50,433 nt of DNA. Origin: Halorubrum sp. 48-1-W. GTDB lineage: Archaea > Halobacteriota > Halobacteria > Halobacteriales > Haloferacaceae. Position 1 is the first letter of the stretch, and each line of letters opens with the position of its first letter. A program made the translations under genes and the position numbers. Of the stretch, positions 1 to 50,433 are shown piece after piece. The stretch covers positions 1-50,433 of the forward strand of contig NZ_QMIM01000034.1 in assembly GCF_003287355.1 (NCBI RefSeq). The letters run 5' to 3'. The notes under the pieces are model-generated. The model worked only from the letters and a program-made list of their open reading frames with translations. It searched no databases and had not been told where the DNA came from.

Positions 1-65
1 ATCTCGTTCCTATCAAGTCGATCTCTCACGAAACAACTGTACTATTAGCACGCCGACTCTCACGG

Positions 66-80
66 GTGATTCACTATCAC
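66..80. other. 15-bp palindrome near the window edge
   Basis: GTGAT and ATCAC arms flank a 5-nt centre. It lies next to an A/T-rich stretch (about 82-94) that reads as a TATA box on the minus strand, so it could be an operator for a gene beginning left of the window. Positions 1-146 hold no gene that I can see. Confidence 0.25.
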
Positions 81-146
81 AGAAAATAAATAAAGCGGAC
101 ATCCGTTCGCTCCCGTGCCCGGTCATGCGACACGGTTACCACCCCT

Positions 147-617
147 CTACTCCCGGCGCAACACGAGCGCGTCGCCGTCGGCGTACGCGTCGGGTCGGCG
201 GTCCACGACGTCGAACCCGCACGCCTCGTAGAGCGCGAGCGCGGCGTCGTTGTCGGGGTGTGCCTGGAGGGTCACCGGTCCGTCCGCGTCGGCGACGACC
301 GCCGCGAGGAGCCCCCGGGCACGGCCCTGCCGACGGAAGTCGGGGGCGACCACGAGCTCGGCGAGGTGACTGCCGGGCCGGGTCGGCGCGTCTACCGGGA
401 GCGCGTAGCCGACGACGCGGTCCGCGCCGTGTCGGGACCGCCCGTCGTCGGGACCGGCCTCGGCGACGCTCACGAACCCCGTCCCGACCGCGATCCCGTA
501 TTCGAGTAAATCCGGGCTCGGCTGGCGGAGGTGCGTCTGGAGCGTTCGGACCCGGTCGGCGTCCGCGGGATCGATCGGTCGGACGCGCGGGTCCGAGACG
601 ACCTCGAGGTCGGTCAT
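147..617 (-). CDS. GNAT family N-acetyltransferase
   Basis: A 156-aa protein of the size of a single GNAT domain. The acetyl-CoA pyrophosphate-binding signature RRQGRARG sits at about residues 95-102, after the beta strand HLAELVVAP. The C-terminal part NDAALALYEACGFDVVDRR (about 123-141) is the usual RimI-like alpha4-beta6 region. It should transfer an acetyl group from acetyl-CoA to an amine; the substrate cannot be read from the sequence. The ATG start lies 4 nt after the stop of the upstream membrane-protein gene on the same strand, so the two are probably co-transcribed. No signal peptide or membrane segment is present, so the enzyme should be cytosolic. Confidence 0.88.
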   Translation of the reverse strand: MTDLEVVSDPRVRPIDPADADRVRTLQTHLRQPSPDLLEYGIAVGTGFVSVAEAGPDDGRSRHGADRVVGYALPVDAPTRPGSHLAELVVAPDFRRQGRARGLLAAVVADADGPVTLQAHPDNDAALALYEACGFDVVDRRPDAYADGDALVLRRE

Positions 618-621
618 CGGA

Positions 622-1977
622 TCACCCCACCGCGACGCCGACGGCGACCGCGAGGACCGCGCCGGAGAGGGTCGCGAGGAAGTTCACCGCCTGGTTGCCG
701 ATCCGCTCCCCTTCGATCAGCGCGCCAAGGACGCTATCGGCGGTCATCCCCCCGACGCCGGCGACGACCACGACCCCGCCGCCGAGGAGGGGGCCGCCGG
801 CGACGACCGGATCGCCGATCGGCAACGGGACTACAGCGAGGAGGGCGACGAGCGCGGCCCCGGCGAGCCCGGCGACCTCACCCTGCCAGGTGACGGCCCC
901 GTCGGTGCCGGGGTCGACGGGCCGGAGGGTCGTGATCAGTCGTGGAGAGTCGAAGAGGCCGCCGATCTCCGAAGAGAGCGTGTCCGCCATCGCGGTGGCG
1001 ACCGCGCCGGCGAACGCGAGCCGGAAGACCGACTCGGGCACGCCGACGTGGGCGGTGGCGGCGTAGCCGACGAGCGCGACGAGTGCGACCGCGGAGTTGG
1101 CGAGGACGTTTCCCGTGCCGCGCGCGCCCTGGTTCTCCTGGGCGACGCCGCGGTCCGCCTTCTCCTCGAAGCGGTACTTCGAGGCGAGCCCGCCGACGGC
1201 GTAGAACGCCATCAGCGTGAGGAACCAGGCCACGCCGCCGAGCACGACGGTGAGGAGCGAGAGCAACACCCCGGTGAGCATCCCCGGAACCGAGGCCGCC
1301 CCGAGCGCGTACGAGGCGTAGCCGAGCGCGGCGGTGACGGCGAGCGCCACGGCGACGCCGAGGGCGGTCACGGTCGGGTCGAGCGCCGTGAACCCCCACG
1401 CGACCAGCGCGACGACGACGACCGTGATGTGGGCGTCGCGTGCGTACACGAGCGAGCGGACGAGCGCGGCAGTCAGGACGGCGAGGGCCCCGTGGAACGC
1501 GAACCCGGGGAGCCCGGCGACGACGGCGCCGGGGCCGACGTCGGAGGCGACCGCGACGGCGACCGCCTGTCCCGCCACCGCGGCGAGCCCGCCGACCGCG
1601 AGGTAGCCGGCGACGAGCCGGAACTCGTCGTCCGAGCGCGTTCGGACGAGTTCACGCCCGAACCGGCCGGCGCCGACCGCGAGCGCGGCCGCCGCGAACG
1701 CGCCCGCGGGGAGCGGCACGGGTGGGACGGTGGCGACGACCGCGAGCCCCGCGAGCGCGAGCGCGAACGCGCCGACGCCGAAGAGGCGCTCCTCCTCCCT
1801 GTCGCCCGGCAGCGCGAGGGTCTCGAACCACTCCCCGTCGCGGATCCCGAGGAGAAACACGCCGGCAGCGAGCAGGAAAGGGGCGGCCGCAGCGTAGCCG
1901 AGTGCCGGCGCGAACGCCGCGAGCGCGGCCACTGCGGCGAACACGCTCGCGCGTTTGACCCTCCGATACACACCCAC
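622..1977 (-). CDS. DUF92 (TMEM19/VTE6-like) integral membrane protein
   Basis: A 451-aa, very hydrophobic Ala/Val/Gly/Leu-rich protein with roughly 11-12 predicted membrane helices. The C-terminal half matches the DUF92 family, with the conserved patch ADTLSSEIGG near residues 331-340 followed by ITTLRPVDPGTDGAVTWQGE. Plant members (VTE6) phosphorylate phytyl phosphate; a polyprenyl-phosphate kinase role is only an inference here. DUF92 proteins are usually about 250 aa, so the N-terminal ~190 residues are an added membrane module. The start shown is GTG; a second in-frame GTG two codons later (1971) fits a TATA-like TTAAG at about 1996 better. The acetyltransferase gene follows after 4 nt. 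Confidence 0.8.
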   Translation of the reverse strand: MGVYRRVKRASVFAAVAALAAFAPALGYAAAAPFLLAAGVFLLGIRDGEWFETLALPGDREEERLFGVGAFALALAGLAVVATVPPVPLPAGAFAAAALAVGAGRFGRELVRTRSDDEFRLVAGYLAVGGLAAVAGQAVAVAVASDVGPGAVVAGLPGFAFHGALAVLTAALVRSLVYARDAHITVVVVALVAWGFTALDPTVTALGVAVALAVTAALGYASYALGAASVPGMLTGVLLSLLTVVLGGVAWFLTLMAFYAVGGLASKYRFEEKADRGVAQENQGARGTGNVLANSAVALVALVGYAATAHVGVPESVFRLAFAGAVATAMADTLSSEIGGLFDSPRLITTLRPVDPGTDGAVTWQGEVAGLAGAALVALLAVVPLPIGDPVVAGGPLLGGGVVVVAGVGGMTADSVLGALIEGERIGNQAVNFLATLSGAVLAVAVGVAVG

Positions 1978-2130
1978 GGGTACCCCCGACGACCACTTAA
2001 CCCTCCCGACAACGGGTCAACGAAGCCGCTCGACTGACGGCCGGAAGCGACGATAAAAGGGAACGGAGGCCACGGCGACGAGGCAGGCTCGACGGCGCCC
2101 GTGACGGTAGCTGAACCAGTCCGTCGCGAT

Positions 2131-2241
2131 TCAGTACCGGTACTCGTTGAATTGGACCGCGTGACCCTCGATGACCGGGACCGTCCGCTCGGGGTCGGCG
2201 TCGTCGTCCGCAGTCGTGTCGTGTGAGTCAACCGCTGTCAT
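2131..2241 (-). CDS. 36-aa acidic microprotein (hypothetical)
   Basis: The ATG is placed 22 nt downstream of a clear TATA box (2264-2271), the spacing of leaderless haloarchaeal mRNAs. The peptide has an acidic, disordered N-terminus (TTADDDADPERT) and a hydrophobic/aromatic end, VPVIEGHAVQFNEYRY. Codon use is high-GC at third positions like neighbouring genes. It is too short for domain recognition and I do not know a function. It stands alone between the divergent-looking start of the DUF92 gene and the 3' end of the HAD gene. Confidence 0.6.
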   Translation of the reverse strand: MTAVDSHDTTADDDADPERTVPVIEGHAVQFNEYRY

Positions 2242-2263
2242 ACTTCGGTAGTCGAAGCACTCC

Positions 2264-2271
2264 TATATAAA
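2264..2271 (-). promoter_or_regulatory. TATA box of the 36-aa microgene
   Basis: Reads TTTATATA on the minus strand, 22 nt before the ATG at 2241. This implies transcription starting at or next to the start codon. Confidence 0.65.
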
Positions 2272-2350
2272 CTATGCGGTAAGAACCTCCGGATCCGCAC
2301 GCGGGGAGGGTGTCCGTCCCCGGACGTGAAAACGGCGGCAGGGACCGGTC

Positions 2351-2399
2351 CGGTCAGTCGAGCAGGCGTCCGAGGTCGGGGCGGTCAGTCGAGCAGGCG
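2351..2399. repeat. 18-bp direct repeat at the 3' end of the HAD gene
   Basis: CGGTCAGTCGAGCAGGCG occurs at 2351-2368 and 2382-2399 (31-bp period). The second copy encodes the last residues and stop of the HAD phosphatase, so the first is a duplicated gene tail lying just past the stop. Confidence 0.7.
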
Positions 2400-3164
2400 A
2401 TCGATCTCGCCGAGGTGGTCGATGACGTGGTCGGGGTCGAGGTCGCTCTCGGCGAGGTCGCTCTCGTCGGTGACGCCCGACAGTACGAGGACGGTGGTCA
2501 TCCCGGCGCGCGCGCCGAGCGCGATGTCGGTGTCGAGGCGGTCGCCGACGACGAGACACTCGTCCGGCGGGTACGGAAGCCGTTCACGGACCATCCCGAT
2601 CGCGGGGTCGGAGGGCTTCCCGAGGACGACGTCGGGATCGCGCTCGGCGACCGCCGCGACCGCCCGGATCACCGCGCCGGAGCCGGGGACGTCGCGTTCC
2701 GCTGCGGGGATGACCACGTCGGGGTCCGTCCCGATGAACGGGATCCCGCGGTCGAGCGCCCACAGCGCCGAACACAGGTCGTCGTAGTCGAACGAGCGGT
2801 CGATCGAGGCGACGAACGCGTCCGCAGTGTCGACGTCATCCGTGGTCGAGAGGCCCGCGTCGGTGAACTGTTCGAAGAGGCCGGGCGCGCCCAGACAGAA
2901 CAGGTCGTCGTCGGGGTGGTGTTCCCGGAGGTACGCCGTGGTCACGCTCCCGGCAGTGATCACGTCCGCGGCGGTGACGTCGTAGCCCGCCGTACCCAGC
3001 CGGTCGACGTACGCCGGCGGTGTCTTCGTCGGGTTGTTCGAGACGAACAGCGTCTCGACGCCGGCCTCGCGCAACCGGCGGTATCCCGACGGCGCGCCGG
3101 GGATCGGGTCGTCACCGCGCACCACCGTCCCGTCGACGTCGAGGACGGCACCGGAGAAGTCCAT
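2385..3164 (-). CDS. HAD-IIA family phosphatase (NagD/AraL-like)
   Basis: A 259-aa cytosolic hydrolase. HAD motif I is at the N-terminus (AVLDVDGTVVRG, with the nucleophile and acid/base aspartates), motif II is FVSNNPTKTP near residues 42-51, motif III is the Lys of GKPSDPAIG, and motif IV is VVGDRLDTDIALGARAGM. The C2 cap between motifs II and III and the overall length are typical of subclass IIA, which dephosphorylates small phosphometabolites such as nucleotides or sugar phosphates. The ATG at 3164 was chosen because motif I then begins within seven residues; the frame stays open much further upstream but overlaps arfA. It is divergent from arfA, with about 130 bp between them. Confidence 0.87.
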   Translation of the reverse strand: MDFSGAVLDVDGTVVRGDDPIPGAPSGYRRLREAGVETLFVSNNPTKTPPAYVDRLGTAGYDVTAADVITAGSVTTAYLREHHPDDDLFCLGAPGLFEQFTDAGLSTTDDVDTADAFVASIDRSFDYDDLCSALWALDRGIPFIGTDPDVVIPAAERDVPGSGAVIRAVAAVAERDPDVVLGKPSDPAIGMVRERLPYPPDECLVVGDRLDTDIALGARAGMTTVLVLSGVTDESDLAESDLDPDHVIDHLGEIDRLLD

Positions 3165-3293
3165 ACCCTCCCTCGGGTCGCCGTCGTCGTATGGGTTGCG
3201 CTCGACGCGTCGCGAACGTTCCAATATCGGGACGGGTCGCATCTTCGGGATAACGGAAGGGTAAAGCGGCGGCGGTCCGAACCGACGGGTACT

Positions 3294-4067
3294 GTGACGA
3301 CGACCCAGGTGACCCTCGTCCAGATCGACAACTACGGGCCGTGGACGGTGACGCCGGAACCCCGCCGGGAGATGGACCTCCAGAGCCTCCAGTCCCGACT
3401 CTTCGCCGACATCGCCGAGTTCCTCGGTCACCGCGACGGATACGCGTTCTTCACCCGGTTCGACAACATGATCGCGGTGACGAACGGGGTCGACGGCGAC
3501 GCGCTCGCCACACTCCAGGAATCGATCGGCAACCGCTACCCGGTGACCGTCAGCCTCGGGACCGCCGTGAGCGACCGGCCGATCGACGCCCTCGAGGCGG
3601 CCAACGGCCGGCTTCAGACCGTCGGAAGCGCACAGGACGAGGGCCGGACCGAGGTGCTCGCCGGCGAGTACCTGACCGAGACGAGCCCCGGGGACGTCCA
3701 GATCGCCCACTTCGACGTGGTGAACGTGACCGGCAAGTACACCGACCGGCTCAACGAGTTCGACACGTTCATCGACATCGAGCGGGCGTACGCGTCCCTG
3801 ATGCGGCACCTCCGGCGGGAACACGGCGCGCTCGCCTTCTTCGTCGGCGGCGACAACGTGATCGCCGTCTGCCCGGACATGCCCGAGTCCGCGTTCGCGG
3901 ACGCGGTCGACCACGTCGTCGCCGACGTCGACGTGGAGCTCCAGGTCGGCGTCGGTCGCGGGGCCTCCGCCCACGAGGCGGGGTTCGCCGCCAAACACGC
4001 CTTGGAGGACTGCCGACACGCCGGGACCGCGGTCGAGCTGTTCGGCGCGCCGACCGCGAGCGATTGA
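3294..4067 (+). CDS. arfA: GTP cyclohydrolase IIa (archaeal type, GCH III)
   Basis: A 257-aa homologue of the Methanocaldococcus GCH III/ArfA family (about 260 aa). It should hydrolyse GTP to the formamidopyrimidine nucleotide FAPy, the first step of archaeal riboflavin and F420 deazaflavin synthesis. Family features are the start TTTQVTLVQIDNYGPWTVTP, the segment DGYAFFTRFDNMIAVTNG, and the repeated half-domain containing HGALAFFVGGDNVIAVCPD; the two related halves give the known tandem palm-like fold. The GTG start at 3294 places the protein at family length; the open frame further upstream is the shadow of the divergent HAD gene. The glycosyltransferase gene follows after 17 nt. Confidence 0.9.
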   Translation: MTTTQVTLVQIDNYGPWTVTPEPRREMDLQSLQSRLFADIAEFLGHRDGYAFFTRFDNMIAVTNGVDGDALATLQESIGNRYPVTVSLGTAVSDRPIDALEAANGRLQTVGSAQDEGRTEVLAGEYLTETSPGDVQIAHFDVVNVTGKYTDRLNEFDTFIDIERAYASLMRHLRREHGALAFFVGGDNVIAVCPDMPESAFADAVDHVVADVDVELQVGVGRGASAHEAGFAAKHALEDCRHAGTAVELFGAPTASD

Positions 4068-4084
4068 GATGGGGGGCGACTGAG

Positions 4085-5371
4085 ATGGGAGATCGGGACG
4101 GCGGTTCCGGTCCCGGTACTCCCCACTCGCACGGTCCCGATCACGACGACCACTCCCCCGACGACCACTCCCCCGACGACCACTCCCCCGACGACCACTC
4201 TCCCGACGACGGCAACGGAGGAGATCCGCACGTCGGGATCGTGGTCTACGGCGACCTCGATACCCGGTCCGGGGGGTTCCTCTACGACAGACGTCTCGCC
4301 GACCACCTCTTGGAGCGCGGCTGGGCGGTCGAGGTCGTCTCGCTCCCGGAACGGCCGTATCGCCGCTCGATCCTCACGAACCTCACACCCGGGCTCGTCC
4401 GTCGGCTGGAGCGCTTCGACGTCGTCGTCGAGGACGCCTACTGCGGCCCGTCGCTGTTCCTCGCGAACCGCCGGCTCGAGACGCCCGTGGTCGCGTTGGT
4501 CCACTACCTCCGGTCGGCAGTCGTCGGCGAGGGCGTCGACGGCCGGGTGGTCCGGACGATCGAGCGCAACTACCTCCGAACCGCGGACGCGTACGTGTTC
4601 AACAGCTGGCCGACGCGGGAGGCGGTCGCCGAGCTGTGCGGGGTCGACGGCGACGAACGGCCCGGCGGGGCGGGGGAGGAGGCGTCGCTTCCCGGCGTCG
4701 TCGCACCCCCCGCCGGGGACCGACTCGGGACGGCCCCCGCGCTCTCTGGCGACCGGCTGACCCGGAACCCGTTCCGGGTGGTCGCCGTCGGAAACGTCAC
4801 CCCACGGAAGGGGATCTCGACCCTGATCCGGGGGCTGTCACGCCTCGAGGCGGGGATCGACTGGCGACTCCGGATCGTCGGCGACACCGCGGTCGCACCC
4901 GACCACGTCGCCTCGTTGCGGGCGCTCGCCGACCGTCTCGGCGTCGCGGACGGGGTCGCGTTCGCCGGTCGCGTCGACGACGACGCCCTCCGGGAGGAAC
5001 TGCGCTCGGCGCACGTCCTCGCGGTGCCGTCCCGGTACGAGCCGTTCGGGATCGTCTACCTGGAAGGGATGGCGTTCGGGCTGCCGGCGATCGCCTCGGC
5101 GAACGGCGGGGCGAGCGACTTCGTGGGCGAGCACAACGGCGCGCTCGTCCCGCCGGGCGACGACGAGGCCGTTGCCGCCGCGATCGGGCCGCTGGCGCGC
5201 GACCGCGACCGCCTCCGCCGGGTGAGCGAGGCGGCACGCGACACCTTCCGGGCGCACCCGACCTGGGAGGAGACATGCGGCCGCGTCCGGCGATACCTCC
5301 GGCGGGTCGTCGAGGACGGGACGGGGTCGGAGTCGGTTCCGTCCGTCGGGTCTCTCGGATCTCACCGTTGA
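4085..5371 (+). CDS. Glycosyltransferase family 4 (GT-B fold)
   Basis: A 428-aa protein. Residues 1 to about 45 form a low-complexity, His/Asp/Pro/Ser-rich tail with four DDHSP repeats. The GT-B fold begins at HVGIVVYGDLDTRSGGFLYD. The donor-binding C-terminal domain shows VVAVGNVTPRKGISTLIRGL and the EX7E-type signature VPSRYEPFGIVYLEGMAFGL with GLPAIASANGGASDFV. It should transfer a sugar from a nucleotide sugar to a lipid, glycan or protein. It lacks membrane helices, so it would be cytosolic or membrane-peripheral. The ATG 17 nt after arfA is preferred because it includes the whole repeat tail. The gene is not part of an evident glycan cluster. Confidence 0.88.
   Translation: MGDRDGGSGPGTPHSHGPDHDDHSPDDHSPDDHSPDDHSPDDGNGGDPHVGIVVYGDLDTRSGGFLYDRRLADHLLERGWAVEVVSLPERPYRRSILTNLTPGLVRRLERFDVVVEDAYCGPSLFLANRRLETPVVALVHYLRSAVVGEGVDGRVVRTIERNYLRTADAYVFNSWPTREAVAELCGVDGDERPGGAGEEASLPGVVAPPAGDRLGTAPALSGDRLTRNPFRVVAVGNVTPRKGISTLIRGLSRLEAGIDWRLRIVGDTAVAPDHVASLRALADRLGVADGVAFAGRVDDDALREELRSAHVLAVPSRYEPFGIVYLEGMAFGLPAIASANGGASDFVGEHNGALVPPGDDEAVAAAIGPLARDRDRLRRVSEAARDTFRAHPTWEETCGRVRRYLRRVVEDGTGSESVPSVGSLGSHR
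4145..4204 (+). repeat. 15-bp coding tandem repeat (DDHSP x4)
   Basis: Four tandem copies of GACGACCACTCCCCC, the last with one C-to-T change. They encode a His/Asp-rich linker at the N-terminus of the glycosyltransferase. Near-identical copies point to recent slippage expansion. Confidence 0.9.
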
Positions 5372-5388
5372 TAATTCCCGTGTGAATT

Positions 5389-5395
5389 TTTTATG
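5389..5395 (+). promoter_or_regulatory. TATA box for the 76-aa zinc-finger-like gene
   Basis: TTTTATG within a T-run lies 25 nt before the ATG at 5421 and supports that start over an in-frame ATG at 5382. Confidence 0.6.
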
Positions 5396-5420
5396 CCCAT
5401 GTAGGGAACGACCGGATAGA

Positions 5421-5651
5421 ATGTCAGAGGAGATAGTCTTCGTCTGCACGGCGGAGGGGTGTGACGCCGGACCGTGGGAGGGGGCTCACGACGCGATGGC
5501 CCACTGCGAGGAGAACCCCGACCACGGGTACACCGGCCGGCCGCGGTCGGCGGTCGACGACGTGATCCCCGCGACCGCGGTCGAGAAGCGCGACAACCGA
5601 AACCTCCAGCACAAGGGCCACCCGAAGGGCGCGCTGGCGAACGACGACTGA
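5421..5651 (+). CDS. Small Cys/His protein, possible zinc finger (hypothetical)
   Basis: A 76-aa haloarchaeal-type protein. It carries CTAEGC followed about 18 residues later by AHCEENPDH, a spacing that could coordinate one zinc ion in a C2H2-like way. The rest is charged and ends RNLQHKGHPKGALANDD. No enzyme motif is present. The ATG at 5421 follows a TATA box by 25 nt. It converges with another Cys/His microprotein gene, with 15 nt between their stops. A role in nucleic-acid or protein binding is an inference only. Confidence 0.72.
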   Translation: MSEEIVFVCTAEGCDAGPWEGAHDAMAHCEENPDHGYTGRPRSAVDDVIPATAVEKRDNRNLQHKGHPKGALANDD

Positions 5652-5666
5652 GACGCCACGACTCCC

Positions 5667-5873
5667 CTACTCCTCCTCGAACAGGCCGAGGTCGGCGGCG
5701 ACGAGGTCGGCCAACCGGTCTTTGAGCCCCGGGTCGACCTCGGCCACCTCCTCGCCGTCGTGTGTTCCCTCGTTGTGCCGGGAGAGGGCGTCAGCCACGT
5801 CCGAGAGGGGGACCCGCGTCTCCGTCTCGCAGTCGGTACACACGATCGGGACGGTCGGCTCCTCGGAAGACAT
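5667..5873 (-). CDS. Small Cys/His protein with CxxC (hypothetical)
   Basis: A 68-aa protein beginning MSSEEPTVPIVCTDCETETR. A CxxC pair near residues 12-15 is followed by HNEGTH about 18 residues later, giving a possible C2H2-type zinc site. The C-terminal half (VDPGLKDRLADLVAADLGLF) is likely an amphipathic helix. The start at 5873 lies 24 nt downstream of a TATA box. It is convergent with the 76-aa Cys/His gene; the two have the same arrangement (metal site, then helix) but no obvious common sequence. The function is unknown. Confidence 0.7.
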   Translation of the reverse strand: MSSEEPTVPIVCTDCETETRVPLSDVADALSRHNEGTHDGEEVAEVDPGLKDRLADLVAADLGLFEEE

Positions 5874-5897
5874 CGCTCGAAGGGTGGTCGGTGGTCG

Positions 5898-5905
5898 GTA
5901 TATGC
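5898..5905 (-). promoter_or_regulatory. TATA box for the 68-aa gene
   Basis: GCATATAC on the minus strand, 24 nt before the ATG at 5873; a leaderless transcript is expected. Confidence 0.6.
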
Positions 5906-5991
5906 CTTCGGGGACACGGCGCACCTGACGGGAACGGGCCGAGTCGCCGACGACTCGAAAACGCCTAAGTCACGGCGACCCAAGTCCGTGT

Positions 5992-7545
5992 ATGGTCGAG
6001 GCACCAGCGACGGAGGAAGGGTGGTTCGCGCTACACGAGTTCCGGTCGATCGACTGGGACGCGTGGCGGGACGCGCCCGACCGGAAGCGGGAGCGGGCCA
6101 TCGAAGAGGGTCGATCGTACCTACAGCACCGCGAGGATCTCGCGACCGCCGACGCCGGCGAGTCCGCGCTCTTCTCCGTGCTCGGACACAAGGCGGACCT
6201 CTTGACGATCCACTTCCGTCCGACGCTCGACGAGCTGTCGGCGATCGAGCGGAGCTTCGAGAACACCGCCCTCGCCGAGTTCACGACCACGGAGTCGTCG
6301 TACGTCTCGGTCACGGAGGTGTCGGGATACGTCTCGGACGCCTACTTCGAGGGCGACGAGGACGAGGTCGACGAGGGGCTCCGCCGGTATATCGAGGGGA
6401 AGCTGAAACCGGAGATCCCGGACGACGAGTACGTCTCCTTCTACCCGATGAGCAAGCGCCGCGACGAGGAGTACAACTGGTACGACCTCTCCTTCGAGGA
6501 GCGCGCCGAGCTGATGTCCGGCCACGGCGACACCGGCAGGGAGTACGCCGGGCGGATCAAACAGGTGATCGCCTCCTCCGTCGGCTTCGACGACCACGAG
6601 TGGGGCGTGACCCTGTTCGGGTCGGACCCGACCGACATCAAGGACATCGTCTACGAGATGCGGTTCGACGAGGTTTCCTCGCGGTACGGCGAGTTCGGGC
6701 GGTTCTACGTCGGCCGCCGGTTCCCCCCGAGCGACATCGGCGCGTACCTCGCCGGCGAGACGGTCCCGACCGGCGATGCGAGCGGGCACCACGGCGAAAG
6801 CGGCGCGAGCGGGCACCACGGCGAAAGCGGCGCGAGCGGGCACCACAGCGGGGACGGCTCGGCACACGGCGGTCACTCACACGGAGCGGACGACGGCGGG
6901 GACGGTGACGGCCCCCACGGCGGCGATACCGGCTCCCACGACGCCGGAGCCCACGAGGACGACGACGGGATCCGCGGCGAACTCGCCGACCTGGGCGTCT
7001 ACGCCGGCAAGCCCCACGGCGAGGACGTGTTCGCGACGGTGCTGTACAGCGAGGCCGACGTCGACGAGCTGTTCGGGGAGGTCGAGGGGCTCCGCGCCAA
7101 CTTCGACCACTACGGCACCCACGTGAAGACCGCGGTCTACGAGGGGCGCTCCGTCGACCGCGCCGCCGTCGTCTCCCTCTGGGAGACCGGCTCCGCGGCC
7201 GAGACCGCCGCGGGGTTCCTCTCGGAGCTCCCGGGGGTCGTGGGTCGTGCCGGCGAGGAGTCCGGGTTCGGAACGATGGGGATGTTCTACACGGTCAAAC
7301 CCGAACACCGCGAGGACTTCACCGACACCTTCGACGAGGTCGGCGAGGCGCTCGCCGGGATGGACGGCCACCTCGAGACGGATCTCATGGTGAACGTCGA
7401 GGACGACAACGACATGTTCATCGCCAGTCAGTGGCGCGCGAAGGACGACGCGATGGCCTTCTTCGGCTCGGACGACTTCCGCGAGACCGTCCAGTGGGGT
7501 CGCGAGGTCCTCGCCGATCGGCCGCGACACGTCTTTTTGGCGTAG
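5992..7545 (+). CDS. pitA: PitA: ChdC/chlorite-dismutase-like domain fused to ABM domains
   Basis: A 517-aa fusion known from haloarchaea as PitA. Residues 1 to about 255 are a heme-binding Cld/HemQ-type domain. YPMSKRR places Tyr151 and HGDTGRE places His178, the same 27-residue spacing as the catalytic Tyr and proximal His of bacterial coproheme decarboxylases; WGVTLF and YEMRFDEVSSRYGEFG also match. A His/Gly/Asp-rich linker (about 262-325) may bind metal. The remaining C-terminal region holds dimeric alpha/beta-barrel ABM-like domains. The sequence fits coproheme decarboxylation (heme synthesis) better than chlorite dismutation, but that is an inference. A universal stress protein gene follows. 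Confidence 0.88.
   Translation: MVEAPATEEGWFALHEFRSIDWDAWRDAPDRKRERAIEEGRSYLQHREDLATADAGESALFSVLGHKADLLTIHFRPTLDELSAIERSFENTALAEFTTTESSYVSVTEVSGYVSDAYFEGDEDEVDEGLRRYIEGKLKPEIPDDEYVSFYPMSKRRDEEYNWYDLSFEERAELMSGHGDTGREYAGRIKQVIASSVGFDDHEWGVTLFGSDPTDIKDIVYEMRFDEVSSRYGEFGRFYVGRRFPPSDIGAYLAGETVPTGDASGHHGESGASGHHGESGASGHHSGDGSAHGGHSHGADDGGDGDGPHGGDTGSHDAGAHEDDDGIRGELADLGVYAGKPHGEDVFATVLYSEADVDELFGEVEGLRANFDHYGTHVKTAVYEGRSVDRAAVVSLWETGSAAETAAGFLSELPGVVGRAGEESGFGTMGMFYTVKPEHREDFTDTFDEVGEALAGMDGHLETDLMVNVEDDNDMFIASQWRAKDDAMAFFGSDDFRETVQWGREVLADRPRHVFLA
6781..6848 (+). repeat. 27-bp tandem repeat encoding the PitA His-rich linker
   Basis: About 2.5 copies of a 27-bp unit encode SGHHGESGA. The first two copies are identical, so the linker length is probably variable among strains. 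Confidence 0.88.
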
Positions 7546-7572
7546 CGGGCCGGCGTCGACGGCGACCGCCCC

Positions 7573-7580
7573 GTTTTAAC
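7573..7580 (+). promoter_or_regulatory. TATA box of the universal stress protein gene
   Basis: GTTTTAAC lies 24 nt upstream of the ATG at 7605. Confidence 0.6.
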
Positions 7581-7604
7581 TTCCGGGTCGGCGAACGATC
7601 GGCC

Positions 7605-8069
7605 ATGTTCGACACGATCGTGGTCGCGACGGACGGCTCCGACAGCGTGGGTCGGGCGGTCGACGTCGCGGTCGACCTGGCCGCCCGCTTCGACGCGGCG
7701 GTTCACGCGCTGTACGTCCTCGACACCGGCGAGGTCGAGTCGTCGCCGGACGAGGTGCGATCGGACCTCCGCGACGCGCTCGACGACCACGGCGAGCGCG
7801 CGCTCGCGGCCGTCGTCGAGGCGGGCAAGGAGCGCGACGAACGGCTCGAGGTCACGACCGAAGTGCGCGAGGGACGGCCGGCTAAGGAGGTCATCGCGTA
7901 CGCCGAGTCGATCGACGCCGACCTCGTCGTCACCGGGACGCGCGGGCGACACGGCGAGAACCGGTTCCTCATCGGCTCGGTCGCCGAGAACGTCGTCAGG
8001 ATGTGCAAGGTGCCCGTGTTGACGGTCCGGCGACTCACGGACGAGGACCCGCGGCGCGTCACGTTCTGA
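7605..8069 (+). CDS. Universal stress protein (UspA family)
   Basis: A 154-aa single UspA domain. It starts MFDTIVVATDGSDSVGRAVD, the canonical N-terminal strand and Asp. It ends with GTRGRHGENRFLIGSVAE followed by PVLTVR, the ATP-binding G-2x-G-9x-G(S) signature, so it is likely an ATP-binding type. Such proteins form cytosolic dimers that modulate stress responses or partner proteins; no partner is fixed by context. It has its own TATA box and is convergent with the MFS transporter gene 18 nt downstream. Confidence 0.92.
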   Translation: MFDTIVVATDGSDSVGRAVDVAVDLAARFDAAVHALYVLDTGEVESSPDEVRSDLRDALDDHGERALAAVVEAGKERDERLEVTTEVREGRPAKEVIAYAESIDADLVVTGTRGRHGENRFLIGSVAENVVRMCKVPVLTVRRLTDEDPRRVTF

Positions 8070-8087
8070 CCGGCTTCGTCGTCGGAG

Positions 8088-9452
8088 TCACCGGTACGCC
8101 TCGAACTCCTCGCCGAAAGCGAAGAAGTACCCCGTTCCGACGACGCCGATGACCGCCGCGATCGTGAAGGCGACCTCCGGGCTGACGAAGTCCCAGAGGT
8201 ACCCCCCGATCGCCGCGCTGGGGATGACGATCGTGTTCCGGAGGAGGTAGTACGTCCCCGTGACGCGCCCGCCCGCGTCCCGCTCGGCGGGCCCGACGAT
8301 GAGCGCCTTATGCGAGGGCAGTCCCGCGAACCGAAGCCCCGAGAACGCGAAGACGAACACCAATGCCCACTGGAGGGAGAACACCGGTTCGAGGACGTCG
8401 GGGCCCGCGATGAGGACGACCGGGAAGGTGCCGTACACGAGGAAGCCGACCGCGACGATCGGCTTGAGCCCGACGCGTTCCGCGAGCTTCGCGGCCGGCG
8501 CCATCGTCGCCAGCGCGACCAGCATCTCGACGCCGAGCAGGTAGCCGAAGAACGCCTCCGGGGAGAGGTCGACCGCGTAGGAGACCCCGCCCGCCCCGAG
8601 CGTCGCGTCGAACCCGACCTCGTAGAACTGGGTGATCACCAGCACGAAGAACACGTACACCATCCCGTTCGCGAACCGGACGAGCGTGTCCCCGATCAGG
8701 AGCGGCCACAGCGTGTCGGGCATCTCCCGGAGGTCCGTTCGGATCCGGGCGATCCCCTCGAAGCTGTCGCCGAAGCTGTCCTCGCTCGCGTCGTAGAGGA
8801 CGTGCTGAACGACCGTGCCGACGGCCCCGAAGACGACCGCGACGGCGAGCACGTATCGGAAACTCATCGTGAACGCCGGGTGGAGCCCGATGAGGACGGC
8901 CGCGAGGACGGGACCGACGAGGAACGCGGTCCGGCGGAACGTCTCGGTGCTGGCGAAGCCGGCCGCCAACTTGGAGGGGTCGGTCGCCTGCTTGACGACC
9001 GCGAACGTCGCCCCCAGCCCGAACGACTTCCACGCCTGCGCGAGGAACAGGCCGACGAAGATCCACGCCCACGGCGGGACCGCGACACCGCCGACCGCGA
9101 CCGTCCCGATCGAGGGCGCGACGAGCCAGACGGCGAACCCGAGCGTCGAGAGCAGGCCGAACAGCGTGAGCGCGTATCGGGACCCGATGCGGTCGGAGAC
9201 GGCGCCGCCGGGGTACGGGTACACCGCGGAGATGAGGTTGCCCGCGGTCCCGTACAGGCCGACGACGAACCCGGAGGCGCCGAGCGCGGCCATGTACTCC
9301 GGGAGGTAGCGGCTCGTCATCTGGAAGCCGAGGCTGAACGCGAACATCGCCAGCGACAAAACGAGCACGTCGCGCTCCAGCGCGAAGAATCGCCGGAACG
9401 CGTCGAGCGCCCCTGACGAGCCCGTGTCGTCCGCGGATCGATCCTGGCTCAT
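8088..9452 (-). CDS. Major facilitator superfamily transporter
   Basis: A 454-aa protein with about 12 predicted membrane helices and a central cytosolic loop (around EDSFGDSFEGIARIRTDLRE). The loop between helices 2 and 3, GGAVSDRIGSRYALTLFG, is the MFS motif A (G-x3-D-x-G-x-R). The ATG at 9452 gives a short cytosolic N-terminus with a normal first helix (VLVLSLAMFAFSLGFQM). Substrate and direction cannot be inferred. It is on the same strand as the dehydrogenase gene 64 bp upstream. Confidence 0.88.
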   Translation of the reverse strand: MSQDRSADDTGSSGALDAFRRFFALERDVLVLSLAMFAFSLGFQMTSRYLPEYMAALGASGFVVGLYGTAGNLISAVYPYPGGAVSDRIGSRYALTLFGLLSTLGFAVWLVAPSIGTVAVGGVAVPPWAWIFVGLFLAQAWKSFGLGATFAVVKQATDPSKLAAGFASTETFRRTAFLVGPVLAAVLIGLHPAFTMSFRYVLAVAVVFGAVGTVVQHVLYDASEDSFGDSFEGIARIRTDLREMPDTLWPLLIGDTLVRFANGMVYVFFVLVITQFYEVGFDATLGAGGVSYAVDLSPEAFFGYLLGVEMLVALATMAPAAKLAERVGLKPIVAVGFLVYGTFPVVLIAGPDVLEPVFSLQWALVFVFAFSGLRFAGLPSHKALIVGPAERDAGGRVTGTYYLLRNTIVIPSAAIGGYLWDFVSPEVAFTIAAVIGVVGTGYFFAFGEEFEAYR

Positions 9453-9516
9453 GGTGGATCGGGTTTCCCCGCCTCGCGTGGGGAACGGTCGCACCGCAAC
9501 ATAGTTCCTCCGAGCT

Positions 9517-10464
9517 TCAGAACACCCTGTTCCGGAGGTCGTCGCCGGTGTCCAGCCGCTCTAAGTTCGTCGCGAGGATGTCGGCGACGCGGTCGAAGTA
9601 CTCGGGGGTGTGGCCGGCGTTGTGCGGCGTGATCGTGACGTTCGAGAGCCCCCAAAGCGGGTGCTCTTCGGGGAGCGGCTCGGGGTCGGTCACGTCGAGT
9701 GCGGCCCCGCGGATCCGGTTGTTGCGGAGCGCGGAGACGAGCGCGTCGGTGTCGACGACGGGCCCGCGCGCGATGTTCACGAGGACGGCGTCCGACCGCA
9801 TCGTGCGGAACACGTCGGCGTCGATCAGGCCTTCCGTCGCGTCCGAGAGCGGGCAGGCGAGCACGACGTACTCGGCGTCGGTGACGGCCTCGTGGATCCG
9901 GTCGAAGCCGACGACCTCGTCGGTCGGGCCGCCCTTCTCGGGCGTGTAGCGGACGCCGACCGTCTCGACGTCGAACGCGGAGAGACGGTCGACGACCGTC
10001 TCGCCGATGGCGCCGAGGCCGACGACGGCGACGCGGGAGCCGTACACCTCGGTCGTCGGATACGTGTGCCACTCGCGACGCGCCTGTTGGCGCCGGGCGC
10101 GATGGAACTCGCGGGCGTGGCCGATCATCGCGCCGACGACGTACTCAGCGATGTTCGGGCCGTGGACGCCGGAGGCGTTCGTCACCGCGACGCCGCGGTC
10201 CTCGAACGCCTCGCGGGGGAGATGGCCGGTTCCGGCGAAGACGCAGGCGAACAGTTCCAGGTTCTCGGCGACGTCGAGGTCGCCCTCGTCGAGCGCGAAG
10301 CCGGTCGCGACGCGGGCGGTCCGCAGGTACTCCCGCTCCTCGGCGGGCGTCCGCGCGAGCGCGACGTCCCTTTCGGGGAGCCGTTCGGAGAGCACCTCGG
10401 CGTACTCGCTTCCCTCGATACCGTGGATCTTCTGTCGGAGGACGACGACGTCGGGTTCGGTCAT
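9517..10464 (-). CDS. D-2-hydroxyacid dehydrogenase (NAD-dependent)
   Basis: A 315-aa member of the D-isomer-specific 2-hydroxyacid dehydrogenases (GyaR/SerA-like). The Rossmann motif is VAVVGLGAIGETVVDRL. The catalytic Arg is in VNIARGPVVDTDALV, the Glu in ALDVTDPEPLPEEHPLW and the His in ITPHNAGHTPEYFDRVADI. It should interconvert a 2-oxoacid and a D-2-hydroxyacid using NAD(H) in the cytosol. A start at 10464 (MTEPDVVVLRQK) gives family length; the 32 in-frame residues further upstream look non-coding. The A/T-rich promoter of the DUF2589 operon lies on the other side, so the two units are divergent. Confidence 0.9.
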   Translation of the reverse strand: MTEPDVVVLRQKIHGIEGSEYAEVLSERLPERDVALARTPAEEREYLRTARVATGFALDEGDLDVAENLELFACVFAGTGHLPREAFEDRGVAVTNASGVHGPNIAEYVVGAMIGHAREFHRARRQQARREWHTYPTTEVYGSRVAVVGLGAIGETVVDRLSAFDVETVGVRYTPEKGGPTDEVVGFDRIHEAVTDAEYVVLACPLSDATEGLIDADVFRTMRSDAVLVNIARGPVVDTDALVSALRNNRIRGAALDVTDPEPLPEEHPLWGLSNVTITPHNAGHTPEYFDRVADILATNLERLDTGDDLRNRVF

Positions 10465-10608
10465 ATCGGGAGAACGCCCAGGGGGACCAAAAGGGTCTGT
10501 ACAGCGGCCTCGACTACCGGGACCGGCCGGCAGCCGAACGGACTCTCCGCCCTCGTCCAAAGAAACTTTCTGAAATATATAGTTTAATTATCCTCAATAC
10601 TATAGGAA

Positions 10609-10617
10609 GGTATATGC
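10609..10617 (+). promoter_or_regulatory. Promoter of the DUF2589 operon
   Basis: GGTATATGC lies 28 nt before the ATG at 10646. A second A/T-rich block (GAAATATATAG, about 10573-10583) lies further upstream, so a dual start or an activator site is possible. The stretch 10561-10620 is much more A/T-rich than its surroundings. Confidence 0.55.
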
Positions 10618-10645
10618 TATCCGGCGCACATTGTGTGTTGGTACC

Positions 10646-11263
10646 ATGCCTAGCCCAAACTTCCCGGCAGAGCTCGCATCGATCCCGTACGAGGAGGTCA
10701 TTGGGACGCCGTTGCGTGCCGCCGTCGAGGCGAACGCGAGCGCGTCGATGACGGCGGCGGAGTTCATCCGGGAGGTCGGGTTCACCGAACCGGTCGTCGG
10801 CGAGGCGGAGCCGGTGACGGTGGACTTCGCCTACGAGCGCAGGGAGGTCGACCCGGAAACCGGCAGCGAGCGGATCGAGAGCCACACGATGACCGTGCCG
10901 TTGCTCCTTTTGATCCACGTGCCGTACTTCGAAGTGGAGACCGTCTCGATCGATTTCAACGTGAAGTTGAACTCGGTGGAGGCGTTCTCGCGCTCGACCG
11001 AGTTCGAGTTCGGCGTCGACAACGAGACCGAAGGCGGGTTCGACCTCGGGTTCATCGACGGCAAAACGAAGACGTCGGTCAACATGAGCTACCAGTCGTC
11101 GACCCGCCGGGGTCACGAGGTCGAGCGAACCTACGACCAGCGCGTCCACGTCGAGGCCGGGTCGATCGACCCGCCGGAGGGCGTCTCCAAGCTGTTCAGC
11201 GCGCTGGAGACGACGATCACCGACGTGACGGGCGACGGCGACGACGCCGGCGAAGAGGAGTGA
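10646..11263 (+). CDS. DUF2589 family protein A
   Basis: A 205-aa protein matching the DUF2589 layout: an amphipathic N-terminal helix region (IPYEEVIGTPLRAAVEANAS, then AAEFIREVGF), a first strand VTVDFAYE, and the hallmark hydrophobic patch TMTVPLLLLIHVPYFEVETV followed by SIDFNVKLNSV. It ends with the family motif DPPEGVSKLFSALETTI. No signal peptide, membrane helix or catalytic motif is seen; the fold looks like a beta-rich structural or assembly protein. The family has no known function. It heads a tight four-gene operon; the next gene starts 6 nt after its stop. Confidence 0.8.
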   Translation: MPSPNFPAELASIPYEEVIGTPLRAAVEANASASMTAAEFIREVGFTEPVVGEAEPVTVDFAYERREVDPETGSERIESHTMTVPLLLLIHVPYFEVETVSIDFNVKLNSVEAFSRSTEFEFGVDNETEGGFDLGFIDGKTKTSVNMSYQSSTRRGHEVERTYDQRVHVEAGSIDPPEGVSKLFSALETTITDVTGDGDDAGEEE

Positions 11264-11269
11264 CCCGGC

Positions 11270-12031
11270 GTGAGCCCGACCGACACGCTCGCTGACCTCC
11301 CGCTTTCGACGCTGTTCTCCGCGCCGCTGATCGCGGCGATCGACGCCAGCGCGCAGGCCCAGTCGGAGACGGTCGACCTCCTCCGAGAAGTCGGGTTCGA
11401 ACCGGACGGCACCCCGGCAACCGTGTCGTTCGAGTACGCGACGACGGACGTCGATCCCACAACGGGAGAACAGCGGCAGCGCCCGAAAACGCTCGACGTC
11501 CCGCTGTTGTTGTTCCTCTCGTTGCCGGAGCTCGTCGTTCACGAGGTCGAACAGACGTTCTCCGCGCGGATCGTGGACATCGAGGACGTCGAACGGGAGG
11601 GCGACGGCGACGACGCGGGAGACCACACGAAGTCCCCGTCGCTCCGCCCGCGCCGGCTCTACGTCGCGCCCGCCGGTCGGTCGGAGACGTTCGCGCGGCG
11701 GACGAAGACGACGTTCGACCTCGACATCACCATGCGCGCCGAGGTGGAGAACCGCTCGACCGGGACCGACCTGCTCGAGCGGTCGCTGATGACGACCGTC
11801 ACGGACGGCGACTCGGACGATCGGCGGGCGGGGGCGCCGACGGAACAGATGGAGACCGACCGGACGGAAGCCGACCTGACGGAAGCCGACCGGACAGAAG
11901 CCGACCGGACGAAAGCCGACCGACCGAGAACGAAGGAAGCGGAGATCCGGAAAGCGGCGGATGCCGAGAGGGAGCCGACCCGCCGGGAGACCGAAGACGA
12001 GCGATCGGCGACCGAGGAGGCGGACGGATGA
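11270..12031 (+). CDS. Divergent DUF2589-like protein B with charged C-terminal tail
   Basis: A 253-aa paralogue of the preceding protein. It has the same order of elements: LSTLFSAPLIAAIDASAQAQ, TVDLLREVGF, ATVSFEYATT, then KTLDVPLLLFLSLPELVVHE and strands ARIVDIEDV and KTTFDLDITMRAEV. It lacks protein A's PPEGVSKLF-type ending and instead carries a disordered tail from about residue 185 that is rich in Glu, Asp, Arg and Thr and has EADRT repeats. The start is GTG, 6 nt after gene A; its TGA overlaps the ATG of gene C (ATGA), suggesting coupled translation and fixed stoichiometry. The function is unknown. Confidence 0.75.
   Translation: MSPTDTLADLPLSTLFSAPLIAAIDASAQAQSETVDLLREVGFEPDGTPATVSFEYATTDVDPTTGEQRQRPKTLDVPLLLFLSLPELVVHEVEQTFSARIVDIEDVEREGDGDDAGDHTKSPSLRPRRLYVAPAGRSETFARRTKTTFDLDITMRAEVENRSTGTDLLERSLMTTVTDGDSDDRRAGAPTEQMETDRTEADLTEADRTEADRTKADRPRTKEAEIRKAADAEREPTRRETEDERSATEEADG
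11861..11920 (+). repeat. 15-bp coding tandem repeat in DUF2589-like protein B
   Basis: Four degenerate 15-bp units (CGGACGGAAGCCGAC type) encode RTEAD/LTEAD/RTEAD/RTKAD in the disordered tail. Confidence 0.8.
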
Positions 12032-12744
12032 CCGAACTCAGACACTTCCTCACGTCGCTCTTCGACGCCGTCTCGGAGGCGGAGACGCAAGCGCTTCTCA
12101 ACGGTCGGACGCGGCTCGAACGGATGGTCGAATCGGGACGGTTCCCCGACGACGTGAGCCTGCCCGTCTACCATGCGAACGAGCTCACGGTGTCGCTCGA
12201 CGTCGGACTCGAGGCCAAACACACGAAGACCGGGATCGAGCTGTTCGTCACGGAGCCCGGCGAGGGCGACGAGACGGCCCTCGAGTTCGACCTCGAAGTG
12301 TACGACTTCCTGGAGGCGACGGACCTCCACGAGGGCGGTGACCGACGGAAACCGCCACACGAGGCGGTCGACGTCCACGTCCCGCTGCGGGACCCGCCAG
12401 CCGGAGTCGATCCGGGCGTCTCCGTGAACGATCCCGAAGAGCCCATGGACCCGAAGGAGGCTCACGATCGGGAACGCGAGGGACGGGCGGAGGGCGGAGA
12501 CGATCGGTCGGAGACGGGAGGCGAGGAGACGAGGGACCATGGGACCGAAAACGAGGAGACCGGAAACGATGAGACCGAAAACGAGGAGACCGGGCGGAGC
12601 GGGGAGGAGAGCGGAGACGAACGGCGGACCCCCGAGCGGGGCCGCTCGAAACGACGGTTCGTCGGCGTCGACCTCCCGGAGGGCTGGCCCCTCCGGCGGA
12701 CGGGCGGGACCACCGAGGACGACGAGGCGGGGAGGAAACGATGA
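12028..12744 (+). CDS. DUF2589-operon protein C (unknown)
   Basis: A 238-aa protein of no family I can name. Residues 1-45 are helical (HFLTSLFDAVSEAETQALLN). A short beta domain follows (LPVYHANELTVSLDVGLEAK, then GIELFVTEP and ALEFDLEVYDF), resembling the beta strands of its neighbours. Residues from about 140 to 210 are a low-complexity acidic linker with ENEETG/NDETENEETG repeats. The protein then ends with a compact motif, FVGVDLPEGWPLRR, which looks like a docking or capping peptide. The gene overlaps both neighbours by 4 nt (ATGA), so it is translationally coupled to them. It shows no signal peptide, membrane helix or catalytic motif. Confidence 0.7.
   Translation: MTELRHFLTSLFDAVSEAETQALLNGRTRLERMVESGRFPDDVSLPVYHANELTVSLDVGLEAKHTKTGIELFVTEPGEGDETALEFDLEVYDFLEATDLHEGGDRRKPPHEAVDVHVPLRDPPAGVDPGVSVNDPEEPMDPKEAHDREREGRAEGGDDRSETGGEETRDHGTENEETGNDETENEETGRSGEESGDERRTPERGRSKRRFVGVDLPEGWPLRRTGGTTEDDEAGRKR
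12543..12593 (+). repeat. 30-bp-period coding repeat in protein C
   Basis: GACCGAAAACGAGGAGACCG occurs at 12543 and again 30 nt later, encoding the ENEETG units of the acidic linker. Confidence 0.75.
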
Positions 12745-13070
12745 GTGACGACACCGTCCGGGAGTACTTCGGGCCGCTGACGGCGAGCCAACGCGAGTCG
12801 TTGCGCGCGCGAATGGAACGATACCGCGACGGACTGGAGGGGAACGGCTACGAACTCGCCTTCGCGGAGGGGGTCGGCGGGCTCTTCGCCGGCGTCCTCG
12901 TCATCGACGACGAACGCGGACGGGCCGGGTTCCTCGAGGCGAACGGCTCGGTCACCTGGCTCGACGGGTCGACCGGCGGGCTCGGGGCGCTCGGGTCGGC
13001 GATCGCACAGAACCACACCGACGCGCTCGACTCGGCGATCGACGTCCCGGACGGCGTCGACATCGAGTGA
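12741..13070 (+). CDS. DUF2589-operon protein D (unknown, small)
   Basis: A 109-aa protein and the last gene of the operon; its ATG overlaps the stop of gene C (ATGA). The N-terminal half is helical and charged (YFGPLTASQRESLRARMERY). The second half alternates hydrophobic strands and glycines: FAEGVGGLFAGVLVIDDERG, AGFLEANGSVTWLDGSTGGL and GALGSAIAQNH. There are no cysteines and no catalytic pattern. Tight coupling to two DUF2589-type proteins suggests a shared complex. A hairpin follows the stop by 4 nt. Confidence 0.72.
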   Translation: MSDDTVREYFGPLTASQRESLRARMERYRDGLEGNGYELAFAEGVGGLFAGVLVIDDERGRAGFLEANGSVTWLDGSTGGLGALGSAIAQNHTDALDSAIDVPDGVDIE

Positions 13071-13074
13071 AGTA

Positions 13075-13095
13075 CCTCGGGGTCAAGCCCCGAGG
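13075..13095. terminator. Hairpin after the DUF2589 operon (terminator or IS-end-like palindrome)
   Basis: CCTCGGGG and CCCCGAGG form an 8-bp stem with a TCAAG loop, 4 nt after the operon's last stop and between convergent genes. It may end transcription. It also resembles the solitary hairpins at 22258-22277 and about 50376-50405, which look like IS200/IS605-family end palindromes. Confidence 0.55.
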
Positions 13096-13144
13096 CACTC
13101 GCTTTGATTATCTGTAGATCCGCGGGAACGCGGCGACGGACCGC

Positions 13145-14344
13145 TCACTCCGAGGCAACGTCGAACGCGCGCTGGAGGTCCGCTTTCATGTCGTCGACGT
13201 GTTCGATGCCGACGGAGACGCGGATCAGGCCGTCGGTGAGGCCGGCGGCGAGCCGCTCCTCGCGCGGGATGGCGGCGTGGGTCATCGCGGCCGGCTGCTC
13301 GATGAGGCTCTCGACGCCACCGAGCGACTCCGCGAGCGCGAACACCTCGGTCTCCTCGACGACGGTCGAGGCCTGCTCCAGGGTGCCGTCGAACTCGAAG
13401 GAGAGCATCCCGCCGAAGTCGTCCATCTGTTCCGCGGCGAGGTCGTGGTGCGGGTGCGACGCTAAGCCGGGGTAGTAGACGCGGCTCACGTCGTCGTGTG
13501 CGTCCAGCCACTCCGCGAGCGCCGCCGCGTTCTCGCAGTGGCGGTCCATGCGCACCGGGAGCGTCTTCGTGCCCCGGAGCACGAGGAACGCGTCGAACGG
13601 GCCGGGGGTCGCGCCAACCGAGTTCTGATAGAAGCCGATCTCCTCGTCGAGGTCGGCGTCGTCGACGATCAGCGCGCCGCCGATGGTGTCGGAGTGGCCA
13701 CCGAGGTACTTCGTGAGCGACTGACAGACAACGTCCGCGCCGTGTTCGAGCGGCCGCTGGAGGTACGGCGTCGCGAACGTGTTGTCGACCGCACACAGCG
13801 CGTCGCCCTCGTGGGCGATGTCCGCGAGCGCGCCGATGTCGTTCACGTTCATCAGCGGGTTCGTGGGCGTCTCGACCCAGACGAGTTCGGTGTTCGGTCG
13901 CATCGCCTCGCGGACCGCGTCGTGGTCGGTGGTGTCGACGAAGGTGGTCTCGAGGTCGTACTTGTCGTACACCTGCGTGAGGATCCGGTGGGTGCCACCG
14001 TAGACGTCGTCGCCGGCGACGACGTGGTCGCCCGCGGACAGCAGGTTGAGGACGGTGTTTATCGCGCCCATGCCGGAGGAGAAACAGCGGGCGTGGCTGC
14101 CCGACTCCAGCGCCGCGAGGTTCTCCTCGAGGTCGGTGCGCGTGGGGTTCCCGGTCCGGGAGTACTCGTACCCCCGGTGCTCGCCGGGGGCGTCCTGCTC
14201 GTACGTCGAGTTGGCGTGGATGGGCGTCATCAACGCGCCCGTCTCCGGGTCCGGCTCCTGGCCGGCGTGGATCGCCCGCGTCTCGAACCGGAAGTCGTCG
14301 GGTTCGGAGCCGCTCTCCTCGTCCGCCTGGTCGTGGTCACTCAT
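13145..14344 (-). CDS. Cys/Met metabolism PLP enzyme (cystathionine gamma-synthase/lyase type)
   Basis: A 399-aa fold-type I PLP enzyme. The PLP lysine is Lys212 in CQSLTKYLGGHSDTIGGA. Family signatures include YSRTGNPTRTDLEENLAALE, SSGMGAINTVLNLLSAGDHV and VETPTNPLMNVNDI; the end SLGGVESLIEQPAAMTHAAI is the usual substrate-binding C-terminal region. Members catalyse gamma-replacement or gamma-elimination on homoserine esters, cystathionine or methionine, and sequence alone does not settle which. The ATG at 14344 (MSDHDQADEE) is chosen; an in-frame ATG ten codons upstream is possible. No strong TATA box lies directly upstream and tRNA-Glu on the same strand ends 94 nt before this start, so some read-through expression is possible. 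Confidence 0.88.
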   Translation of the reverse strand: MSDHDQADEESGSEPDDFRFETRAIHAGQEPDPETGALMTPIHANSTYEQDAPGEHRGYEYSRTGNPTRTDLEENLAALESGSHARCFSSGMGAINTVLNLLSAGDHVVAGDDVYGGTHRILTQVYDKYDLETTFVDTTDHDAVREAMRPNTELVWVETPTNPLMNVNDIGALADIAHEGDALCAVDNTFATPYLQRPLEHGADVVCQSLTKYLGGHSDTIGGALIVDDADLDEEIGFYQNSVGATPGPFDAFLVLRGTKTLPVRMDRHCENAAALAEWLDAHDDVSRVYYPGLASHPHHDLAAEQMDDFGGMLSFEFDGTLEQASTVVEETEVFALAESLGGVESLIEQPAAMTHAAIPREERLAAGLTDGLIRVSVGIEHVDDMKADLQRAFDVASE

Positions 14345-14437
14345 GTACGGGCCGTCGGCGGCCGGGGTCGTCACTCTTGTCCTTCCGGTCGGTGACGGTG
14401 GCGAAGCCGGCTGCTTCGAAGTCGATTCCGCGAGAAG

Positions 14438-14548
14438 TGCTCGGTCAGGGATTTGAACCCTGGTCGTCGGCTGACTTCCGAACCGGCACGGCGAGGTGCC
14501 GCGTTCGTCGAAAGGCCAACATGATTGGCCGGACTACACCAACCGAGC
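14438..14548 (-). tRNA. tRNA-Glu(UUC) with a 36-nt intron
   Basis: On the minus strand the acceptor stem GCTCGGT pairs with ACCGAGC, followed by discriminator A. The D-arm region (TGGTGTAGTCCGGCCAATCA) and T-arm CAGGG-TTCAAAT-CCCTG are intact. The anticodon stem is TTGGC/GCCGA and the loop is C-T-TTC-G-A, so the anticodon is TTC (14510-14512). The mature length is 75 nt after removing 36 nt (14473-14508) between positions 37 and 38. CCA is not encoded. Confidence 0.93.
14473..14508 (-). other. tRNA-Glu intron with canonical bulge-helix-bulge
   Basis: The anticodon-side exon CTTT pairs with GAAG of the intron (4-bp central helix). The 5' bulge is CG^A and the 3' bulge TC^A, each cut after the second nucleotide. 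The intron then folds as CGAAC/GTTCG plus CGGCAC/GTGCCG with a 6-nt loop. This is the standard substrate of the archaeal splicing endonuclease EndA. Confidence 0.88.
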
Positions 14549-14572
14549 GCGTTCGCCCGTTACGACGGGGCC

Positions 14573-14580
14573 GATTTAAC
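14573..14580 (-). promoter_or_regulatory. TATA box of tRNA-Glu
   Basis: GTTAAATC on the minus strand, about 24 nt before the first nucleotide of the tRNA (14548). Confidence 0.55.
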
Positions 14581-14622
14581 TCTTCTCAACTCCGCTCGCC
14601 GGGCCACGTCTTCACATGGGGT

Positions 14623-14686
14623 CGGACGACGGGGACGGTCGCGGGCGGACGACGGGGACGGTCGCAGGCGGACGACGGGGACGGTC
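14623..14686. repeat. 23-bp intergenic tandem repeat, 2.8 copies
   Basis: CGGACGACGGGGACGGTC starts at 14623, 14646 and 14669 (period 23). It is non-coding and lies upstream of the tRNA promoter. Confidence 0.85.
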
Positions 14687-14836
14687 ACGAACCGTGAACG
14701 AGGCTATATATTCCAGTAGTACCCTATGTATTCGATCGGATCCCGTCCCGAGTACCCGTCGATCGTTCCGCTAGCGAAACACACCGGGCCATAGGATGGT
14801 TCTCGATACAGTGGATATCTATATATTTTAGCACAG

Positions 14837-14844
14837 ACTTAAGT
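14837..14844 (+). promoter_or_regulatory. TATA box of the PhoU-like regulator
   Basis: ACTTAAGT lies 23 nt before the ATG at 14868. A stronger-looking ATATATATTTTA block lies at about 14819-14830. Confidence 0.5.
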
Positions 14845-14867
14845 CGGATCGACGACGACCCGATCAC

Positions 14868-15866
14868 ATGGAAACGCGGAAGGTGCAAGTCACCGGCGGC
14901 TCGACGTACACGGTCTCGATCCCGAAGTCCTGGGCGACCGAGAACGACGTCGGGGCGGGAAGCGAGGTCGAGTTCTACCCCGACGGCGACTCGCTCTTCC
15001 TCACGCCGCGCTCGGAGGAGGAGCGCACTCGGGGCACCCTGGAGATCACCGACCTGACCGGGCAAGACCTCACCCGCGCGGTGACGACGATGTACGTCAG
15101 CGGGTTCGACGTGATCGAACTGACCGGCGGCGACATCACCACGGAACAGCGCTCGACGGTCCGGGAGGCTGTTCAGAGCCTCGTCGGCCTCGAGGTACTG
15201 GAAGAGACGCAGGACCGCGTCGTGATCCGGGACCTGCTGGACTCCTCCGAGCTGTCCATCCACAACGCCGTCACCCGGATGCGACTGATCTCGCTTTCGA
15301 TGCTGGAGGACGCGATCACGGCGCTCTCGGAGCTCGATCACGACCTCGCACGCGACGTCATCGGCCGCGACGACGACCTCGACCGGCTGTGGCTCGTCGT
15401 CTCGCGAATCTTCCGTGCCACGCTCCGGACGCCGAAGGCCGCGGAGGAGCTCGGGCTCCCCCGCGAGGAGTGTTTCGACTACCACTCGAGCGCCCGCCAA
15501 CTGGAGCGGGTCGGCGACCACGCCACCAAGATCGCCCACCTGACGCTGAAAATCGAGGAGCCGCTTCCCGAGGACGTCATCGGTGCCGTCGACGACCTCC
15601 ACGACGACGCCGTCGAGGTGGTCGACACGGCGATGGACGCGCTCTTCGCCGAGGACAACGACGAGGCCACCCGGCTGGCGAACGAGGCGCGTACCGGCGT
15701 ACGGGCCATCGACGAGCGCGTGCGGGCCATCGACGAACTGCTCCGCGGGCTGGACCCGACGCGCGCACAGCTTTTGGGTCTCGTGGTCGACTCCGTCCTC
15801 CGGTCGGCCGATTACGGGGGGAACGTCGCCGAGACCGCCCTCCAGAAGGCCGCGCCGACGCCGTAA
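14868..15866 (+). CDS. AbrB-PhoU phosphate-signalling regulator
   Basis: A 332-aa protein of the haloarchaeal PhoU type. Residues 1 to about 48 form an AbrB/SpoVT-like swapped-hairpin DNA-binding domain (TRKVQVTGGSTYTVSIPKSW). The rest holds two PhoU helical bundles, the second with the metal-site pattern HSSARQLERVGDHATKIA. PhoU proteins couple phosphate supply to transporter and two-component signalling; fusion to a DNA-binding domain suggests direct transcription control. No pst transporter genes lie next to it, so its targets are elsewhere. It has its own promoter. Confidence 0.87.
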   Translation: METRKVQVTGGSTYTVSIPKSWATENDVGAGSEVEFYPDGDSLFLTPRSEEERTRGTLEITDLTGQDLTRAVTTMYVSGFDVIELTGGDITTEQRSTVREAVQSLVGLEVLEETQDRVVIRDLLDSSELSIHNAVTRMRLISLSMLEDAITALSELDHDLARDVIGRDDDLDRLWLVVSRIFRATLRTPKAAEELGLPREECFDYHSSARQLERVGDHATKIAHLTLKIEEPLPEDVIGAVDDLHDDAVEVVDTAMDALFAEDNDEATRLANEARTGVRAIDERVRAIDELLRGLDPTRAQLLGLVVDSVLRSADYGGNVAETALQKAAPTP

Positions 15867-15955
15867 GTCTCGGACGGCACGGCTCGCCCGCGACCCGAAG
15901 GCGCGAACCGACCGAGTGACGTGTCTTTTTGTCCGTCGGCGGCGGATCCGGTGAC

Positions 15956-16339
15956 ATGCCGGAGATCGAGTTAGGCGTCCCGCGAGGGGTCATCGAGTCG
16001 TTGCCGGAGGGCGAAGACACCGCCGAACGGGACATGCGGCGGGCCATCGCCGGGATCCAGTCCCGATTGAACGAGGAGATCGACGGGAGCGATCCGGCGG
16101 AGGCGGCGGCGGTCGTTGTCGACGCGATCGAACGCATGGAGGAGCAGGCGAGCACCTACCACGAGTTCGTCCCCGAACTCCGCGCGTGGGGGCAGTCGCC
16201 GATCTACGCGATCGCCTGGCGGAACCTCTACGTCGAGCTGATCGGCCAGCTGTACGACCACGAGTGGCTCGCCGGCGAACTCGACCGCGAGCGCAACTTC
16301 CGACTCGTCGACGACGGGATCCGGCTCTCGGACCTGTAG
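15956..16339 (+). CDS. Haloarchaeal hypothetical protein, 127 aa
   Basis: An acidic, mostly helical protein starting MPEIELGVPRGVIESLPEGE. A long helix (DMRRAIAGIQSRLNEEI) and an aromatic-rich segment, WGQSPIYAIAWRNLYVELIG, follow. It has no cysteines, membrane helices or known motif. The ATG at 15956 is preferred because a T-rich TATA-like element (about 15924-15931) lies 24 nt upstream. It converges with the REC-PAS-PAS gene, 22 bp between stops. I do not recognise the family. Confidence 0.75.
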   Translation: MPEIELGVPRGVIESLPEGEDTAERDMRRAIAGIQSRLNEEIDGSDPAEAAAVVVDAIERMEEQASTYHEFVPELRAWGQSPIYAIAWRNLYVELIGQLYDHEWLAGELDRERNFRLVDDGIRLSDL

Positions 16340-16361
16340 CGAGGCGAACCGCCGCGGGTCG

Positions 16362-17558
16362 TCATTCCCCGATATCCCCGTTCCCGCCCGCCCGATACAA
16401 CCAGAGGTGGCCGTCGCCACGCGGAAGGTCGATCGGGCAGTAGGTACGCCGGAGCGTCCGTCCGTCGGCGAGCCCCAGTCGTTCGTCGTGGACCGGCTCT
16501 CGGGTCTCGACGACCGCGTTCAGCCGGCTCACGAACCCCTCCGGGTCGGCGAACCGGTCGCTCACCTCGACTGCGAACCGCTCGCAGTCGGCACCCACCG
16601 CCTCCTCGGGGTCCCCGTCCATCTCGAACAGCTCGAACAGGCGGTCGTTCACGGCGAGGACGCATCGGTCGGCGTCCTCGACGAGCACGCCGTGCGGGAG
16701 CGTGTCGAACACGGTCGACAACACGGCGTTCGTGCGCTCGAGTTCGCGTTTCCGTTCTTCGCGTTCGGTGACGTCCTCGAACTGCGAGAAGACGCGGATG
16801 ACCTCGCCGTCGTCGTCCGTCACCACCTGGTTGTGCCAGACACACCGGATCCGCTCGCCGTCCCGAGTGACGTTCTCGTTGACGCTCCGGTAGCCGCCGC
16901 GGTCCGCGAGCAGGCGGCGCTCTATCTCGGCGACGACCCGCCGCTGGTCGTCGGGGACGATCGGCATCCACGTCCCGCCGATCAGTTCGTCGGCGTCGTA
17001 TCCCGTGACCGTCTCCGCAGCGGGGTTCACCCGAACGATCTCGAACGTCTCGTCGTACTCGATCGTCGCGAGGGGTGACTGCTCGATGAACCGCGAGAGC
17101 CGGTCCTGGCTCGCTGCCAGCGCCCGTCTCGAGCGATGCTGGTCGACGACGTTTCGTACCCGGTTCGCGAGCACGGTGTACTGGTCCGTGCCGCCACCCT
17201 TCTGGAGGTAATCGGTGACGCCGGCTGAGATCGCCTCGCTCGCGATCTCCTCCGACCCCTTGCCCGTGAACAACACGAACGGGACGTCGATCTCACGGTC
17301 ACGGACCGTCTCGAGCAGTTCCAACCCGTCCGTTCCGGACATGTCGTAGTCGCTGACGACGCAGTCGATCCGCTCGTCGTCCGCTGAGAGTGCCTGCAAC
17401 GCGTCGGCAGCAGTGGTCTCGGAACGAACCGAGAGCACGCCGTCGACGCGCTCGAGGTACGTGGCGACGAGCTCGGTGAACGCCCGATCGTCGTCGACGT
17501 GGAGGACCCGGATCCGTCCGTCCCGATGCGCTCTCGATCGATGGAGGGGGTCGACCAT
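16362..17558 (-). CDS. REC-PAS-PAS response-regulator-like protein without a kinase domain
   Basis: A 398-aa protein. Residues ~15-130 form a receiver domain: acidic pocket VLHVDDDR, phosphoacceptor Asp70 in VVSDYDMSG, FTGKGSEE and GVTDYLQKGG. A PAS domain (about 145-260) has NPAAETVTGYDADELIGG and ends FSQFEDVTEREERKRELE. A second PAS-like domain (about 270-385) begins NAVLSTVFDTLPHGVLVED. The protein then ends (GDGHLWLYRAGGNGDIGE) with no HisKA or HATPase. In the phosphoacceptor loop Pro of the usual MPG is Ser. It resembles the large kinase at 19524-22181 over REC and linker. It may be a phosphorylated partner or scaffold rather than an enzyme. The ATG at 17558 starts 15 residues before REC. 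Confidence 0.85.
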   Translation of the reverse strand: MVDPLHRSRAHRDGRIRVLHVDDDRAFTELVATYLERVDGVLSVRSETTAADALQALSADDERIDCVVSDYDMSGTDGLELLETVRDREIDVPFVLFTGKGSEEIASEAISAGVTDYLQKGGGTDQYTVLANRVRNVVDQHRSRRALAASQDRLSRFIEQSPLATIEYDETFEIVRVNPAAETVTGYDADELIGGTWMPIVPDDQRRVVAEIERRLLADRGGYRSVNENVTRDGERIRCVWHNQVVTDDDGEVIRVFSQFEDVTEREERKRELERTNAVLSTVFDTLPHGVLVEDADRCVLAVNDRLFELFEMDGDPEEAVGADCERFAVEVSDRFADPEGFVSRLNAVVETREPVHDERLGLADGRTLRRTYCPIDLPRGDGHLWLYRAGGNGDIGE

Positions 17559-17629
17559 GAGAGTACGCGAGACGGTCGCACGAAATATGTCTTCGGGTCG
17601 GGAAACGAACGCTGTCGATCCCGGACAGT

Positions 17630-17899
17630 CTATTCGGCTCCGGGCTCGGGCGTAGGGCCGCCGTCGTCCCGCCGATCGGGTGTCGAACCGTCGGCGCGGG
17701 CGAGCCGGAAGAGTCCCACGAGCGCGCCGACGACGATGACTGCTCCCTCGATCCGGGCGGCTGTGAGGACCCACGGCTTCGCCTCCGCGTCGTCGGCGTT
17801 CCGGTAGGCGACGCGGGTGAGCACCCGAACGAGCGGGCCGGGGGCGACCGCCTCGATCAGGCCGAATATCCCGACGGCGAGGAGTAGGTGGGCTCGCAT
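17630..17899 (-). CDS. Small two-helix membrane protein (hypothetical)
   Basis: An 89-aa protein with an N-terminal hydrophobic helix (HLLLAVGIFGLIEAVAPGPL) and a second helix, EGAVIVVGALVGLFRL. A polar, acidic C-terminal tail follows. The ATG at 17899 lies 21 nt after a TATA box. It is divergent from fumC, with 86 bp holding both promoters. I cannot assign a function; it is the size of small haloarchaeal inner-membrane proteins. Confidence 0.72.
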   Translation of the reverse strand: MRAHLLLAVGIFGLIEAVAPGPLVRVLTRVAYRNADDAEAKPWVLTAARIEGAVIVVGALVGLFRLARADGSTPDRRDDGGPTPEPGAE

Positions 17900-17920
17900 G
17901 CTTTCCCTTCCACGGCGGAC

Positions 17921-17928
17921 GATAAAAG
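17921..17928 (-). promoter_or_regulatory. TATA box of the small membrane protein gene
   Basis: CTTTTATC on the minus strand, 21 nt from the ATG at 17899. Confidence 0.55.
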
Positions 17929-17953
17929 CGATGCGGCCGCGACGGGAAAGGTA

Positions 17954-17961
17954 GTTTTTAC
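17954..17961 (+). promoter_or_regulatory. TATA box of fumC
   Basis: GTTTTTAC, 24 nt before the fumC ATG. Confidence 0.55.
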
Positions 17962-17985
17962 TCCGTCTCCGGGGAAGGCCCGGAC

Positions 17986-19392
17986 ATGGGTGAAGACTAC
18001 CGCACGGAGGAGGACAGCCTCGGGGAGATGCGGGTGCCAGCGGACGCCTACTGGGGCGCACAGACCCAGCGGGCCGTCGAGAACTTCCCGATCTCGGGGA
18101 TCGCGTTCGGGCGGCGGTTCGTCCGCGCCCTCGGCGTCGTGAAGAAGGCGGCCGCGCAGGCGAACCGGGACCTGGGGTTGATCGACGAGGAGACCGCGGA
18201 CGCCGTCGTCGCCGCCGCCGACGAGGTGATCGCGGGCGACCACGACGACCAGTTCCCCGTCGACGTGTTCCAGACCGGGTCGGGCACCTCCTCGAACATG
18301 AACGCCAACGAAGTGATCGCCAACCGCGCCGCCGAGATCGCGGGCGCGGAGGTCGGCGACCGGGTCGTCCACCCCAACGACCACGTCAACTACGGCCAGT
18401 CGTCGAACGACGTGATCCCGACGGCGATGCACGTGGCCGCCCTCGAGGCGGTCGAGAAGGACCTCGTGCCCGCCCTCGAGACGCTCCACGCCGAACTGGA
18501 GGCCAAGGAGGCGGCGTTCGACGGCGTCGTCAAGACGGGCAGAACCCACCTCCAGGACGCCACGCCGGTCCGGCTCGGACAGGAGTTCGGCGGCTATCGC
18601 ACCCAGATCGCGAAGGGGATAGAGCGCGTCGAGGCCGTCCAGCCGAACCTGCGCGAGCTCGCGCTGGGCGGGACGGCGGTCGGGACCGGGCTCAACACGC
18701 ATCCGGAGTTCCCGGGGCTCGCCGCCGAGTACATCTCGGAGGCGACGGGCACGGAGTTCCGCGAGGCGGAGAACCACTTCGAGGCGCAGGCCGCCCACGA
18801 CGCGATGGCGGAGGCACACGGCGCGCTCCGCACCGTCGCCGGGAGCATGAACAAGATCGCCAACGACCTCCGGCTCCTCGCGTCGGGCCCACGAAACGGC
18901 CTCGGCGAGATCGAACAGCCCGAGAACCAGCCGGGGTCGTCGATCATGCCCGGCAAGATCAACCCGGTCGTCGCCGAGTCGGTCAACCAGGTCCACAAGC
19001 AGGTCGTCGGCAACGACGCCGCGGTCTCGGCGGGCGCGGCTCGCGGCGAGCTCGACTTGAACCTCTACAAGCCCGTAGTCGCGCACAACTTCCTCCAGTC
19101 GACCGAACTGCTCTCGAACACGGCCGAGACGTTCGGCGAGCGCTTCGTCGCGAAGCTGGAGGCCAACGAGGAGCACTGTGAGACCCGCGTCGAGCAGTCG
19201 ATGGCGCTCGCGACCGCGCTGAACCCCGCGATCGGCTACGACAAGGCCTCGAAGGTGGCCAAGCAGGCGCTCGCGGAGGACAGGAGCGTCCGCGAGGTCG
19301 CCGTGAGCGAGGGGTACCTCACCGAGGCGGAGGCCGACGAGGTCCTCGACCCCGAGGCGATGACCCGCCGCGTCATCCTCGGCGACGACTGA
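17986..19392 (+). CDS. fumC: Fumarate hydratase, class II
   Basis: A 468-aa iron-independent fumarase of normal length that hydrates fumarate to L-malate in the TCA cycle (cytosolic homotetramer). Key blocks are QTGSGTSSNMNANEVIANRA, NDHVNYGQSSNDVIPTAMH, the catalytic-His region VKTGRTHLQDATPVRLGQE and the fumarase/aspartase signature GSSIMPGKINP (about 318-328). The ATG start is supported by a TATA box 24 nt upstream. It is monocistronic and convergent with a large sensor kinase gene; a hairpin lies between them. Confidence 0.95.
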   Translation: MGEDYRTEEDSLGEMRVPADAYWGAQTQRAVENFPISGIAFGRRFVRALGVVKKAAAQANRDLGLIDEETADAVVAAADEVIAGDHDDQFPVDVFQTGSGTSSNMNANEVIANRAAEIAGAEVGDRVVHPNDHVNYGQSSNDVIPTAMHVAALEAVEKDLVPALETLHAELEAKEAAFDGVVKTGRTHLQDATPVRLGQEFGGYRTQIAKGIERVEAVQPNLRELALGGTAVGTGLNTHPEFPGLAAEYISEATGTEFREAENHFEAQAAHDAMAEAHGALRTVAGSMNKIANDLRLLASGPRNGLGEIEQPENQPGSSIMPGKINPVVAESVNQVHKQVVGNDAAVSAGAARGELDLNLYKPVVAHNFLQSTELLSNTAETFGERFVAKLEANEEHCETRVEQSMALATALNPAIGYDKASKVAKQALAEDRSVREVAVSEGYLTEAEADEVLDPEAMTRRVILGDD

Positions 19393-19455
19393 GTCGACCG
19401 GGCCGGTGAAGCGGGCGCGTTCGTTCACGCCGCCCGGGTCCGCCTCCGAACGCAC

Positions 19456-19474
19456 GAGGCGTCGACGACGCCTC
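19456..19474. terminator. Hairpin between convergent fumC and sensor kinase genes
   Basis: A perfect 8-bp stem GAGGCGTC/GACGCCTC with a 3-nt loop, 64 bp after the fumC stop. It could act as a bidirectional terminator; there is no U-tract. Confidence 0.4.
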
Positions 19475-19523
19475 CGACGGGACTCTCGGGGATCGGTACG
19501 GCGGTGAATCGGGTCTGGATCGA

Positions 19524-22181
19524 TCACTCGATCAGTTCGACGCCGGACACCTCGAACCGCGCTCCCCCGGTCTCACTCTCAGTGACGGAGATCTCCCAGC
19601 CGTGTGCTGTACAGATCTGTTCGACGATCGCCAGTCCGAATCCGCCCCCGTCCTCGCTCGTCGTGAATCCACTCTCGAGGACGCGCGACCGTTCCGCGGT
19701 CGGGATCCCGGGTCCGTCGTCGGCCACGTAGAAGCCGTCCGGCAGACGGCCGACGGTGACCGTCACCGAATCGCCTCCGTGCTCGATGGCGTTAGCGAAG
19801 AGGTTCTCGAAGACCTCCGGCAGCCGGTCCTCGTCCCCCCGTATCGGTACCTTTCCATCGGTCTCGAGCGTCGCGTCGCTCGTCGCAACGGTCCGCCAGG
19901 ACCGAGTCGCTACCTCCTCGAGTTCGAGAGGAACGGTCTCACCGACCACCTGGCCCCGTCGAGCCAGTGCGAGCGAGTCGTCGAGGAGCTCCTCCATTCG
20001 AGCCAGAGCCCGCATCAGGTCATCGAGGTGCTCGCTGTCACACTCCGTGGCAGCGAGTTCGGCTCGACCCTTGGCGACGTTCAGGGGGCTCCGCAGGTCG
20101 TGTGAGACGACGCCGGTGAACTCGTCGAGTCGATCGCGTTCGCGCGTGAGTTCCGCTTCCCGCTCCCGTAACACCTCGAGCTGTGCGGCGCGTGCGAGCG
20201 CGACGGTCAGCGTGTCGCTCCACAGTTCGATGAGCGCGATCTCCCGTTCGGTGAACGCGTCCGGCTCGGTGGCGCCGACGTTCACCAACCCGTGTCGACC
20301 GAGCGGCACGATCACTTCGCTCTCGATCGGCGTGTCCTCGTTGAACCGGTCGTCGCGTGCGGAGACGTCGCTGACGTATCGGAGCTCCCGTTCCCGGTAC
20401 GCCTCCCACGAGAGCGACCGGGCATCCGCCGTGTACGTCGGTGGCTCCGAGACGAGATCCCGCCCGCGATCGGAGACGGCCACCGGTTCGAGCGCGTCCC
20501 GGTCCTCCGTGCTCAGCCAGATGCCAGCGATGTCGAACTCCAGGACGGATTCGAACGCCTCCAGACCCTTCCGAGCCGCCTCCTCCGGGTCCGTCGTCTC
20601 CAGTAGCGTCCGCGTCGTCGCCTGGAGTTGCTCCAAGCTAGCGTTGTGTCGCGCGAGTCGCCGTTCCTGGCGTTTCCGTGGGGTTATCTCACGCATCGCG
20701 ACGAGGATCCCGTCGATCGTATCGTCGTCGGTGAAGTTCTGCGCGCGACTCTCGATCCAGCGCCAGTCGCCGGCGGCGTCCTCAGCCCGGAACCCGGCGG
20801 TCGAGATCCGACCGGGAGACCTCTTCAACCGTTCGAACTGTCGGCGGATCTCGTCCCGATCGTCCGGGTGGACGTGTTCCAGGGGGTTGTCACCGGTGAT
20901 GGCCAGCGGATCCCACTCGAAGAGGGGTGACGGAGGACTCTGATATTCGACCGTCATGTCCTCGTTCATGACGACCAGTATCTCGGGAGAGTACTCGACG
21001 AGCCGTTCGTAGCGTCGGAGCTCCTCTTCGCGGCGCTTCCGCTCGGTGACGTCGCGTATCGCGCCCCGTAGCTTGACGATCTCGTCGTCGTCGTCGTACA
21101 CGGGTTCGCCGCTCGCGCGAACCCACTTCCGTTCGTTCTCGGCAGTGATCAGCCGGAGGTCGAGCTCGTACGGCTCGCCCGCGTCGTAGCAGTCCTCCAG
21201 CGCGGTCTCGATCGTCGCCCGGTCGTCGGGATGGTAGAAATCGATCGCCGCCTCGATCGTCGGGCGGAACGGACCGTCGGGATCGAGGTCGTGAACGTCG
21301 TACGTTCCCCGCGTCCACCGTAGCTCGTCACGCTCGGCGTCGCTCTCCCAGCCGCCGACGCCCGCTAGCTGTTCCGTTTGCCGCAACAGCTCGCGTCTCC
21401 GTTCGAGCTCCGCTTCGCGCTCCCTCCGTTCGCTGATATCGGAGTAGATCGCGAACCCGCCCGAGCCGTCGTCATAGACGGCGTTCTGAATGAGGAACGG
21501 CCGGAGGCCGTCGGCGGTTCGACGCGTGACCTCCTCCGAGTTGAGAAGCCCGCCGGACCGGACGTGCCGGTTGATCCGTTTCGCTTCGTCGGCGTCGCCC
21601 TCGGGGACGATGTAGCTGTCGAGCGAGTCGCCGACGATCTCGTCGGCGTCGTAGCCGAACGTCTCCTCGAAGGCCGGGTTGACCCGTTTGACGACGGGGA
21701 CGTCGGCCTCGTATTCGACCTCCACCGTCGGCTGTGAGAGCCGATCGAAGAGCGTCCGAAACCGTCGGCGCTCCTCTTCGGCCTGCCGTTCGGCCCGGAG
21801 CTTGCTCACGGCGTTGGTGACACGATTGGCTAAGAGCTCGTACTGGTCCGTACCCGAACCCTTCTGGAGGTAGTCGGTGACCCCCGCGGAGATCGCGTCG
21901 CTGGCGACCTCCTCGTTGCCCTTGCCGGTGAACAGGATGACCGGCAGGTCGGACCACCGCTCGCGTATGCGACGCAGGAACTCGATCCCGTTTCTTCCCG
22001 GCATGTCGTAGTCCGAGACGACGCACTGGTACTCCGTGTCCTCGAGGAGATCGAGTCCCTGGTCCGCGCTCGTCGCCGTTTCGACCGCCAGGCGATCGTC
22101 CTCCCGTTCGAGGAAGGTGGCGGTCAGCTCCGCGAACTCCGCCTCGTCATCGACGTGAAGGACGCTGATTGAGCCGTTCAT
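19524..22181 (-). CDS. Hybrid sensor histidine kinase, REC-PAS(x3)-GAF-HisKA-HATPase
   Basis: An 885-aa soluble kinase. Its REC domain is at the N-terminus (VLHVDDEAEF; phosphoacceptor Asp57 in VVSDYDMPG). Three PAS domains follow: NPAFEETFGYDADEIVGDSL; a PAS_3-like block containing FYHPDDRATIE; and a block containing HVHPDDRDEI that ends with DWRWIESRAQ. A GAF domain comes next (RTLLETTDPEEAARKGLEAF). The kinase core has phosphoacceptor His694 in VVSHDLRSPLNV, an N-box NLFANAIEHGGD, the G1 box DDGPGIP and G2 GGGFGLAIV. With no membrane helix it should sense an internal signal. No separate output regulator is adjacent. The ATG at 22181 starts the REC domain directly. Confidence 0.92.
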   Translation of the reverse strand: MNGSISVLHVDDEAEFAELTATFLEREDDRLAVETATSADQGLDLLEDTEYQCVVSDYDMPGRNGIEFLRRIRERWSDLPVILFTGKGNEEVASDAISAGVTDYLQKGSGTDQYELLANRVTNAVSKLRAERQAEEERRRFRTLFDRLSQPTVEVEYEADVPVVKRVNPAFEETFGYDADEIVGDSLDSYIVPEGDADEAKRINRHVRSGGLLNSEEVTRRTADGLRPFLIQNAVYDDGSGGFAIYSDISERREREAELERRRELLRQTEQLAGVGGWESDAERDELRWTRGTYDVHDLDPDGPFRPTIEAAIDFYHPDDRATIETALEDCYDAGEPYELDLRLITAENERKWVRASGEPVYDDDDEIVKLRGAIRDVTERKRREEELRRYERLVEYSPEILVVMNEDMTVEYQSPPSPLFEWDPLAITGDNPLEHVHPDDRDEIRRQFERLKRSPGRISTAGFRAEDAAGDWRWIESRAQNFTDDDTIDGILVAMREITPRKRQERRLARHNASLEQLQATTRTLLETTDPEEAARKGLEAFESVLEFDIAGIWLSTEDRDALEPVAVSDRGRDLVSEPPTYTADARSLSWEAYRERELRYVSDVSARDDRFNEDTPIESEVIVPLGRHGLVNVGATEPDAFTEREIALIELWSDTLTVALARAAQLEVLREREAELTRERDRLDEFTGVVSHDLRSPLNVAKGRAELAATECDSEHLDDLMRALARMEELLDDSLALARRGQVVGETVPLELEEVATRSWRTVATSDATLETDGKVPIRGDEDRLPEVFENLFANAIEHGGDSVTVTVGRLPDGFYVADDGPGIPTAERSRVLESGFTTSEDGGGFGLAIVEQICTAHGWEISVTESETGGARFEVSGVELIE

Positions 22182-22257
22182 TATCTGCGAACTGGTAGCT
22201 AGTGACAAGAGTCCGTACGAGAGGATAAATCCGACGGACGGCCCGTCAGTGACTTCT

Positions 22258-22277
22258 CCCACGACTGAAGTCGTGGG
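22258..22277. repeat. Solitary hairpin with TGAA tetraloop (IS200/IS605-end-like)
   Basis: CCCACGAC and GTCGTGGG make a perfect 8-bp stem around TGAA, followed by GCTTCCTCC-type sequence. Such palindromes occur at ends of haloarchaeal IS200/IS605 (TnpB-type) elements and as solo remnants. No transposase is adjacent. Confidence 0.55.
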
Positions 22278-22354
22278 CTTCCTCCGTGTTCCGCTGTGAT
22301 CGACCGTCGAGCCGATCGCCGAACGGTACCTCGACGGATCCGTCGCCTCGATCA

Positions 22355-22399
22355 GGCGTCAACGAGGCGATCGATCCGGCGTCGACGAGGCGATCGATC
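22355..22399. repeat. 23-bp-period imperfect tandem repeat
   Basis: GGCGTC(A/G)ACGAGGCGATCGATC occurs at 22355 and 22378 with one mismatch. It is intergenic. Confidence 0.75.
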
Positions 22400-22488
22400 A
22401 GCCGACCCGTCCGACGTGTCGCCGACGATGACGCCCCCTCCTCGTGCCCGTCTTCCGTCGTATCCGTCGCTCGCGCCGGATCGGCACC

Positions 22489-22495
22489 ATTTAAG
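22489..22495 (+). promoter_or_regulatory. TATA box of the sucCD operon
   Basis: ATTTAAG lies 26 nt before the sucC ATG. Confidence 0.6.
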
Positions 22496-22521
22496 CCGCC
22501 GTCGAACGCCCTTCGAAACGG

Positions 22522-23667
22522 ATGAAACTTCACGAGTATCAAGCGAAGTCTATCTTCGCGGACGCCGGGATCCCGGTGCCGGACTCCCGGCTCGCGACGT
22601 CCGTCGAGGAGGCGCTCGACGCCGTCGACGAGATCGGCTACCCGGCCGCGATCAAGGCGCAGGTCCACGTCGGAGGTCGCGGGAAGGCCGGCGGGATCGA
22701 GATCGCGACCGACCGCGAGGAGGCAGAGGCGTACGCCGAACGGATCCTCGGGATGGACCTCAAGGGGTACACCGTCGACCAGGTCCTCGTCGAGGCCGGC
22801 GTCGACTTCGTCGACGAGCTGTACGTCGGCGTGACGATGGACCGCAGTGAGGGAAAACCGGTCCTGATGGTGTCGACGGAGGGCGGCGTCGACATCGAGG
22901 AGGTCGCGGCGGAGACCCCCGACGCGATCGCGCGCGAGCACGTCGACCCCGCGTTCGGGCTCCACCCGTATCAGGCCCGCAAGGTCGTCTACGAGGCCGG
23001 CGTCGACGCCGACGTCGCGCTGGACGTGGCGTCGATCCTCTCGACGCTGTACGACCTCTACGAGGACAGCGACGCCTCCGAGATCGAGGTCAACCCGGTG
23101 ATGGTCACGAGCGACCGCGACGTGGTCGCCGCCGACGCCGTCATGAACATAGACGAGGACGCGCTGTTCCGCCAGCCCGACCTCGCGGAGCTGGCGGAGG
23201 CGTCCTACGAGGACGACCTCGAACGCAAGGCCGGCGAGTACGGCTTCGATTACGTCCGCCTGTCGGGGAACGTCGGCATCATCGGCAACGGCGCGGGGCT
23301 GGTGATGACGACGCTCGACCTGGTGGACTACTACGGCGGGAAACCCGCCAACTTCCTCGACATCGGCGGCGGCGCGAAGGCCGAGCGCGTCACCAAGGCG
23401 CTCGACATGGTCTTCTCCGACCCAAACGTCGACAGCGTCGTGTTCAACATCTTCGGCGGGATCACTCGCGGCGACGAGGTCGCCAAGGGGATCAACGAGG
23501 CGCTCGCCGAGTTCGACGAGATCCCGAAACCGGTCGTCGTCCGGCTCGCGGGGACCAACGCCGAGGAGGGGATGGAGATCCTGAACACCGACCTGATCGA
23601 GGTCGAAGAGACGCTGGAGGCCGCGGTCCAGCGTGCGGTGAAGAACGCGGAGGAGGTGGCCCAATGA
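22522..23667 (+). CDS. sucC: Succinyl-CoA synthetase (ADP-forming), beta subunit
   Basis: A 381-aa ATP-grasp subunit of normal length. It starts MKLHEYQAKSIFADAGIPVP, with the lysine-rich ATP-grasp segment IKAQVHVGGRGKAGGIEIA. The C-terminal CoA-ligase domain shows NFLDIGGGAKAERVTKALDM and VFNIFGGITRGDEVAKGI. With SucD it converts succinyl-CoA, ADP and phosphate to succinate, CoA and ATP in the TCA cycle. Its TGA overlaps an ATG (ATGA at 23664-23667), which now opens a 28-codon frame instead of sucD because of an insertion. Confidence 0.96.
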   Translation: MKLHEYQAKSIFADAGIPVPDSRLATSVEEALDAVDEIGYPAAIKAQVHVGGRGKAGGIEIATDREEAEAYAERILGMDLKGYTVDQVLVEAGVDFVDELYVGVTMDRSEGKPVLMVSTEGGVDIEEVAAETPDAIAREHVDPAFGLHPYQARKVVYEAGVDADVALDVASILSTLYDLYEDSDASEIEVNPVMVTSDRDVVAADAVMNIDEDALFRQPDLAELAEASYEDDLERKAGEYGFDYVRLSGNVGIIGNGAGLVMTTLDLVDYYGGKPANFLDIGGGAKAERVTKALDMVFSDPNVDSVVFNIFGGITRGDEVAKGINEALAEFDEIPKPVVVRLAGTNAEEGMEILNTDLIEVEETLEAAVQRAVKNAEEVAQ

Positions 23668-23750
23668 GTTCTATCGTACGTTCACTCGCTCCCGACGGTC
23701 GCTCGTTCACGAAGCATAACCTCACGCTCACCACGGGGTGGTTCGCGTGA
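23664..23750 (+). CDS. 28-aa intercistronic frame between sucC and sucD
   Basis: It starts with the ATGA overlap at the sucC stop and stops at TGA inside the sucD start (GTGA at 23747-23750). It therefore bridges the two genes with 4-nt overlaps on both sides. The peptide (starting [20 protein letters not shown]) has no recognisable motif. I infer that it is the old sucD start codon followed by inserted DNA. It could still serve to pass ribosomes from sucC to sucD. Confidence 0.4.
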
Positions 23751-23751
23751 G
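23669..23751. mobile_element. 83-bp insert between sucC and sucD, flanked by TGAG
   Basis: Removing 23669-23751 restores ATGAGCATTTTCGTC, i.e. an ATGA-overlapping sucD start encoding MSIFV. TGAG stands on both sides (23665-23668 and 23748-23751), as a 4-bp target duplication would. The insert carries CGTTCAC twice but no terminal inverted repeats. Its origin is unknown. Confidence 0.5.
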
Positions 23752-24616
23752 CATTTTCGTCGACGACGACACGCGCGTGGTGGTCCAGGGGATCACCGGC
23801 GGGGAGGGGAACTTCCACGCCGAACAGATGATCCAGTACGGGACGAACGTAGTCGCGGGCGCGGTGCCCGGCAAGGGCGGCCAGGAGGCCGCCGGCGTCC
23901 CGGTGTACGACACGGTCGACGAGGCCGTCGAGGCGGAGGACGCGGACGCCTCCGTGGTCTTCGTGCCGCCGGCGTTCGCCGCCGACGCGGTCTTCGAGGC
24001 GCTCGACACCGACCTCGACCTCGTCGTGGCGATCACGGAGGGGATCCCGACCCAGGACATGGCGAAGGTGAACAAGCGGCTGGGCGAGGTCGACACCCGC
24101 CTGCTCGGACCGAACTGTCCGGGCATCATCACGCCGGGCGAGGCGAAACTCGGCATCCTGCCGGGCAACATCTTCGCCGACGGCAACGTCGGGCTCGTCT
24201 CCCGCTCGGGCACGCTGACCTACCAGGTCGTCGACAACCTCACGGAGCGCGGCATCGGCCAGACGACCGCCATCGGCATCGGCGGCGACCCGATCATCGG
24301 CACCTCCTTCATCGACGCCCTCGAGGCGTTCGAGGCCGACGCCGAGACCGAGGCGGTCGTGATGTGCGGCGAGATCGGCGGCGAGGACGAGGAGGAGGCC
24401 GCGGCGTTCATCGGCGAGCACATGGACACGCCGGTCGCCGGCTTCATCGCCGGCCGCACCGCCCCGCCGGGCAAGCGCATGGGCCACGCGGGCGCCATCG
24501 TCTCCGGGTCGGGGACGGGCACCGCCCAGTCGAAGATCGACGCGCTCAACGACGCGGGCGTCCCCGTCGGCGACACCCCCGAGGAAGTCGCCGACCACGT
24601 CGAGAGCTTCCTCTAG
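23747..24616 (+). CDS. sucD: Succinyl-CoA synthetase, alpha subunit
   Basis: A 289-aa subunit. The CoA-binding Rossmann domain is [18 protein letters not shown] through [17 protein letters not shown] and [12 protein letters not shown]. The ligase domain has [20 protein letters not shown], and the phosphohistidine is His of [13 protein letters not shown] near residue 247. The start is taken as GTG 23747 (protein [14 protein letters not shown]), matching the family N-terminus; GTG 23738 three codons upstream is possible. The usual direct ATGA overlap with sucC is interrupted by an 83-bp insert. Confidence 0.94.
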
Positions 24617-24799
24617 GGGCGACCGGTCTCCCCCGCCGAACGTACCGGCCCCGGTTCGTCCGCGGGACCTGGGAACGACGGCGACGAGCGGACGACCCCT
24701 CCGTCCCCGAGTACGGACGCCGTACGCGTCCCCGAACGTCCGCGAATACAGGTGCCAACGCGCCCTCGGAAGTGCGTAGTCCGCGCACACCCGGACCAC

Positions 24800-24807
24800 G
24801 GTTATGC
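24800..24807 (+). promoter_or_regulatory. TATA box of the HTH gene
   Basis: GGTTATGC lies 22 nt before the ATG at 24830. The 183 bp between the sucD stop and this box show nothing else. Confidence 0.5.
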
Positions 24808-24829
24808 CCGGGTCACCCCATCGATCCAT

Positions 24830-25117
24830 ATGGACGACGACGTACGCGAACGGCTCGAACCGCTCCCGCCGAGTGCCAAGCTCGTGTACTACGTGCTCGA
24901 CGCCGAGGGACGGTTCGACCAGACGGGGCTCGCGGCGGAGACTCGGCTCTCGACGCGCACGGTCCGGTTCGCGATCGAGAAGCTCGTCGACGTCGACCTC
25001 GTCGAGGAGGGGTTCTGTCCCACCGACGCGCGCCGCTCCGTGTACGAACCGGCCGACCCCGTGGACGCGGAGTCCGCCCGTGGAGTCGTGCCGTCCGCGG
25101 TCGTTGCCGAGGACTGA
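24830..25117 (+). CDS. Winged-HTH transcriptional regulator (MarR/TrmB-like)
   Basis: A 95-aa protein that is essentially one winged helix-turn-helix. LPPSAKLVYYVLDAEGRFDQ is followed by TGLAAETRLSTRTVRFAIEK as the HTH with its recognition helix; the wing is VDLVEEGFCPTDARRSVYEP. It has no sensor domain, so it probably acts as a dimeric DNA-binding protein with regulation by abundance or a partner. The ATG at 24830 has a TATA box 22 nt upstream. Its targets are unknown; neighbours are sucD and deoC. Confidence 0.8.
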   Translation: MDDDVRERLEPLPPSAKLVYYVLDAEGRFDQTGLAAETRLSTRTVRFAIEKLVDVDLVEEGFCPTDARRSVYEPADPVDAESARGVVPSAVVAED

Positions 25118-25234
25118 CTCGCTCCCCGCCGGCCGTCGCGACCCGCACCGGCTGTGGGGATCGACCTCCTCGAGCCGACCGCGATCGTCTCGAACGACCG
25201 GCGTGTTTACCTGAATCGACCGAGAACCGTCGGT

Positions 25235-25906
25235 ATGTCCCTACAGGATACGTTAGAAACCGATCCCGGGCAGATCGTCTCGATAATCGATCACACCAAC
25301 GTCGATCCGACGGCGACAGAGGCGGAGATCCACGACCTCTGTGAAGCGGTCCTCGAGTACGGCTTCTGTTCCGCCGTGGTCGTGCCGTATCACGCCGAAC
25401 TCGCGAGCGAACTCGTCGGCGACCGGGCCAACGTCGTCGCAGTTATCGGCTTTCCCTACGGGATACAGCACTCGAACGCGAAGCGGGCCGAAGTCGAGGA
25501 GCTCCTCGAACACGTCGACGAACTCGACATGGTGCTGAACAGAACGGCGTTCGCGAACGGCGACGACGAGACCGTGGTCGACGACGTCAAAGCAGTAAAG
25601 GACGCGGTCGGCGAGAAGACGCTGAAGTGTATCATCGAATCGCCCGCGTTGAACCGGTCGGAGATCCGGCGAGCCGCCGAACTCGTCGAACGCGGCGGTG
25701 CGGACTTCGTTAAGACCGCCGTCGGATACGACGGTCCGACGGACCCCGACGAGGTGGCGGCGATCCGGGAGGGGATCGGCCCGGACACCCAGATCAAGGC
25801 ATCGGGTGGGATCGACACCTTCGAGCAGGCGCTCGAAATGGTCGCGGCGGGAGCGACCCGTATCGGAGCCTCGTCCGGGGTGGCTATCTACGAGTCGACC
25901 CAGTAG
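25235..25906 (+). CDS. deoC: Deoxyribose-phosphate aldolase
   Basis: A 223-aa class I aldolase that cleaves 2-deoxyribose 5-phosphate to glyceraldehyde 3-phosphate and acetaldehyde in nucleoside catabolism. The Schiff-base lysine is in ADFVKTAVGYDG (about residue 160). A second conserved Lys and the phosphate loop are in IKASGGIDTFEQAL and GATRIGASSG. The N-terminal IIDHTNVDPTATEAEI and CSAVVVPYH fit the family. The ATG at 25235 (MSLQDTLETD) gives normal archaeal length and lies about 24 nt after a GTTTAC box. Confidence 0.94.
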   Translation: MSLQDTLETDPGQIVSIIDHTNVDPTATEAEIHDLCEAVLEYGFCSAVVVPYHAELASELVGDRANVVAVIGFPYGIQHSNAKRAEVEELLEHVDELDMVLNRTAFANGDDETVVDDVKAVKDAVGEKTLKCIIESPALNRSEIRRAAELVERGGADFVKTAVGYDGPTDPDEVAAIREGIGPDTQIKASGGIDTFEQALEMVAAGATRIGASSGVAIYESTQ

Positions 25907-25980
25907 TCGGGGACGCTTCGCATCGACGTGTCACGACCGGCGGGACGCCGAAGCCGTGTTTGCCCGCCGAGGAAGTACAA

Positions 25981-25988
25981 GTATATTG
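25981..25988 (+). promoter_or_regulatory. TATA box of the DUF2267 gene
   Basis: GTATATTG, 27 nt before the ATG at 26016. Confidence 0.6.
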
Positions 25989-26015
25989 ATATGCCATGAG
26001 CGACAACAAGAACGT

Positions 26016-26420
26016 ATGAACTTCGACGAGTTCACTGGCCAAGCCCAGCACCGACTCGAAACGCCCGGAACGGGCGAAACGGTCCGAGCGATACGGGCGA
26101 CACTCATGACGCTCGGTCAGCGCATTCCCGAGGGGAACGCGGCGGACCTCGCGGCGTCGCTTCCCATCGAGATCAAGTGGTATCTGACCGGGGCAGTCGA
26201 CGAACACGGACAGCGCTTCGACTGGCAGGAGTTCGTCGAGAGAGTGAGCGAGATCGAGGGGTCGGAGCCGGCCGACGCGGCCTATCACGCCCGTGTCGTC
26301 CTCGACCTCGTCCACGAGGAGGTCCCGGAGTCCGACTTCCAGCAGCTCCGTGATATGCTTCCCGGGAGCGAGACCACGGAGAACTGGGGCAACCTCTTCG
26401 AGCTCGTCGACGACGACTGA
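26016..26420 (+). CDS. DUF2267 family protein
   Basis: A 134-aa helical protein. MNFDEFTGQAQHRLETPGTG, ETVRAIRATLMTLGQRIPEG and AADLAASLPIEIKWYLTG are the characteristic DUF2267 blocks, and the second half (FVERVSEIEGSEPADAAYHA) repeats the pattern. The family is common in haloarchaea and bacteria and its biochemical role is not established. The stop codon is immediately followed by the terminal repeat of a MITE-like element, so the natural 3' flank has been replaced. Confidence 0.83.
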   Translation: MNFDEFTGQAQHRLETPGTGETVRAIRATLMTLGQRIPEGNAADLAASLPIEIKWYLTGAVDEHGQRFDWQEFVERVSEIEGSEPADAAYHARVVLDLVHEEVPESDFQQLRDMLPGSETTENWGNLFELVDDD

Positions 26421-26529
26421 TAGTGATTATTGCGATTATTTTCCTGACCACGTCACAAATATCGGTGTTTCAGGCCGTTTGACAGTCGTCTCGTTCCAGT
26501 ATAGCGGTAAAGAGTCGCAATAATCACTA
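26421..26529. mobile_element. MITE-like element, 109 bp, 15-bp perfect terminal inverted repeats
   Basis: TAGTGATTATTGCGA at 26421-26435 is exactly complementary to TCGCAATAATCACTA at 26515-26529. Similarity continues weakly inward for about 9 more bases. The flanks are TGA (26418-26420) and TGA (26530-26532), a possible 3-bp target duplication. The A/T-rich core has no coding capacity. TNA-type 3-bp duplications are known for some IS5-family elements, but the parental IS is not in this window. Confidence 0.75.
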
Positions 26530-26787
26530 TGAGACGTCCTGGCGGGCTCGCGGACCGACCGCGACCGGAGACGCGTCTGCGCCCGTCGAGTTCGGGGAGG
26601 TCGCTCTGAGACGCGGGCCGACGACGGTGCCCGAAGCGCAGGAGCCGCGAGGTCCCCGAGGTTCCGATCCTCCCAGCCACCGCGCCGAGACCGGTCGAGT
26701 TCGGGTGGAGATCCGATCCCGATCCGGGGGAGATCCGATCCCGATCCGGGGGCCTTTTGCCCGCCCGCCGGGTATGACCGGTAACCG
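26530..26787. other. Gene-free interval before e-MtaB
   Basis: With the MITE this makes 367 bp without a gene. It contains a 22-bp tandem duplication (26709-26752) and a weak CCTTTTGC box at about 26753-26760. Long frames on both strands here lack starts and haloarchaeal codon phasing. Confidence 0.55.
26709..26752. repeat. 22-bp tandem duplication
   Basis: AGATCCGATCCCGATCCGGG(GG) occurs twice head-to-tail, just upstream of the e-MtaB promoter region. Confidence 0.85.
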
Positions 26788-28095
26788 ATGGCGACGTACC
26801 ACATCGAGACGTACGGCTGTACGTCCAACCGGGGCGAGAGCCGCGCGATCGAACGCGCCCTCCGGGACGGCGGCCACCGGCCGGCCGACGGCCCCGAGGA
26901 CGCCGACGTCGCCATCCTCAACAGCTGTACCGTCGTCGAGAAGACCGAGCGCAACATGCTCCGCCGCGCCGAAGAGCTCGAAGCGACGACCGCCGAGCTC
27001 GTCGTCACCGGCTGTATGGCGCTGGCACAGGGCGAGGAGTTCCGCGAGGCCGGGATCGATGCCGAGGTGCTCCACTGGGACGCGGTCCCGGAGCACGTGC
27101 TCAACGGCGAGTGCCCGACACACACCCCCGACACGGAGCCGGTCCTCGACGGCGTGATCGGCATCCTCCCCATCGCGCGCGGTTGTATGAGCAACTGCTC
27201 GTACTGTATCACCAAGTTCGCGACCGGGCGCGTCGACTCCCCGTCGATCGGGGAGAACGTCGAGAAGGCCCGTGCGCTGGTCCACGCCGGCGCGAAGGAG
27301 ATCCGCGTGACCGGCCAGGACACGGGCGTCTACGGCTGGGACACCGGCGATCGAAAACTGCCCGAACTGCTCGACCGGATCTGCGCCATCGACGGCGAGT
27401 TCCGGGTGCGGCTCGGGATGGCGAACCCCGGCGGGATACACGGCATCCACGAGGAGCTGGCGGACGTCTTCGCGCGGAACGAGGAGCTGTACGACTTCAT
27501 CCACGCCCCCGTACAGTCGGGCTCCGACGACGTGCTCGCCGACATGCGCCGGCAACACCGCGTCGAGAAGTTCCGGGAGGTCGTCGAGACCTTCGACGGC
27601 CGGCTCGACCACTGGACGCTCTCGACCGACTTCATCGTCGGCTTCCCGACCGAGAGCGACGCGGACCACGAACGGTCGATGGACCTCCTCCGGGAGGTCC
27701 GCCCCGAGAAGGTCAACGTCACTCGCTTCTCGAAGCGCCCCGGCACCGACGCCGCGGAGATGAAGGGGCTCGGCGGGACCGTAAAGAAGGAGCGCTCGAA
27801 GGCGATGTCCGAGCTGAAGATGGACGTCGTCGGCGAGGCGTACGAGTCGATGGTCGGCGAGACGTTCGAGGTCCTCGTCGTCGAGGAGGGTACCGGCGAC
27901 TCCGTGAAGTGTCGCGACTCCGCCTACCGACAGATCATCGTCCAGCGGGCGTCGGACCACGGGGTCGAGGTCGGCGACTTCCTGACCGTCGAGGTGACCG
28001 GCCACAACACCGTCTACGCGTTCGGCGAGCCGACCGGCGCGGGTCACCGCGTCGGCGGTTCCAGGTCCTCGGCCGTGGGAAGCTCCCACCCGTAG
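26788..28095 (+). CDS. tRNA t6A37 methylthiotransferase (e-MtaB/CDKAL1 type)
   Basis: A 435-aa radical-SAM enzyme that adds a methylthio group to t6A at tRNA position 37, converting it to ms2t6A. The N-terminal UPF0004 domain has cluster cysteines Cys11, Cys47 and Cys76. The radical-SAM CxxxCxxC is Cys133, Cys137, Cys140 (RGCMSNCSYC). A TRAM domain is at the C-terminus (VGETFEVLVVEEGTG through FLTVEVTGHNTVYAFGEP). The last ~19 residues (GAGHRVGGSRSSAVGSSHP) look like an extension past a lost stop and overlap the convergent channel gene by 52 bp. Confidence 0.93.
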   Translation: MATYHIETYGCTSNRGESRAIERALRDGGHRPADGPEDADVAILNSCTVVEKTERNMLRRAEELEATTAELVVTGCMALAQGEEFREAGIDAEVLHWDAVPEHVLNGECPTHTPDTEPVLDGVIGILPIARGCMSNCSYCITKFATGRVDSPSIGENVEKARALVHAGAKEIRVTGQDTGVYGWDTGDRKLPELLDRICAIDGEFRVRLGMANPGGIHGIHEELADVFARNEELYDFIHAPVQSGSDDVLADMRRQHRVEKFREVVETFDGRLDHWTLSTDFIVGFPTESDADHERSMDLLREVRPEKVNVTRFSKRPGTDAAEMKGLGGTVKKERSKAMSELKMDVVGEAYESMVGETFEVLVVEEGTGDSVKCRDSAYRQIIVQRASDHGVEVGDFLTVEVTGHNTVYAFGEPTGAGHRVGGSRSSAVGSSHP

Positions 28096-28769
28096 GTGAC
28101 GGCCGCGAGCCGCGTCGCGACGGTGACCGCCGCACAGAGCGCGGCTGCGGTGCCCCCGGCGACGCCGACGGTTCCGGCCACGACGTAGGTGAGCCCGCCG
28201 GACACGGCACAGGTGGCGTAGAAGTCCTCGAAGAGGACGAACGGCGCGCGGTCGAGGAGGAGGTCGGCGAACGCGCCGCCACCCACCGCGTTTATCGCCG
28301 CGAGCGCGATGACGCCGAACGCGGAGACGCCCGCCTCCGTGGCGACGATCGCCCCCGCGGTGGCGAACGCGGCGAGCCCGATCGCGTCGGCCACGAGCGT
28401 GATCGGGTGGGTGTCCGGCGACACGAGCACGAGCCGTAACGCCATCGCCAGCGCGACGCCGAAGAGTCCGAGCCCGATCTCGACCGGCGACTGGAGCGCC
28501 AACGGCGTTCGCGTCACGAGGACGTCACGCGTCACCCCGCCGGCGAACGCCATCGCCAGCCCGACGACGACGATCCCGAAGAGGTCGAAGTCCTCGCGGA
28601 TCGCCTTCGTGGAGCCGACGAGCGCGAACGCGACGAGCCCGACGGTGTTCATGACTGCGAACGGGTCGCCGAAGAGCACGACGAGGAGGTCCCGGATCAC
28701 TGGGGACCCCTCCGCGGGCCGAACGGTTGAATCTGCCGTCGGCGGACACCGCGGGTCCGCGGCGGCCAC
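28044..28769 (-). CDS. TRIC/UPF0126 (YadS-like) membrane protein
   Basis: A 241-aa protein with about seven membrane helices made of two related halves. Each half carries the glycine-rich TRIC signature: AFAGGVTRDVLVTRTPLAL and AVGGGAFADLLLDRAPFVL. Prokaryotic TRIC proteins are trimeric cation channels; some UPF0126 members are linked to glycine or amino-acid movement, and the substrate here is not known. The GTG start at 28769 has a TATA-like box (28794-28800) 24 nt upstream. A GTG at 28700 is an alternative that would remove a 23-residue polar N-terminus. Confidence 0.83.
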   Translation of the reverse strand: MAAADPRCPPTADSTVRPAEGSPVIRDLLVVLFGDPFAVMNTVGLVAFALVGSTKAIREDFDLFGIVVVGLAMAFAGGVTRDVLVTRTPLALQSPVEIGLGLFGVALAMALRLVLVSPDTHPITLVADAIGLAAFATAGAIVATEAGVSAFGVIALAAINAVGGGAFADLLLDRAPFVLFEDFYATCAVSGGLTYVVAGTVGVAGGTAAALCAAVTVATRLAAVTYGWELPTAEDLEPPTR

Positions 28770-28910
28770 CGTCGTTTCGCCGGCGGGACGGAGTTTCTAT
28801 CCCCATGAATACATCACGACGTCACGCGAGCACCTCAACTACCCCACCCTACTCGGTCACGGCTGGCACCGTTCGATCCTCGAGGGAGGGGACCTAGCGC
28901 CTACTTCCCG
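28770..28910. other. Intergenic stretch with IS-remnant-like sequence
   Basis: The segment about 28828-28908 (CACCTCAACTACCCCACCC, then a CGGTCACGGC region, ending CGCCTACTTCCCGTC) looks like a non-coding sequence I recall seeing repeatedly near TnpB-type elements in haloarchaeal genomes. It has no gene and no transposase. Confidence 0.3.
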
Positions 28911-29642
28911 TCAAACCGTGACGGCCATCATCACTTCGTCGACGTACTCGCCGTCGATCCGGTAGTGGTCCTCACGGGTTGCCTCCTCCTCCCAGCCGTG
29001 TGCTTCGAGGAACGCGATCGCCTCCCCGTTCGTCGAGGGAACGCTGTTGTAGATCCGCTCGTATCCCTCCTCGACCGCCCACTCGAGACCGCGTTCGACG
29101 AGGTGGCTTCCGATCCCGTTTCGCCGGTATTCGGGGAGGACGCCGACCGTGAGCTCCGCGGTGTGGCTCAGCTTCTCCAGCTCCGGATGGCTGATGTTGA
29201 CCCAGCCGATCACGTCGCCGTTCACGGTCGCGACGAAGAACACGCGGGATTTCACCCCGCCCCGCTGGTAGAGGACCTGCTCCTCGTCGAGGATGTCCGC
29301 GATGGTCTCCGCGACGACGTCGTTGCCGTCCTCGACGGCGTCGCGTATCACCCCGAGGAGTCCGGAGAGGTCGGACTGTCGCGCCGGTCGGATGTTGAAC
29401 GACACCTCCTCGCCGGTGAACTCCTCCTCGGCTCCGCCCCCGAAGTCGTCCTCGATGCCGGGCACGAGGTCGTCACCCGCCTCCCGCAACAGCCCGTCAC
29501 GCTTCAGGATCGTGACGTGGTGTCCGAACTGCGTCGGATCGAACCCCAGATCCTCCCGGGCCGTCTCGTAATCCACGCGACCCCGCTCCTGGACGTACTC
29601 GTAGATGTCTCGACGGTCCTTGTGTTCTACTTGCCGGATCAT
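28911..29642 (-). CDS. HTH-GNAT fusion protein
   Basis: A 243-aa protein. Residues 1 to about 75 form a winged HTH (RRDIYEYVQERGRVDYETAR, then QFGHHVTILKRDGLLREAGD). An acidic linker leads to a GNAT domain starting VSFNIRPARQSDLSGLLGVI. The acetyl-CoA loop is VLPEYRRNGIGSHLVERGLE, and AIAFLEAHGWEEEATREDHY is the C-terminal GNAT region. It may regulate transcription in response to, or through, acetylation; no target is evident. The ATG at 29642 lies 24 nt after a TATA-like box. Confidence 0.85.
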   Translation of the reverse strand: MIRQVEHKDRRDIYEYVQERGRVDYETAREDLGFDPTQFGHHVTILKRDGLLREAGDDLVPGIEDDFGGGAEEEFTGEEVSFNIRPARQSDLSGLLGVIRDAVEDGNDVVAETIADILDEEQVLYQRGGVKSRVFFVATVNGDVIGWVNISHPELEKLSHTAELTVGVLPEYRRNGIGSHLVERGLEWAVEEGYERIYNSVPSTNGEAIAFLEAHGWEEEATREDHYRIDGEYVDEVMMAVTV

Positions 29643-29666
29643 GCTAGACACTACCACTCACCACCA

Positions 29667-29672
29667 CTTATG
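29667..29672 (-). promoter_or_regulatory. TATA-like box of the HTH-GNAT gene
   Basis: CATAAG on the minus strand, 24 nt before the ATG at 29642, inside a 30-bp A/T-rich block that separates it from the Fix operon. Confidence 0.45.
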
Positions 29673-29690
29673 TTTAATTATAAATTATAT

Positions 29691-30080
29691 TTAATATCCG
29701 ATACTAGTACCCGATCGCGGCGGGACGTGGGTGAGCAACTGGGCGGTATCGCGGACGTTGTGCGTCTCGACCAGCAACTCCGCGGCCTCCCGAACGGTCA
29801 CGTCGGGGTCGCGAGACGAGCCGTAATACCGGAGATACAGCGCCAGCCAGTCGTTCACCGCCGCCTGTAGCATCGACAGCTCGACCTCGGAGAGCCGGAC
29901 GTGTTCGTCGCCCGTACGGGCGCGGAGGTACACCGCGATCGTCGGACCGAGCCCCTCCCGCAGATACTCGAGACCACGCTCTTCGGCCGGCGGCGACGTC
30001 GGCGGGTCGAACGACTCCCGCTCTTCGCGAGCCCGATCGGCCAGGTCGGCGATCCGCTCGGCGTACTGTGAGGTCGTCAT
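29691..30080 (-). CDS. Unknown small protein at the end of the Fix operon
   Basis: A 129-aa soluble helical protein. It starts MTTSQYAERIADLADRAREE, and its core includes GLEYLREGLGPTIAVYLRAR, LSMLQAAVNDWLALYLRYYG and VREAAELLVETHNVRDTAQL. No cysteines or cofactor motifs are visible. Its ATG lies 1 nt after the stop of fixC, so it is almost certainly co-transcribed and may be translationally coupled. I do not recognise the family; a chaperone or regulatory role for the FixABCX complex is a guess from position only. Confidence 0.75.
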   Translation of the reverse strand: MTTSQYAERIADLADRAREERESFDPPTSPPAEERGLEYLREGLGPTIAVYLRARTGDEHVRLSEVELSMLQAAVNDWLALYLRYYGSSRDPDVTVREAAELLVETHNVRDTAQLLTHVPPRSGTSIGY

Positions 30081-30081
30081 C

Positions 30082-31746
30082 TCATCCCTGCCGGAACTCG
30101 ACGCCCTTCCCGCCGCGGGGATGTTCCCAGTCGGTGTCCGCGACGATGGCACAGGTGCCGCACTCGACGCATGGCTGAGTGTCGAGGCTCACGACGGTCC
30201 GCTCCTCGCCGTTCGTGCGGACCGTCTCCTCGCGGTAGCAACCGCCGCCGAAATCGCGGGCGCTGACCGGACAGGCGGTCACGGCGTCGCCGCTGACTGC
30301 GAAGGAGTCGTCGACGACCTCGATGTGCGGGTTGCCCACGTCGACGTCGTAGGTGAGGTCGCCGATCCGATCGGCGAGGTCCGGCGGAGTCACGTCGTTT
30401 TCTCCGCCGATCCGCTCGCCGAGCTCCTCCGCGATGACCGTCGGTAGGGTCACGTACGGCGTCCGGGTGTCCGGCACCATCATCGAGAGGAACGGCGAGC
30501 CGTACAGCGTCTCGAAGCGGTCGCCGAGCGCCCGCACGCCGAACCGCCCGACCGGTGATTCCAGCACTGCGTCCAGCGCGCCCGTGACCGGACCGTGTTC
30601 CGCGAGCGCCCGCACCGCGCGGTACCGCGGGGGACGGAGCTTCTTCATCACTCCCTCGTCGCGGAGCTTCCGCTCGTAGAGGTCGCCCGCCGCGTCCGGG
30701 TCGTTCCGCGAACGCGCCTCCGTGAACGCCTCGCCGGCGAGCGCGCCGGCCGTGACGGCGTGGTTCATTCCCTTGATGATCGGGCCCTGTGCCTGCATCT
30801 GCCCGCCGGCGTCGCCGACGAGGACGAGGCGGCCCTCGTGTGGCGAGGGGTGGGCGACCTTCTTCGAGTCGGGGACGAGTTTCGCGGCGTACTCCAGCTC
30901 CTCGTACCCGTCGTCGAGCCAGCGGGCCAGAAGCGGATGCGTGAGCAGCGCGTCGAGCAGCTCGTGGGGCTCGGCCTCCTCCGCGACGAGGCTGTCGAGG
31001 TGGAACACCGTGCCGATCGAGAGGGTGTCCTCGTTGGTGTAGAGGAACCCGCCGCCGCGGACGCCCTCGAAGAGGTCGCCGGAGAACAGGTGGGCCTCGC
31101 CCGCCTCGCCGTCGAGGCCGAACCGGTCGTCGATCGCTCCCTCGGGCATGTCCACGACCGCCTTCACGCCCTGGAACCACTCCTCCGGCTCCTCCCAGTC
31201 CATCAGCCCGGCATCGCGAGCGAGTTCGCTGTTCACGCCGTCGGCGGCGACGACGAAGTCGGCCTCGATGGGGTCGAGCTCGTCGCAGGTGACGCCGACG
31301 ATCTCGCCTTCCTCCCGGAGCAGGCCGTTCACCCGGACGTCGGTGAGTAGCCCGCCGCCGGTCTCGCGGGTCAGTTCGTGGACCCGTTCGGCGAGCCAGG
31401 AGTCCATCTTCCGGCGAAGGACGGCGTCGGACCACTCGGTGTCGTGCTCGTGGAGGTCGGTGATGTCGAAGGTCTCGACCCGATCGCCGGCGAGGTTGTG
31501 GAGGTAGTAGTCCGTGACGGGACGCTCGGTGGCGGCCTCCCGGAACCCGGCGAACAGGTCGTCCATGGTGTAGGGAGCCGACTCCTCAGCGTAGAGGAGA
31601 CCCCCGGAGACGTTCTTCGACCCGGCCTCGACGCCCCGCTCCAACACGAGGGTCTCCACGTCGTTACGGGCGAGCGCGGCCGCGGCTGCCGCGCCGCCGG
31701 GGCCCGCGCCCACGACGACGGCCTCGTAGTGTTCGCGTTCGGTCAT
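30082..31746 (-). CDS. fixC: FixC-type ETF:quinone oxidoreductase fused to FixX ferredoxin
   Basis: A 554-aa flavoprotein. FAD binding is VVVGAGPGGAAAAAAL (from residue 9) and VLVGDAGGQMQAQGPIIKGM. Membrane-associated quinone-reducing members of the family share this layout. The last ~80 residues form a FixX-like iron-sulfur domain: ACPVSARDFGGGCYREETVR, then QPCVECGTCAIVADTDWEHP. FixX is usually a separate ~90-aa protein, so this is a fusion. It should pass ETF electrons to menaquinone at the membrane. The ATG overlaps the fixB stop (ATGA), indicating coupling. Confidence 0.92.
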   Translation of the reverse strand: MTEREHYEAVVVGAGPGGAAAAAALARNDVETLVLERGVEAGSKNVSGGLLYAEESAPYTMDDLFAGFREAATERPVTDYYLHNLAGDRVETFDITDLHEHDTEWSDAVLRRKMDSWLAERVHELTRETGGGLLTDVRVNGLLREEGEIVGVTCDELDPIEADFVVAADGVNSELARDAGLMDWEEPEEWFQGVKAVVDMPEGAIDDRFGLDGEAGEAHLFSGDLFEGVRGGGFLYTNEDTLSIGTVFHLDSLVAEEAEPHELLDALLTHPLLARWLDDGYEELEYAAKLVPDSKKVAHPSPHEGRLVLVGDAGGQMQAQGPIIKGMNHAVTAGALAGEAFTEARSRNDPDAAGDLYERKLRDEGVMKKLRPPRYRAVRALAEHGPVTGALDAVLESPVGRFGVRALGDRFETLYGSPFLSMMVPDTRTPYVTLPTVIAEELGERIGGENDVTPPDLADRIGDLTYDVDVGNPHIEVVDDSFAVSGDAVTACPVSARDFGGGCYREETVRTNGEERTVVSLDTQPCVECGTCAIVADTDWEHPRGGKGVEFRQG

Positions 31747-33395
31747 TCGCTCTCACCCCCGTCGGCGACGGCCTCGGCGTTCAGCTCTCCGCTTTCGAGC
31801 GCCTCGGTCAGTCGCGGTAGGACCTCGAAGAGATCGCCGTCGATGAAGTAGTCCGAGAACTCACGGATATCCGCCTCGGGGTCGGTGTTGATCGCGACGA
31901 TGGTGTCGGACTCGTCCATCCCGACCTTGTGCTGGATCGCGCCGCTGATGCCGGCGGCGACGTAGAGGTCGGGCTCCACCTCCTGGCCGGTCTCGCCGAT
32001 CTGTCGATCCTCGGCGGCGTACCGCTCGACGTGGCCCTCGAACTGGTAGGAGGAGGTGACGATCCCACGGGAGATCCCTAGAGCCGCGTCCTCGAACGCG
32101 TCGGCGAGATCGAGACCGAGCTCCATCCCTCGCGTCGGGTCCGCGCCGATCCCGCGACCGAGCGCGACGACCACCTCGTGACCCGTCAGGTCGACGCCGC
32201 CCTCCAGGCGGTCGAACTCCTCAACGTCGACGCGGAACCACTCCTCGTCGAGGGTGAACTCGTGTTCGACGACCTCGCCCTCCCGCTCGGGGTCCGGCTC
32301 GGGAATCTCGAAGCTCCCGGGGATGACCGAGGCACCCTGCGGGTGGAACTCGCGGCTCGGATTGTCGAGACAGAGGATCGTCGAGTACTCGAAACCGCTG
32401 AAGTCCGGCCGCTTCATGTGGAGGACGCGCTCGAACTCCCGGTCCTCGCCGCCCGTCTTCGCGGGGTTCGAGATGACCGCGTTCTCGATGTAGAGCCCGG
32501 AGCAGTCGCTCGCGAGCCCCGAGTCGAGTTCGGCCTGTACCAGCGCCGAGAGGTCGCGGCCGTTGTGCGTCGCCGGGAACAGGACGTACCGGGGCTCGTC
32601 GTAGTCGCGCCACTCCGCAGGGTCGGGATCCCCCGCTCCCGGATCGCCGCCCCAGCGCGCCATGTCACAGAACACGCGAGTGTAGGGCTCGTGTCGGAAC
32701 CGACTCAGTCGGGCGTCCTCGTGGTAGACGACCACGTCGGCACCGTGCTCGATACACGCCTCGGCGAGGCCCGCGACGTCGTCGCCGACGAGCACCGCGA
32801 CGACCTTCTCCTCGGCGTCGTACTCGTCGTTGTAGCCGTCCATCAGCTCGCGCGCCTTCCCGAGCATCTCCAGGGAGACGTCGATCAGATCGCCGGCCTG
32901 CGTCTCGCAGTACACCCACATGTCGCCGTAGGTACCGTCCTCCAGCGCACGGACGTGTCTCTTGTCCGCGGTCGGGTGGTCGAGGTCGGGGTGTTTCTCC
33001 TCCGGCGGGACGACCGCCGCCGCCTCCTCGTCGCTGCCGCGCACCGAGTCGAGGCGGTTGTCGACGAGCGTGAGCACGCTGTCGCGGTTCTCGCCGGCCG
33101 TCTCGGCGTCGCGGATCCGTTCCAGCTCGTCCGGGTCCTCGATGTCCTGGAGCGCGTTACCCACCTCGGCAGCCGTCATCTCGGCCGGGTCGACCTCGCC
33201 GGCCTCCCCCTCGTCCTCGCTGAACTTCTCGATCCGGCTCTCGATGAGCGTCTTCGCACCCGCGCGGTTCTCACCCGCCTCCTCGGCCGCCAGGACCGCC
33301 CGCAGTCCGTCGACGTCCTCGATGGTCCGGATCTCGGGACCCAGCTCCTGGATCGTGTACTCGTTGGGGTCGAGCGGAGGTTCCGCCATGCTCAC
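31743..33395 (-). CDS. fixB: FixB/ETF alpha subunit with a long N-terminal extension
   Basis: A 550-aa protein; ETF-alpha domains are usually about 310-430 aa. The C-terminal FAD domain is clear (ETGQEVEPDLYVAAGISGAI and VAINTDPEADIREFSDYFID). The N-terminal ~140 residues contain two related helical units: GLRAVLAAEEAGENRAGAKT with LIESRIEKF, and ELERIRDAETAGENRDSVLT with LVDNRLDSVR. They are followed by an acidic linker. With FixA it forms the electron-transfer flavoprotein. The start is GTG overlapping the fixA stop (GTGA); an ATG two codons later is possible. It overlaps fixC by 4 nt. Confidence 0.9.
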   Translation of the reverse strand: MSMAEPPLDPNEYTIQELGPEIRTIEDVDGLRAVLAAEEAGENRAGAKTLIESRIEKFSEDEGEAGEVDPAEMTAAEVGNALQDIEDPDELERIRDAETAGENRDSVLTLVDNRLDSVRGSDEEAAAVVPPEEKHPDLDHPTADKRHVRALEDGTYGDMWVYCETQAGDLIDVSLEMLGKARELMDGYNDEYDAEEKVVAVLVGDDVAGLAEACIEHGADVVVYHEDARLSRFRHEPYTRVFCDMARWGGDPGAGDPDPAEWRDYDEPRYVLFPATHNGRDLSALVQAELDSGLASDCSGLYIENAVISNPAKTGGEDREFERVLHMKRPDFSGFEYSTILCLDNPSREFHPQGASVIPGSFEIPEPDPEREGEVVEHEFTLDEEWFRVDVEEFDRLEGGVDLTGHEVVVALGRGIGADPTRGMELGLDLADAFEDAALGISRGIVTSSYQFEGHVERYAAEDRQIGETGQEVEPDLYVAAGISGAIQHKVGMDESDTIVAINTDPEADIREFSDYFIDGDLFEVLPRLTEALESGELNAEAVADGGESE

Positions 33396-34246
33396 TCACC
33401 TCCCGCGAGCGGTGCCATCTCCTCGAACACCTGCCGCATCTCCTCGTCGCTCTCGGGGTCGACCATCGTGGCCTCGCGCTCGGCGGGGGCTTTCGGGATG
33501 GGATCGACCGAGGAGACGACCGTCGGAGAGCCGTCCAGGCCGATGTAGTCCGGGTCGAGGTTGAGGTCGGTGTGGTCCCACACCGTCATGTGCTCCTCGT
33601 AGTTCGCGGCGCGCTCCCGCGTCTCCTCGCGGAGGTCCCTGTGTCGCAGGCGGTGTTCGGCCCGCCGGTAGGACGGCTCGAACTCGGGGTCCGCGACAAC
33701 GAACGCCGGAAGCGAGGTCTCGACGGTCTCTATCTCCGCGATGTCGCCCTCGACGAGCCGCTTTGCCCGCAGGCGCTCCTCGTCCGGGTCGATCTCCAGG
33801 GAGACGACGTGGGTGACGATCGGCATCCCGTACGCCCAGCAGGTCTGTGGCCCGGTGTGGCCGGTCTCCCCGTCGGCGGTCTTGAAGCCCGCGAAGACGA
33901 GGTCGGGCGAGGGGTCCATCCCTTCGAGGGCGGTCGCGATCGTGATCGCCGTCGCCCACGTGTCCGCGGCCGCCATCTCGCGGTCCGACAGCAGGTAGAG
34001 GTCGTCGGCGTAAACCGACTCCATCGCCTCGCGGAGGACGTCCCCGTAGCCCGGCGGTCCCATGCTCATCACGCTCACGGTGCCGCCCTGCCGAACCTTC
34101 GTCTGTAGCGCGGCTTCGAGCGCGTGCTCGTCGTTCGGGTTCATCACCGTCGGTGTTTCTCCTCGTTCGAGGTGTCCGTCCTCGTCGAAGGAGACCTGTC
34201 CCTCCCGGAAATCCGGTACGCCTTTCGTTAGAACGATCGTGTTCAT
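33392..34246 (-). CDS. fixA: FixA/ETF beta subunit
   Basis: A 284-aa ETF-beta family protein. It starts MNTIVLTKGVPDFREGQVSF. The nucleotide-binding core has VSVMSMGPPGYGDVLREAME, AADTWATAITIATALEGM and DLVFAGFKTADGETGHTGPQ; the segment ETVETSLPAFVVADPEFEPS is typical of the FixA branch. With FixB it carries FAD (and AMP or a second FAD) and transfers electrons to FixCX. In bifurcating Fix systems NADH drives both quinone and ferredoxin reduction. A purine-rich GAGAGGA lies 7-13 nt before the ATG as a possible ribosome-binding site, so it is probably translated from a polycistronic message. Its TGA overlaps the fixB start. Confidence 0.92.
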   Translation of the reverse strand: MNTIVLTKGVPDFREGQVSFDEDGHLERGETPTVMNPNDEHALEAALQTKVRQGGTVSVMSMGPPGYGDVLREAMESVYADDLYLLSDREMAAADTWATAITIATALEGMDPSPDLVFAGFKTADGETGHTGPQTCWAYGMPIVTHVVSLEIDPDEERLRAKRLVEGDIAEIETVETSLPAFVVADPEFEPSYRRAEHRLRHRDLREETRERAANYEEHMTVWDHTDLNLDPDYIGLDGSPTVVSSVDPIPKAPAEREATMVDPESDEEMRQVFEEMAPLAGGE

Positions 34247-34327
34247 TGTTACATCCTCTCGTGTTCGATCCGACGAGTGTTTCCGTGTTTGTTGATCGTG
34301 TTGAATTCGTGAGTTCTGTCGCCCGGC

Positions 34328-34704
<377 letters not shown>

Positions 34705-34770
34705 CTGCCGGGAGGTGGCCCGTAGCGTCGGCTCAGAAGAGAGGCGGTCCACGGCGTCGGATCGGCGTTC

Positions 34771-36828
34771 CTACGTCTCCTCGTATATCATCTCGATCTG
34801 GTCGGCGAACCGCTCCAGGACGTTTCGGCGCTTCTTCTTCATCGTCGGCGTGAGCAGATCGTTCTCCACGGAGAACTCCTCTTCGACAAGCCTGAACCGT
34901 TTGATCCGCTCGTACGGTTCGAACGCCTCGTTCACCGCGTCGACCTCCCGTTGAAACCGCTCGAGAACGCGCTCGTCACGGCAGATCGCCCGTCGGTCCG
35001 CGGGGAGGTCGATCCCCTCCGCGTCCGCCCACGCCTCGACCGCCCCGAAGTTCGGGACGAGGAGCGCCGAGACGAACTTGCGGCCGTCGCCGAGCACGAC
35101 GCACTGCTCGACGAACTCGTTGGCGGCGAAGCGCTCCTCGATCGGTCCGGGCGCGACGTTCTTCCCCGTCGAGAGCACGAGCAACTGTTTGGCGCGTTCA
35201 CGAAAGGCCACGTAGCCGTCGGGACGAAGCTGGACGACGTCGCCGGTGTGGAACCACGGCTCCTCCGGGTCGCCGTCGCGCGCTTCGGGCGGGGTGCCGG
35301 CCACGACTGCCTCGGCGGGAAGCGCGTCGTGTGCCGAGAACGCCTCCCTGGTCGCGTCGGGGCGGTTCCAGTACCCGTCGGTCACCTGCGGGCCCCGCAC
35401 GAGCAGTTCGCCGACGTCGCCCGGGACGTCCACAGCCTCCTCGCCGACGAGCCGGCCGTCGAGCGCGATCTCGGTGTCGACGACCGGCGGCCCGATGGTT
35501 CCCACCTTCGGATCCTCGGGCGGGTTGACCGTGATCACCGGCGACGTCTCCGTGAGCCCGTACCCCTCCAGTATCGGGAGGTCCATCGCGTGATACAGCG
35601 CACACAGCTCCGCCGAGAGCGACCCCCCGCCGGAGATGAAGAAGTCGACGTTCCCGCCGAGCGCCTCCCGCACCGACGAGAAGACGAGTCGGTCGGCGAG
35701 CGCGCGCTTCGCGTCGAGGATCGGGCCGGGGTCGTCGGCCTCGTGGTGTGCCCGTCCGACCGCGACGGCCCACTCGAAGATTCGCTCTTTCACCGGGGAC
35801 TGGCTCGCCTCCTCGCGGATCGCGTCGTAGAGCTTCTCGTAGACCCGCGGGACGCTGGTCGTCGTCGTCGGCCGGACGAGCCCGAAGTCCTCCCGGAGCG
35901 TGTCGGGACTCTCCGCGTAGCCGACGGTCGCGCCGGCCGCGAACATCATGTAGTGGCCCGCCAGCCGCTCGAAGACGTGCGCGAGGGGGAGAAACGAGAG
36001 GGTCGTCGTCGCCACGGAGATACCGGGGATCCCCGCGTCGCGGTCGGGCCGGTCCGCGAACCGCCGATAACACTGGTTCACGTTCGAGCGGAAGTTCCCG
36101 TGAGTGAGCCGGACGCCCTTCGGCTGCCCGGTCGTCCCGGAGGTGTAGATGAGGCTCGCCAGGTCGTCGACGGCGGTCGAATCGAGCCACGACTCGTAGG
36201 TCGCCTCCTCGAATGCGTCCGCGCCGAGTTCGTGGAGCTCGCCGAGCGTGTACACGTCGTCCGCGTTCGCCGGGTCGACGTCGAGGTCCGTCGCCTCGTC
36301 CGCGTCGGCGACGGCTACCTCGTCCATCGTCACGATCGCGTCCAGGTCGTGAGCGAGGTCGTCGCGAACGCCGAGCACCTCCTCGAGGAGGCCGCGGTTC
36401 TCGACGACGACGACCGTCGCCTTGGGGTCCTCGAGCAGGTAGCGGACCTGCGACGGCGACGAGGAGGCGTACACCGTCGTGACGACCGCGCCGGCCGCGA
36501 GCGCCGCGAAGTCGACCTGCGCCCACTCCATGCGCGTTCCCGCGTAGACCGCGAGCCGGGTGTCGTCCGCGACGCCGACCTCGCGGAACCCCGCCGTGAG
36601 GTTCCGGACCACGTCCCGCATCGCTGCGTAGGTGAGGTCGGCGTAGTCGCCGACGGGCGCGGGGTCGAGGACGTCCGCCGAGACGAGCGACCGGTCGTAC
36701 ACCCCGCCCTTGTAGCGCTGGGCGACCCGGTCGGCGTTGCGCACAGCGGAGCGCTCGAACGTTCGAGGGAGGGTCTCGCGGGCGACCACGTCGTCCGCGA
36801 ACCGCCGCTCGGCTTCCTGCCAACTCAT
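34771..36828 (-). CDS. AMP-forming long-chain acyl-CoA synthetase
   Basis: A 685-aa adenylate-forming enzyme (ANL superfamily, long-chain FadD type). The P-loop is SLIYTSGTTGQPKGVRLTHG. Downstream core motifs are LEGYGLTETSPVITVNPPED and WFHTGDVVQLRPDGYVAF, and the C-terminal hinge lysine region is LLVLSTGKNVAPGPIEERF. It activates fatty acids to acyl-CoA with ATP to AMP plus pyrophosphate, at the membrane-cytosol interface. It has its own TATA box 22 nt upstream. Its stop lies 113 bp before the Fix operon on the same strand, which fits supply of acyl-CoA for oxidation with electrons entering ETF. Confidence 0.93.
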   Translation of the reverse strand: MSWQEAERRFADDVVARETLPRTFERSAVRNADRVAQRYKGGVYDRSLVSADVLDPAPVGDYADLTYAAMRDVVRNLTAGFREVGVADDTRLAVYAGTRMEWAQVDFAALAAGAVVTTVYASSSPSQVRYLLEDPKATVVVVENRGLLEEVLGVRDDLAHDLDAIVTMDEVAVADADEATDLDVDPANADDVYTLGELHELGADAFEEATYESWLDSTAVDDLASLIYTSGTTGQPKGVRLTHGNFRSNVNQCYRRFADRPDRDAGIPGISVATTTLSFLPLAHVFERLAGHYMMFAAGATVGYAESPDTLREDFGLVRPTTTTSVPRVYEKLYDAIREEASQSPVKERIFEWAVAVGRAHHEADDPGPILDAKRALADRLVFSSVREALGGNVDFFISGGGSLSAELCALYHAMDLPILEGYGLTETSPVITVNPPEDPKVGTIGPPVVDTEIALDGRLVGEEAVDVPGDVGELLVRGPQVTDGYWNRPDATREAFSAHDALPAEAVVAGTPPEARDGDPEEPWFHTGDVVQLRPDGYVAFRERAKQLLVLSTGKNVAPGPIEERFAANEFVEQCVVLGDGRKFVSALLVPNFGAVEAWADAEGIDLPADRRAICRDERVLERFQREVDAVNEAFEPYERIKRFRLVEEEFSVENDLLTPTMKKKRRNVLERFADQIEMIYEET

Positions 36829-36850
36829 ACCACACCGACTCGCGGACGTG

Positions 36851-36858
36851 GCATAAAC
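36851..36858 (-). promoter_or_regulatory. TATA box of the acyl-CoA synthetase gene
   Basis: GTTTATGC on the minus strand, 22 nt before the ATG at 36828. Confidence 0.6.
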
Positions 36859-36885
36859 GATCCGGTAGTTGTTCGTTTCTTTCGC

Positions 36886-36960
36886 TCGACTGTCCCGCTC
36901 TAACTCGACTGTCCCGCTCTAACTCGATTGCCCGCTCTAACTCGATTATCCGCTCCGAGT
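36886..36960. repeat. 19-bp tandem repeat (x4) between divergent promoters
   Basis: TCGACTGTCCCGCTCTAAC-type units start at 36886, 36905, 36924 and 36942, the last two diverged. The array sits between the TATA boxes of the acyl-CoA synthetase and helicase genes and could be a regulator-binding array. Confidence 0.8.
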
Positions 36961-36978
36961 TGACCCTCCACTCCGAGG

Positions 36979-36986
36979 GTTTAATT
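36979..36986 (+). promoter_or_regulatory. TATA box of the helicase gene
   Basis: GTTTAATT, 23 nt before the GTG at 37010. Confidence 0.55.
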
Positions 36987-37009
36987 CCCGGAGCGCGCGA
37001 GGGGGTCGT

Positions 37010-38890
37010 GTGGACCCCGACCGGATCCCCGCGGAGTTCCCGGCCCCGAGCTTTCGCGGCGCACAGGAGCGCGCGCTCGCGGACGTCCGCGACGCCTTCG
37101 CTGCCGGCAACGACGTGGTGTTGGTGCGCGCGCCGACCGGCAGCGGCAAGTCCCTGCTCGCGCGCGCCGTCATGGGGTCGGCCCGCGAGGTGGCCGACGC
37201 CGCGCCGAGCGAGCCGACCGACGCGTACTACACCACCCCGCAGGTCTCCCAGCTCGACGACGTCGCGAGCGACGACCTCCTCGAGGACCTGAAAGTGATC
37301 CGCGGGAAGTCGAACTACGACTGCGTCCTCCCCGGCGAGCACGACACGCCGGTCGACCGTGCGCCCTGCGCCCGCGAGCAGGGGTTCGACTGCAGCATCA
37401 AACACCGCTGTCCGTACTTCTCGGACCGAGCGATCGCCTCGTCGGGTCGGTTCGCCGCCATGACGCTCGCGTACTTCATGCGGACCGCGGGGTCGGAGGT
37501 GTTCCGCAAACGCGACGTGGTCGTGATAGACGAGGCTCACGGGCTCGCCGAGTGGGCGGAGATGTACGCGACCATCGACCTCTCGCCAGAGCGCGTCCCG
37601 GTCTGGGACGACGTGGGCGTCCCGGACGTCGAACGCGACGCCGGCACGGACGAGGACGCGCTCGACCGAACCGCCCGGTTCGTCGAGAGCCTCCGCGACG
37701 TGGCGAAACGGGCGAAAGACGAGCTGACGGGACGACCCGAGTTGAGCCGCGAGGAGGTCGCGAGACGCGACCGGCTCGGGGAGCTGATCTCGGAGCTCGG
37801 CTGGTTCCTCGAGGACTACCGCGACCTCGACTCGCCGACGACCTGGGTCGTCGACCAGCCCGACGGCGAGGGGTCCGCCATCGCGATCAAGCCGCTCGAC
37901 CCCGCGCGCTACCTCAGACACACCGTCTGGGACCGCGGCGAGAAGTTCGCCCTGCTGTCGGCGACCATCCTCTCGAAGGAGGCGTTCTGTCGGGGTGTCG
38001 GCCTCGACCCCGGGAAGGTCGCGCTCGTCGACGTCGAGCACACCTTCCCGCTCGCGAACCGGCCGCTCTTCGACGTGACGCAGGGGTCGATGACCTACGA
38101 GCACCGCGACGAGACCGTGCCGAAGATCGCCCGACTGCTCGTCCGGCTGATGGCCGAACACCCCGACGAGAAGGGGTTGATCCACGCACACTCCTACGAC
38201 ATCGCGGGACGGCTCGTCGAGCGTCTCGGCGAGTTCGGCGTCACAGCGCGCGTCCGCCGGCACACGCGGGCGAACCGCGACGCCGAACTCGAGGCGTGGA
38301 AGGCGAGTCCGGACCCCGAGGTGTTCGTCGCCGTGAAGATGGAGGAGGCGCTCGACCTGGAGGGCGACCTCTGCCGCTGGCAGGTGGTGTGTAAAGCGCC
38401 GTACCGAAACACCAACGACTCGCGGGTCGCTCGGCGGCTGGCCGACGGCCAGTGGGCGTGGTACCATCGGACCGCGCTACGCACCGTGATACAGGCGTGT
38501 GGCCGCGTCGTCCGCGCGCCCGACGACTACGGGGCGACGTACCTCGCGGACGACTCGCTCCTCGACCTGTTCGACCGGGCAGTAGCCGACACCCCGTCGT
38601 GGTTCCGCGACCAGATCGACGCGATGACGACCCCCGATCTCCCCGCGTTCGACCCGTCGGCCGCGCTCGCCGGGATCGACGCCGAGCCGTCCGGCCCCGG
38701 CCGTGCCGGACGTCGCCAAGGTGGGTCGCGGAACGCCACGTCGTCCGGGCGGACGGGCGAGGCGATCGGCGATGGAACGGCGGGCCGTCCCGGGTCGACC
38801 GGGGACGGGGGGACGACGCGAACCCGGTCGGAAGCCGACGAGGAACGGCGGGAGGATCACCCGCTCTCCGACGTCTGGGGCGACGGGTGA
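37010..38890 (+). CDS. XPD/DinG-like superfamily 2 DNA helicase with Fe-S cysteines
   Basis: A 626-aa helicase. Walker A is APTGSGKS (residues 41-48) and the Walker B DEAH box is at about 174-177. Four cysteines between them, Cys105, Cys120, Cys128 and Cys134, match the 4Fe-4S domain of XPD-family 5'-3' helicases. The C-terminal motifs include LLSATILSKEAF, GLIHAHSYDIAGRL and the motif VI-like VIQACGRVVRAPDDYG. Residues from about 560 are a disordered Gly/Arg/Thr-rich tail. It probably acts in repair or unwinding of damaged or structured DNA. The GTG start is supported by TATA spacing and by beginning just before the first helicase motif. Confidence 0.9.
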   Translation: MDPDRIPAEFPAPSFRGAQERALADVRDAFAAGNDVVLVRAPTGSGKSLLARAVMGSAREVADAAPSEPTDAYYTTPQVSQLDDVASDDLLEDLKVIRGKSNYDCVLPGEHDTPVDRAPCAREQGFDCSIKHRCPYFSDRAIASSGRFAAMTLAYFMRTAGSEVFRKRDVVVIDEAHGLAEWAEMYATIDLSPERVPVWDDVGVPDVERDAGTDEDALDRTARFVESLRDVAKRAKDELTGRPELSREEVARRDRLGELISELGWFLEDYRDLDSPTTWVVDQPDGEGSAIAIKPLDPARYLRHTVWDRGEKFALLSATILSKEAFCRGVGLDPGKVALVDVEHTFPLANRPLFDVTQGSMTYEHRDETVPKIARLLVRLMAEHPDEKGLIHAHSYDIAGRLVERLGEFGVTARVRRHTRANRDAELEAWKASPDPEVFVAVKMEEALDLEGDLCRWQVVCKAPYRNTNDSRVARRLADGQWAWYHRTALRTVIQACGRVVRAPDDYGATYLADDSLLDLFDRAVADTPSWFRDQIDAMTTPDLPAFDPSAALAGIDAEPSGPGRAGRRQGGSRNATSSGRTGEAIGDGTAGRPGSTGDGGTTRTRSEADEERREDHPLSDVWGDG

Positions 38891-38954
38891 ACGGACGAAC
38901 GGCTGGTGGGTGACGATCGCTACGGACCGTGCGCCAGGAACGGTCCGAGCGGGG

Positions 38955-39038
38955 TCACAGAAAGCTGATCCCCCAGGCGACCATGGAGCTCACCATGAGG
39001 AACGCGAAGAACAGCGCGATGGCCTGCTGTCTGTCCAT
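38955..39038 (-). CDS. 27-aa single-pass membrane microprotein
   Basis: A short polar start (MDRQQAIA) leads into one hydrophobic helix, LFFAFLMVSSMVAWGISFL, ending at the stop. The ATG lies 22 nt after a TATA box (39061-39068), so the transcript is probably leaderless. The stop is 65 bp from the helicase stop (convergent). It is too small for family assignment. Small single-helix proteins often bind larger membrane complexes, which is only a general inference. Confidence 0.68.
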   Translation of the reverse strand: MDRQQAIALFFAFLMVSSMVAWGISFL

Positions 39039-39060
39039 ACCCGAACTCGACCGTAGAGAC

Positions 39061-39068
39061 TCATAATT
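39061..39068 (-). promoter_or_regulatory. TATA box of the 27-aa microgene
   Basis: AATTATGA on the minus strand, 22 nt before the ATG at 39038. Confidence 0.6.
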
Positions 39069-39133
39069 CCTCCGGGCCGTCGTCGACGAGCGTTCGCCAC
39101 GACCGTCCATTATACATGTCGACCGCAGTTCAG

Positions 39134-39162
39134 TGATACATTATATCGTATAAGGTGTATCA
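39134..39162. promoter_or_regulatory. 29-bp imperfect palindrome (operator candidate)
   Basis: TGATACA-TTATA-TCG-TATAA-GG-TGTATCA: the arms match except for a GG bulge. It lies between two divergent small genes, about 24 bp upstream of the TATA-like box of the 63-aa gene. Confidence 0.5.
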
Positions 39163-39215
39163 GGGTCCTGAATGAAGTAGTAAGGTTCATAATCGTTCAC
39201 GCAAGACGGGTGTGT

Positions 39216-39407
39216 ATGCCAACGAACGCGCTGTCGAGTGCGCTGACGCTGTACGGTGCGCGAACGCTGACGCTCGAGCAGGCGGCGACGCAGGCGGGCG
39301 TCAGCGAGGCCGAGTTCATCCGGCAACTGGAACGGCGTGGCATCGAGGTAACCGAAGCCGAGCGCTCGGCAGCGTCCGGAAGCGACCACACCGCGCGCGC
39401 GGACTGA
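39216..39407 (+). CDS. Small haloarchaeal HTH-like protein, 63 aa
   Basis: MPTNALSSALTLYGARTLTL is followed by EQAATQAGVSEAEFIRQLER, a helix-turn-helix-like pair, and an acidic tail. It resembles short haloarchaeal proteins and some antitoxin-type DNA-binding modules, but no toxin gene is next to it. The ATG at 39216 (rather than GTG 39210) is preferred by similarity to the usual MP-start and by a TTCATAAT box about 22 nt upstream. A palindrome further upstream may be its operator. Confidence 0.72.
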   Translation: MPTNALSSALTLYGARTLTLEQAATQAGVSEAEFIRQLERRGIEVTEAERSAASGSDHTARAD

Positions 39408-39571
39408 CCGGACCCCCAACCGCAGCCGAGCGGGTTCCCGACCCGGTACCGACCCGACGAAGAACCCCCACGCCGACTCGCGTTCACCCCCGTTTTATCG
39501 GATCAGTAACTCTCTGAGGTTTTCAACGGAGCCACGTGTTCAAATATTGATTTCGATAATTTCGGAGACAG

Positions 39572-39579
39572 TTATATAA
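39572..39579 (+). promoter_or_regulatory. TATA box of the transducer gene
   Basis: TTATATAA, 22 nt before the ATG at 39602. The rest of 39408-39601 is a GC-rich then A/T-rich spacer without a gene. Confidence 0.65.
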
Positions 39580-39601
39580 TATATGGGACGGGCTCGTGTG
39601 T

Positions 39602-41773
39602 ATGCTCAACAAGATTCGACTAAGCAACACCGACCTTCGACCGAAAATCATACTCGCGTTCGTCCTCGTCGCTGCCCTGGTTGCCGTCACCGGGGCGGTC
39701 GGCTACACCTCGGTTGCCGCAGTCGACGAGGAAGCACATCTTATCGCGGAGGATGGACAGAAGATGGACGCGAGCGCGGTGATGATTGTAGGCATCGAAC
39801 AGCAGCGTGCGGCGATACAGGCCGCCCAACTCGGTGACGAAAACGCCCAGCAAGAATTCGAGGAGGCCAACCAACTCTTCACCGAACAGGCACAGCATCT
39901 CGAAGAAACGGAGTTGAGCCCAGAGCAAGAAGAACAGTTCGAAACCCTCGAATCTCAACACGAGGAGTACAACGCGCTCGGAAGCGAGTTTTTCGAAGCA
40001 CAACAAGAAGGTGACGCCGAACTGGCTACTGAGAAGGCCGAAGAGATGGAGTCACTGAGAGCCCCAATGGAGGAAAATGCGCACTCGATCGAGGAATCGG
40101 CCCAAGCCGATCTGGAGTCCCAAGTTGCGATCGCCGATAGCACGACGCAGACGGCACAGATGGAGATCATCGGACTCACGATCGGTGCGTTCGTCGTCGC
40201 GGTCGTGATCGGGCTGTTCGTCACGAAGCGGATCACAGCACCGGTCTCTCAACTCTCCGAGGCCGCCGTCGCCGCCAGCGACGGCGACTTCGATACCGAT
40301 ATCGACGACCACGTCGAAAACGACGAGCTCGGTCGAATGGTCGATTCGTTCAGGGAGATGCAGGCGAATCTCAAATCGGTGTTCGGTGAAATCGACACGT
40401 TCAGTAACAACCTAGCAACTGGCGACGACGAGCTTCGAACTCGCGAGCGGGACACGGACTTTCCGGGACGGTACGGCGACATCATGACCAATCTTGATCG
40501 CGGTGCCAACCAAGTGGTCACCGGGTTCGAAGAGATACGGACGGCCAGCGAGAACCTCCAGAACGGTCGGCTCGATCAGGACATCGACGCCGACAAGCCC
40601 GGCAGCTACGGTCAGATACTGGTCTCACTCGACACCGGAATCGACCAACTCAACGAGAGTCTCGTGGCCGTCCAACGGATCACCGATGAGGTCGCAGCGG
40701 CCAGCGAGGAGACGGCAACGACCGCGACCGAACTCGACGAGGCGAGTGCTGAAGTCGCGACCTCCGTCGAAGAGCTCCAGCAGGCGAGCGAGGACATCGC
40801 AAGATCGGTTCAGGAGATCAACACCGGAGCCAACGAGCAAAGCGACGACCTCCAGCGTGTGGCCAACGAGATGAGCGATCTGTCGGCGGCCGTCGAAGAA
40901 GTCGCCTCCTCGGCCGAAGAAGTGGGTGTAACCGCACAGAATGCTGTCGAGCGGGGTCTGGAGGGGCAAGCGGCGGCCTCCGAGGCAACCGAAGAGATCG
41001 CCGCGATCGAATCACAGGCGGATGAAGCAGCCACACAGGTCGAGGCACTTGATGACAAGATTACCGAGATAAACGAAATCGTCGATCTCATCACGGATAT
41101 CGCCGAGCAGACGAACCTGCTCGCGCTGAACGCCTCGATCGAGGCAGCTCGCGCCGGCGAAGCCGGCGAAGGATTCGCCGTCGTCGCGGACGAGATCAAA
41201 ACGCTTGCGGAAGAGGTCGGGGAGGCGACGACCGAGATCGAAACCCAGATCGAAGACATCCAATCGACGACGACCGAGACGGTTGAGGGAATGGAGACGA
41301 TGACCGAACGCGTCGATCGGGGCTCGGAAACGATCGAGAACGCGATCGACATGTTCGACGAGATCGCACAGGCAGTCGACGAAGCTGAATCGGGTGTCCA
41401 GGAGATCAGCAGTGCGACCGACGATCAGGCTGCCTCGACCGAGGAGGTCGTTTCGACGGTCGAGGAGATAGCGAGCGTAAGCGATCAGGCCGCAAACGAA
41501 GCGAGTACGGTTTCGGCGGCCACGGAGGAACAGACTTCGTCGCTGTCGGAGGTCGCAGAAACGGCTGAACACCTGTCGAACCTCTCGGATACGTCGACTG
41601 CGGAGCAGCTCTCGGCGGCGTCGGAGACGCTCCGGGAGCAGGTCGCAGCGTTCGAACTCGACACTACGGCAACGGCCGACGCGATGTCTCCCGACACATC
41701 GAGCGCGACGCAGCCGGTCAGTGCCACGGACGGCGGCGAAAATCGACCACCAACACGGAGTGACGAGTCATAA
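39602..41773 (+). CDS. Halobacterial transducer (methyl-accepting chemotaxis protein)
   Basis: A 723-aa receptor. Membrane helix 1 is at about 15-36 ([20 protein letters not shown]). A ~150-residue helical, Glu/Gln-rich extracellular domain (four-helix-bundle type, [20 protein letters not shown]) follows, then helix 2 at about 187-207 ([20 protein letters not shown]). After the HAMP region come long coiled coils and the CheA/CheW-binding tip, [19 protein letters not shown], near residues 502-520. Glu/Gln pairs flanking the tip are candidate methylation sites. Third-codon G/C preference is weaker than in its neighbours (more GAA, CAA, GAT), suggesting transfer or relaxed selection. No che or fla genes are adjacent. 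Confidence 0.93.
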
Positions 41774-41860
41774 ATAGAGGATACGTACCACTATCACCGG
41801 CTGAAGATTCCAACGGAGCCTCCGTTCCCTCCCTTCGATCGTGCGTCTCTCCACTCCTAC

Positions 41861-41933
41861 GGCCGTCACGGTCGCCGCCTCCCGGCGACTCTCGACGGTT
41901 CCCGGCGTCTTCCGAACGACGACCGTGACGGCC
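41861..41933. terminator. 14-bp perfect inverted repeat between convergent transducer and NMD3 genes
   Basis: GGCCGTCACGGTCG (41861-41874) is fully complementary to CGACCGTGACGGCC (41920-41933), with a 45-nt loop. It touches the NMD3-homologue stop codon. It could be a bidirectional terminator or a protein-binding site. Confidence 0.5.
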
Positions 41934-43039
41934 TACTCTCGGGGAACCAGGTGGACGTCGCCGCCGTGTTTGAACGCCAACACCGTGTCCGCGTCGTCGT
42001 CGACGAACGCGGGGTTCGGAACCGTCCGCGCCTCGTAGGTCTCCGGGTCGAGCACCTGGATCGCGTGTTCGTCCTCGACGGTCACCACGGTCGTCTCCGC
42101 GGCGTCGTCCCGAGTGCCGAGCCGGGTCGCGTCGGGCGTCCCGCCCTCGTCGAACGCGGAGGTGTACTCCTCGCCGGTGGCGAGCCGGATCCCTTGGATC
42201 CGACCGGAGACGCCGGTGACGAGCACCGGACCGTCGCCGTCCCCGGGATCGAGTATCTCGCCCGGGGCGTACCGCGGGAGCCGGACTGCGAACGTCACGC
42301 GGTACACCTCGTTGCCGTCGCCGTCCTCGGTGACGAGCGTCGGGTACGACTCGAAGCTCCCCCCCAACTCCGTCGTGACCCGCGCCGCGACGTTTTCCGC
42401 GAGCCGGTTCGATGAGACCTTCACGTCGGGGCCCTCGTCGGTCTCGTTCACCTCCGTGATGAACGCCTCCCGGTCGCCCTTCGCCTCCTGGTCGGCGACG
42501 TACGACTCGGCGATGTCGAGCGCCTCGGCACGCTCCTCGGCGGTGAGGTCGCGGCCGTCCGCACGAACCTGTATCACCCCGGCGTAGTAGCCGCCGGCGA
42601 TCCGACCACACCGGTCGCAGGTCCCCCGCGACACCTTCACCGGGACCGTGACCGCCGCCGAACGGAGCGTTCCGCGGACGACACCCGAAAAGCGGCAGTG
42701 CATCCGGACCGTGTTCTCGTCGACCTGCTCGGGCTCGACGCTCCACTGGACGTCCTCGGCAGCGACGTGAACGCCGAGCGCCTCCGCGACCTCGTCGACC
42801 GCGACGTCGGTGTAGTCGCGCGCGCCCACGTCCCGCCAGGACTCCCCGCGGCGGACCGCCCCGCAACCCGAGCAGACGAGCACCTCGATCCGGTCCGGCG
42901 CGTCCACGAGCTCGAAGTCCTCGAAGTAGCAGTCGTCACACAACAGCGCGTCCCGCCCCGCCGGATCGCCGGGTAAGGGGTCGCGACGCTCGGGGACGGC
43001 GTCGCCACACCGGGGACAGAACTCCCGCGATTCGCTCAT
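41933..43039 (-). CDS. NMD3-family ribosome/RNA-binding protein
   Basis: A 368-aa homologue of the archaeal/eukaryotic NMD3 family; eukaryotic NMD3 is the 60S export adaptor. The N-terminal zinc ribbons show [33 protein letters not shown] and [14 protein letters not shown]. The middle alpha/beta part contains [20 protein letters not shown], and the end is beta-rich and OB-like ([20 protein letters not shown]). In archaea it probably acts in 50S subunit maturation. The ATG at 43039 lies 23 nt after a TATA box. The gene is divergent from the PDCD5 gene. Confidence 0.88.
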
Positions 43040-43062
43040 GACCGCGGATACGACGGTGACCC

Positions 43063-43070
43063 GTTTAAAC
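43063..43070 (-). promoter_or_regulatory. TATA box of the NMD3-family gene
   Basis: GTTTAAAC, 23 nt before the ATG at 43039. Being palindromic it could also serve the opposite strand, but the PDCD5 gene has its own nearer T-rich box at about 43132-43139. Confidence 0.55.
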
Positions 43071-43160
43071 AGCCCGAACCGGCTTCCGAGATCGCTCGGT
43101 CGGGGGGGAACGCGGTCGATCCTCCGAAATCGTTTTTCGCCCGGACCGAGAAGGACGGGT

Positions 43161-43514
43161 ATGAGCGGCAACCCCGACGACGAACGGCTCGAGGAACTGC
43201 GCGAGAAGAAGCTCCAGGAGCTCCAGGACCGGGCTGGCGAGGGCGGCGGCGACGCCGAGGCCCAACAGGAGGCCCAACAGCGGGCGGAGGCCCAACAGGA
43301 GGCGGTGCTCAAACAGCACTTGACCGACGGCGCGCGCCAGCGACTCAACGCGGTCGAGATGTCGAAACCGGAGTTCGCGAAGAAGGTCAAACAGCAGGTC
43401 GCGGCGCTGGCACAGAGCGGCCGCGTCCAGGGGCGAATCGACGAGGACCAGATGCGCGACCTGCTCAAGGAGCTCCAACCCGAGCAGAAGAGCTTCGACA
43501 TCCGGCGACGGTAG
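43161..43514 (+). CDS. PDCD5/TFAR19 family DNA-binding protein
   Basis: A 117-aa helical basic/acidic protein of normal archaeal length. It starts [21 protein letters not shown] Gln/Ala/Glu-rich linker ([20 protein letters not shown]) precedes the conserved core, [20 protein letters not shown] and [19 protein letters not shown]. Archaeal members bind DNA or ribosome-related partners and the exact role is unsettled. Its TAG is directly followed by the ATG of the PP-loop gene with no gap, so the two form an operon. Confidence 0.9.
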
Positions 43515-44108
43515 ATGGAGCTCGCGCTGCTGTACAGCGGGGGAAAGGACTCCTCGCTCGCTGCCGCCCTGCTCGACCGGTTTTACGACGTTCGGTGTGT
43601 GACCGGCAGCTTCGGGCTCACCGACGACTGGGAGCACGCCGAGCGCGCGGCCGCGGAGATCGGCTTCCCGTTCGAGCGGATCGAACTGGACCGCGCGGTC
43701 GCCGAGGAGGCCGTCGAGCGCATGATCGCCGACGGCTACCCCCGAAACGGGATCCAGCGGGTTCACGAGCACGCCTTGGAGACCATCGCCGAACGCGAGG
43801 TCGACGCGATCGCCGACGGGAGCCGCCGGGACGACCGGGTCCCGACGGTCTCGCGCGCACAGGCACAGAGCCTGGAGGACCGCCACGGGGTCGACTACAT
43901 CTCGCCGCTCTCGGGGTTCGGGCGGCACGCGGTCGACCGGCTCGTCGAGGCCACCTTCGAGGTCGAACAGGGGCCGAGCGAGGAAGTCCCGAAGGCCGAC
44001 TACGAGGACGAGCTACGGGCGCTCATCGCCGAGGAACACGGCGAGCAGACGGTGGAGGACGTGTTCCCCGACCACGACCAGACGTACGTACACGGGCGGA
44101 ACGACTGA
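43515..44108 (+). CDS. PP-loop ATPase (adenine nucleotide alpha-hydrolase-like)
   Basis: A 197-aa HUP-domain protein. The PP-loop is LLYSGGKDSSLAAALL (SGGKDSS at about residues 8-14). Downstream, IADGSRRDDRVPTVSRAQAQ and VDYISPLSGFGRHAVDRLVE resemble the ATP-pyrophosphatase fold of tRNA-thiolation and diphthamide-type enzymes. It would activate a substrate by adenylation, with substrate unknown. It starts on the base after the PDCD5 stop and is probably co-expressed. A nested hairpin follows the stop. Confidence 0.85.
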   Translation: MELALLYSGGKDSSLAAALLDRFYDVRCVTGSFGLTDDWEHAERAAAEIGFPFERIELDRAVAEEAVERMIADGYPRNGIQRVHEHALETIAEREVDAIADGSRRDDRVPTVSRAQAQSLEDRHGVDYISPLSGFGRHAVDRLVEATFEVEQGPSEEVPKADYEDELRALIAEEHGEQTVEDVFPDHDQTYVHGRND

Positions 44109-44153
44109 ACGCGGCCGGCGGGGAGGAACGACAGCCGAGAGCTCGGGTTCGGA

Positions 44154-44198
44154 CGAAAGCCGAGGCCCCCCCGACGAAGAGAGTCGGAACGGCTTTCG
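44154..44198. terminator. Nested hairpin between the PP-loop and ferritin-like genes
   Basis: The outer stem CGAAAGCCG (44154-44162)/CGGCTTTCG (44190-44198) is perfect, and an inner CCGAC/GTCGG stem has a 7-nt loop. It may end the PDCD5 transcript or fold in the 5' leader of the ferritin-like gene. Confidence 0.4.
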
Positions 44199-44221
44199 GT
44201 CTGGGACGACAACGTTGTGAC

Positions 44222-44677
44222 ATGGGATCCGACCGCGTCATCGACCTGCTCCGCAGGGCGTACGCCGACGAGATCGAGACCGTGATGAACTACCAGACGA
44301 ACGCGATCGTCCTCGATGGGGTCCGAGCCGAGGAGATCAAAGAGAGCCTCAAGACGGACATCCAGGAGGAGCTCGGCCACGCTGAGCAGCTCGGCCAGCG
44401 GCTCAAACAGCTCGACGCGCGGCCGCCGGGCTCCGCGGAGTTCACCGCCCGACAGGACTCGCTTCAGCCGCCCGAGGACTCGACCGACGTGCTCGCGGTC
44501 ATCGAGGGCGTCCTCGACGCCGAGGAGGGAGCGATCGCGACCTACCGGGACCTGATCGACGCCGCGGAGGCGGCGAACGACCCCGTGACCGAGGACCTCG
44601 CCGTGACGCTCCTCTCCGACGAGGAGGCCCACCGAACCGAGTTCCGCGGGTTCCAGAAGGAGTACCGGACAGAGTAG
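44222..44677 (+). CDS. Ferritin-like diiron-domain protein (bacterioferritin/Dps superfamily)
   Basis: A 151-aa four-helix bundle. Candidate iron ligands lie in the helices AYADEIETVMNYQTNAIVLD, IQEELGHAEQLGQRLKQLD (ExxH), LDAEEGAIATYRDLIDAAE and LLSDEEAHRTEFRGFQKEYR (ExxH). These are the four ligand positions of ferritin-like proteins. It could oxidise and store iron or act as a diiron enzyme. No TATA box at leaderless distance is clear, unlike most genes here; a structured region lies 24-68 nt upstream. Confidence 0.85.
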   Translation: MGSDRVIDLLRRAYADEIETVMNYQTNAIVLDGVRAEEIKESLKTDIQEELGHAEQLGQRLKQLDARPPGSAEFTARQDSLQPPEDSTDVLAVIEGVLDAEEGAIATYRDLIDAAEAANDPVTEDLAVTLLSDEEAHRTEFRGFQKEYRTE

Positions 44678-44772
44678 TCGAGTCCCCGTCTGAGCGGTCG
44701 CGGGTCGCCGTCGCCAGTCCCACCCGCTCCCGAAAGGATGGTTTCAAGCGGCCGCTCGCCGAACCCGCCTCC

Positions 44773-46095
44773 ATGTACGAGGGACTCAAAGGGTTTCGCG
44801 ACTTCTATCCGGGAGAGCAGTCTGCCCGCCGGGAAGTGACCGACGCGATCGAAGGGGCAGCCGCGCGGTACGGCTTCCGCGAGGTCGCGACGCCCGCGCT
44901 CGAGCGGACGGAGATGTACGTCGACAAGTCCGGCGAGGAGATAGTCGAGGAGCTGTACGCCTTCGAGGACAGGGGTGGCCGCGAGGTGTCGCTCACGCCC
45001 GAACTCACGCCGACGGTCGCCCGGATGGTCGTCGCGAAGGGCCAGGAGCTCTCGAAGCCGATCAAGTGGGTCTCCACCCGGCCGTTCTGGCGCTACGAGC
45101 AGGTCCAGCAGGGGCGGTTCCGCGAGTTCTACCAGACCAACATCGATATCTTCGGGTCGTCCGCGCCGGAGGCGGACGCCGAGGTACTCGCGGTCGCCGC
45201 CGACGCCCTGACGGAGCTGGGGCTCACCGGCGACGACTTCGAGTTCCGTGTCTCCCACCGCGACGTGCTCGGCGGGCTCGTCCGTGCGCTCGCCGACGAC
45301 CCCGACGAGGTGGACACGCCGGCCGCGATCCGCGCGGTCGACAAGCGCGCGAAGGTGGACGACGGCGAGTACTTCGGCCTGCTTTCCGACGCCGGGCTCG
45401 ACCGCGCGACCGCCCGCGAGTTCGACGACCTGATCACGGACGTGGACGCGCCCGAGGACCTCGACGCTGTCGCCGAGGCAGGCGGGGAGGACGTGGAGGC
45501 CGCCGTCGAGAACCTCCGGAGCGTGCTCGCCGCCGCCGCCGACTTCGGCGCGGGCGAGTTCTGTGAGATATCGCTCACGACCGCCCGCGGGCTCGACTAC
45601 TACACCGGCGTCGTCTTCGAGTGTTTCGACTCCACCGGCGAGGTCTCCCGCTCCGTCTTCGGCGGCGGCCGCTACGACGACCTGATCGAGAGCTTCGGCG
45701 GTCAGCCCACCCCCGCGGTCGGGGTCGCACCCGGCCACGCGACGCTCAAGCTGCTGTGTCAGCGCGCCGGCGTCTGGCCCGACGAGGCGCTCTCGACCGA
45801 CTACTACGTCCTCTCCGTGGGCGACACCCGCCGGAAAGCCGCCGAGATCGCCCGCGACCTCCGGGCGCTCGCCGACGACGTGGTTGTCGAAGGCGACGTC
45901 TCGGACCGCTCGTTCGGCGCACAGCTCGGCTACGCCGACTCGATCAACGCGGAGACCGTGGTCGTCGTCGGCGAGCGCGACCTCGCGAACGGCGAGGTGA
46001 CCGTGAAGGACATGGAGAGCGGCGACGAGACGACCGCCCCGGTCGACGAGTTCCCGCCCGAGTCCGGCCTGCCGACCTACGACGACTACGAGTGA
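44773..46095 (+). CDS. hisS: Histidyl-tRNA synthetase
   Basis: A 440-aa class II synthetase. It starts MYEGLKGFRDFYPGEQSARR. Motif 2 is ISTRPFWRYEQVQQGRFREF-like (residues about 97-116). The histidine-specific motifs are ARGLDYYTGVVFECF and FGGGRYDDLIESFGG, and motif 3 is TPAVGVAPGHATL. The C-terminal anticodon-binding domain runs from about 345. It charges tRNA-His with histidine. It is alone on this strand between the ferritin-like gene and the convergent Nmad3-like gene. Confidence 0.94.
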   Translation: MYEGLKGFRDFYPGEQSARREVTDAIEGAAARYGFREVATPALERTEMYVDKSGEEIVEELYAFEDRGGREVSLTPELTPTVARMVVAKGQELSKPIKWVSTRPFWRYEQVQQGRFREFYQTNIDIFGSSAPEADAEVLAVAADALTELGLTGDDFEFRVSHRDVLGGLVRALADDPDEVDTPAAIRAVDKRAKVDDGEYFGLLSDAGLDRATAREFDDLITDVDAPEDLDAVAEAGGEDVEAAVENLRSVLAAAADFGAGEFCEISLTTARGLDYYTGVVFECFDSTGEVSRSVFGGGRYDDLIESFGGQPTPAVGVAPGHATLKLLCQRAGVWPDEALSTDYYVLSVGDTRRKAAEIARDLRALADDVVVEGDVSDRSFGAQLGYADSINAETVVVVGERDLANGEVTVKDMESGDETTAPVDEFPPESGLPTYDDYE

Positions 46096-46119
46096 ACGGG
46101 AGGCGACGACCGGCCGCGG

Positions 46120-46890
46120 TCACGACCGCCGGACCCGGTCCAGCACCGTCGCCGTCGCCGCCTCGTCGAACCGCATGGGCCGTCGCCACCAGGGTCCCTT
46201 CCCCGAGTCGCTCGACAGCTCGGTGACGAGCCCGTTCGCGTCCGACCCCGCTGTCGGCGTGCTCAGTGGGATCACGCGGTCGAAGAGTCCCGACTCGTCC
46301 GGGTCGCCCGCGACGGCGACCCGGGCGTCGAAGGGGTCGCGTTTGAGGTGGGCGTTCGTCGGGACGACGTCGGCGGCCGTCTCACGGTCGGGAGCGTCGA
46401 GAACGCGACCGACCCGGATCCCGGCGAACAGGTACGCGCCCCAGTCGGGCGCGAGGTCGTCCGCGACGGCCGACGCGTCGGCGACCGTCGAATCGTCGTT
46501 GGGGTCGTCCGCCCCCGGCCCACGCCAGCCATGGGGTCGGAGCGCGAGCGTCGCGTAGAACAGCAGCCAGTCGCCCGGCTCGAGGTCGGCGATCGGCGCG
46601 GCCTTGATCGCGTAGGGGTCTCCGTAGGTCGCGTGCTCGCGGCCGTGAACGCCGGGGAACTCCGGGTCCATGTGGACCGGCCGGTCGCGGAGCGGCTCGG
46701 GAAGCGAGAAGGGAAGGTCGAGGTCGGCGTACGTCGGCATCGGCTCGTCGACCGGGAAGCGGTCCGGCGGGAGCGTCACGGCCGACTCCGGGATCGGGAC
46801 GTACGCGAACGATCCGTCGGGGTACACCGGCCCGCGAAACCCCGGCTCGTTGGTGTTGGCGGCGACGTTGACGGCGACGGCGCGGGTCAT
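46120..46890 (-). CDS. Nmad3-like protein (putative nucleotide-modification-associated domain 3)
   Basis: A 256-aa protein. AVNVAANTNEPGFRGPVYPD and GSFAYVPIPES at the N-terminus are the pattern I associate with Nmad3, a family named for its occurrence beside DNA-base-modification genes in phages. Further conserved-looking blocks are HMDPEFPGVHGREHATYGDP, IADLEPGDWLLFYATLALRP and KRDPFDARVAVAGDPDESGL. It ends GKGPWWRRPMRFD plus a short helix. The biochemical function is not established. No DNA-modification partner is next to it; the acyltransferase gene lies 20 bp downstream on the same strand. Confidence 0.65.
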   Translation of the reverse strand: MTRAVAVNVAANTNEPGFRGPVYPDGSFAYVPIPESAVTLPPDRFPVDEPMPTYADLDLPFSLPEPLRDRPVHMDPEFPGVHGREHATYGDPYAIKAAPIADLEPGDWLLFYATLALRPHGWRGPGADDPNDDSTVADASAVADDLAPDWGAYLFAGIRVGRVLDAPDRETAADVVPTNAHLKRDPFDARVAVAGDPDESGLFDRVIPLSTPTAGSDANGLVTELSSDSGKGPWWRRPMRFDEAATATVLDRVRRS

Positions 46891-46910
46891 TGGGAGGGAT
46901 CCCGAGACGG

Positions 46911-47822
46911 CTACTCCGGCGTTCCCGGCGGGCGGAGGTCACGATCGAACTCGTCGAAGCGGTCGAGATCCTCGGGGAGTTCGTACGGGATCTCCCGCTC
47001 GTCGCTCCGGTCGGGGAGCCGGCCGTCCTCGAGCGCCTCGGCAGTCTCCTCCCAGCCGGGTTTCACGCGGATGCTACGCGCGGGCGTTCCGACCACGACG
47101 TGATGGTCCGGGACGTCGCCCTGGACGACCGCGCGTGCCCCGACGACGCTGTTCTCGCCGATACGACAGCCGGCGCGCACCATCGCGTCGTAGGTGACGC
47201 GAGCGTCGTCGCCGACGACGGTGTGGAAGTTCCGGACCGCGGTCTGGTCGACGAGGTCGTGGTCGTGGCTGTAGACGTGGACGCCGTCCGAGATGGACGC
47301 GCGGTCGCCGACCGTCAGCCTGCCACGATCGTCGAGGTGGACGTCGTCGTGGATCACGACGTTGTCGCCGATCTCGATGTTGTGGCCGTACGTGAACGAT
47401 ATCCCCTTGAAGAAGCGACAGCCGTCGCCACACTCCGCGAAGAGGTGTTTCCCGAGCATCCGGCGGAACCGCAGGGCGAACTCGACGTTGTCGGCCATGG
47501 GCGTGGCGTCGAACTGCCGCCAGAGCCACTGGAGGTGTTTCGACCGCCGGAACCGCTCCTCGTCCTTTTCCGCGTAGTACTCGGACTCGAGCGTGGCGTT
47601 ACACGGGTCGTACCCCTGGAGTCGGACGCGCTCGGCCTTCGAGACGTCCGCGCCGTCCTGCCAGGCCTCCCAGCGCTCGCGGTCGCCGTGGAGGTCGATC
47701 AGCGTGTCCCGAACGACGTCGCAGGTGTCCTCCGTCGAGGAGAGCCGGTCGTCCACCTCGTCGATGAACCCCTGAATCGACGCCTCCGCGTCGGTCGGCA
47801 GGGACACGTGTCGCTTTGTCAT
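46911..47822 (-). CDS. Left-handed beta-helix (hexapeptide) acyltransferase
   Basis: A 303-aa protein. Residues 1 to about 135 are helical and unusual for the family (TDAEASIQGFIDEVDDRLSS, KHLQWLWRQFDATPMADNVE). Hexapeptide repeats then form the beta helix: FTYGHNIEIGDNVVIHDDVH, LTVGDRASISDGVHVYSHDH, and a C-terminal VVGARAVVQGDVPDHHVVVG. It ends in a charged tail. The catalytic His is probably in VYSHDHD. It would transfer an acetyl or other acyl group to a sugar or small molecule. The ATG at 47822 has a TATA box 22 nt upstream. It is the upstream neighbour of the Nmad3-like gene on the same strand. Confidence 0.87.
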   Translation of the reverse strand: MTKRHVSLPTDAEASIQGFIDEVDDRLSSTEDTCDVVRDTLIDLHGDRERWEAWQDGADVSKAERVRLQGYDPCNATLESEYYAEKDEERFRRSKHLQWLWRQFDATPMADNVEFALRFRRMLGKHLFAECGDGCRFFKGISFTYGHNIEIGDNVVIHDDVHLDDRGRLTVGDRASISDGVHVYSHDHDLVDQTAVRNFHTVVGDDARVTYDAMVRAGCRIGENSVVGARAVVQGDVPDHHVVVGTPARSIRVKPGWEETAEALEDGRLPDRSDEREIPYELPEDLDRFDEFDRDLRPPGTPE

Positions 47823-47993
47823 CGTCGAACGTTCGCCGGGAAGCCTCAAATGGGTTCGGTTGTGCGACGCGACCGCCACGACGCGGGCGGCACCGACCGG
47901 TTCGAGACACAGCGACGACTCCGGCACGTCCGGCGGTCTCAGTTCCCGAGGACGACCGCGCCCGATAAGTGTCCCCGCGTCCAACGACGGTTC

Positions 47994-49067
47994 ATGCAAC
48001 ACCGAGAACTCGGGACCTCCGGCGTCGAGGTGTCGGAGATCGGCTTCGGCGCGTGGGTCGTCGGGACGGACTGGTGGGGCGACCGCTCGGACGAGCAGGC
48101 GGTCGGGATGGTCCGGGACGCCCTCGACGCGGGCATCACCTACGTCGACACCGGCGACGTGTACGGCCACGGCGAGTCCGAGCGGATCGTCGGCGAGGCG
48201 ATCGCTGACCGCCGCGAGGAAGTCACGCTGGCGACGAAGGTCGGCTACGACTTCTACGACAACCCGCAGGCGGGCCACGGCGAACTCCCGAAGGAGCTGA
48301 ACGAGGAGTACCTCCGCGAGGCGCTCGAGGCCTCGCTCGACCGGCTCGACACGGACTACGTCGACCTCCTCCAGTTACACAACGCCAACGTCGACGAGGT
48401 CACGCCCGAGGTCCGCGACCTCCTCCGCGAGTGGAAATCGGAGGGGCGCGTCCGGGCGCTCGGCTGGGCGCTCGGTCCCTCCATCGGCTGGCTGGCGGAG
48501 GGCGACGCTGCCGTCGAGTACGACGAGTTCGACGCGGTCCAGACCGTCTTCAACCTCTTCGAGCAGGAGCCCGGTCGCCACTTCGTCGACACGATCCGCG
48601 AGACGGGGTCCGACACGTCCGTCATCGCGCGGGTCCCACACTCGTCCGGGCTGCTCAACGAGCAGGTGACGCCCAACACCGTGTTGGAGGACGGCGACCA
48701 CCGCGCCCACCGCCCGAAGGAGTGGTACGAGACCGGCTGGGAGAAGGTCGAGTCGATCCGCTTCCTCGAGGAGCCCGACCACGCCGCGGGGACGCGCACC
48801 CTGAGCCAGGCGTCGATCCGCTGGCTGCTCGCCCACGACGAGGTCGCCTCGGTGACGCCCACGTTCCGGGACGGCGAGGACATCGCGGAGTGGAGCACTG
48901 CCAGCGACGTGCCCCCGCTCTCCGACGCCGAGTACGACCGGCTCGAGGAGCTGTACGCGCGGAACTTCGGCGTCGACCGCGACGACGGGATGGACGCCCT
49001 CCGAACCTCCGTCGACGGCGAGGACATCGCGGCCGCGGGCCTCGAGAAGCGCGCCGCCTCGTACTGA
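47994..49067 (+). CDS. Aldo/keto reductase
   Basis: A 357-aa NAD(P)H-dependent (alpha/beta)8 reductase. The catalytic tetrad is visible: Asp and Tyr in ITYVDTGDVYGHGESERIVG, Lys in LATKVGYDF and His in YVDLLQLHNANV. The cofactor end is SQASIRWLLAHDEVASVTPT. It should reduce a carbonyl, with substrate unknown. The ATG at 47994 is 22 nt after a GATAAGTG TATA-like box; it is divergent from the acyltransferase gene. Confidence 0.92.
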   Translation: MQHRELGTSGVEVSEIGFGAWVVGTDWWGDRSDEQAVGMVRDALDAGITYVDTGDVYGHGESERIVGEAIADRREEVTLATKVGYDFYDNPQAGHGELPKELNEEYLREALEASLDRLDTDYVDLLQLHNANVDEVTPEVRDLLREWKSEGRVRALGWALGPSIGWLAEGDAAVEYDEFDAVQTVFNLFEQEPGRHFVDTIRETGSDTSVIARVPHSSGLLNEQVTPNTVLEDGDHRAHRPKEWYETGWEKVESIRFLEEPDHAAGTRTLSQASIRWLLAHDEVASVTPTFRDGEDIAEWSTASDVPPLSDAEYDRLEELYARNFGVDRDDGMDALRTSVDGEDIAAAGLEKRAASY

Positions 49068-49160
49068 GACGAGGGGGCGGACGGGCTACGTGACGGGCGC
49101 GCTTCCGACTCGTCTTCGGGCATTCGTAAGAGCGTTTCAACGAACCGGTTTCTTGCTGGG

Positions 49161-49452
49161 TCACGGGACCTCTTCGGCACGTTCGGCGAGGTCGTCCTCG
49201 GTGGTCCATCGATAGAGTCGCCCCCGTTCCTCAAGCATCTCGAAGATCGCTGTCTACATCCCGCTGTATGGATTATCGACGTCGACGCCCGTATCGACAT
49301 CGTCGATATCGAGACCATCGTACTCCCGCTTACAGACGTGAGTTTTCGCGAAGTACGTCTCGAGGGCGGTGAAGTAGCCCTGTTCAACGAGGAAGCCGCC
49401 CCGTGCGTGTTCAGCGACACCGATCAAGTAGTCGGTGTGAAGAACCGCCGAC
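49161..49452 (-). pseudogene. 5'-truncated, stop-interrupted gene remnant
   Basis: One reading frame looks coding on both sides of an in-frame TAG (49254-49256). The upstream part is HTDYLIGVAEHARGGFLVEQ, then TYFAKTHVCKREYDGLDIDD to NPYSGM. The downstream part is TAIFEMLEERGRLYRWTTED with DLAERAEEVP and a TGA at 49161. No start codon exists before the sequence changes character near 49452, close to the ubaA stop (49505). The composition is less GC-rich than in its neighbours. I read it as a decayed gene, family not recognised. The rest of 49068-49504 shows no gene. Confidence 0.55.
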
Positions 49453-49504
49453 CCGTTTCGCGGAACCGAACGGCCGGGGCGCTGGAGACGTCTCCGAAAG
49501 TCGC

Positions 49505-50317
49505 TCACTCCGCCTCGATCCGACAGCCGCCGGTGTAGTCGACCCCCTCGATCGTCTCGATCCCGCCCTCGCCACACACCGGGCAGTCCGGGTTCCGCTG
49601 GTACGGAACCGTCTCGAACGTCATGTCCATGGCGTCGTAAAACAGCAGTCGCCCCTCGAGCGGCTCGCCCGTGTCGAGCAGGAGTTTGACCGCCTCCGTC
49701 GCCTGGATACAGCCGAGCGTCCCGGGGAGTACGCCGAGCACCCCGGTGGTCGCACAGTCGGGGACGGTGCCCGGCTCGGGGGCCTCCGGGAACAGACACC
49801 GGTAGCAGGGCCCGCCGGGGACGAGCGTCGTCGCCTGTCCCTCGAACTTGTAGATCGCGCCGTGGGCGACCGGCACCTCCTCGATCCGGGCGGCGTCGTT
49901 GACGACGTACCGCGTCCGGAAGTTGTCCGCACAGTCGACGACGACGTCGTACGCGCCGATCAGCTCGCGGGCGTTGTCCACGTCGAGGCGCACCTCGTGG
50001 GTCTCCACCTCGATATCGGGGTTGAGCCGGTCGACGAACCGCTCGGCCGACTCGACTTTCGGCTCGCCGACGTCGTCGTCCCCGTGGATCACCTGTCGCT
50101 GGAGGTTCGAGCGCTCCACCACGTCGTCGTCGACGATCCCGAGGGTTCCGACGCCCGCGGCCGCGAGGTACTGGATGACGGGCGCGCCGAGCCCGCCCGC
50201 CCCCAGGACGAGCGCGCTACCCTCGAGGAGTCGTTTCTGGCCCTCCGGGCCGACCTCCTCCATGATGATGTGTCTGGAGTACCGGTCGAGCTGCGTGGAA
50301 TCGAGGGAGAGACTCAT
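49505..50317 (-). CDS. ubaA: UbaA: E1-like activating enzyme for SAMP/sulfur transfer
   Basis: A 270-aa MoeB/ThiF/UBA superfamily enzyme. ATP binding is ALVLGAGGLGAPVIQYLAAA (about 36-55) with VDDDVVERSNLQRQ. The zinc ligands are CYRC (171-174) and CPVC near 248. The candidate catalytic cysteine is Cys188 in PDCATTGVLG, the same number as the catalytic Cys described for Haloferax UbaA. It adenylates the C-terminal Gly-Gly of ubiquitin-like SAMPs for protein conjugation, tRNA thiolation and molybdopterin synthesis. Its own TATA box lies 23 nt upstream. Confidence 0.92.
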   Translation of the reverse strand: MSLSLDSTQLDRYSRHIIMEEVGPEGQKRLLEGSALVLGAGGLGAPVIQYLAAAGVGTLGIVDDDVVERSNLQRQVIHGDDDVGEPKVESAERFVDRLNPDIEVETHEVRLDVDNARELIGAYDVVVDCADNFRTRYVVNDAARIEEVPVAHGAIYKFEGQATTLVPGGPCYRCLFPEAPEPGTVPDCATTGVLGVLPGTLGCIQATEAVKLLLDTGEPLEGRLLFYDAMDMTFETVPYQRNPDCPVCGEGGIETIEGVDYTGGCRIEAE

Positions 50318-50340
50318 GCGTGGACGTGGGCGACGCGCGG

Positions 50341-50348
50341 GTATAATC
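50341..50348 (-). promoter_or_regulatory. TATA box of ubaA
   Basis: GATTATAC on the minus strand, 23 nt before the ATG at 50317. Confidence 0.6.
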
Positions 50349-50372
50349 GCTTTCCCGACGGAAGAGCGTCGT

Positions 50373-50410
50373 TGACATCCTCCCCGCGCTGAAGCGCGAG
50401 GATTCCTTCG
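50373..50410. repeat. IS200/IS605-end-like hairpin at the window edge
   Basis: GACATCCTCCCCGCGC, the loop TGAA and GCGCGAGGATTCC form an interrupted stem: CGCGC/GCGCG inside ATCCT/AGGAT with a bulge. This is the layout of the palindrome commonly found at ends of haloarchaeal TnpB-type elements. The window ends 23 bp later, so a transposon could begin just beyond it. Confidence 0.55.
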
Positions 50411-50433
50411 TGGGACACCACGCCGGTCGTGTG

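What the first reader, a model, noticed from the sequence alone, without database searches (positions are those of the whole stretch)
10646..13070. Four-gene DUF2589 operon: candidate undescribed assembly system
Seen: two DUF2589-type proteins (the first canonical, the second divergent), a third protein with similar beta strands and a long acidic linker, and a small fourth protein. They are joined by a 6-nt gap and two ATGA overlaps behind one A/T-rich promoter, with a hairpin at the end. None has a signal peptide, membrane helix or catalytic motif. Established: DUF2589 is a domain of unknown function found in many bacteria. Inference: coupled paralogues of this type look like subunits of one cytosolic multi-protein particle, tube or scaffold with fixed stoichiometry.
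Basis: partly seen in the sequence, partly recalled or inferred. Interest (0 to 1): 0.78.

Follow-up and report, generated by a model that had tools for sequence, protein, structure and literature searches.

The report
Four-gene DUF2589 operon in haloarchaea
A block of four adjacent genes in a salt-loving archaeon is its version of an undescribed gene set that passes as a unit between bacteria and archaea and probably makes parts of one multi-protein particle of still unknown job.

Summary
Genes A (10646-11263), B (11270-12031), C (12028-12744) and D (12741-13070) form one operon; A and B are DUF2589 (86.5 and 43 bits), C and D match no family. It is not a local oddity. In 242 haloarchaeal genomes the DUF2589 pair occurs in 11, and D in the same 11. 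All 14 haloarchaeal operons inspected have A-B-C-D (5 genera, 3 families). C is homologous to a ~230-aa protein that follows DUF2589 throughout Bacteria and other Archaea, where a conserved operon DUF2589 / C-like / ~190-aa helical protein has moved horizontally as a unit, also between bacteria and archaea. A, B and C are variants of one subunit type: an N-terminal helix followed by beta strands. Prediction and covariation both give DUF2589 a ~35-residue-long, partly amphipathic beta-hairpin, a shape found in rings, tubes and pores, but no fold match is significant. Some bacterial copies sit beside murein hydrolases or lipases. No described system matches. My commitment: a hetero-oligomeric, non-secreted ring or tube, accessory in about 5% of species (confidence 0.4).

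The parts
10600..10645 (+). promoter region; TATA-like box GTATATGC at 10610-10617, about 30 nt before the ATG (leaderless transcript likely)
   Evidence: sequence; TATA-like element at a similar distance in most of 14 operons
10646..11263 (+). gene A, canonical DUF2589 protein, 205 aa
   Evidence: Pfam PF11655 86.5 bits; AF2 model pLDDT 67
10688..10780 (+). A residues 15-45: N-terminal alpha helix shared by DUF2589 and C-like proteins
   Evidence: AF2; alignments
10931..11155 (+). A residues ~96-170: region of the long beta-hairpin with alternating polar/hydrophobic residues; low confidence in the window's own model, placed by alignment to the bacterial model
   Evidence: AF2 of bacterial homologue; periodicity; covariation antidiagonal i+j=269/271
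11270..12031 (+). gene B, divergent DUF2589 paralogue, 253 aa, with acidic tail
   Evidence: Pfam PF11655 43 bits; haloarchaeal B a separate 100/100 clade
11856..11922 (+). 15-bp tandem repeats coding TEADR-type repeats in the B tail
12028..12744 (+). gene C, 238 aa; residues 1-73 homologous to bacterial C-like family; acidic low-complexity linker (in four other genera replaced by HHH_5/DUF4332-type helix-hairpin-helix repeats)
   Evidence: Pfam of orthologues; sequences
12522..12592 (+). 15/30-bp tandem repeats coding the acidic linker of C
12741..13070 (+). gene D, 109 aa, conserved family found only in the haloarchaeal operon
   Evidence: 54-87% identity in 7 orthologues; in the same 11 of 242 genomes as DUF2589
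13071..13099 (+). hairpin after D; not conserved in orthologues

Best explanation
The operon is the haloarchaeal, four-gene version of an undescribed operon that travels as a unit between bacteria and archaea (shown by comparison). A, B and C are three variants of one 'N-terminal helix + beta strands' subunit: A full length with a long hairpin, B without the hairpin tip, C cut down to helix and strands plus a variable tail (shown by sequence; the hairpin by prediction and covariation). Most likely they co-assemble inside the cell into one hetero-oligomeric ring or tube, in which the A helices pack together and the long A hairpins form a shared beta-barrel or wall; B and C cap or base it, and the C tail (helix-hairpin-helix repeats or acidic linker) attaches it to a partner; D is a haloarchaea-specific accessory (all inferred). 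It is an accessory, probably stress- or conflict-related function that in some bacteria is armed with envelope hydrolases (inferred).
For: Four genes kept as a unit in 14 of 14 genomes and D and DUF2589 in the same 11 of 242. In the genus the block is whole or wholly absent at one site: the flanking genes lie ~100 bp apart in most genomes without it. Core operon DUF2589 / C-like / ~190-aa protein: C-like in 89 and the third gene in 79 of 102 loci from many phyla. Distance matrices of the three proteins correlate at 0.82-0.91 over 74 loci, and the archaeon Methanoperedens shares 88/67/66% identity with a Geobacter MAG. Haloarchaeal C and DUF2589 both relate to C-like. Long hairpin 97-131/138-171 matches the strongest covariation antidiagonal and alternates polar and hydrophobic. 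Shape matches, all weak, are to ring, rod and pore subunits. No signal peptide or TM helix by hydropathy.
Against: No interface or complex was modelled. Mean pLDDT 67-68, with the hairpin tips under 50. No PDB fold match is significant (best Foldseek E 0.03 with TM 0.19; best Z 4.2), and the window's own A model matches nothing. Long hairpins can be artefacts of modelling an oligomer or a flexible loop as a monomer. The covariation signal is modest (z 2.45). Co-retention shows joint function, not physical assembly. Envelope hydrolases are next to only a minority of bacterial operons and I saw none next to the haloarchaeal ones.
Confidence: 0.4

Rival explanations
1. A small soluble heteromer (A/B/C/D) acting as a metabolic, sensory or stress accessory complex, without ring or tube formation; the hairpin is an interaction arm.
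For: Acidic soluble proteins; patchy, dispensable distribution; an A. fulgidus DUF2589 region (AF0414-AF0417) goes up on lactate (PMC3949148); D has no relative outside the haloarchaeal operon.
Against: Three paralogous subunit types and a ~35-residue two-stranded hairpin are unusual for a small enzyme-like heteromer; no ligand or catalytic motif found.
Confidence: 0.25
2. A membrane-perforating system: A is a beta-barrel pore former, helped by B and C; in bacteria it works with murein hydrolases and phospholipases to open or lyse cells.
For: Amphipathic hairpin of membrane-spanning length; weak shape matches to beta-barrel pores; neighbours PG_binding + VanY/M15-type, N-acetylmuramidase, M15 + patatin, PI-PLC. 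PG_binding_1 is the commonest family among 110 adjacent genes and is not among the 25 commonest in 99 distant control genes.
Against: No secretion signal; matches have TM about 0.2 and mostly reflect any long hairpin; most operons, and the haloarchaeal ones read, have no hydrolase; haloarchaea have no murein.
Confidence: 0.15
3. A piece of a phage tail or contractile injection machine.
For: One IMG/VR contig carries M15 + patatin + DUF2589 downstream of genes that look like a tail sheath and tube; phage-like genes upstream in L139; one BFVD viral protein shares the fold.
Against: A DUF2589 relative in only 1 contig of 2.9 million viral contigs with the profile-derived patterns and in 1 of 50,697 phage records; no sheath, baseplate or ATPase genes seen beside the haloarchaeal operons or most bacterial ones.
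Confidence: 0.08

Closest known systems
DUF2589 (Pfam PF11655)
   Same: A and B are members over the curated cut-off.
   Different: The family has no function; only one open-access paper in the library names it, and without a mechanism. The operon around it is not described there.
Undescribed bacterial/archaeal operon DUF2589 / C-like / ~190-aa protein (this work)
   Same: Order A then C, homologous C N-terminus, co-inheritance as a unit.
   Different: Haloarchaea have a second DUF2589 (B), lack the ~190-aa protein and add D; the C tail is acidic or helix-hairpin-helix instead of the bacterial C-terminal part.
Archaeoglobaceae-type operon (AF0414-AF0417 region)
   Same: Tandem DUF2589 A-B followed by a C-like protein.
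   Different: C' is ~140 aa; no D; B there is not shown to be the same duplication.
Ring and barrel proteins: FliF S-ring, flagellar rod FlgG, beta-barrel pores
   Same: Helix plus long beta-hairpin used for oligomeric rings, tubes or barrels (shape only).
   Different: No sequence relation and no significant fold match; those are membrane-associated or secreted.
R-body (RebB) and gas-vesicle operons
   Same: Operons of small paralogous self-assembling proteins (analogy from general knowledge).
   Different: No Pfam match of A-D to those families.

Membership tests
DUF2589 (PF11655) | profile score over curated cut-off of 23 bits | tested here: met
   A 86.5 and B 43 bits
DUF2589 (PF11655) | same test for C and D | tested here: not met
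   no match; C is only a distant relative of the N-terminal part through the C-like family
bacterial C-like family | homologous N-terminal helix + strands, encoded downstream of DUF2589 | tested here: met
   hhalign 72 columns collinear from residue 1, score 32.8 vs <=18.2 in 60 shuffles; position
bacterial C-like family | C-terminal part ending in L.PE | tested here: not met
   haloarchaeal C has an acidic or helix-hairpin-helix tail
beta-barrel pore-forming proteins | amphipathic beta-hairpin of membrane-spanning length | tested here: inconclusive
   alternation found, long hairpin predicted, tips low confidence
beta-barrel pore-forming proteins | shared fold with a known pore former | tested here: inconclusive
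   no match with E <= 0.001; best E 0.03, TM 0.19, Z under 5
beta-barrel pore-forming proteins | membrane insertion | not testable with these tools
   needs liposome assay
flagellar ring/rod proteins | fold match to FliF S-ring or FlgG | tested here: inconclusive
   Z 4.2 at 10.3 A (FliF) and 5.2 A (FlgG)
contractile tails / eCIS | sheath, tube, baseplate and ATPase genes in the cluster | tested here: not met
   none seen beside the haloarchaeal operons
known anti-phage defence systems | match to a PADLOC model | tested here: not met
   none for A-D
Trypco2 conflict adaptors (PF19631) | Pfam match of the C-like family | tested here: not met
   not among the listed matches of 42 C-like members; absent from G000 and 196 relatives
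R-bodies (RebB) and gas vesicles | Pfam match of A-D | tested here: not met
   none reported
FilR1-type sensor domain (PF08350) for D | profile similarity | tested here: inconclusive
   two FilR1 regulators hit the D profile at ~1e-4, profile-profile P only 0.017, no direct Pfam hit

The most novel reading that the evidence does not exclude
DUF2589 operons encode a minimal, horizontally mobile tube- or pore-forming protein machine shared by Bacteria and Archaea, built from three variants of one helix-plus-hairpin subunit, which some bacteria arm with murein hydrolases or phospholipases and which haloarchaea fitted with a second DUF2589 subunit and a new fourth protein.
Probability: 0.15. Interest if true: 0.85.

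Novelty: categorically new. Interest (0 to 1): 0.57.

Why it matters
No described system corresponds to this operon in Pfam, NCBIfam, PADLOC, PHROGs, the PDB (sequence and fold) or the open literature searched ('categorically new' here means no described counterpart, not a demonstrated new function). It links Archaea and at least half a dozen bacterial phyla, moves as a unit across domains, and its core subunit has a strongly conserved, unusual predicted architecture. It gives a defined gene set (DUF2589, the C-like family, the ~190-aa protein, B and D) for one simple experiment: purify and look.

Tried and rejected
Trypco2 adaptor: a weak hit (E 0.64) for one Archaeoglobaceae-type C' suggested it; no listed C-like member matched and no genome near had it: dropped. 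D as a FilR1-type sensor: two profile hits at 1e-4, but profile-profile P 0.017; a first comparison used wrong-strand translations for some loci and was redone: not claimed. PDB sequence searches: nothing usable for A, DUF2589, C-like or D. Fold searches: PDB and pdb_via nothing significant; the window's A model matched nothing. Viral origin: two scans with single proteins found nothing and the profile scan found one contig. The terminal hairpin as part of the system: not conserved. Direct profile comparison of C with A, and of C with the Archaeoglobaceae C', gave nothing; the link runs through the bacterial C-like family. Complex prediction could not be run.

Full report
Observation. The window at 10646-13070 holds four adjacent plus-strand genes exactly as described: A 10646-11263, B 11270-12031 (GTG start, 6-nt gap), C 12028-12744 and D 12741-13070, the last two joined by ATGA overlaps. 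A and B are DUF2589 by Pfam (86.5 and 43 bits; cut-off 23); C and D match no family in Pfam, NCBIfam, PADLOC or PHROGs. The genome has no other DUF2589 gene. A TATA-like box lies about 30 nt before the first ATG, as in most of the orthologous operons, so one leaderless transcript is likely; the hairpin after D is not conserved. All four proteins are acidic, lack Cys and lack transmembrane or signal segments by hydropathy. That the organism is a haloarchaeon is my inference from the acidic proteins and the relatives; the window's name is not given.

Retention as a unit. In 242 genomes of the class, DUF2589 occurs in 11, always as a tandem pair, and the D profile finds the same 11 genomes plus two weak hits in other proteins. 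Every one of the 14 haloarchaeal genomes I read, in 5 genera and 3 families, has A-B-C-D in this order. Within the genus the operon sits between a 2-hydroxyacid-dehydrogenase-like and a cystathionine-gamma-synthase-like gene (named by inspection); most other genomes have these two genes about 100 bp apart, two have an antiporter-like gene there instead, and where the operon is present all four genes are. So the block is gained or lost whole. Genomes are related, so these counts are not independent events.

Relatives. A scan of 84,980 species genomes with a DUF2589 profile gave 119 confirmed loci, 80 of them kept. Clustering all ORFs of 102 loci showed that DUF2589 is followed by a ~230-aa protein ('C-like') in 89 loci and by a ~190-aa protein in 79, in Bacteroidota, Pseudomonadota, Chloroflexota, Actinomycetota, Bacillota, KSB1, Methanothrix, Methanoperedens and others. 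Distances of the three proteins correlate at 0.82-0.91 (Mantel p 0.001; 74 loci), and the archaeon Methanoperedens shares 88, 67 and 66% identity with a Geobacter MAG, so the trio moves as a unit between domains. Archaeoglobaceae-type genomes (identified by matching the A. fulgidus AF0414-AF0417 DUF2589 region of PMC3949148, an inference) have A-B-C', and C' is clearly C-like (P 4e-11). Haloarchaeal C aligns to C-like over its first 73 residues (P 3e-4 with the whole protein; score 32.8 with the N-terminal part alone, against at most 18.2 in 60 shuffles), and DUF2589 itself aligns to the C-like N-terminus (score 39.4 against at most 22.0). A, B and C are therefore variants of one subunit type. 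B forms its own fully supported haloarchaeal clade, so the A/B split is older than these genera. The C tail is interchangeable: helix-hairpin-helix repeats in four other genera, acidic repeat-rich linker in the window's genus.

Structure. AlphaFold2 of window A (43 sequences) gave helix 15-45 and a hairpin 58-85 with good confidence but left 111-160 undefined. A bacterial homologue (Limnobacter humi) gave the same start plus one very long hairpin, strands 97-131 and 138-171, with tips under pLDDT 50. Two further readings of the alignment support it: mutual-information covariation is strongest on the antidiagonals i+j = 269 and 271, as that hairpin requires (z 2.45), and residues 115-148 alternate polar and hydrophobic; the haloarchaeal alignment does so around 115-130 and 135-150. 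AlphaFold2 used much the same alignment, so the support is not fully independent. Fold searches of the PDB found no significant match; the nearest, all weak, are subunits of rings, rods and pores. In the viral library one unnamed protein has the same fold.

Context in bacteria. Next to DUF2589 operons or tandem pairs lie PG_binding proteins, in part with VanY/M15-type domains (loci of Chloroflexota, Pseudomonadota, Actinomycetota), N-acetylmuramidase (a gut contig and a deltaproteobacterial plasmid), M15 peptidase plus patatin (16 Chryseobacterium loci), PI-PLC, and a papain-type peptidase. PG_binding_1 is the most frequent Pfam family among 110 adjacent genes (4 members) and is not among the 25 most frequent in 99 distant genes of the same loci. 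This is suggestive, a minority of loci, and not seen in haloarchaea.

Mechanism. I commit to a hetero-oligomeric intracellular ring or tube of A/B/C subunits, the A hairpins forming its wall or barrel, C as adaptor through its variable tail, and D as a haloarchaeal accessory (confidence 0.4). Shown: gene set, homology, co-retention, transfer as a unit. Supported by prediction: helix plus long hairpin. Inferred: oligomer, geometry, role. Rivals are a soluble accessory heteromer (0.25), a pore or lysis system (0.15) and a phage-tail derivative (0.08).

Verdict. The main addition is that the operon is one form of an undescribed, mobile, cross-domain operon whose core is DUF2589 plus a homologous C-like protein.

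Noticed in passing
L146 1166-3109 and L147 322-2202: Two genomes of the genus carry a ~640-aa cation/proton-antiporter-like gene (by inspection) in the slot between the two flanking genes where others carry the DUF2589 operon; the slot is empty (~100 bp) in most genomes.
   Followed up: partly
L040, L043, L045, L046, L156-L158, gene C: C carries HHH_5/DUF4332-type helix-hairpin-helix repeats in four other genera; B in L045, L046 and L157 has an extra C-terminal helical-looking segment (FTVSELQ... / YTVSELRE...).
   Followed up: partly
L061 and L062 (Vibrio plasmids), L063: Gammaproteobacterial and deltaproteobacterial plasmids carry a variant: two different DUF2589-type proteins in tandem, the second with a long tail, and a conserved 91-94-aa protein.
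   Followed up: no
L159 (IMGVR_UViG_2588254255_000001): A Chryseobacterium-like prophage contig has tail-sheath-like and tube-like genes followed by M15 peptidase, patatin and DUF2589.
   Followed up: partly
L074 from about 4770: A 1976-aa protein follows the DUF2589 operon and a small 148-aa protein in a CSSED10-310 genome; its type was not tested.
   Followed up: no
L154 2882-3670, L155 2183-3028: Two FilR1-type haloarchaeal regulators match the D profile weakly (1e-4).
   Followed up: yes
L049 7588-7979 and L126 9349-9893: B split into two ORFs in one Archaeoglobaceae-type genome and the ~190-aa gene split in one Chryseobacterium: frameshift, decay or sequencing error.
   Followed up: no
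window 11856-11922 and 12522-12592: 15-bp tandem repeats inside the coding tails of B and C extend acidic low-complexity peptides.
   Followed up: partly
Archaeoglobus fulgidus AF0414-AF0417: PMC3949148 reports this DUF2589 region specifically up-regulated during growth on lactate.
   Followed up: partly

Follow-up and report, generated by a model that had tools for sequence, protein, structure and literature searches.

Why does a 109-bp, A/T-rich block begin exactly at the stop codon of a DUF2267 gene in Halorubrum sp. 48-1-W? The original prediction, made from the sequence alone, had proposed a MITE-like element inserted at that codon. Throughout, "the window" is the whole stretch of DNA analysed (contig NZ_QMIM01000034.1, positions 1 to 50,433; 50,433 nucleotides). 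Our answer is that the block is a genuine MITE-like element that moved recently and is of an already known kind; more specifically, and with a probability of about 0.83, we place it among the non-autonomous transposable elements of the Haloquadratum small-mobile-repeat kind, probably in the HqIRS55 family. Positions 26418-26532 read TGA, then TAGTGATTATTGCGA ... TCGCAATAATCACTA, then TGA, and the features of the site are the following.

26016..26420, + strand: DUF2267 gene (PF10025), with the same stop codon in the empty-site relative G023
26415..26420, + strand: left target half, GACTGA, which with GAC at 26533-26535 gives the empty target GACTGAGAC
26418..26420, + strand: left target duplication, TGA, the native stop codon (read directly; single TGA in G023)
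26421..26529, no strand: mobile element, 109 bp (98% identical second copy at G000:C5:61685-61793; empty site in G023)
26421..26435, + strand: left terminal inverted repeat TAGTGATTATTGCGA, 15 bp (direct reading and 15-mer search of the window)
26515..26529, - strand: right terminal inverted repeat, the same 15-mer (direct reading and 15-mer search of the window)
26530..26532, + strand: right target duplication, TGA (read directly; empty site in G023)

Direct reading of 26421-26529 bears out the perfect 15-bp terminal repeats, the TGA at either end, and the placement exactly at the stop of the DUF2267 gene, whose product matches PF10025 with an E-value of 2.6e-34. With up to two mismatches allowed, the terminal 15-mer occurs in the window only at the two element ends (0.01 occurrences expected from shuffles), and a repeat search extends the inverted arms to 33 nt at 85% complementarity. 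The 109 bp had also been called non-coding, and indeed no listed reading frame is confined to them; in frame past the native stop, the left inverted repeat continues with TAG TGA. The "A/T-rich core" holds true relative to its surroundings, the GC content being 0.46 in the core and 0.42 in the element against 0.68 in the window. Downstream, a radical-SAM/UPF0004 gene starts at 26788. Ahead of that gene, at 26707-26750, a 22-bp unit (GGAGATCCGATCCCGATCCGGG) is tandemly doubled, with a single unit in G023.

Was the block inserted here? It is a recent insertion with a 3-bp target duplication, because in G023, a genome of the same genus, the site is empty and TGA stands there only once. In G023 the DUF2267 gene is 97% identical and the downstream sequence 92%; the two matches overlap by 3 bases, TGA, and the alignment reads GACGACGAC-TGA-GACGTCC with the element absent. 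Seven more relatives aligned at the DUF2267 gene (L085-L091) also lack the element at the gene end.

The second copy in the same genome (G000, a draft assembly of 3.58 Mb in 69 contigs) sits exactly in the stop codon of purH. Where the own genome reads TCA-element-TCA, two BLAST pieces in G007 overlap by 3 bases, and locus L116 shows TCA only once (TGA when read along the gene). The element is absent from the other relatives aligned at purH, most of which cannot be aligned to the own genome past the gene. Both 109-bp copies have the target CGACTGAG in common. Three further related elements lie on contigs C1, C8, and C10: the one on C1 is also at a stop codon, that on C10 has unequal flanks (TCG/TCA), and that on C8 has a degraded right end. 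Beyond this genome, the copy at L404 in Haloquadratum walsbyi C23 has an ungapped empty paralogue (L401) with one TCA, and 5 of 140 insertions have an empty match of this kind. The original prediction had suggested looking for other genome copies and for empty sites in relatives: the former exist as the one 98% identical copy plus a large, divergent family in other haloarchaea, and G023 provides the latter.

To which family, then, does the element belong? We built a covariance model, R1, from 20 seed members, among them the window copy and, from C23, the copy L049. At an E-value of 0.001 and under strict filters, 21 of 167 genomes from the GTDB family match it, representing 6 of 28 genera, and the rich genomes hold 42 (G043), 56 (G150, which is Hqr. 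walsbyi C23), and 121 matches (G161). The last of these, the metagenome-assembled genome (MAG) ERR2683608_bin.7, has the highest load seen. Among the R1 matches listed, C23 has 53 distinct places. The best E-value is 4.0e-21 in C23 and 9.3e-16 for the window copy, values that are partly built in, both being represented among the seeds. Ends and length are common to the window copy and the C23 copies, and the window copy is homologous to the C23 family.

The end pattern with one mismatch matches 43 of 170 genomes, many of them once and probably by chance. An element in Halovenus salina (Haloarculaceae) is similar to the window copy over its full length, with TGA on both sides, and further hosts include Halovenus aranensis, Salinibaculum litoreum, and other Halobacteriales. 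After the sister copy, the nearest collected elements are those of Halovenus salina (identity 0.79), MAG SW_9_67_25 (0.77), and Halovenus aranensis (0.72), and these identities suggest transfer of the element between families.

Mean identity across 25 members is 73%. The window copy is, to judge by its core, an outlying subtype, because outside the ends it is only weakly similar to most members: against 29 of them its core has a mean score of -9.1, compared with -15.9 for shuffled cores (sd 2.8, largest -7.6), and individual members, for example L151, L167, L220, and L388, match it more clearly. This weak similarity counts against our main reading.

For the analyses that follow, 180 end pairs were chosen by their ends (six or fewer mismatches together) at lengths of 104-112 or 78-82 bp, with viral loci excluded; how conserved and how long they are is therefore in part a product of this search, and the flanking triplets were not a selection criterion. 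By length, 152 pairs are 108 bp, 13 are 107 bp, 7 are 109 bp, 1 is 106 bp, 6 are 80 bp, and 1 is 78 bp; the 78-bp pair (L188) is a chance pair in a bacterial locus. The R1 matches listed, for which length was unconstrained, are mostly 107-108 bp too. A contig-wide pattern scan returned at least 116 stretches; most of its rows outside the Halobacteria are single matches and were taken for chance, as were 83 viral stretches.

Some members deserve individual mention. The one at L154 3530-3637 (Salinibaculum litoreum) lies exactly where a long frame ends in TGA, in the target GAC-TGA-GAC. An 80-bp subfamily (L043 1501-1580, L166 3691-3770 and 5096-5175, L215 6746-6825) is flanked on either side by TSA triplets and has ends that resemble TAGTGATTATTGTGA; an 80-bp repeat, HqIRS41, is reported from Haloquadratum in PMC3119063. 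A 220-bp element at L166 5584-5803, whose 15-bp ends are perfect and flanked by TCA, is possibly two fused elements or a longer relative.

The same paper (PMC3119063) describes a class SMR-A in Hqr. walsbyi (HqIRS42, HqIRS43, and HqIRS55), with members of about 110 bp, prominent inverted ends unrelated to transposons, and up to 54 copies. The class is defined there as being without target duplication, prefers the near-terminal palindromes of PATEs and IS605 elements, and moves in a manner its authors call enigmatic; HqIRS55, with 10 strain-specific insertions, is among the most active C23 elements. A 2024 article (PMC11431627) cites C23 nucleotides 1,362,480-1,362,865 to illustrate sequences that often occur near HqIRS55. 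Our family has a C23 member at 1,362,997-1,363,104, starting 132 bp past that stretch, and because this member adjoins the published HqIRS55 neighbourhood, the family is probably HqIRS55.

The likeness to SMR-A lies in the length and the prominent (here 15-bp, perfect) inverted ends of the window element and in the tens of copies in C23. As to the family ends, the partial searches made here found no IS that carries them. There are also differences. A 3-bp TSA duplication is seen here, both at empty sites and in 45 of 46 C23 copies, whereas PMC3119063 gives none; the target is a short symmetric consensus without a centred palindrome, whereas SMR-A is described there as preferring the palindromes of PATEs and IS605 elements; and our family occurs well beyond Haloquadratum. 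We file the element by its homology to the C23 family and not by the class description, because the C23 family, too, departs from the "no target duplication" of that description.

What does the element duplicate, and what does it choose? Identical triplets flank 140 of the 180 pairs, 77 of them TCA and 63 TGA, with no other triplet, and the C23 figure of 45 refers to the 46 copies collected from the 53 places listed. The triplets of the other 40 pairs differ by one base in 29 cases, by two in 2, and by three in 9; one of the 40 is the bacterial chance pair L188, and 24 belong to the metagenome-assembled G161. In that genome these 24 are out of 63 collected pairs, and a few resemble 2-bp repeats (GG, GC).

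Around the triplet, the 140 equal-triplet sites have C at -4 in 100 and G at +1 in 95, A/T at -5 in 109 and at +2 in 106, and G at -6 in 75 and C at +3 in 78. This is the symmetric consensus G-A/T-C-T-C/G-A-G-A/T-C, or about GWC-TSA-GWC, and the empty target at the DUF2267 stop is one of the 10 sites of the 140 that fit it exactly. A true palindrome was considered as the target and rejected, self-complementarity in G150 and G161 being close to background beyond two bases from the target centre. The mixed set gives 0.41 at four bases from the centre and 0.34 at five, and G043 (21 sites) gives 0.48 and 0.43 at these distances and 0.24 at two bases. We read the target as a two-fold symmetric preference, of the sort to be expected of a transposase dimer and not of a hairpin. 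In the literature consulted, at the level of titles and the openings of abstracts, we met no report of this duplication or target.

Does the element seek out stop codons? In the high-GC hosts we counted 87 insertions, that is, the 140 with equal triplets minus the 45 of G150 and 8 in its AT-rich relatives; the 40 unequal-triplet pairs stand outside this count. Genes were called crudely, by length and third-position GC only, and the window's own stop is not counted by this caller. On this basis 31 insertions lie exactly at a coding-like stop, 43 are intergenic, and 13 are inside a called gene, compared with 17, 125, and 101 of 243 control CTSAG sites in the same loci. Stop-codon specificity, which showed an odds ratio of 5.3 against intergenic CTSAG sites (4.0-6.2 across five caller settings), vanished when stops were compared with the rest of gene 3' ends (odds ratio 1.3, p 0.66; 0.87-1.82 with p 0.21-1.0 across the five settings), and we dropped it. 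The excess at 3' ends persists: of the insertions outside genes, 53 of 74 fall at the stop or in the 60 bp after it, compared with 33 of 142 control sites (odds ratio 8.3, p 1e-11). Gene 3' ends are probably where insertions have the best chance of survival, and TGA stops would simply supply TSA targets there.

These observations, together with the fold of the element, bear on two other explanations. As single-stranded RNA the element is predicted to form a stable long stem (z -4.4), with an 18-bp stem built from its ends. On the first explanation the element would recognise gene 3' ends or stops as such, or selection would keep it there, perhaps in the role of a portable transcription terminator. 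Three own-genome copies with clean triplets exactly at TGA stops speak for this, as do the share of stops among the 87 insertions, the strength of the 3'-end enrichment, and the long stem. We nevertheless consider it quite unlikely: stops are not favoured inside 3' ends, there is no orientation bias at stops (16 vs 15), and in C23 only 2 of 45 insertions lie at a coding-like stop, or 6 of 45 by length alone. RNAalifold moreover pairs only the ends on the forward strand (the reverse strand gains two extra short helices), with covariation terms near zero, and a 3'-end excess would arise without any targeting if insertions in promoters and genes were lost. The same stable fold is what could be said for a regulatory RNA or repeat native to the locus, never inserted at all. 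That idea has next to no probability left, given the absence of the block from G023 and the seven other relatives, its 98% identical copy at an unrelated locus, and an Rfam search of the element that found no match up to an E-value of 1.

Our reading as a mobile repeat of the Haloquadratum kind leaves the question of what moves it. The original prediction had looked to an IS with the same ends; the other copies do exist, and no such IS was found in our partial searches. When the end pattern is lengthened to require a base other than T at position 17, it occurs at 9 places in 3 of 391 genomes of the class, all of them carriers of the short element. DDE_Tnp_1 is present in 4 of 4 carriers, and none of the 30 loci read, out of 58 matched, is bounded by these ends. 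DDE_Tnp_4 was found in 0 of 4 carriers. IS30 has symmetric targets and was searched for that reason, with matches in 0 of 6 genomes. We also sought TNA-flanked TAGTGA/TCACTA pairs with equal triplets, 130-4500 bp apart, in 2.4 Mb of loci. Judged by their ends, the six resulting rows comprise a single 220-bp element, three pairs whose ends belong to two different elements, and two in which an element end is paired with a TAGTGA close by. Separately, at L512 and L515 in G043, family elements lie near, and do not enclose, two 72-aa DDE_Tnp_1 fragments.

Could it be a strict MITE, derived by internal deletion from a haloarchaeal insertion sequence, or mimicking the ends of one, that escaped our searches? 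The inverted ends, the target duplication, and the non-coding core are all MITE features, and the searches covered exact or near-exact end patterns, three transposase families, and about half of the DDE_Tnp_1 matches. Set against this, no IS with these ends appeared in the end-pattern, IS30, DDE_Tnp_1, or DDE_Tnp_4 searches, and the Haloquadratum authors (PMC3119063) regard the ends as unrelated to any transposon known to them. We hold this origin to be doubtful, though worth keeping in view. "MITE-like" itself stands for the short, non-coding body, the inverted ends, the target duplication, and a putative movement in trans; an autonomous partner with matching ends, as a MITE in the narrow meaning would have, was not found in the partial searches.

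Among better-known systems, PIF/Harbinger elements have a symmetric 9-bp target in plants, and IS1031 follows a TNA target rule. To our knowledge, ERIC and similar bacterial intergenic repeats are short, of fairly constant length, and have no known transposase; going by that description, our element resembles them in being short and intergenic, of fairly constant length, and without a known transposase. A 3-bp duplication like the one seen here is made by PIF/Harbinger (PMC2213677), with its Tourist MITEs, and by the bacterial relatives of the IS5 group; in contrast, no DDE_Tnp_4 domain was found in the 4 carriers searched.

For our preferred reading, the mobile repeat of the Haloquadratum kind, the mechanism would run as follows. 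A DDE-type transposase supplied in trans would cut at both inverted repeats and join the element to a GWC-TSA-GWC target with a 3-bp stagger, thereby duplicating TSA. TGA being one form of the target middle, the duplication would restore it, and copies at stop codons would survive because the restored TGA leaves the protein unchanged. For the host, the probable outcome would be an extended 3' untranslated region in which the inverted repeats pair into a stem, and the new mRNA 3' end that had been proposed for the DUF2267 gene would be plausible. More speculatively, and on balance improbably, the helper might be a stand-alone or domesticated haloarchaeal transposase not bounded by these ends, which would always use GWC-TSA-GWC as its target and duplicate 3 bp. 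A single enzyme encoded by the host would then have kept a 108-bp parasite moving from one haloarchaeal genus to another and to gene 3' ends, rewriting the 3' untranslated regions there.

What does this mean for haloarchaeal genomes? The 3-bp duplication and the target consensus make the "enigmatic" movement testable, as one can now ask which transposase of the carriers gives a 3-bp TSA stagger. The result also questions the claim, in PMC3119063, that the SMR-A class lacks target duplication, and it adds Halorubrum, Halovenus, Salinibaculum, and others to the known hosts of the family. For those annotating such genomes, it accounts for the A/T-rich block of about 108 bp that starts exactly at the TGA of some haloarchaeal genes.
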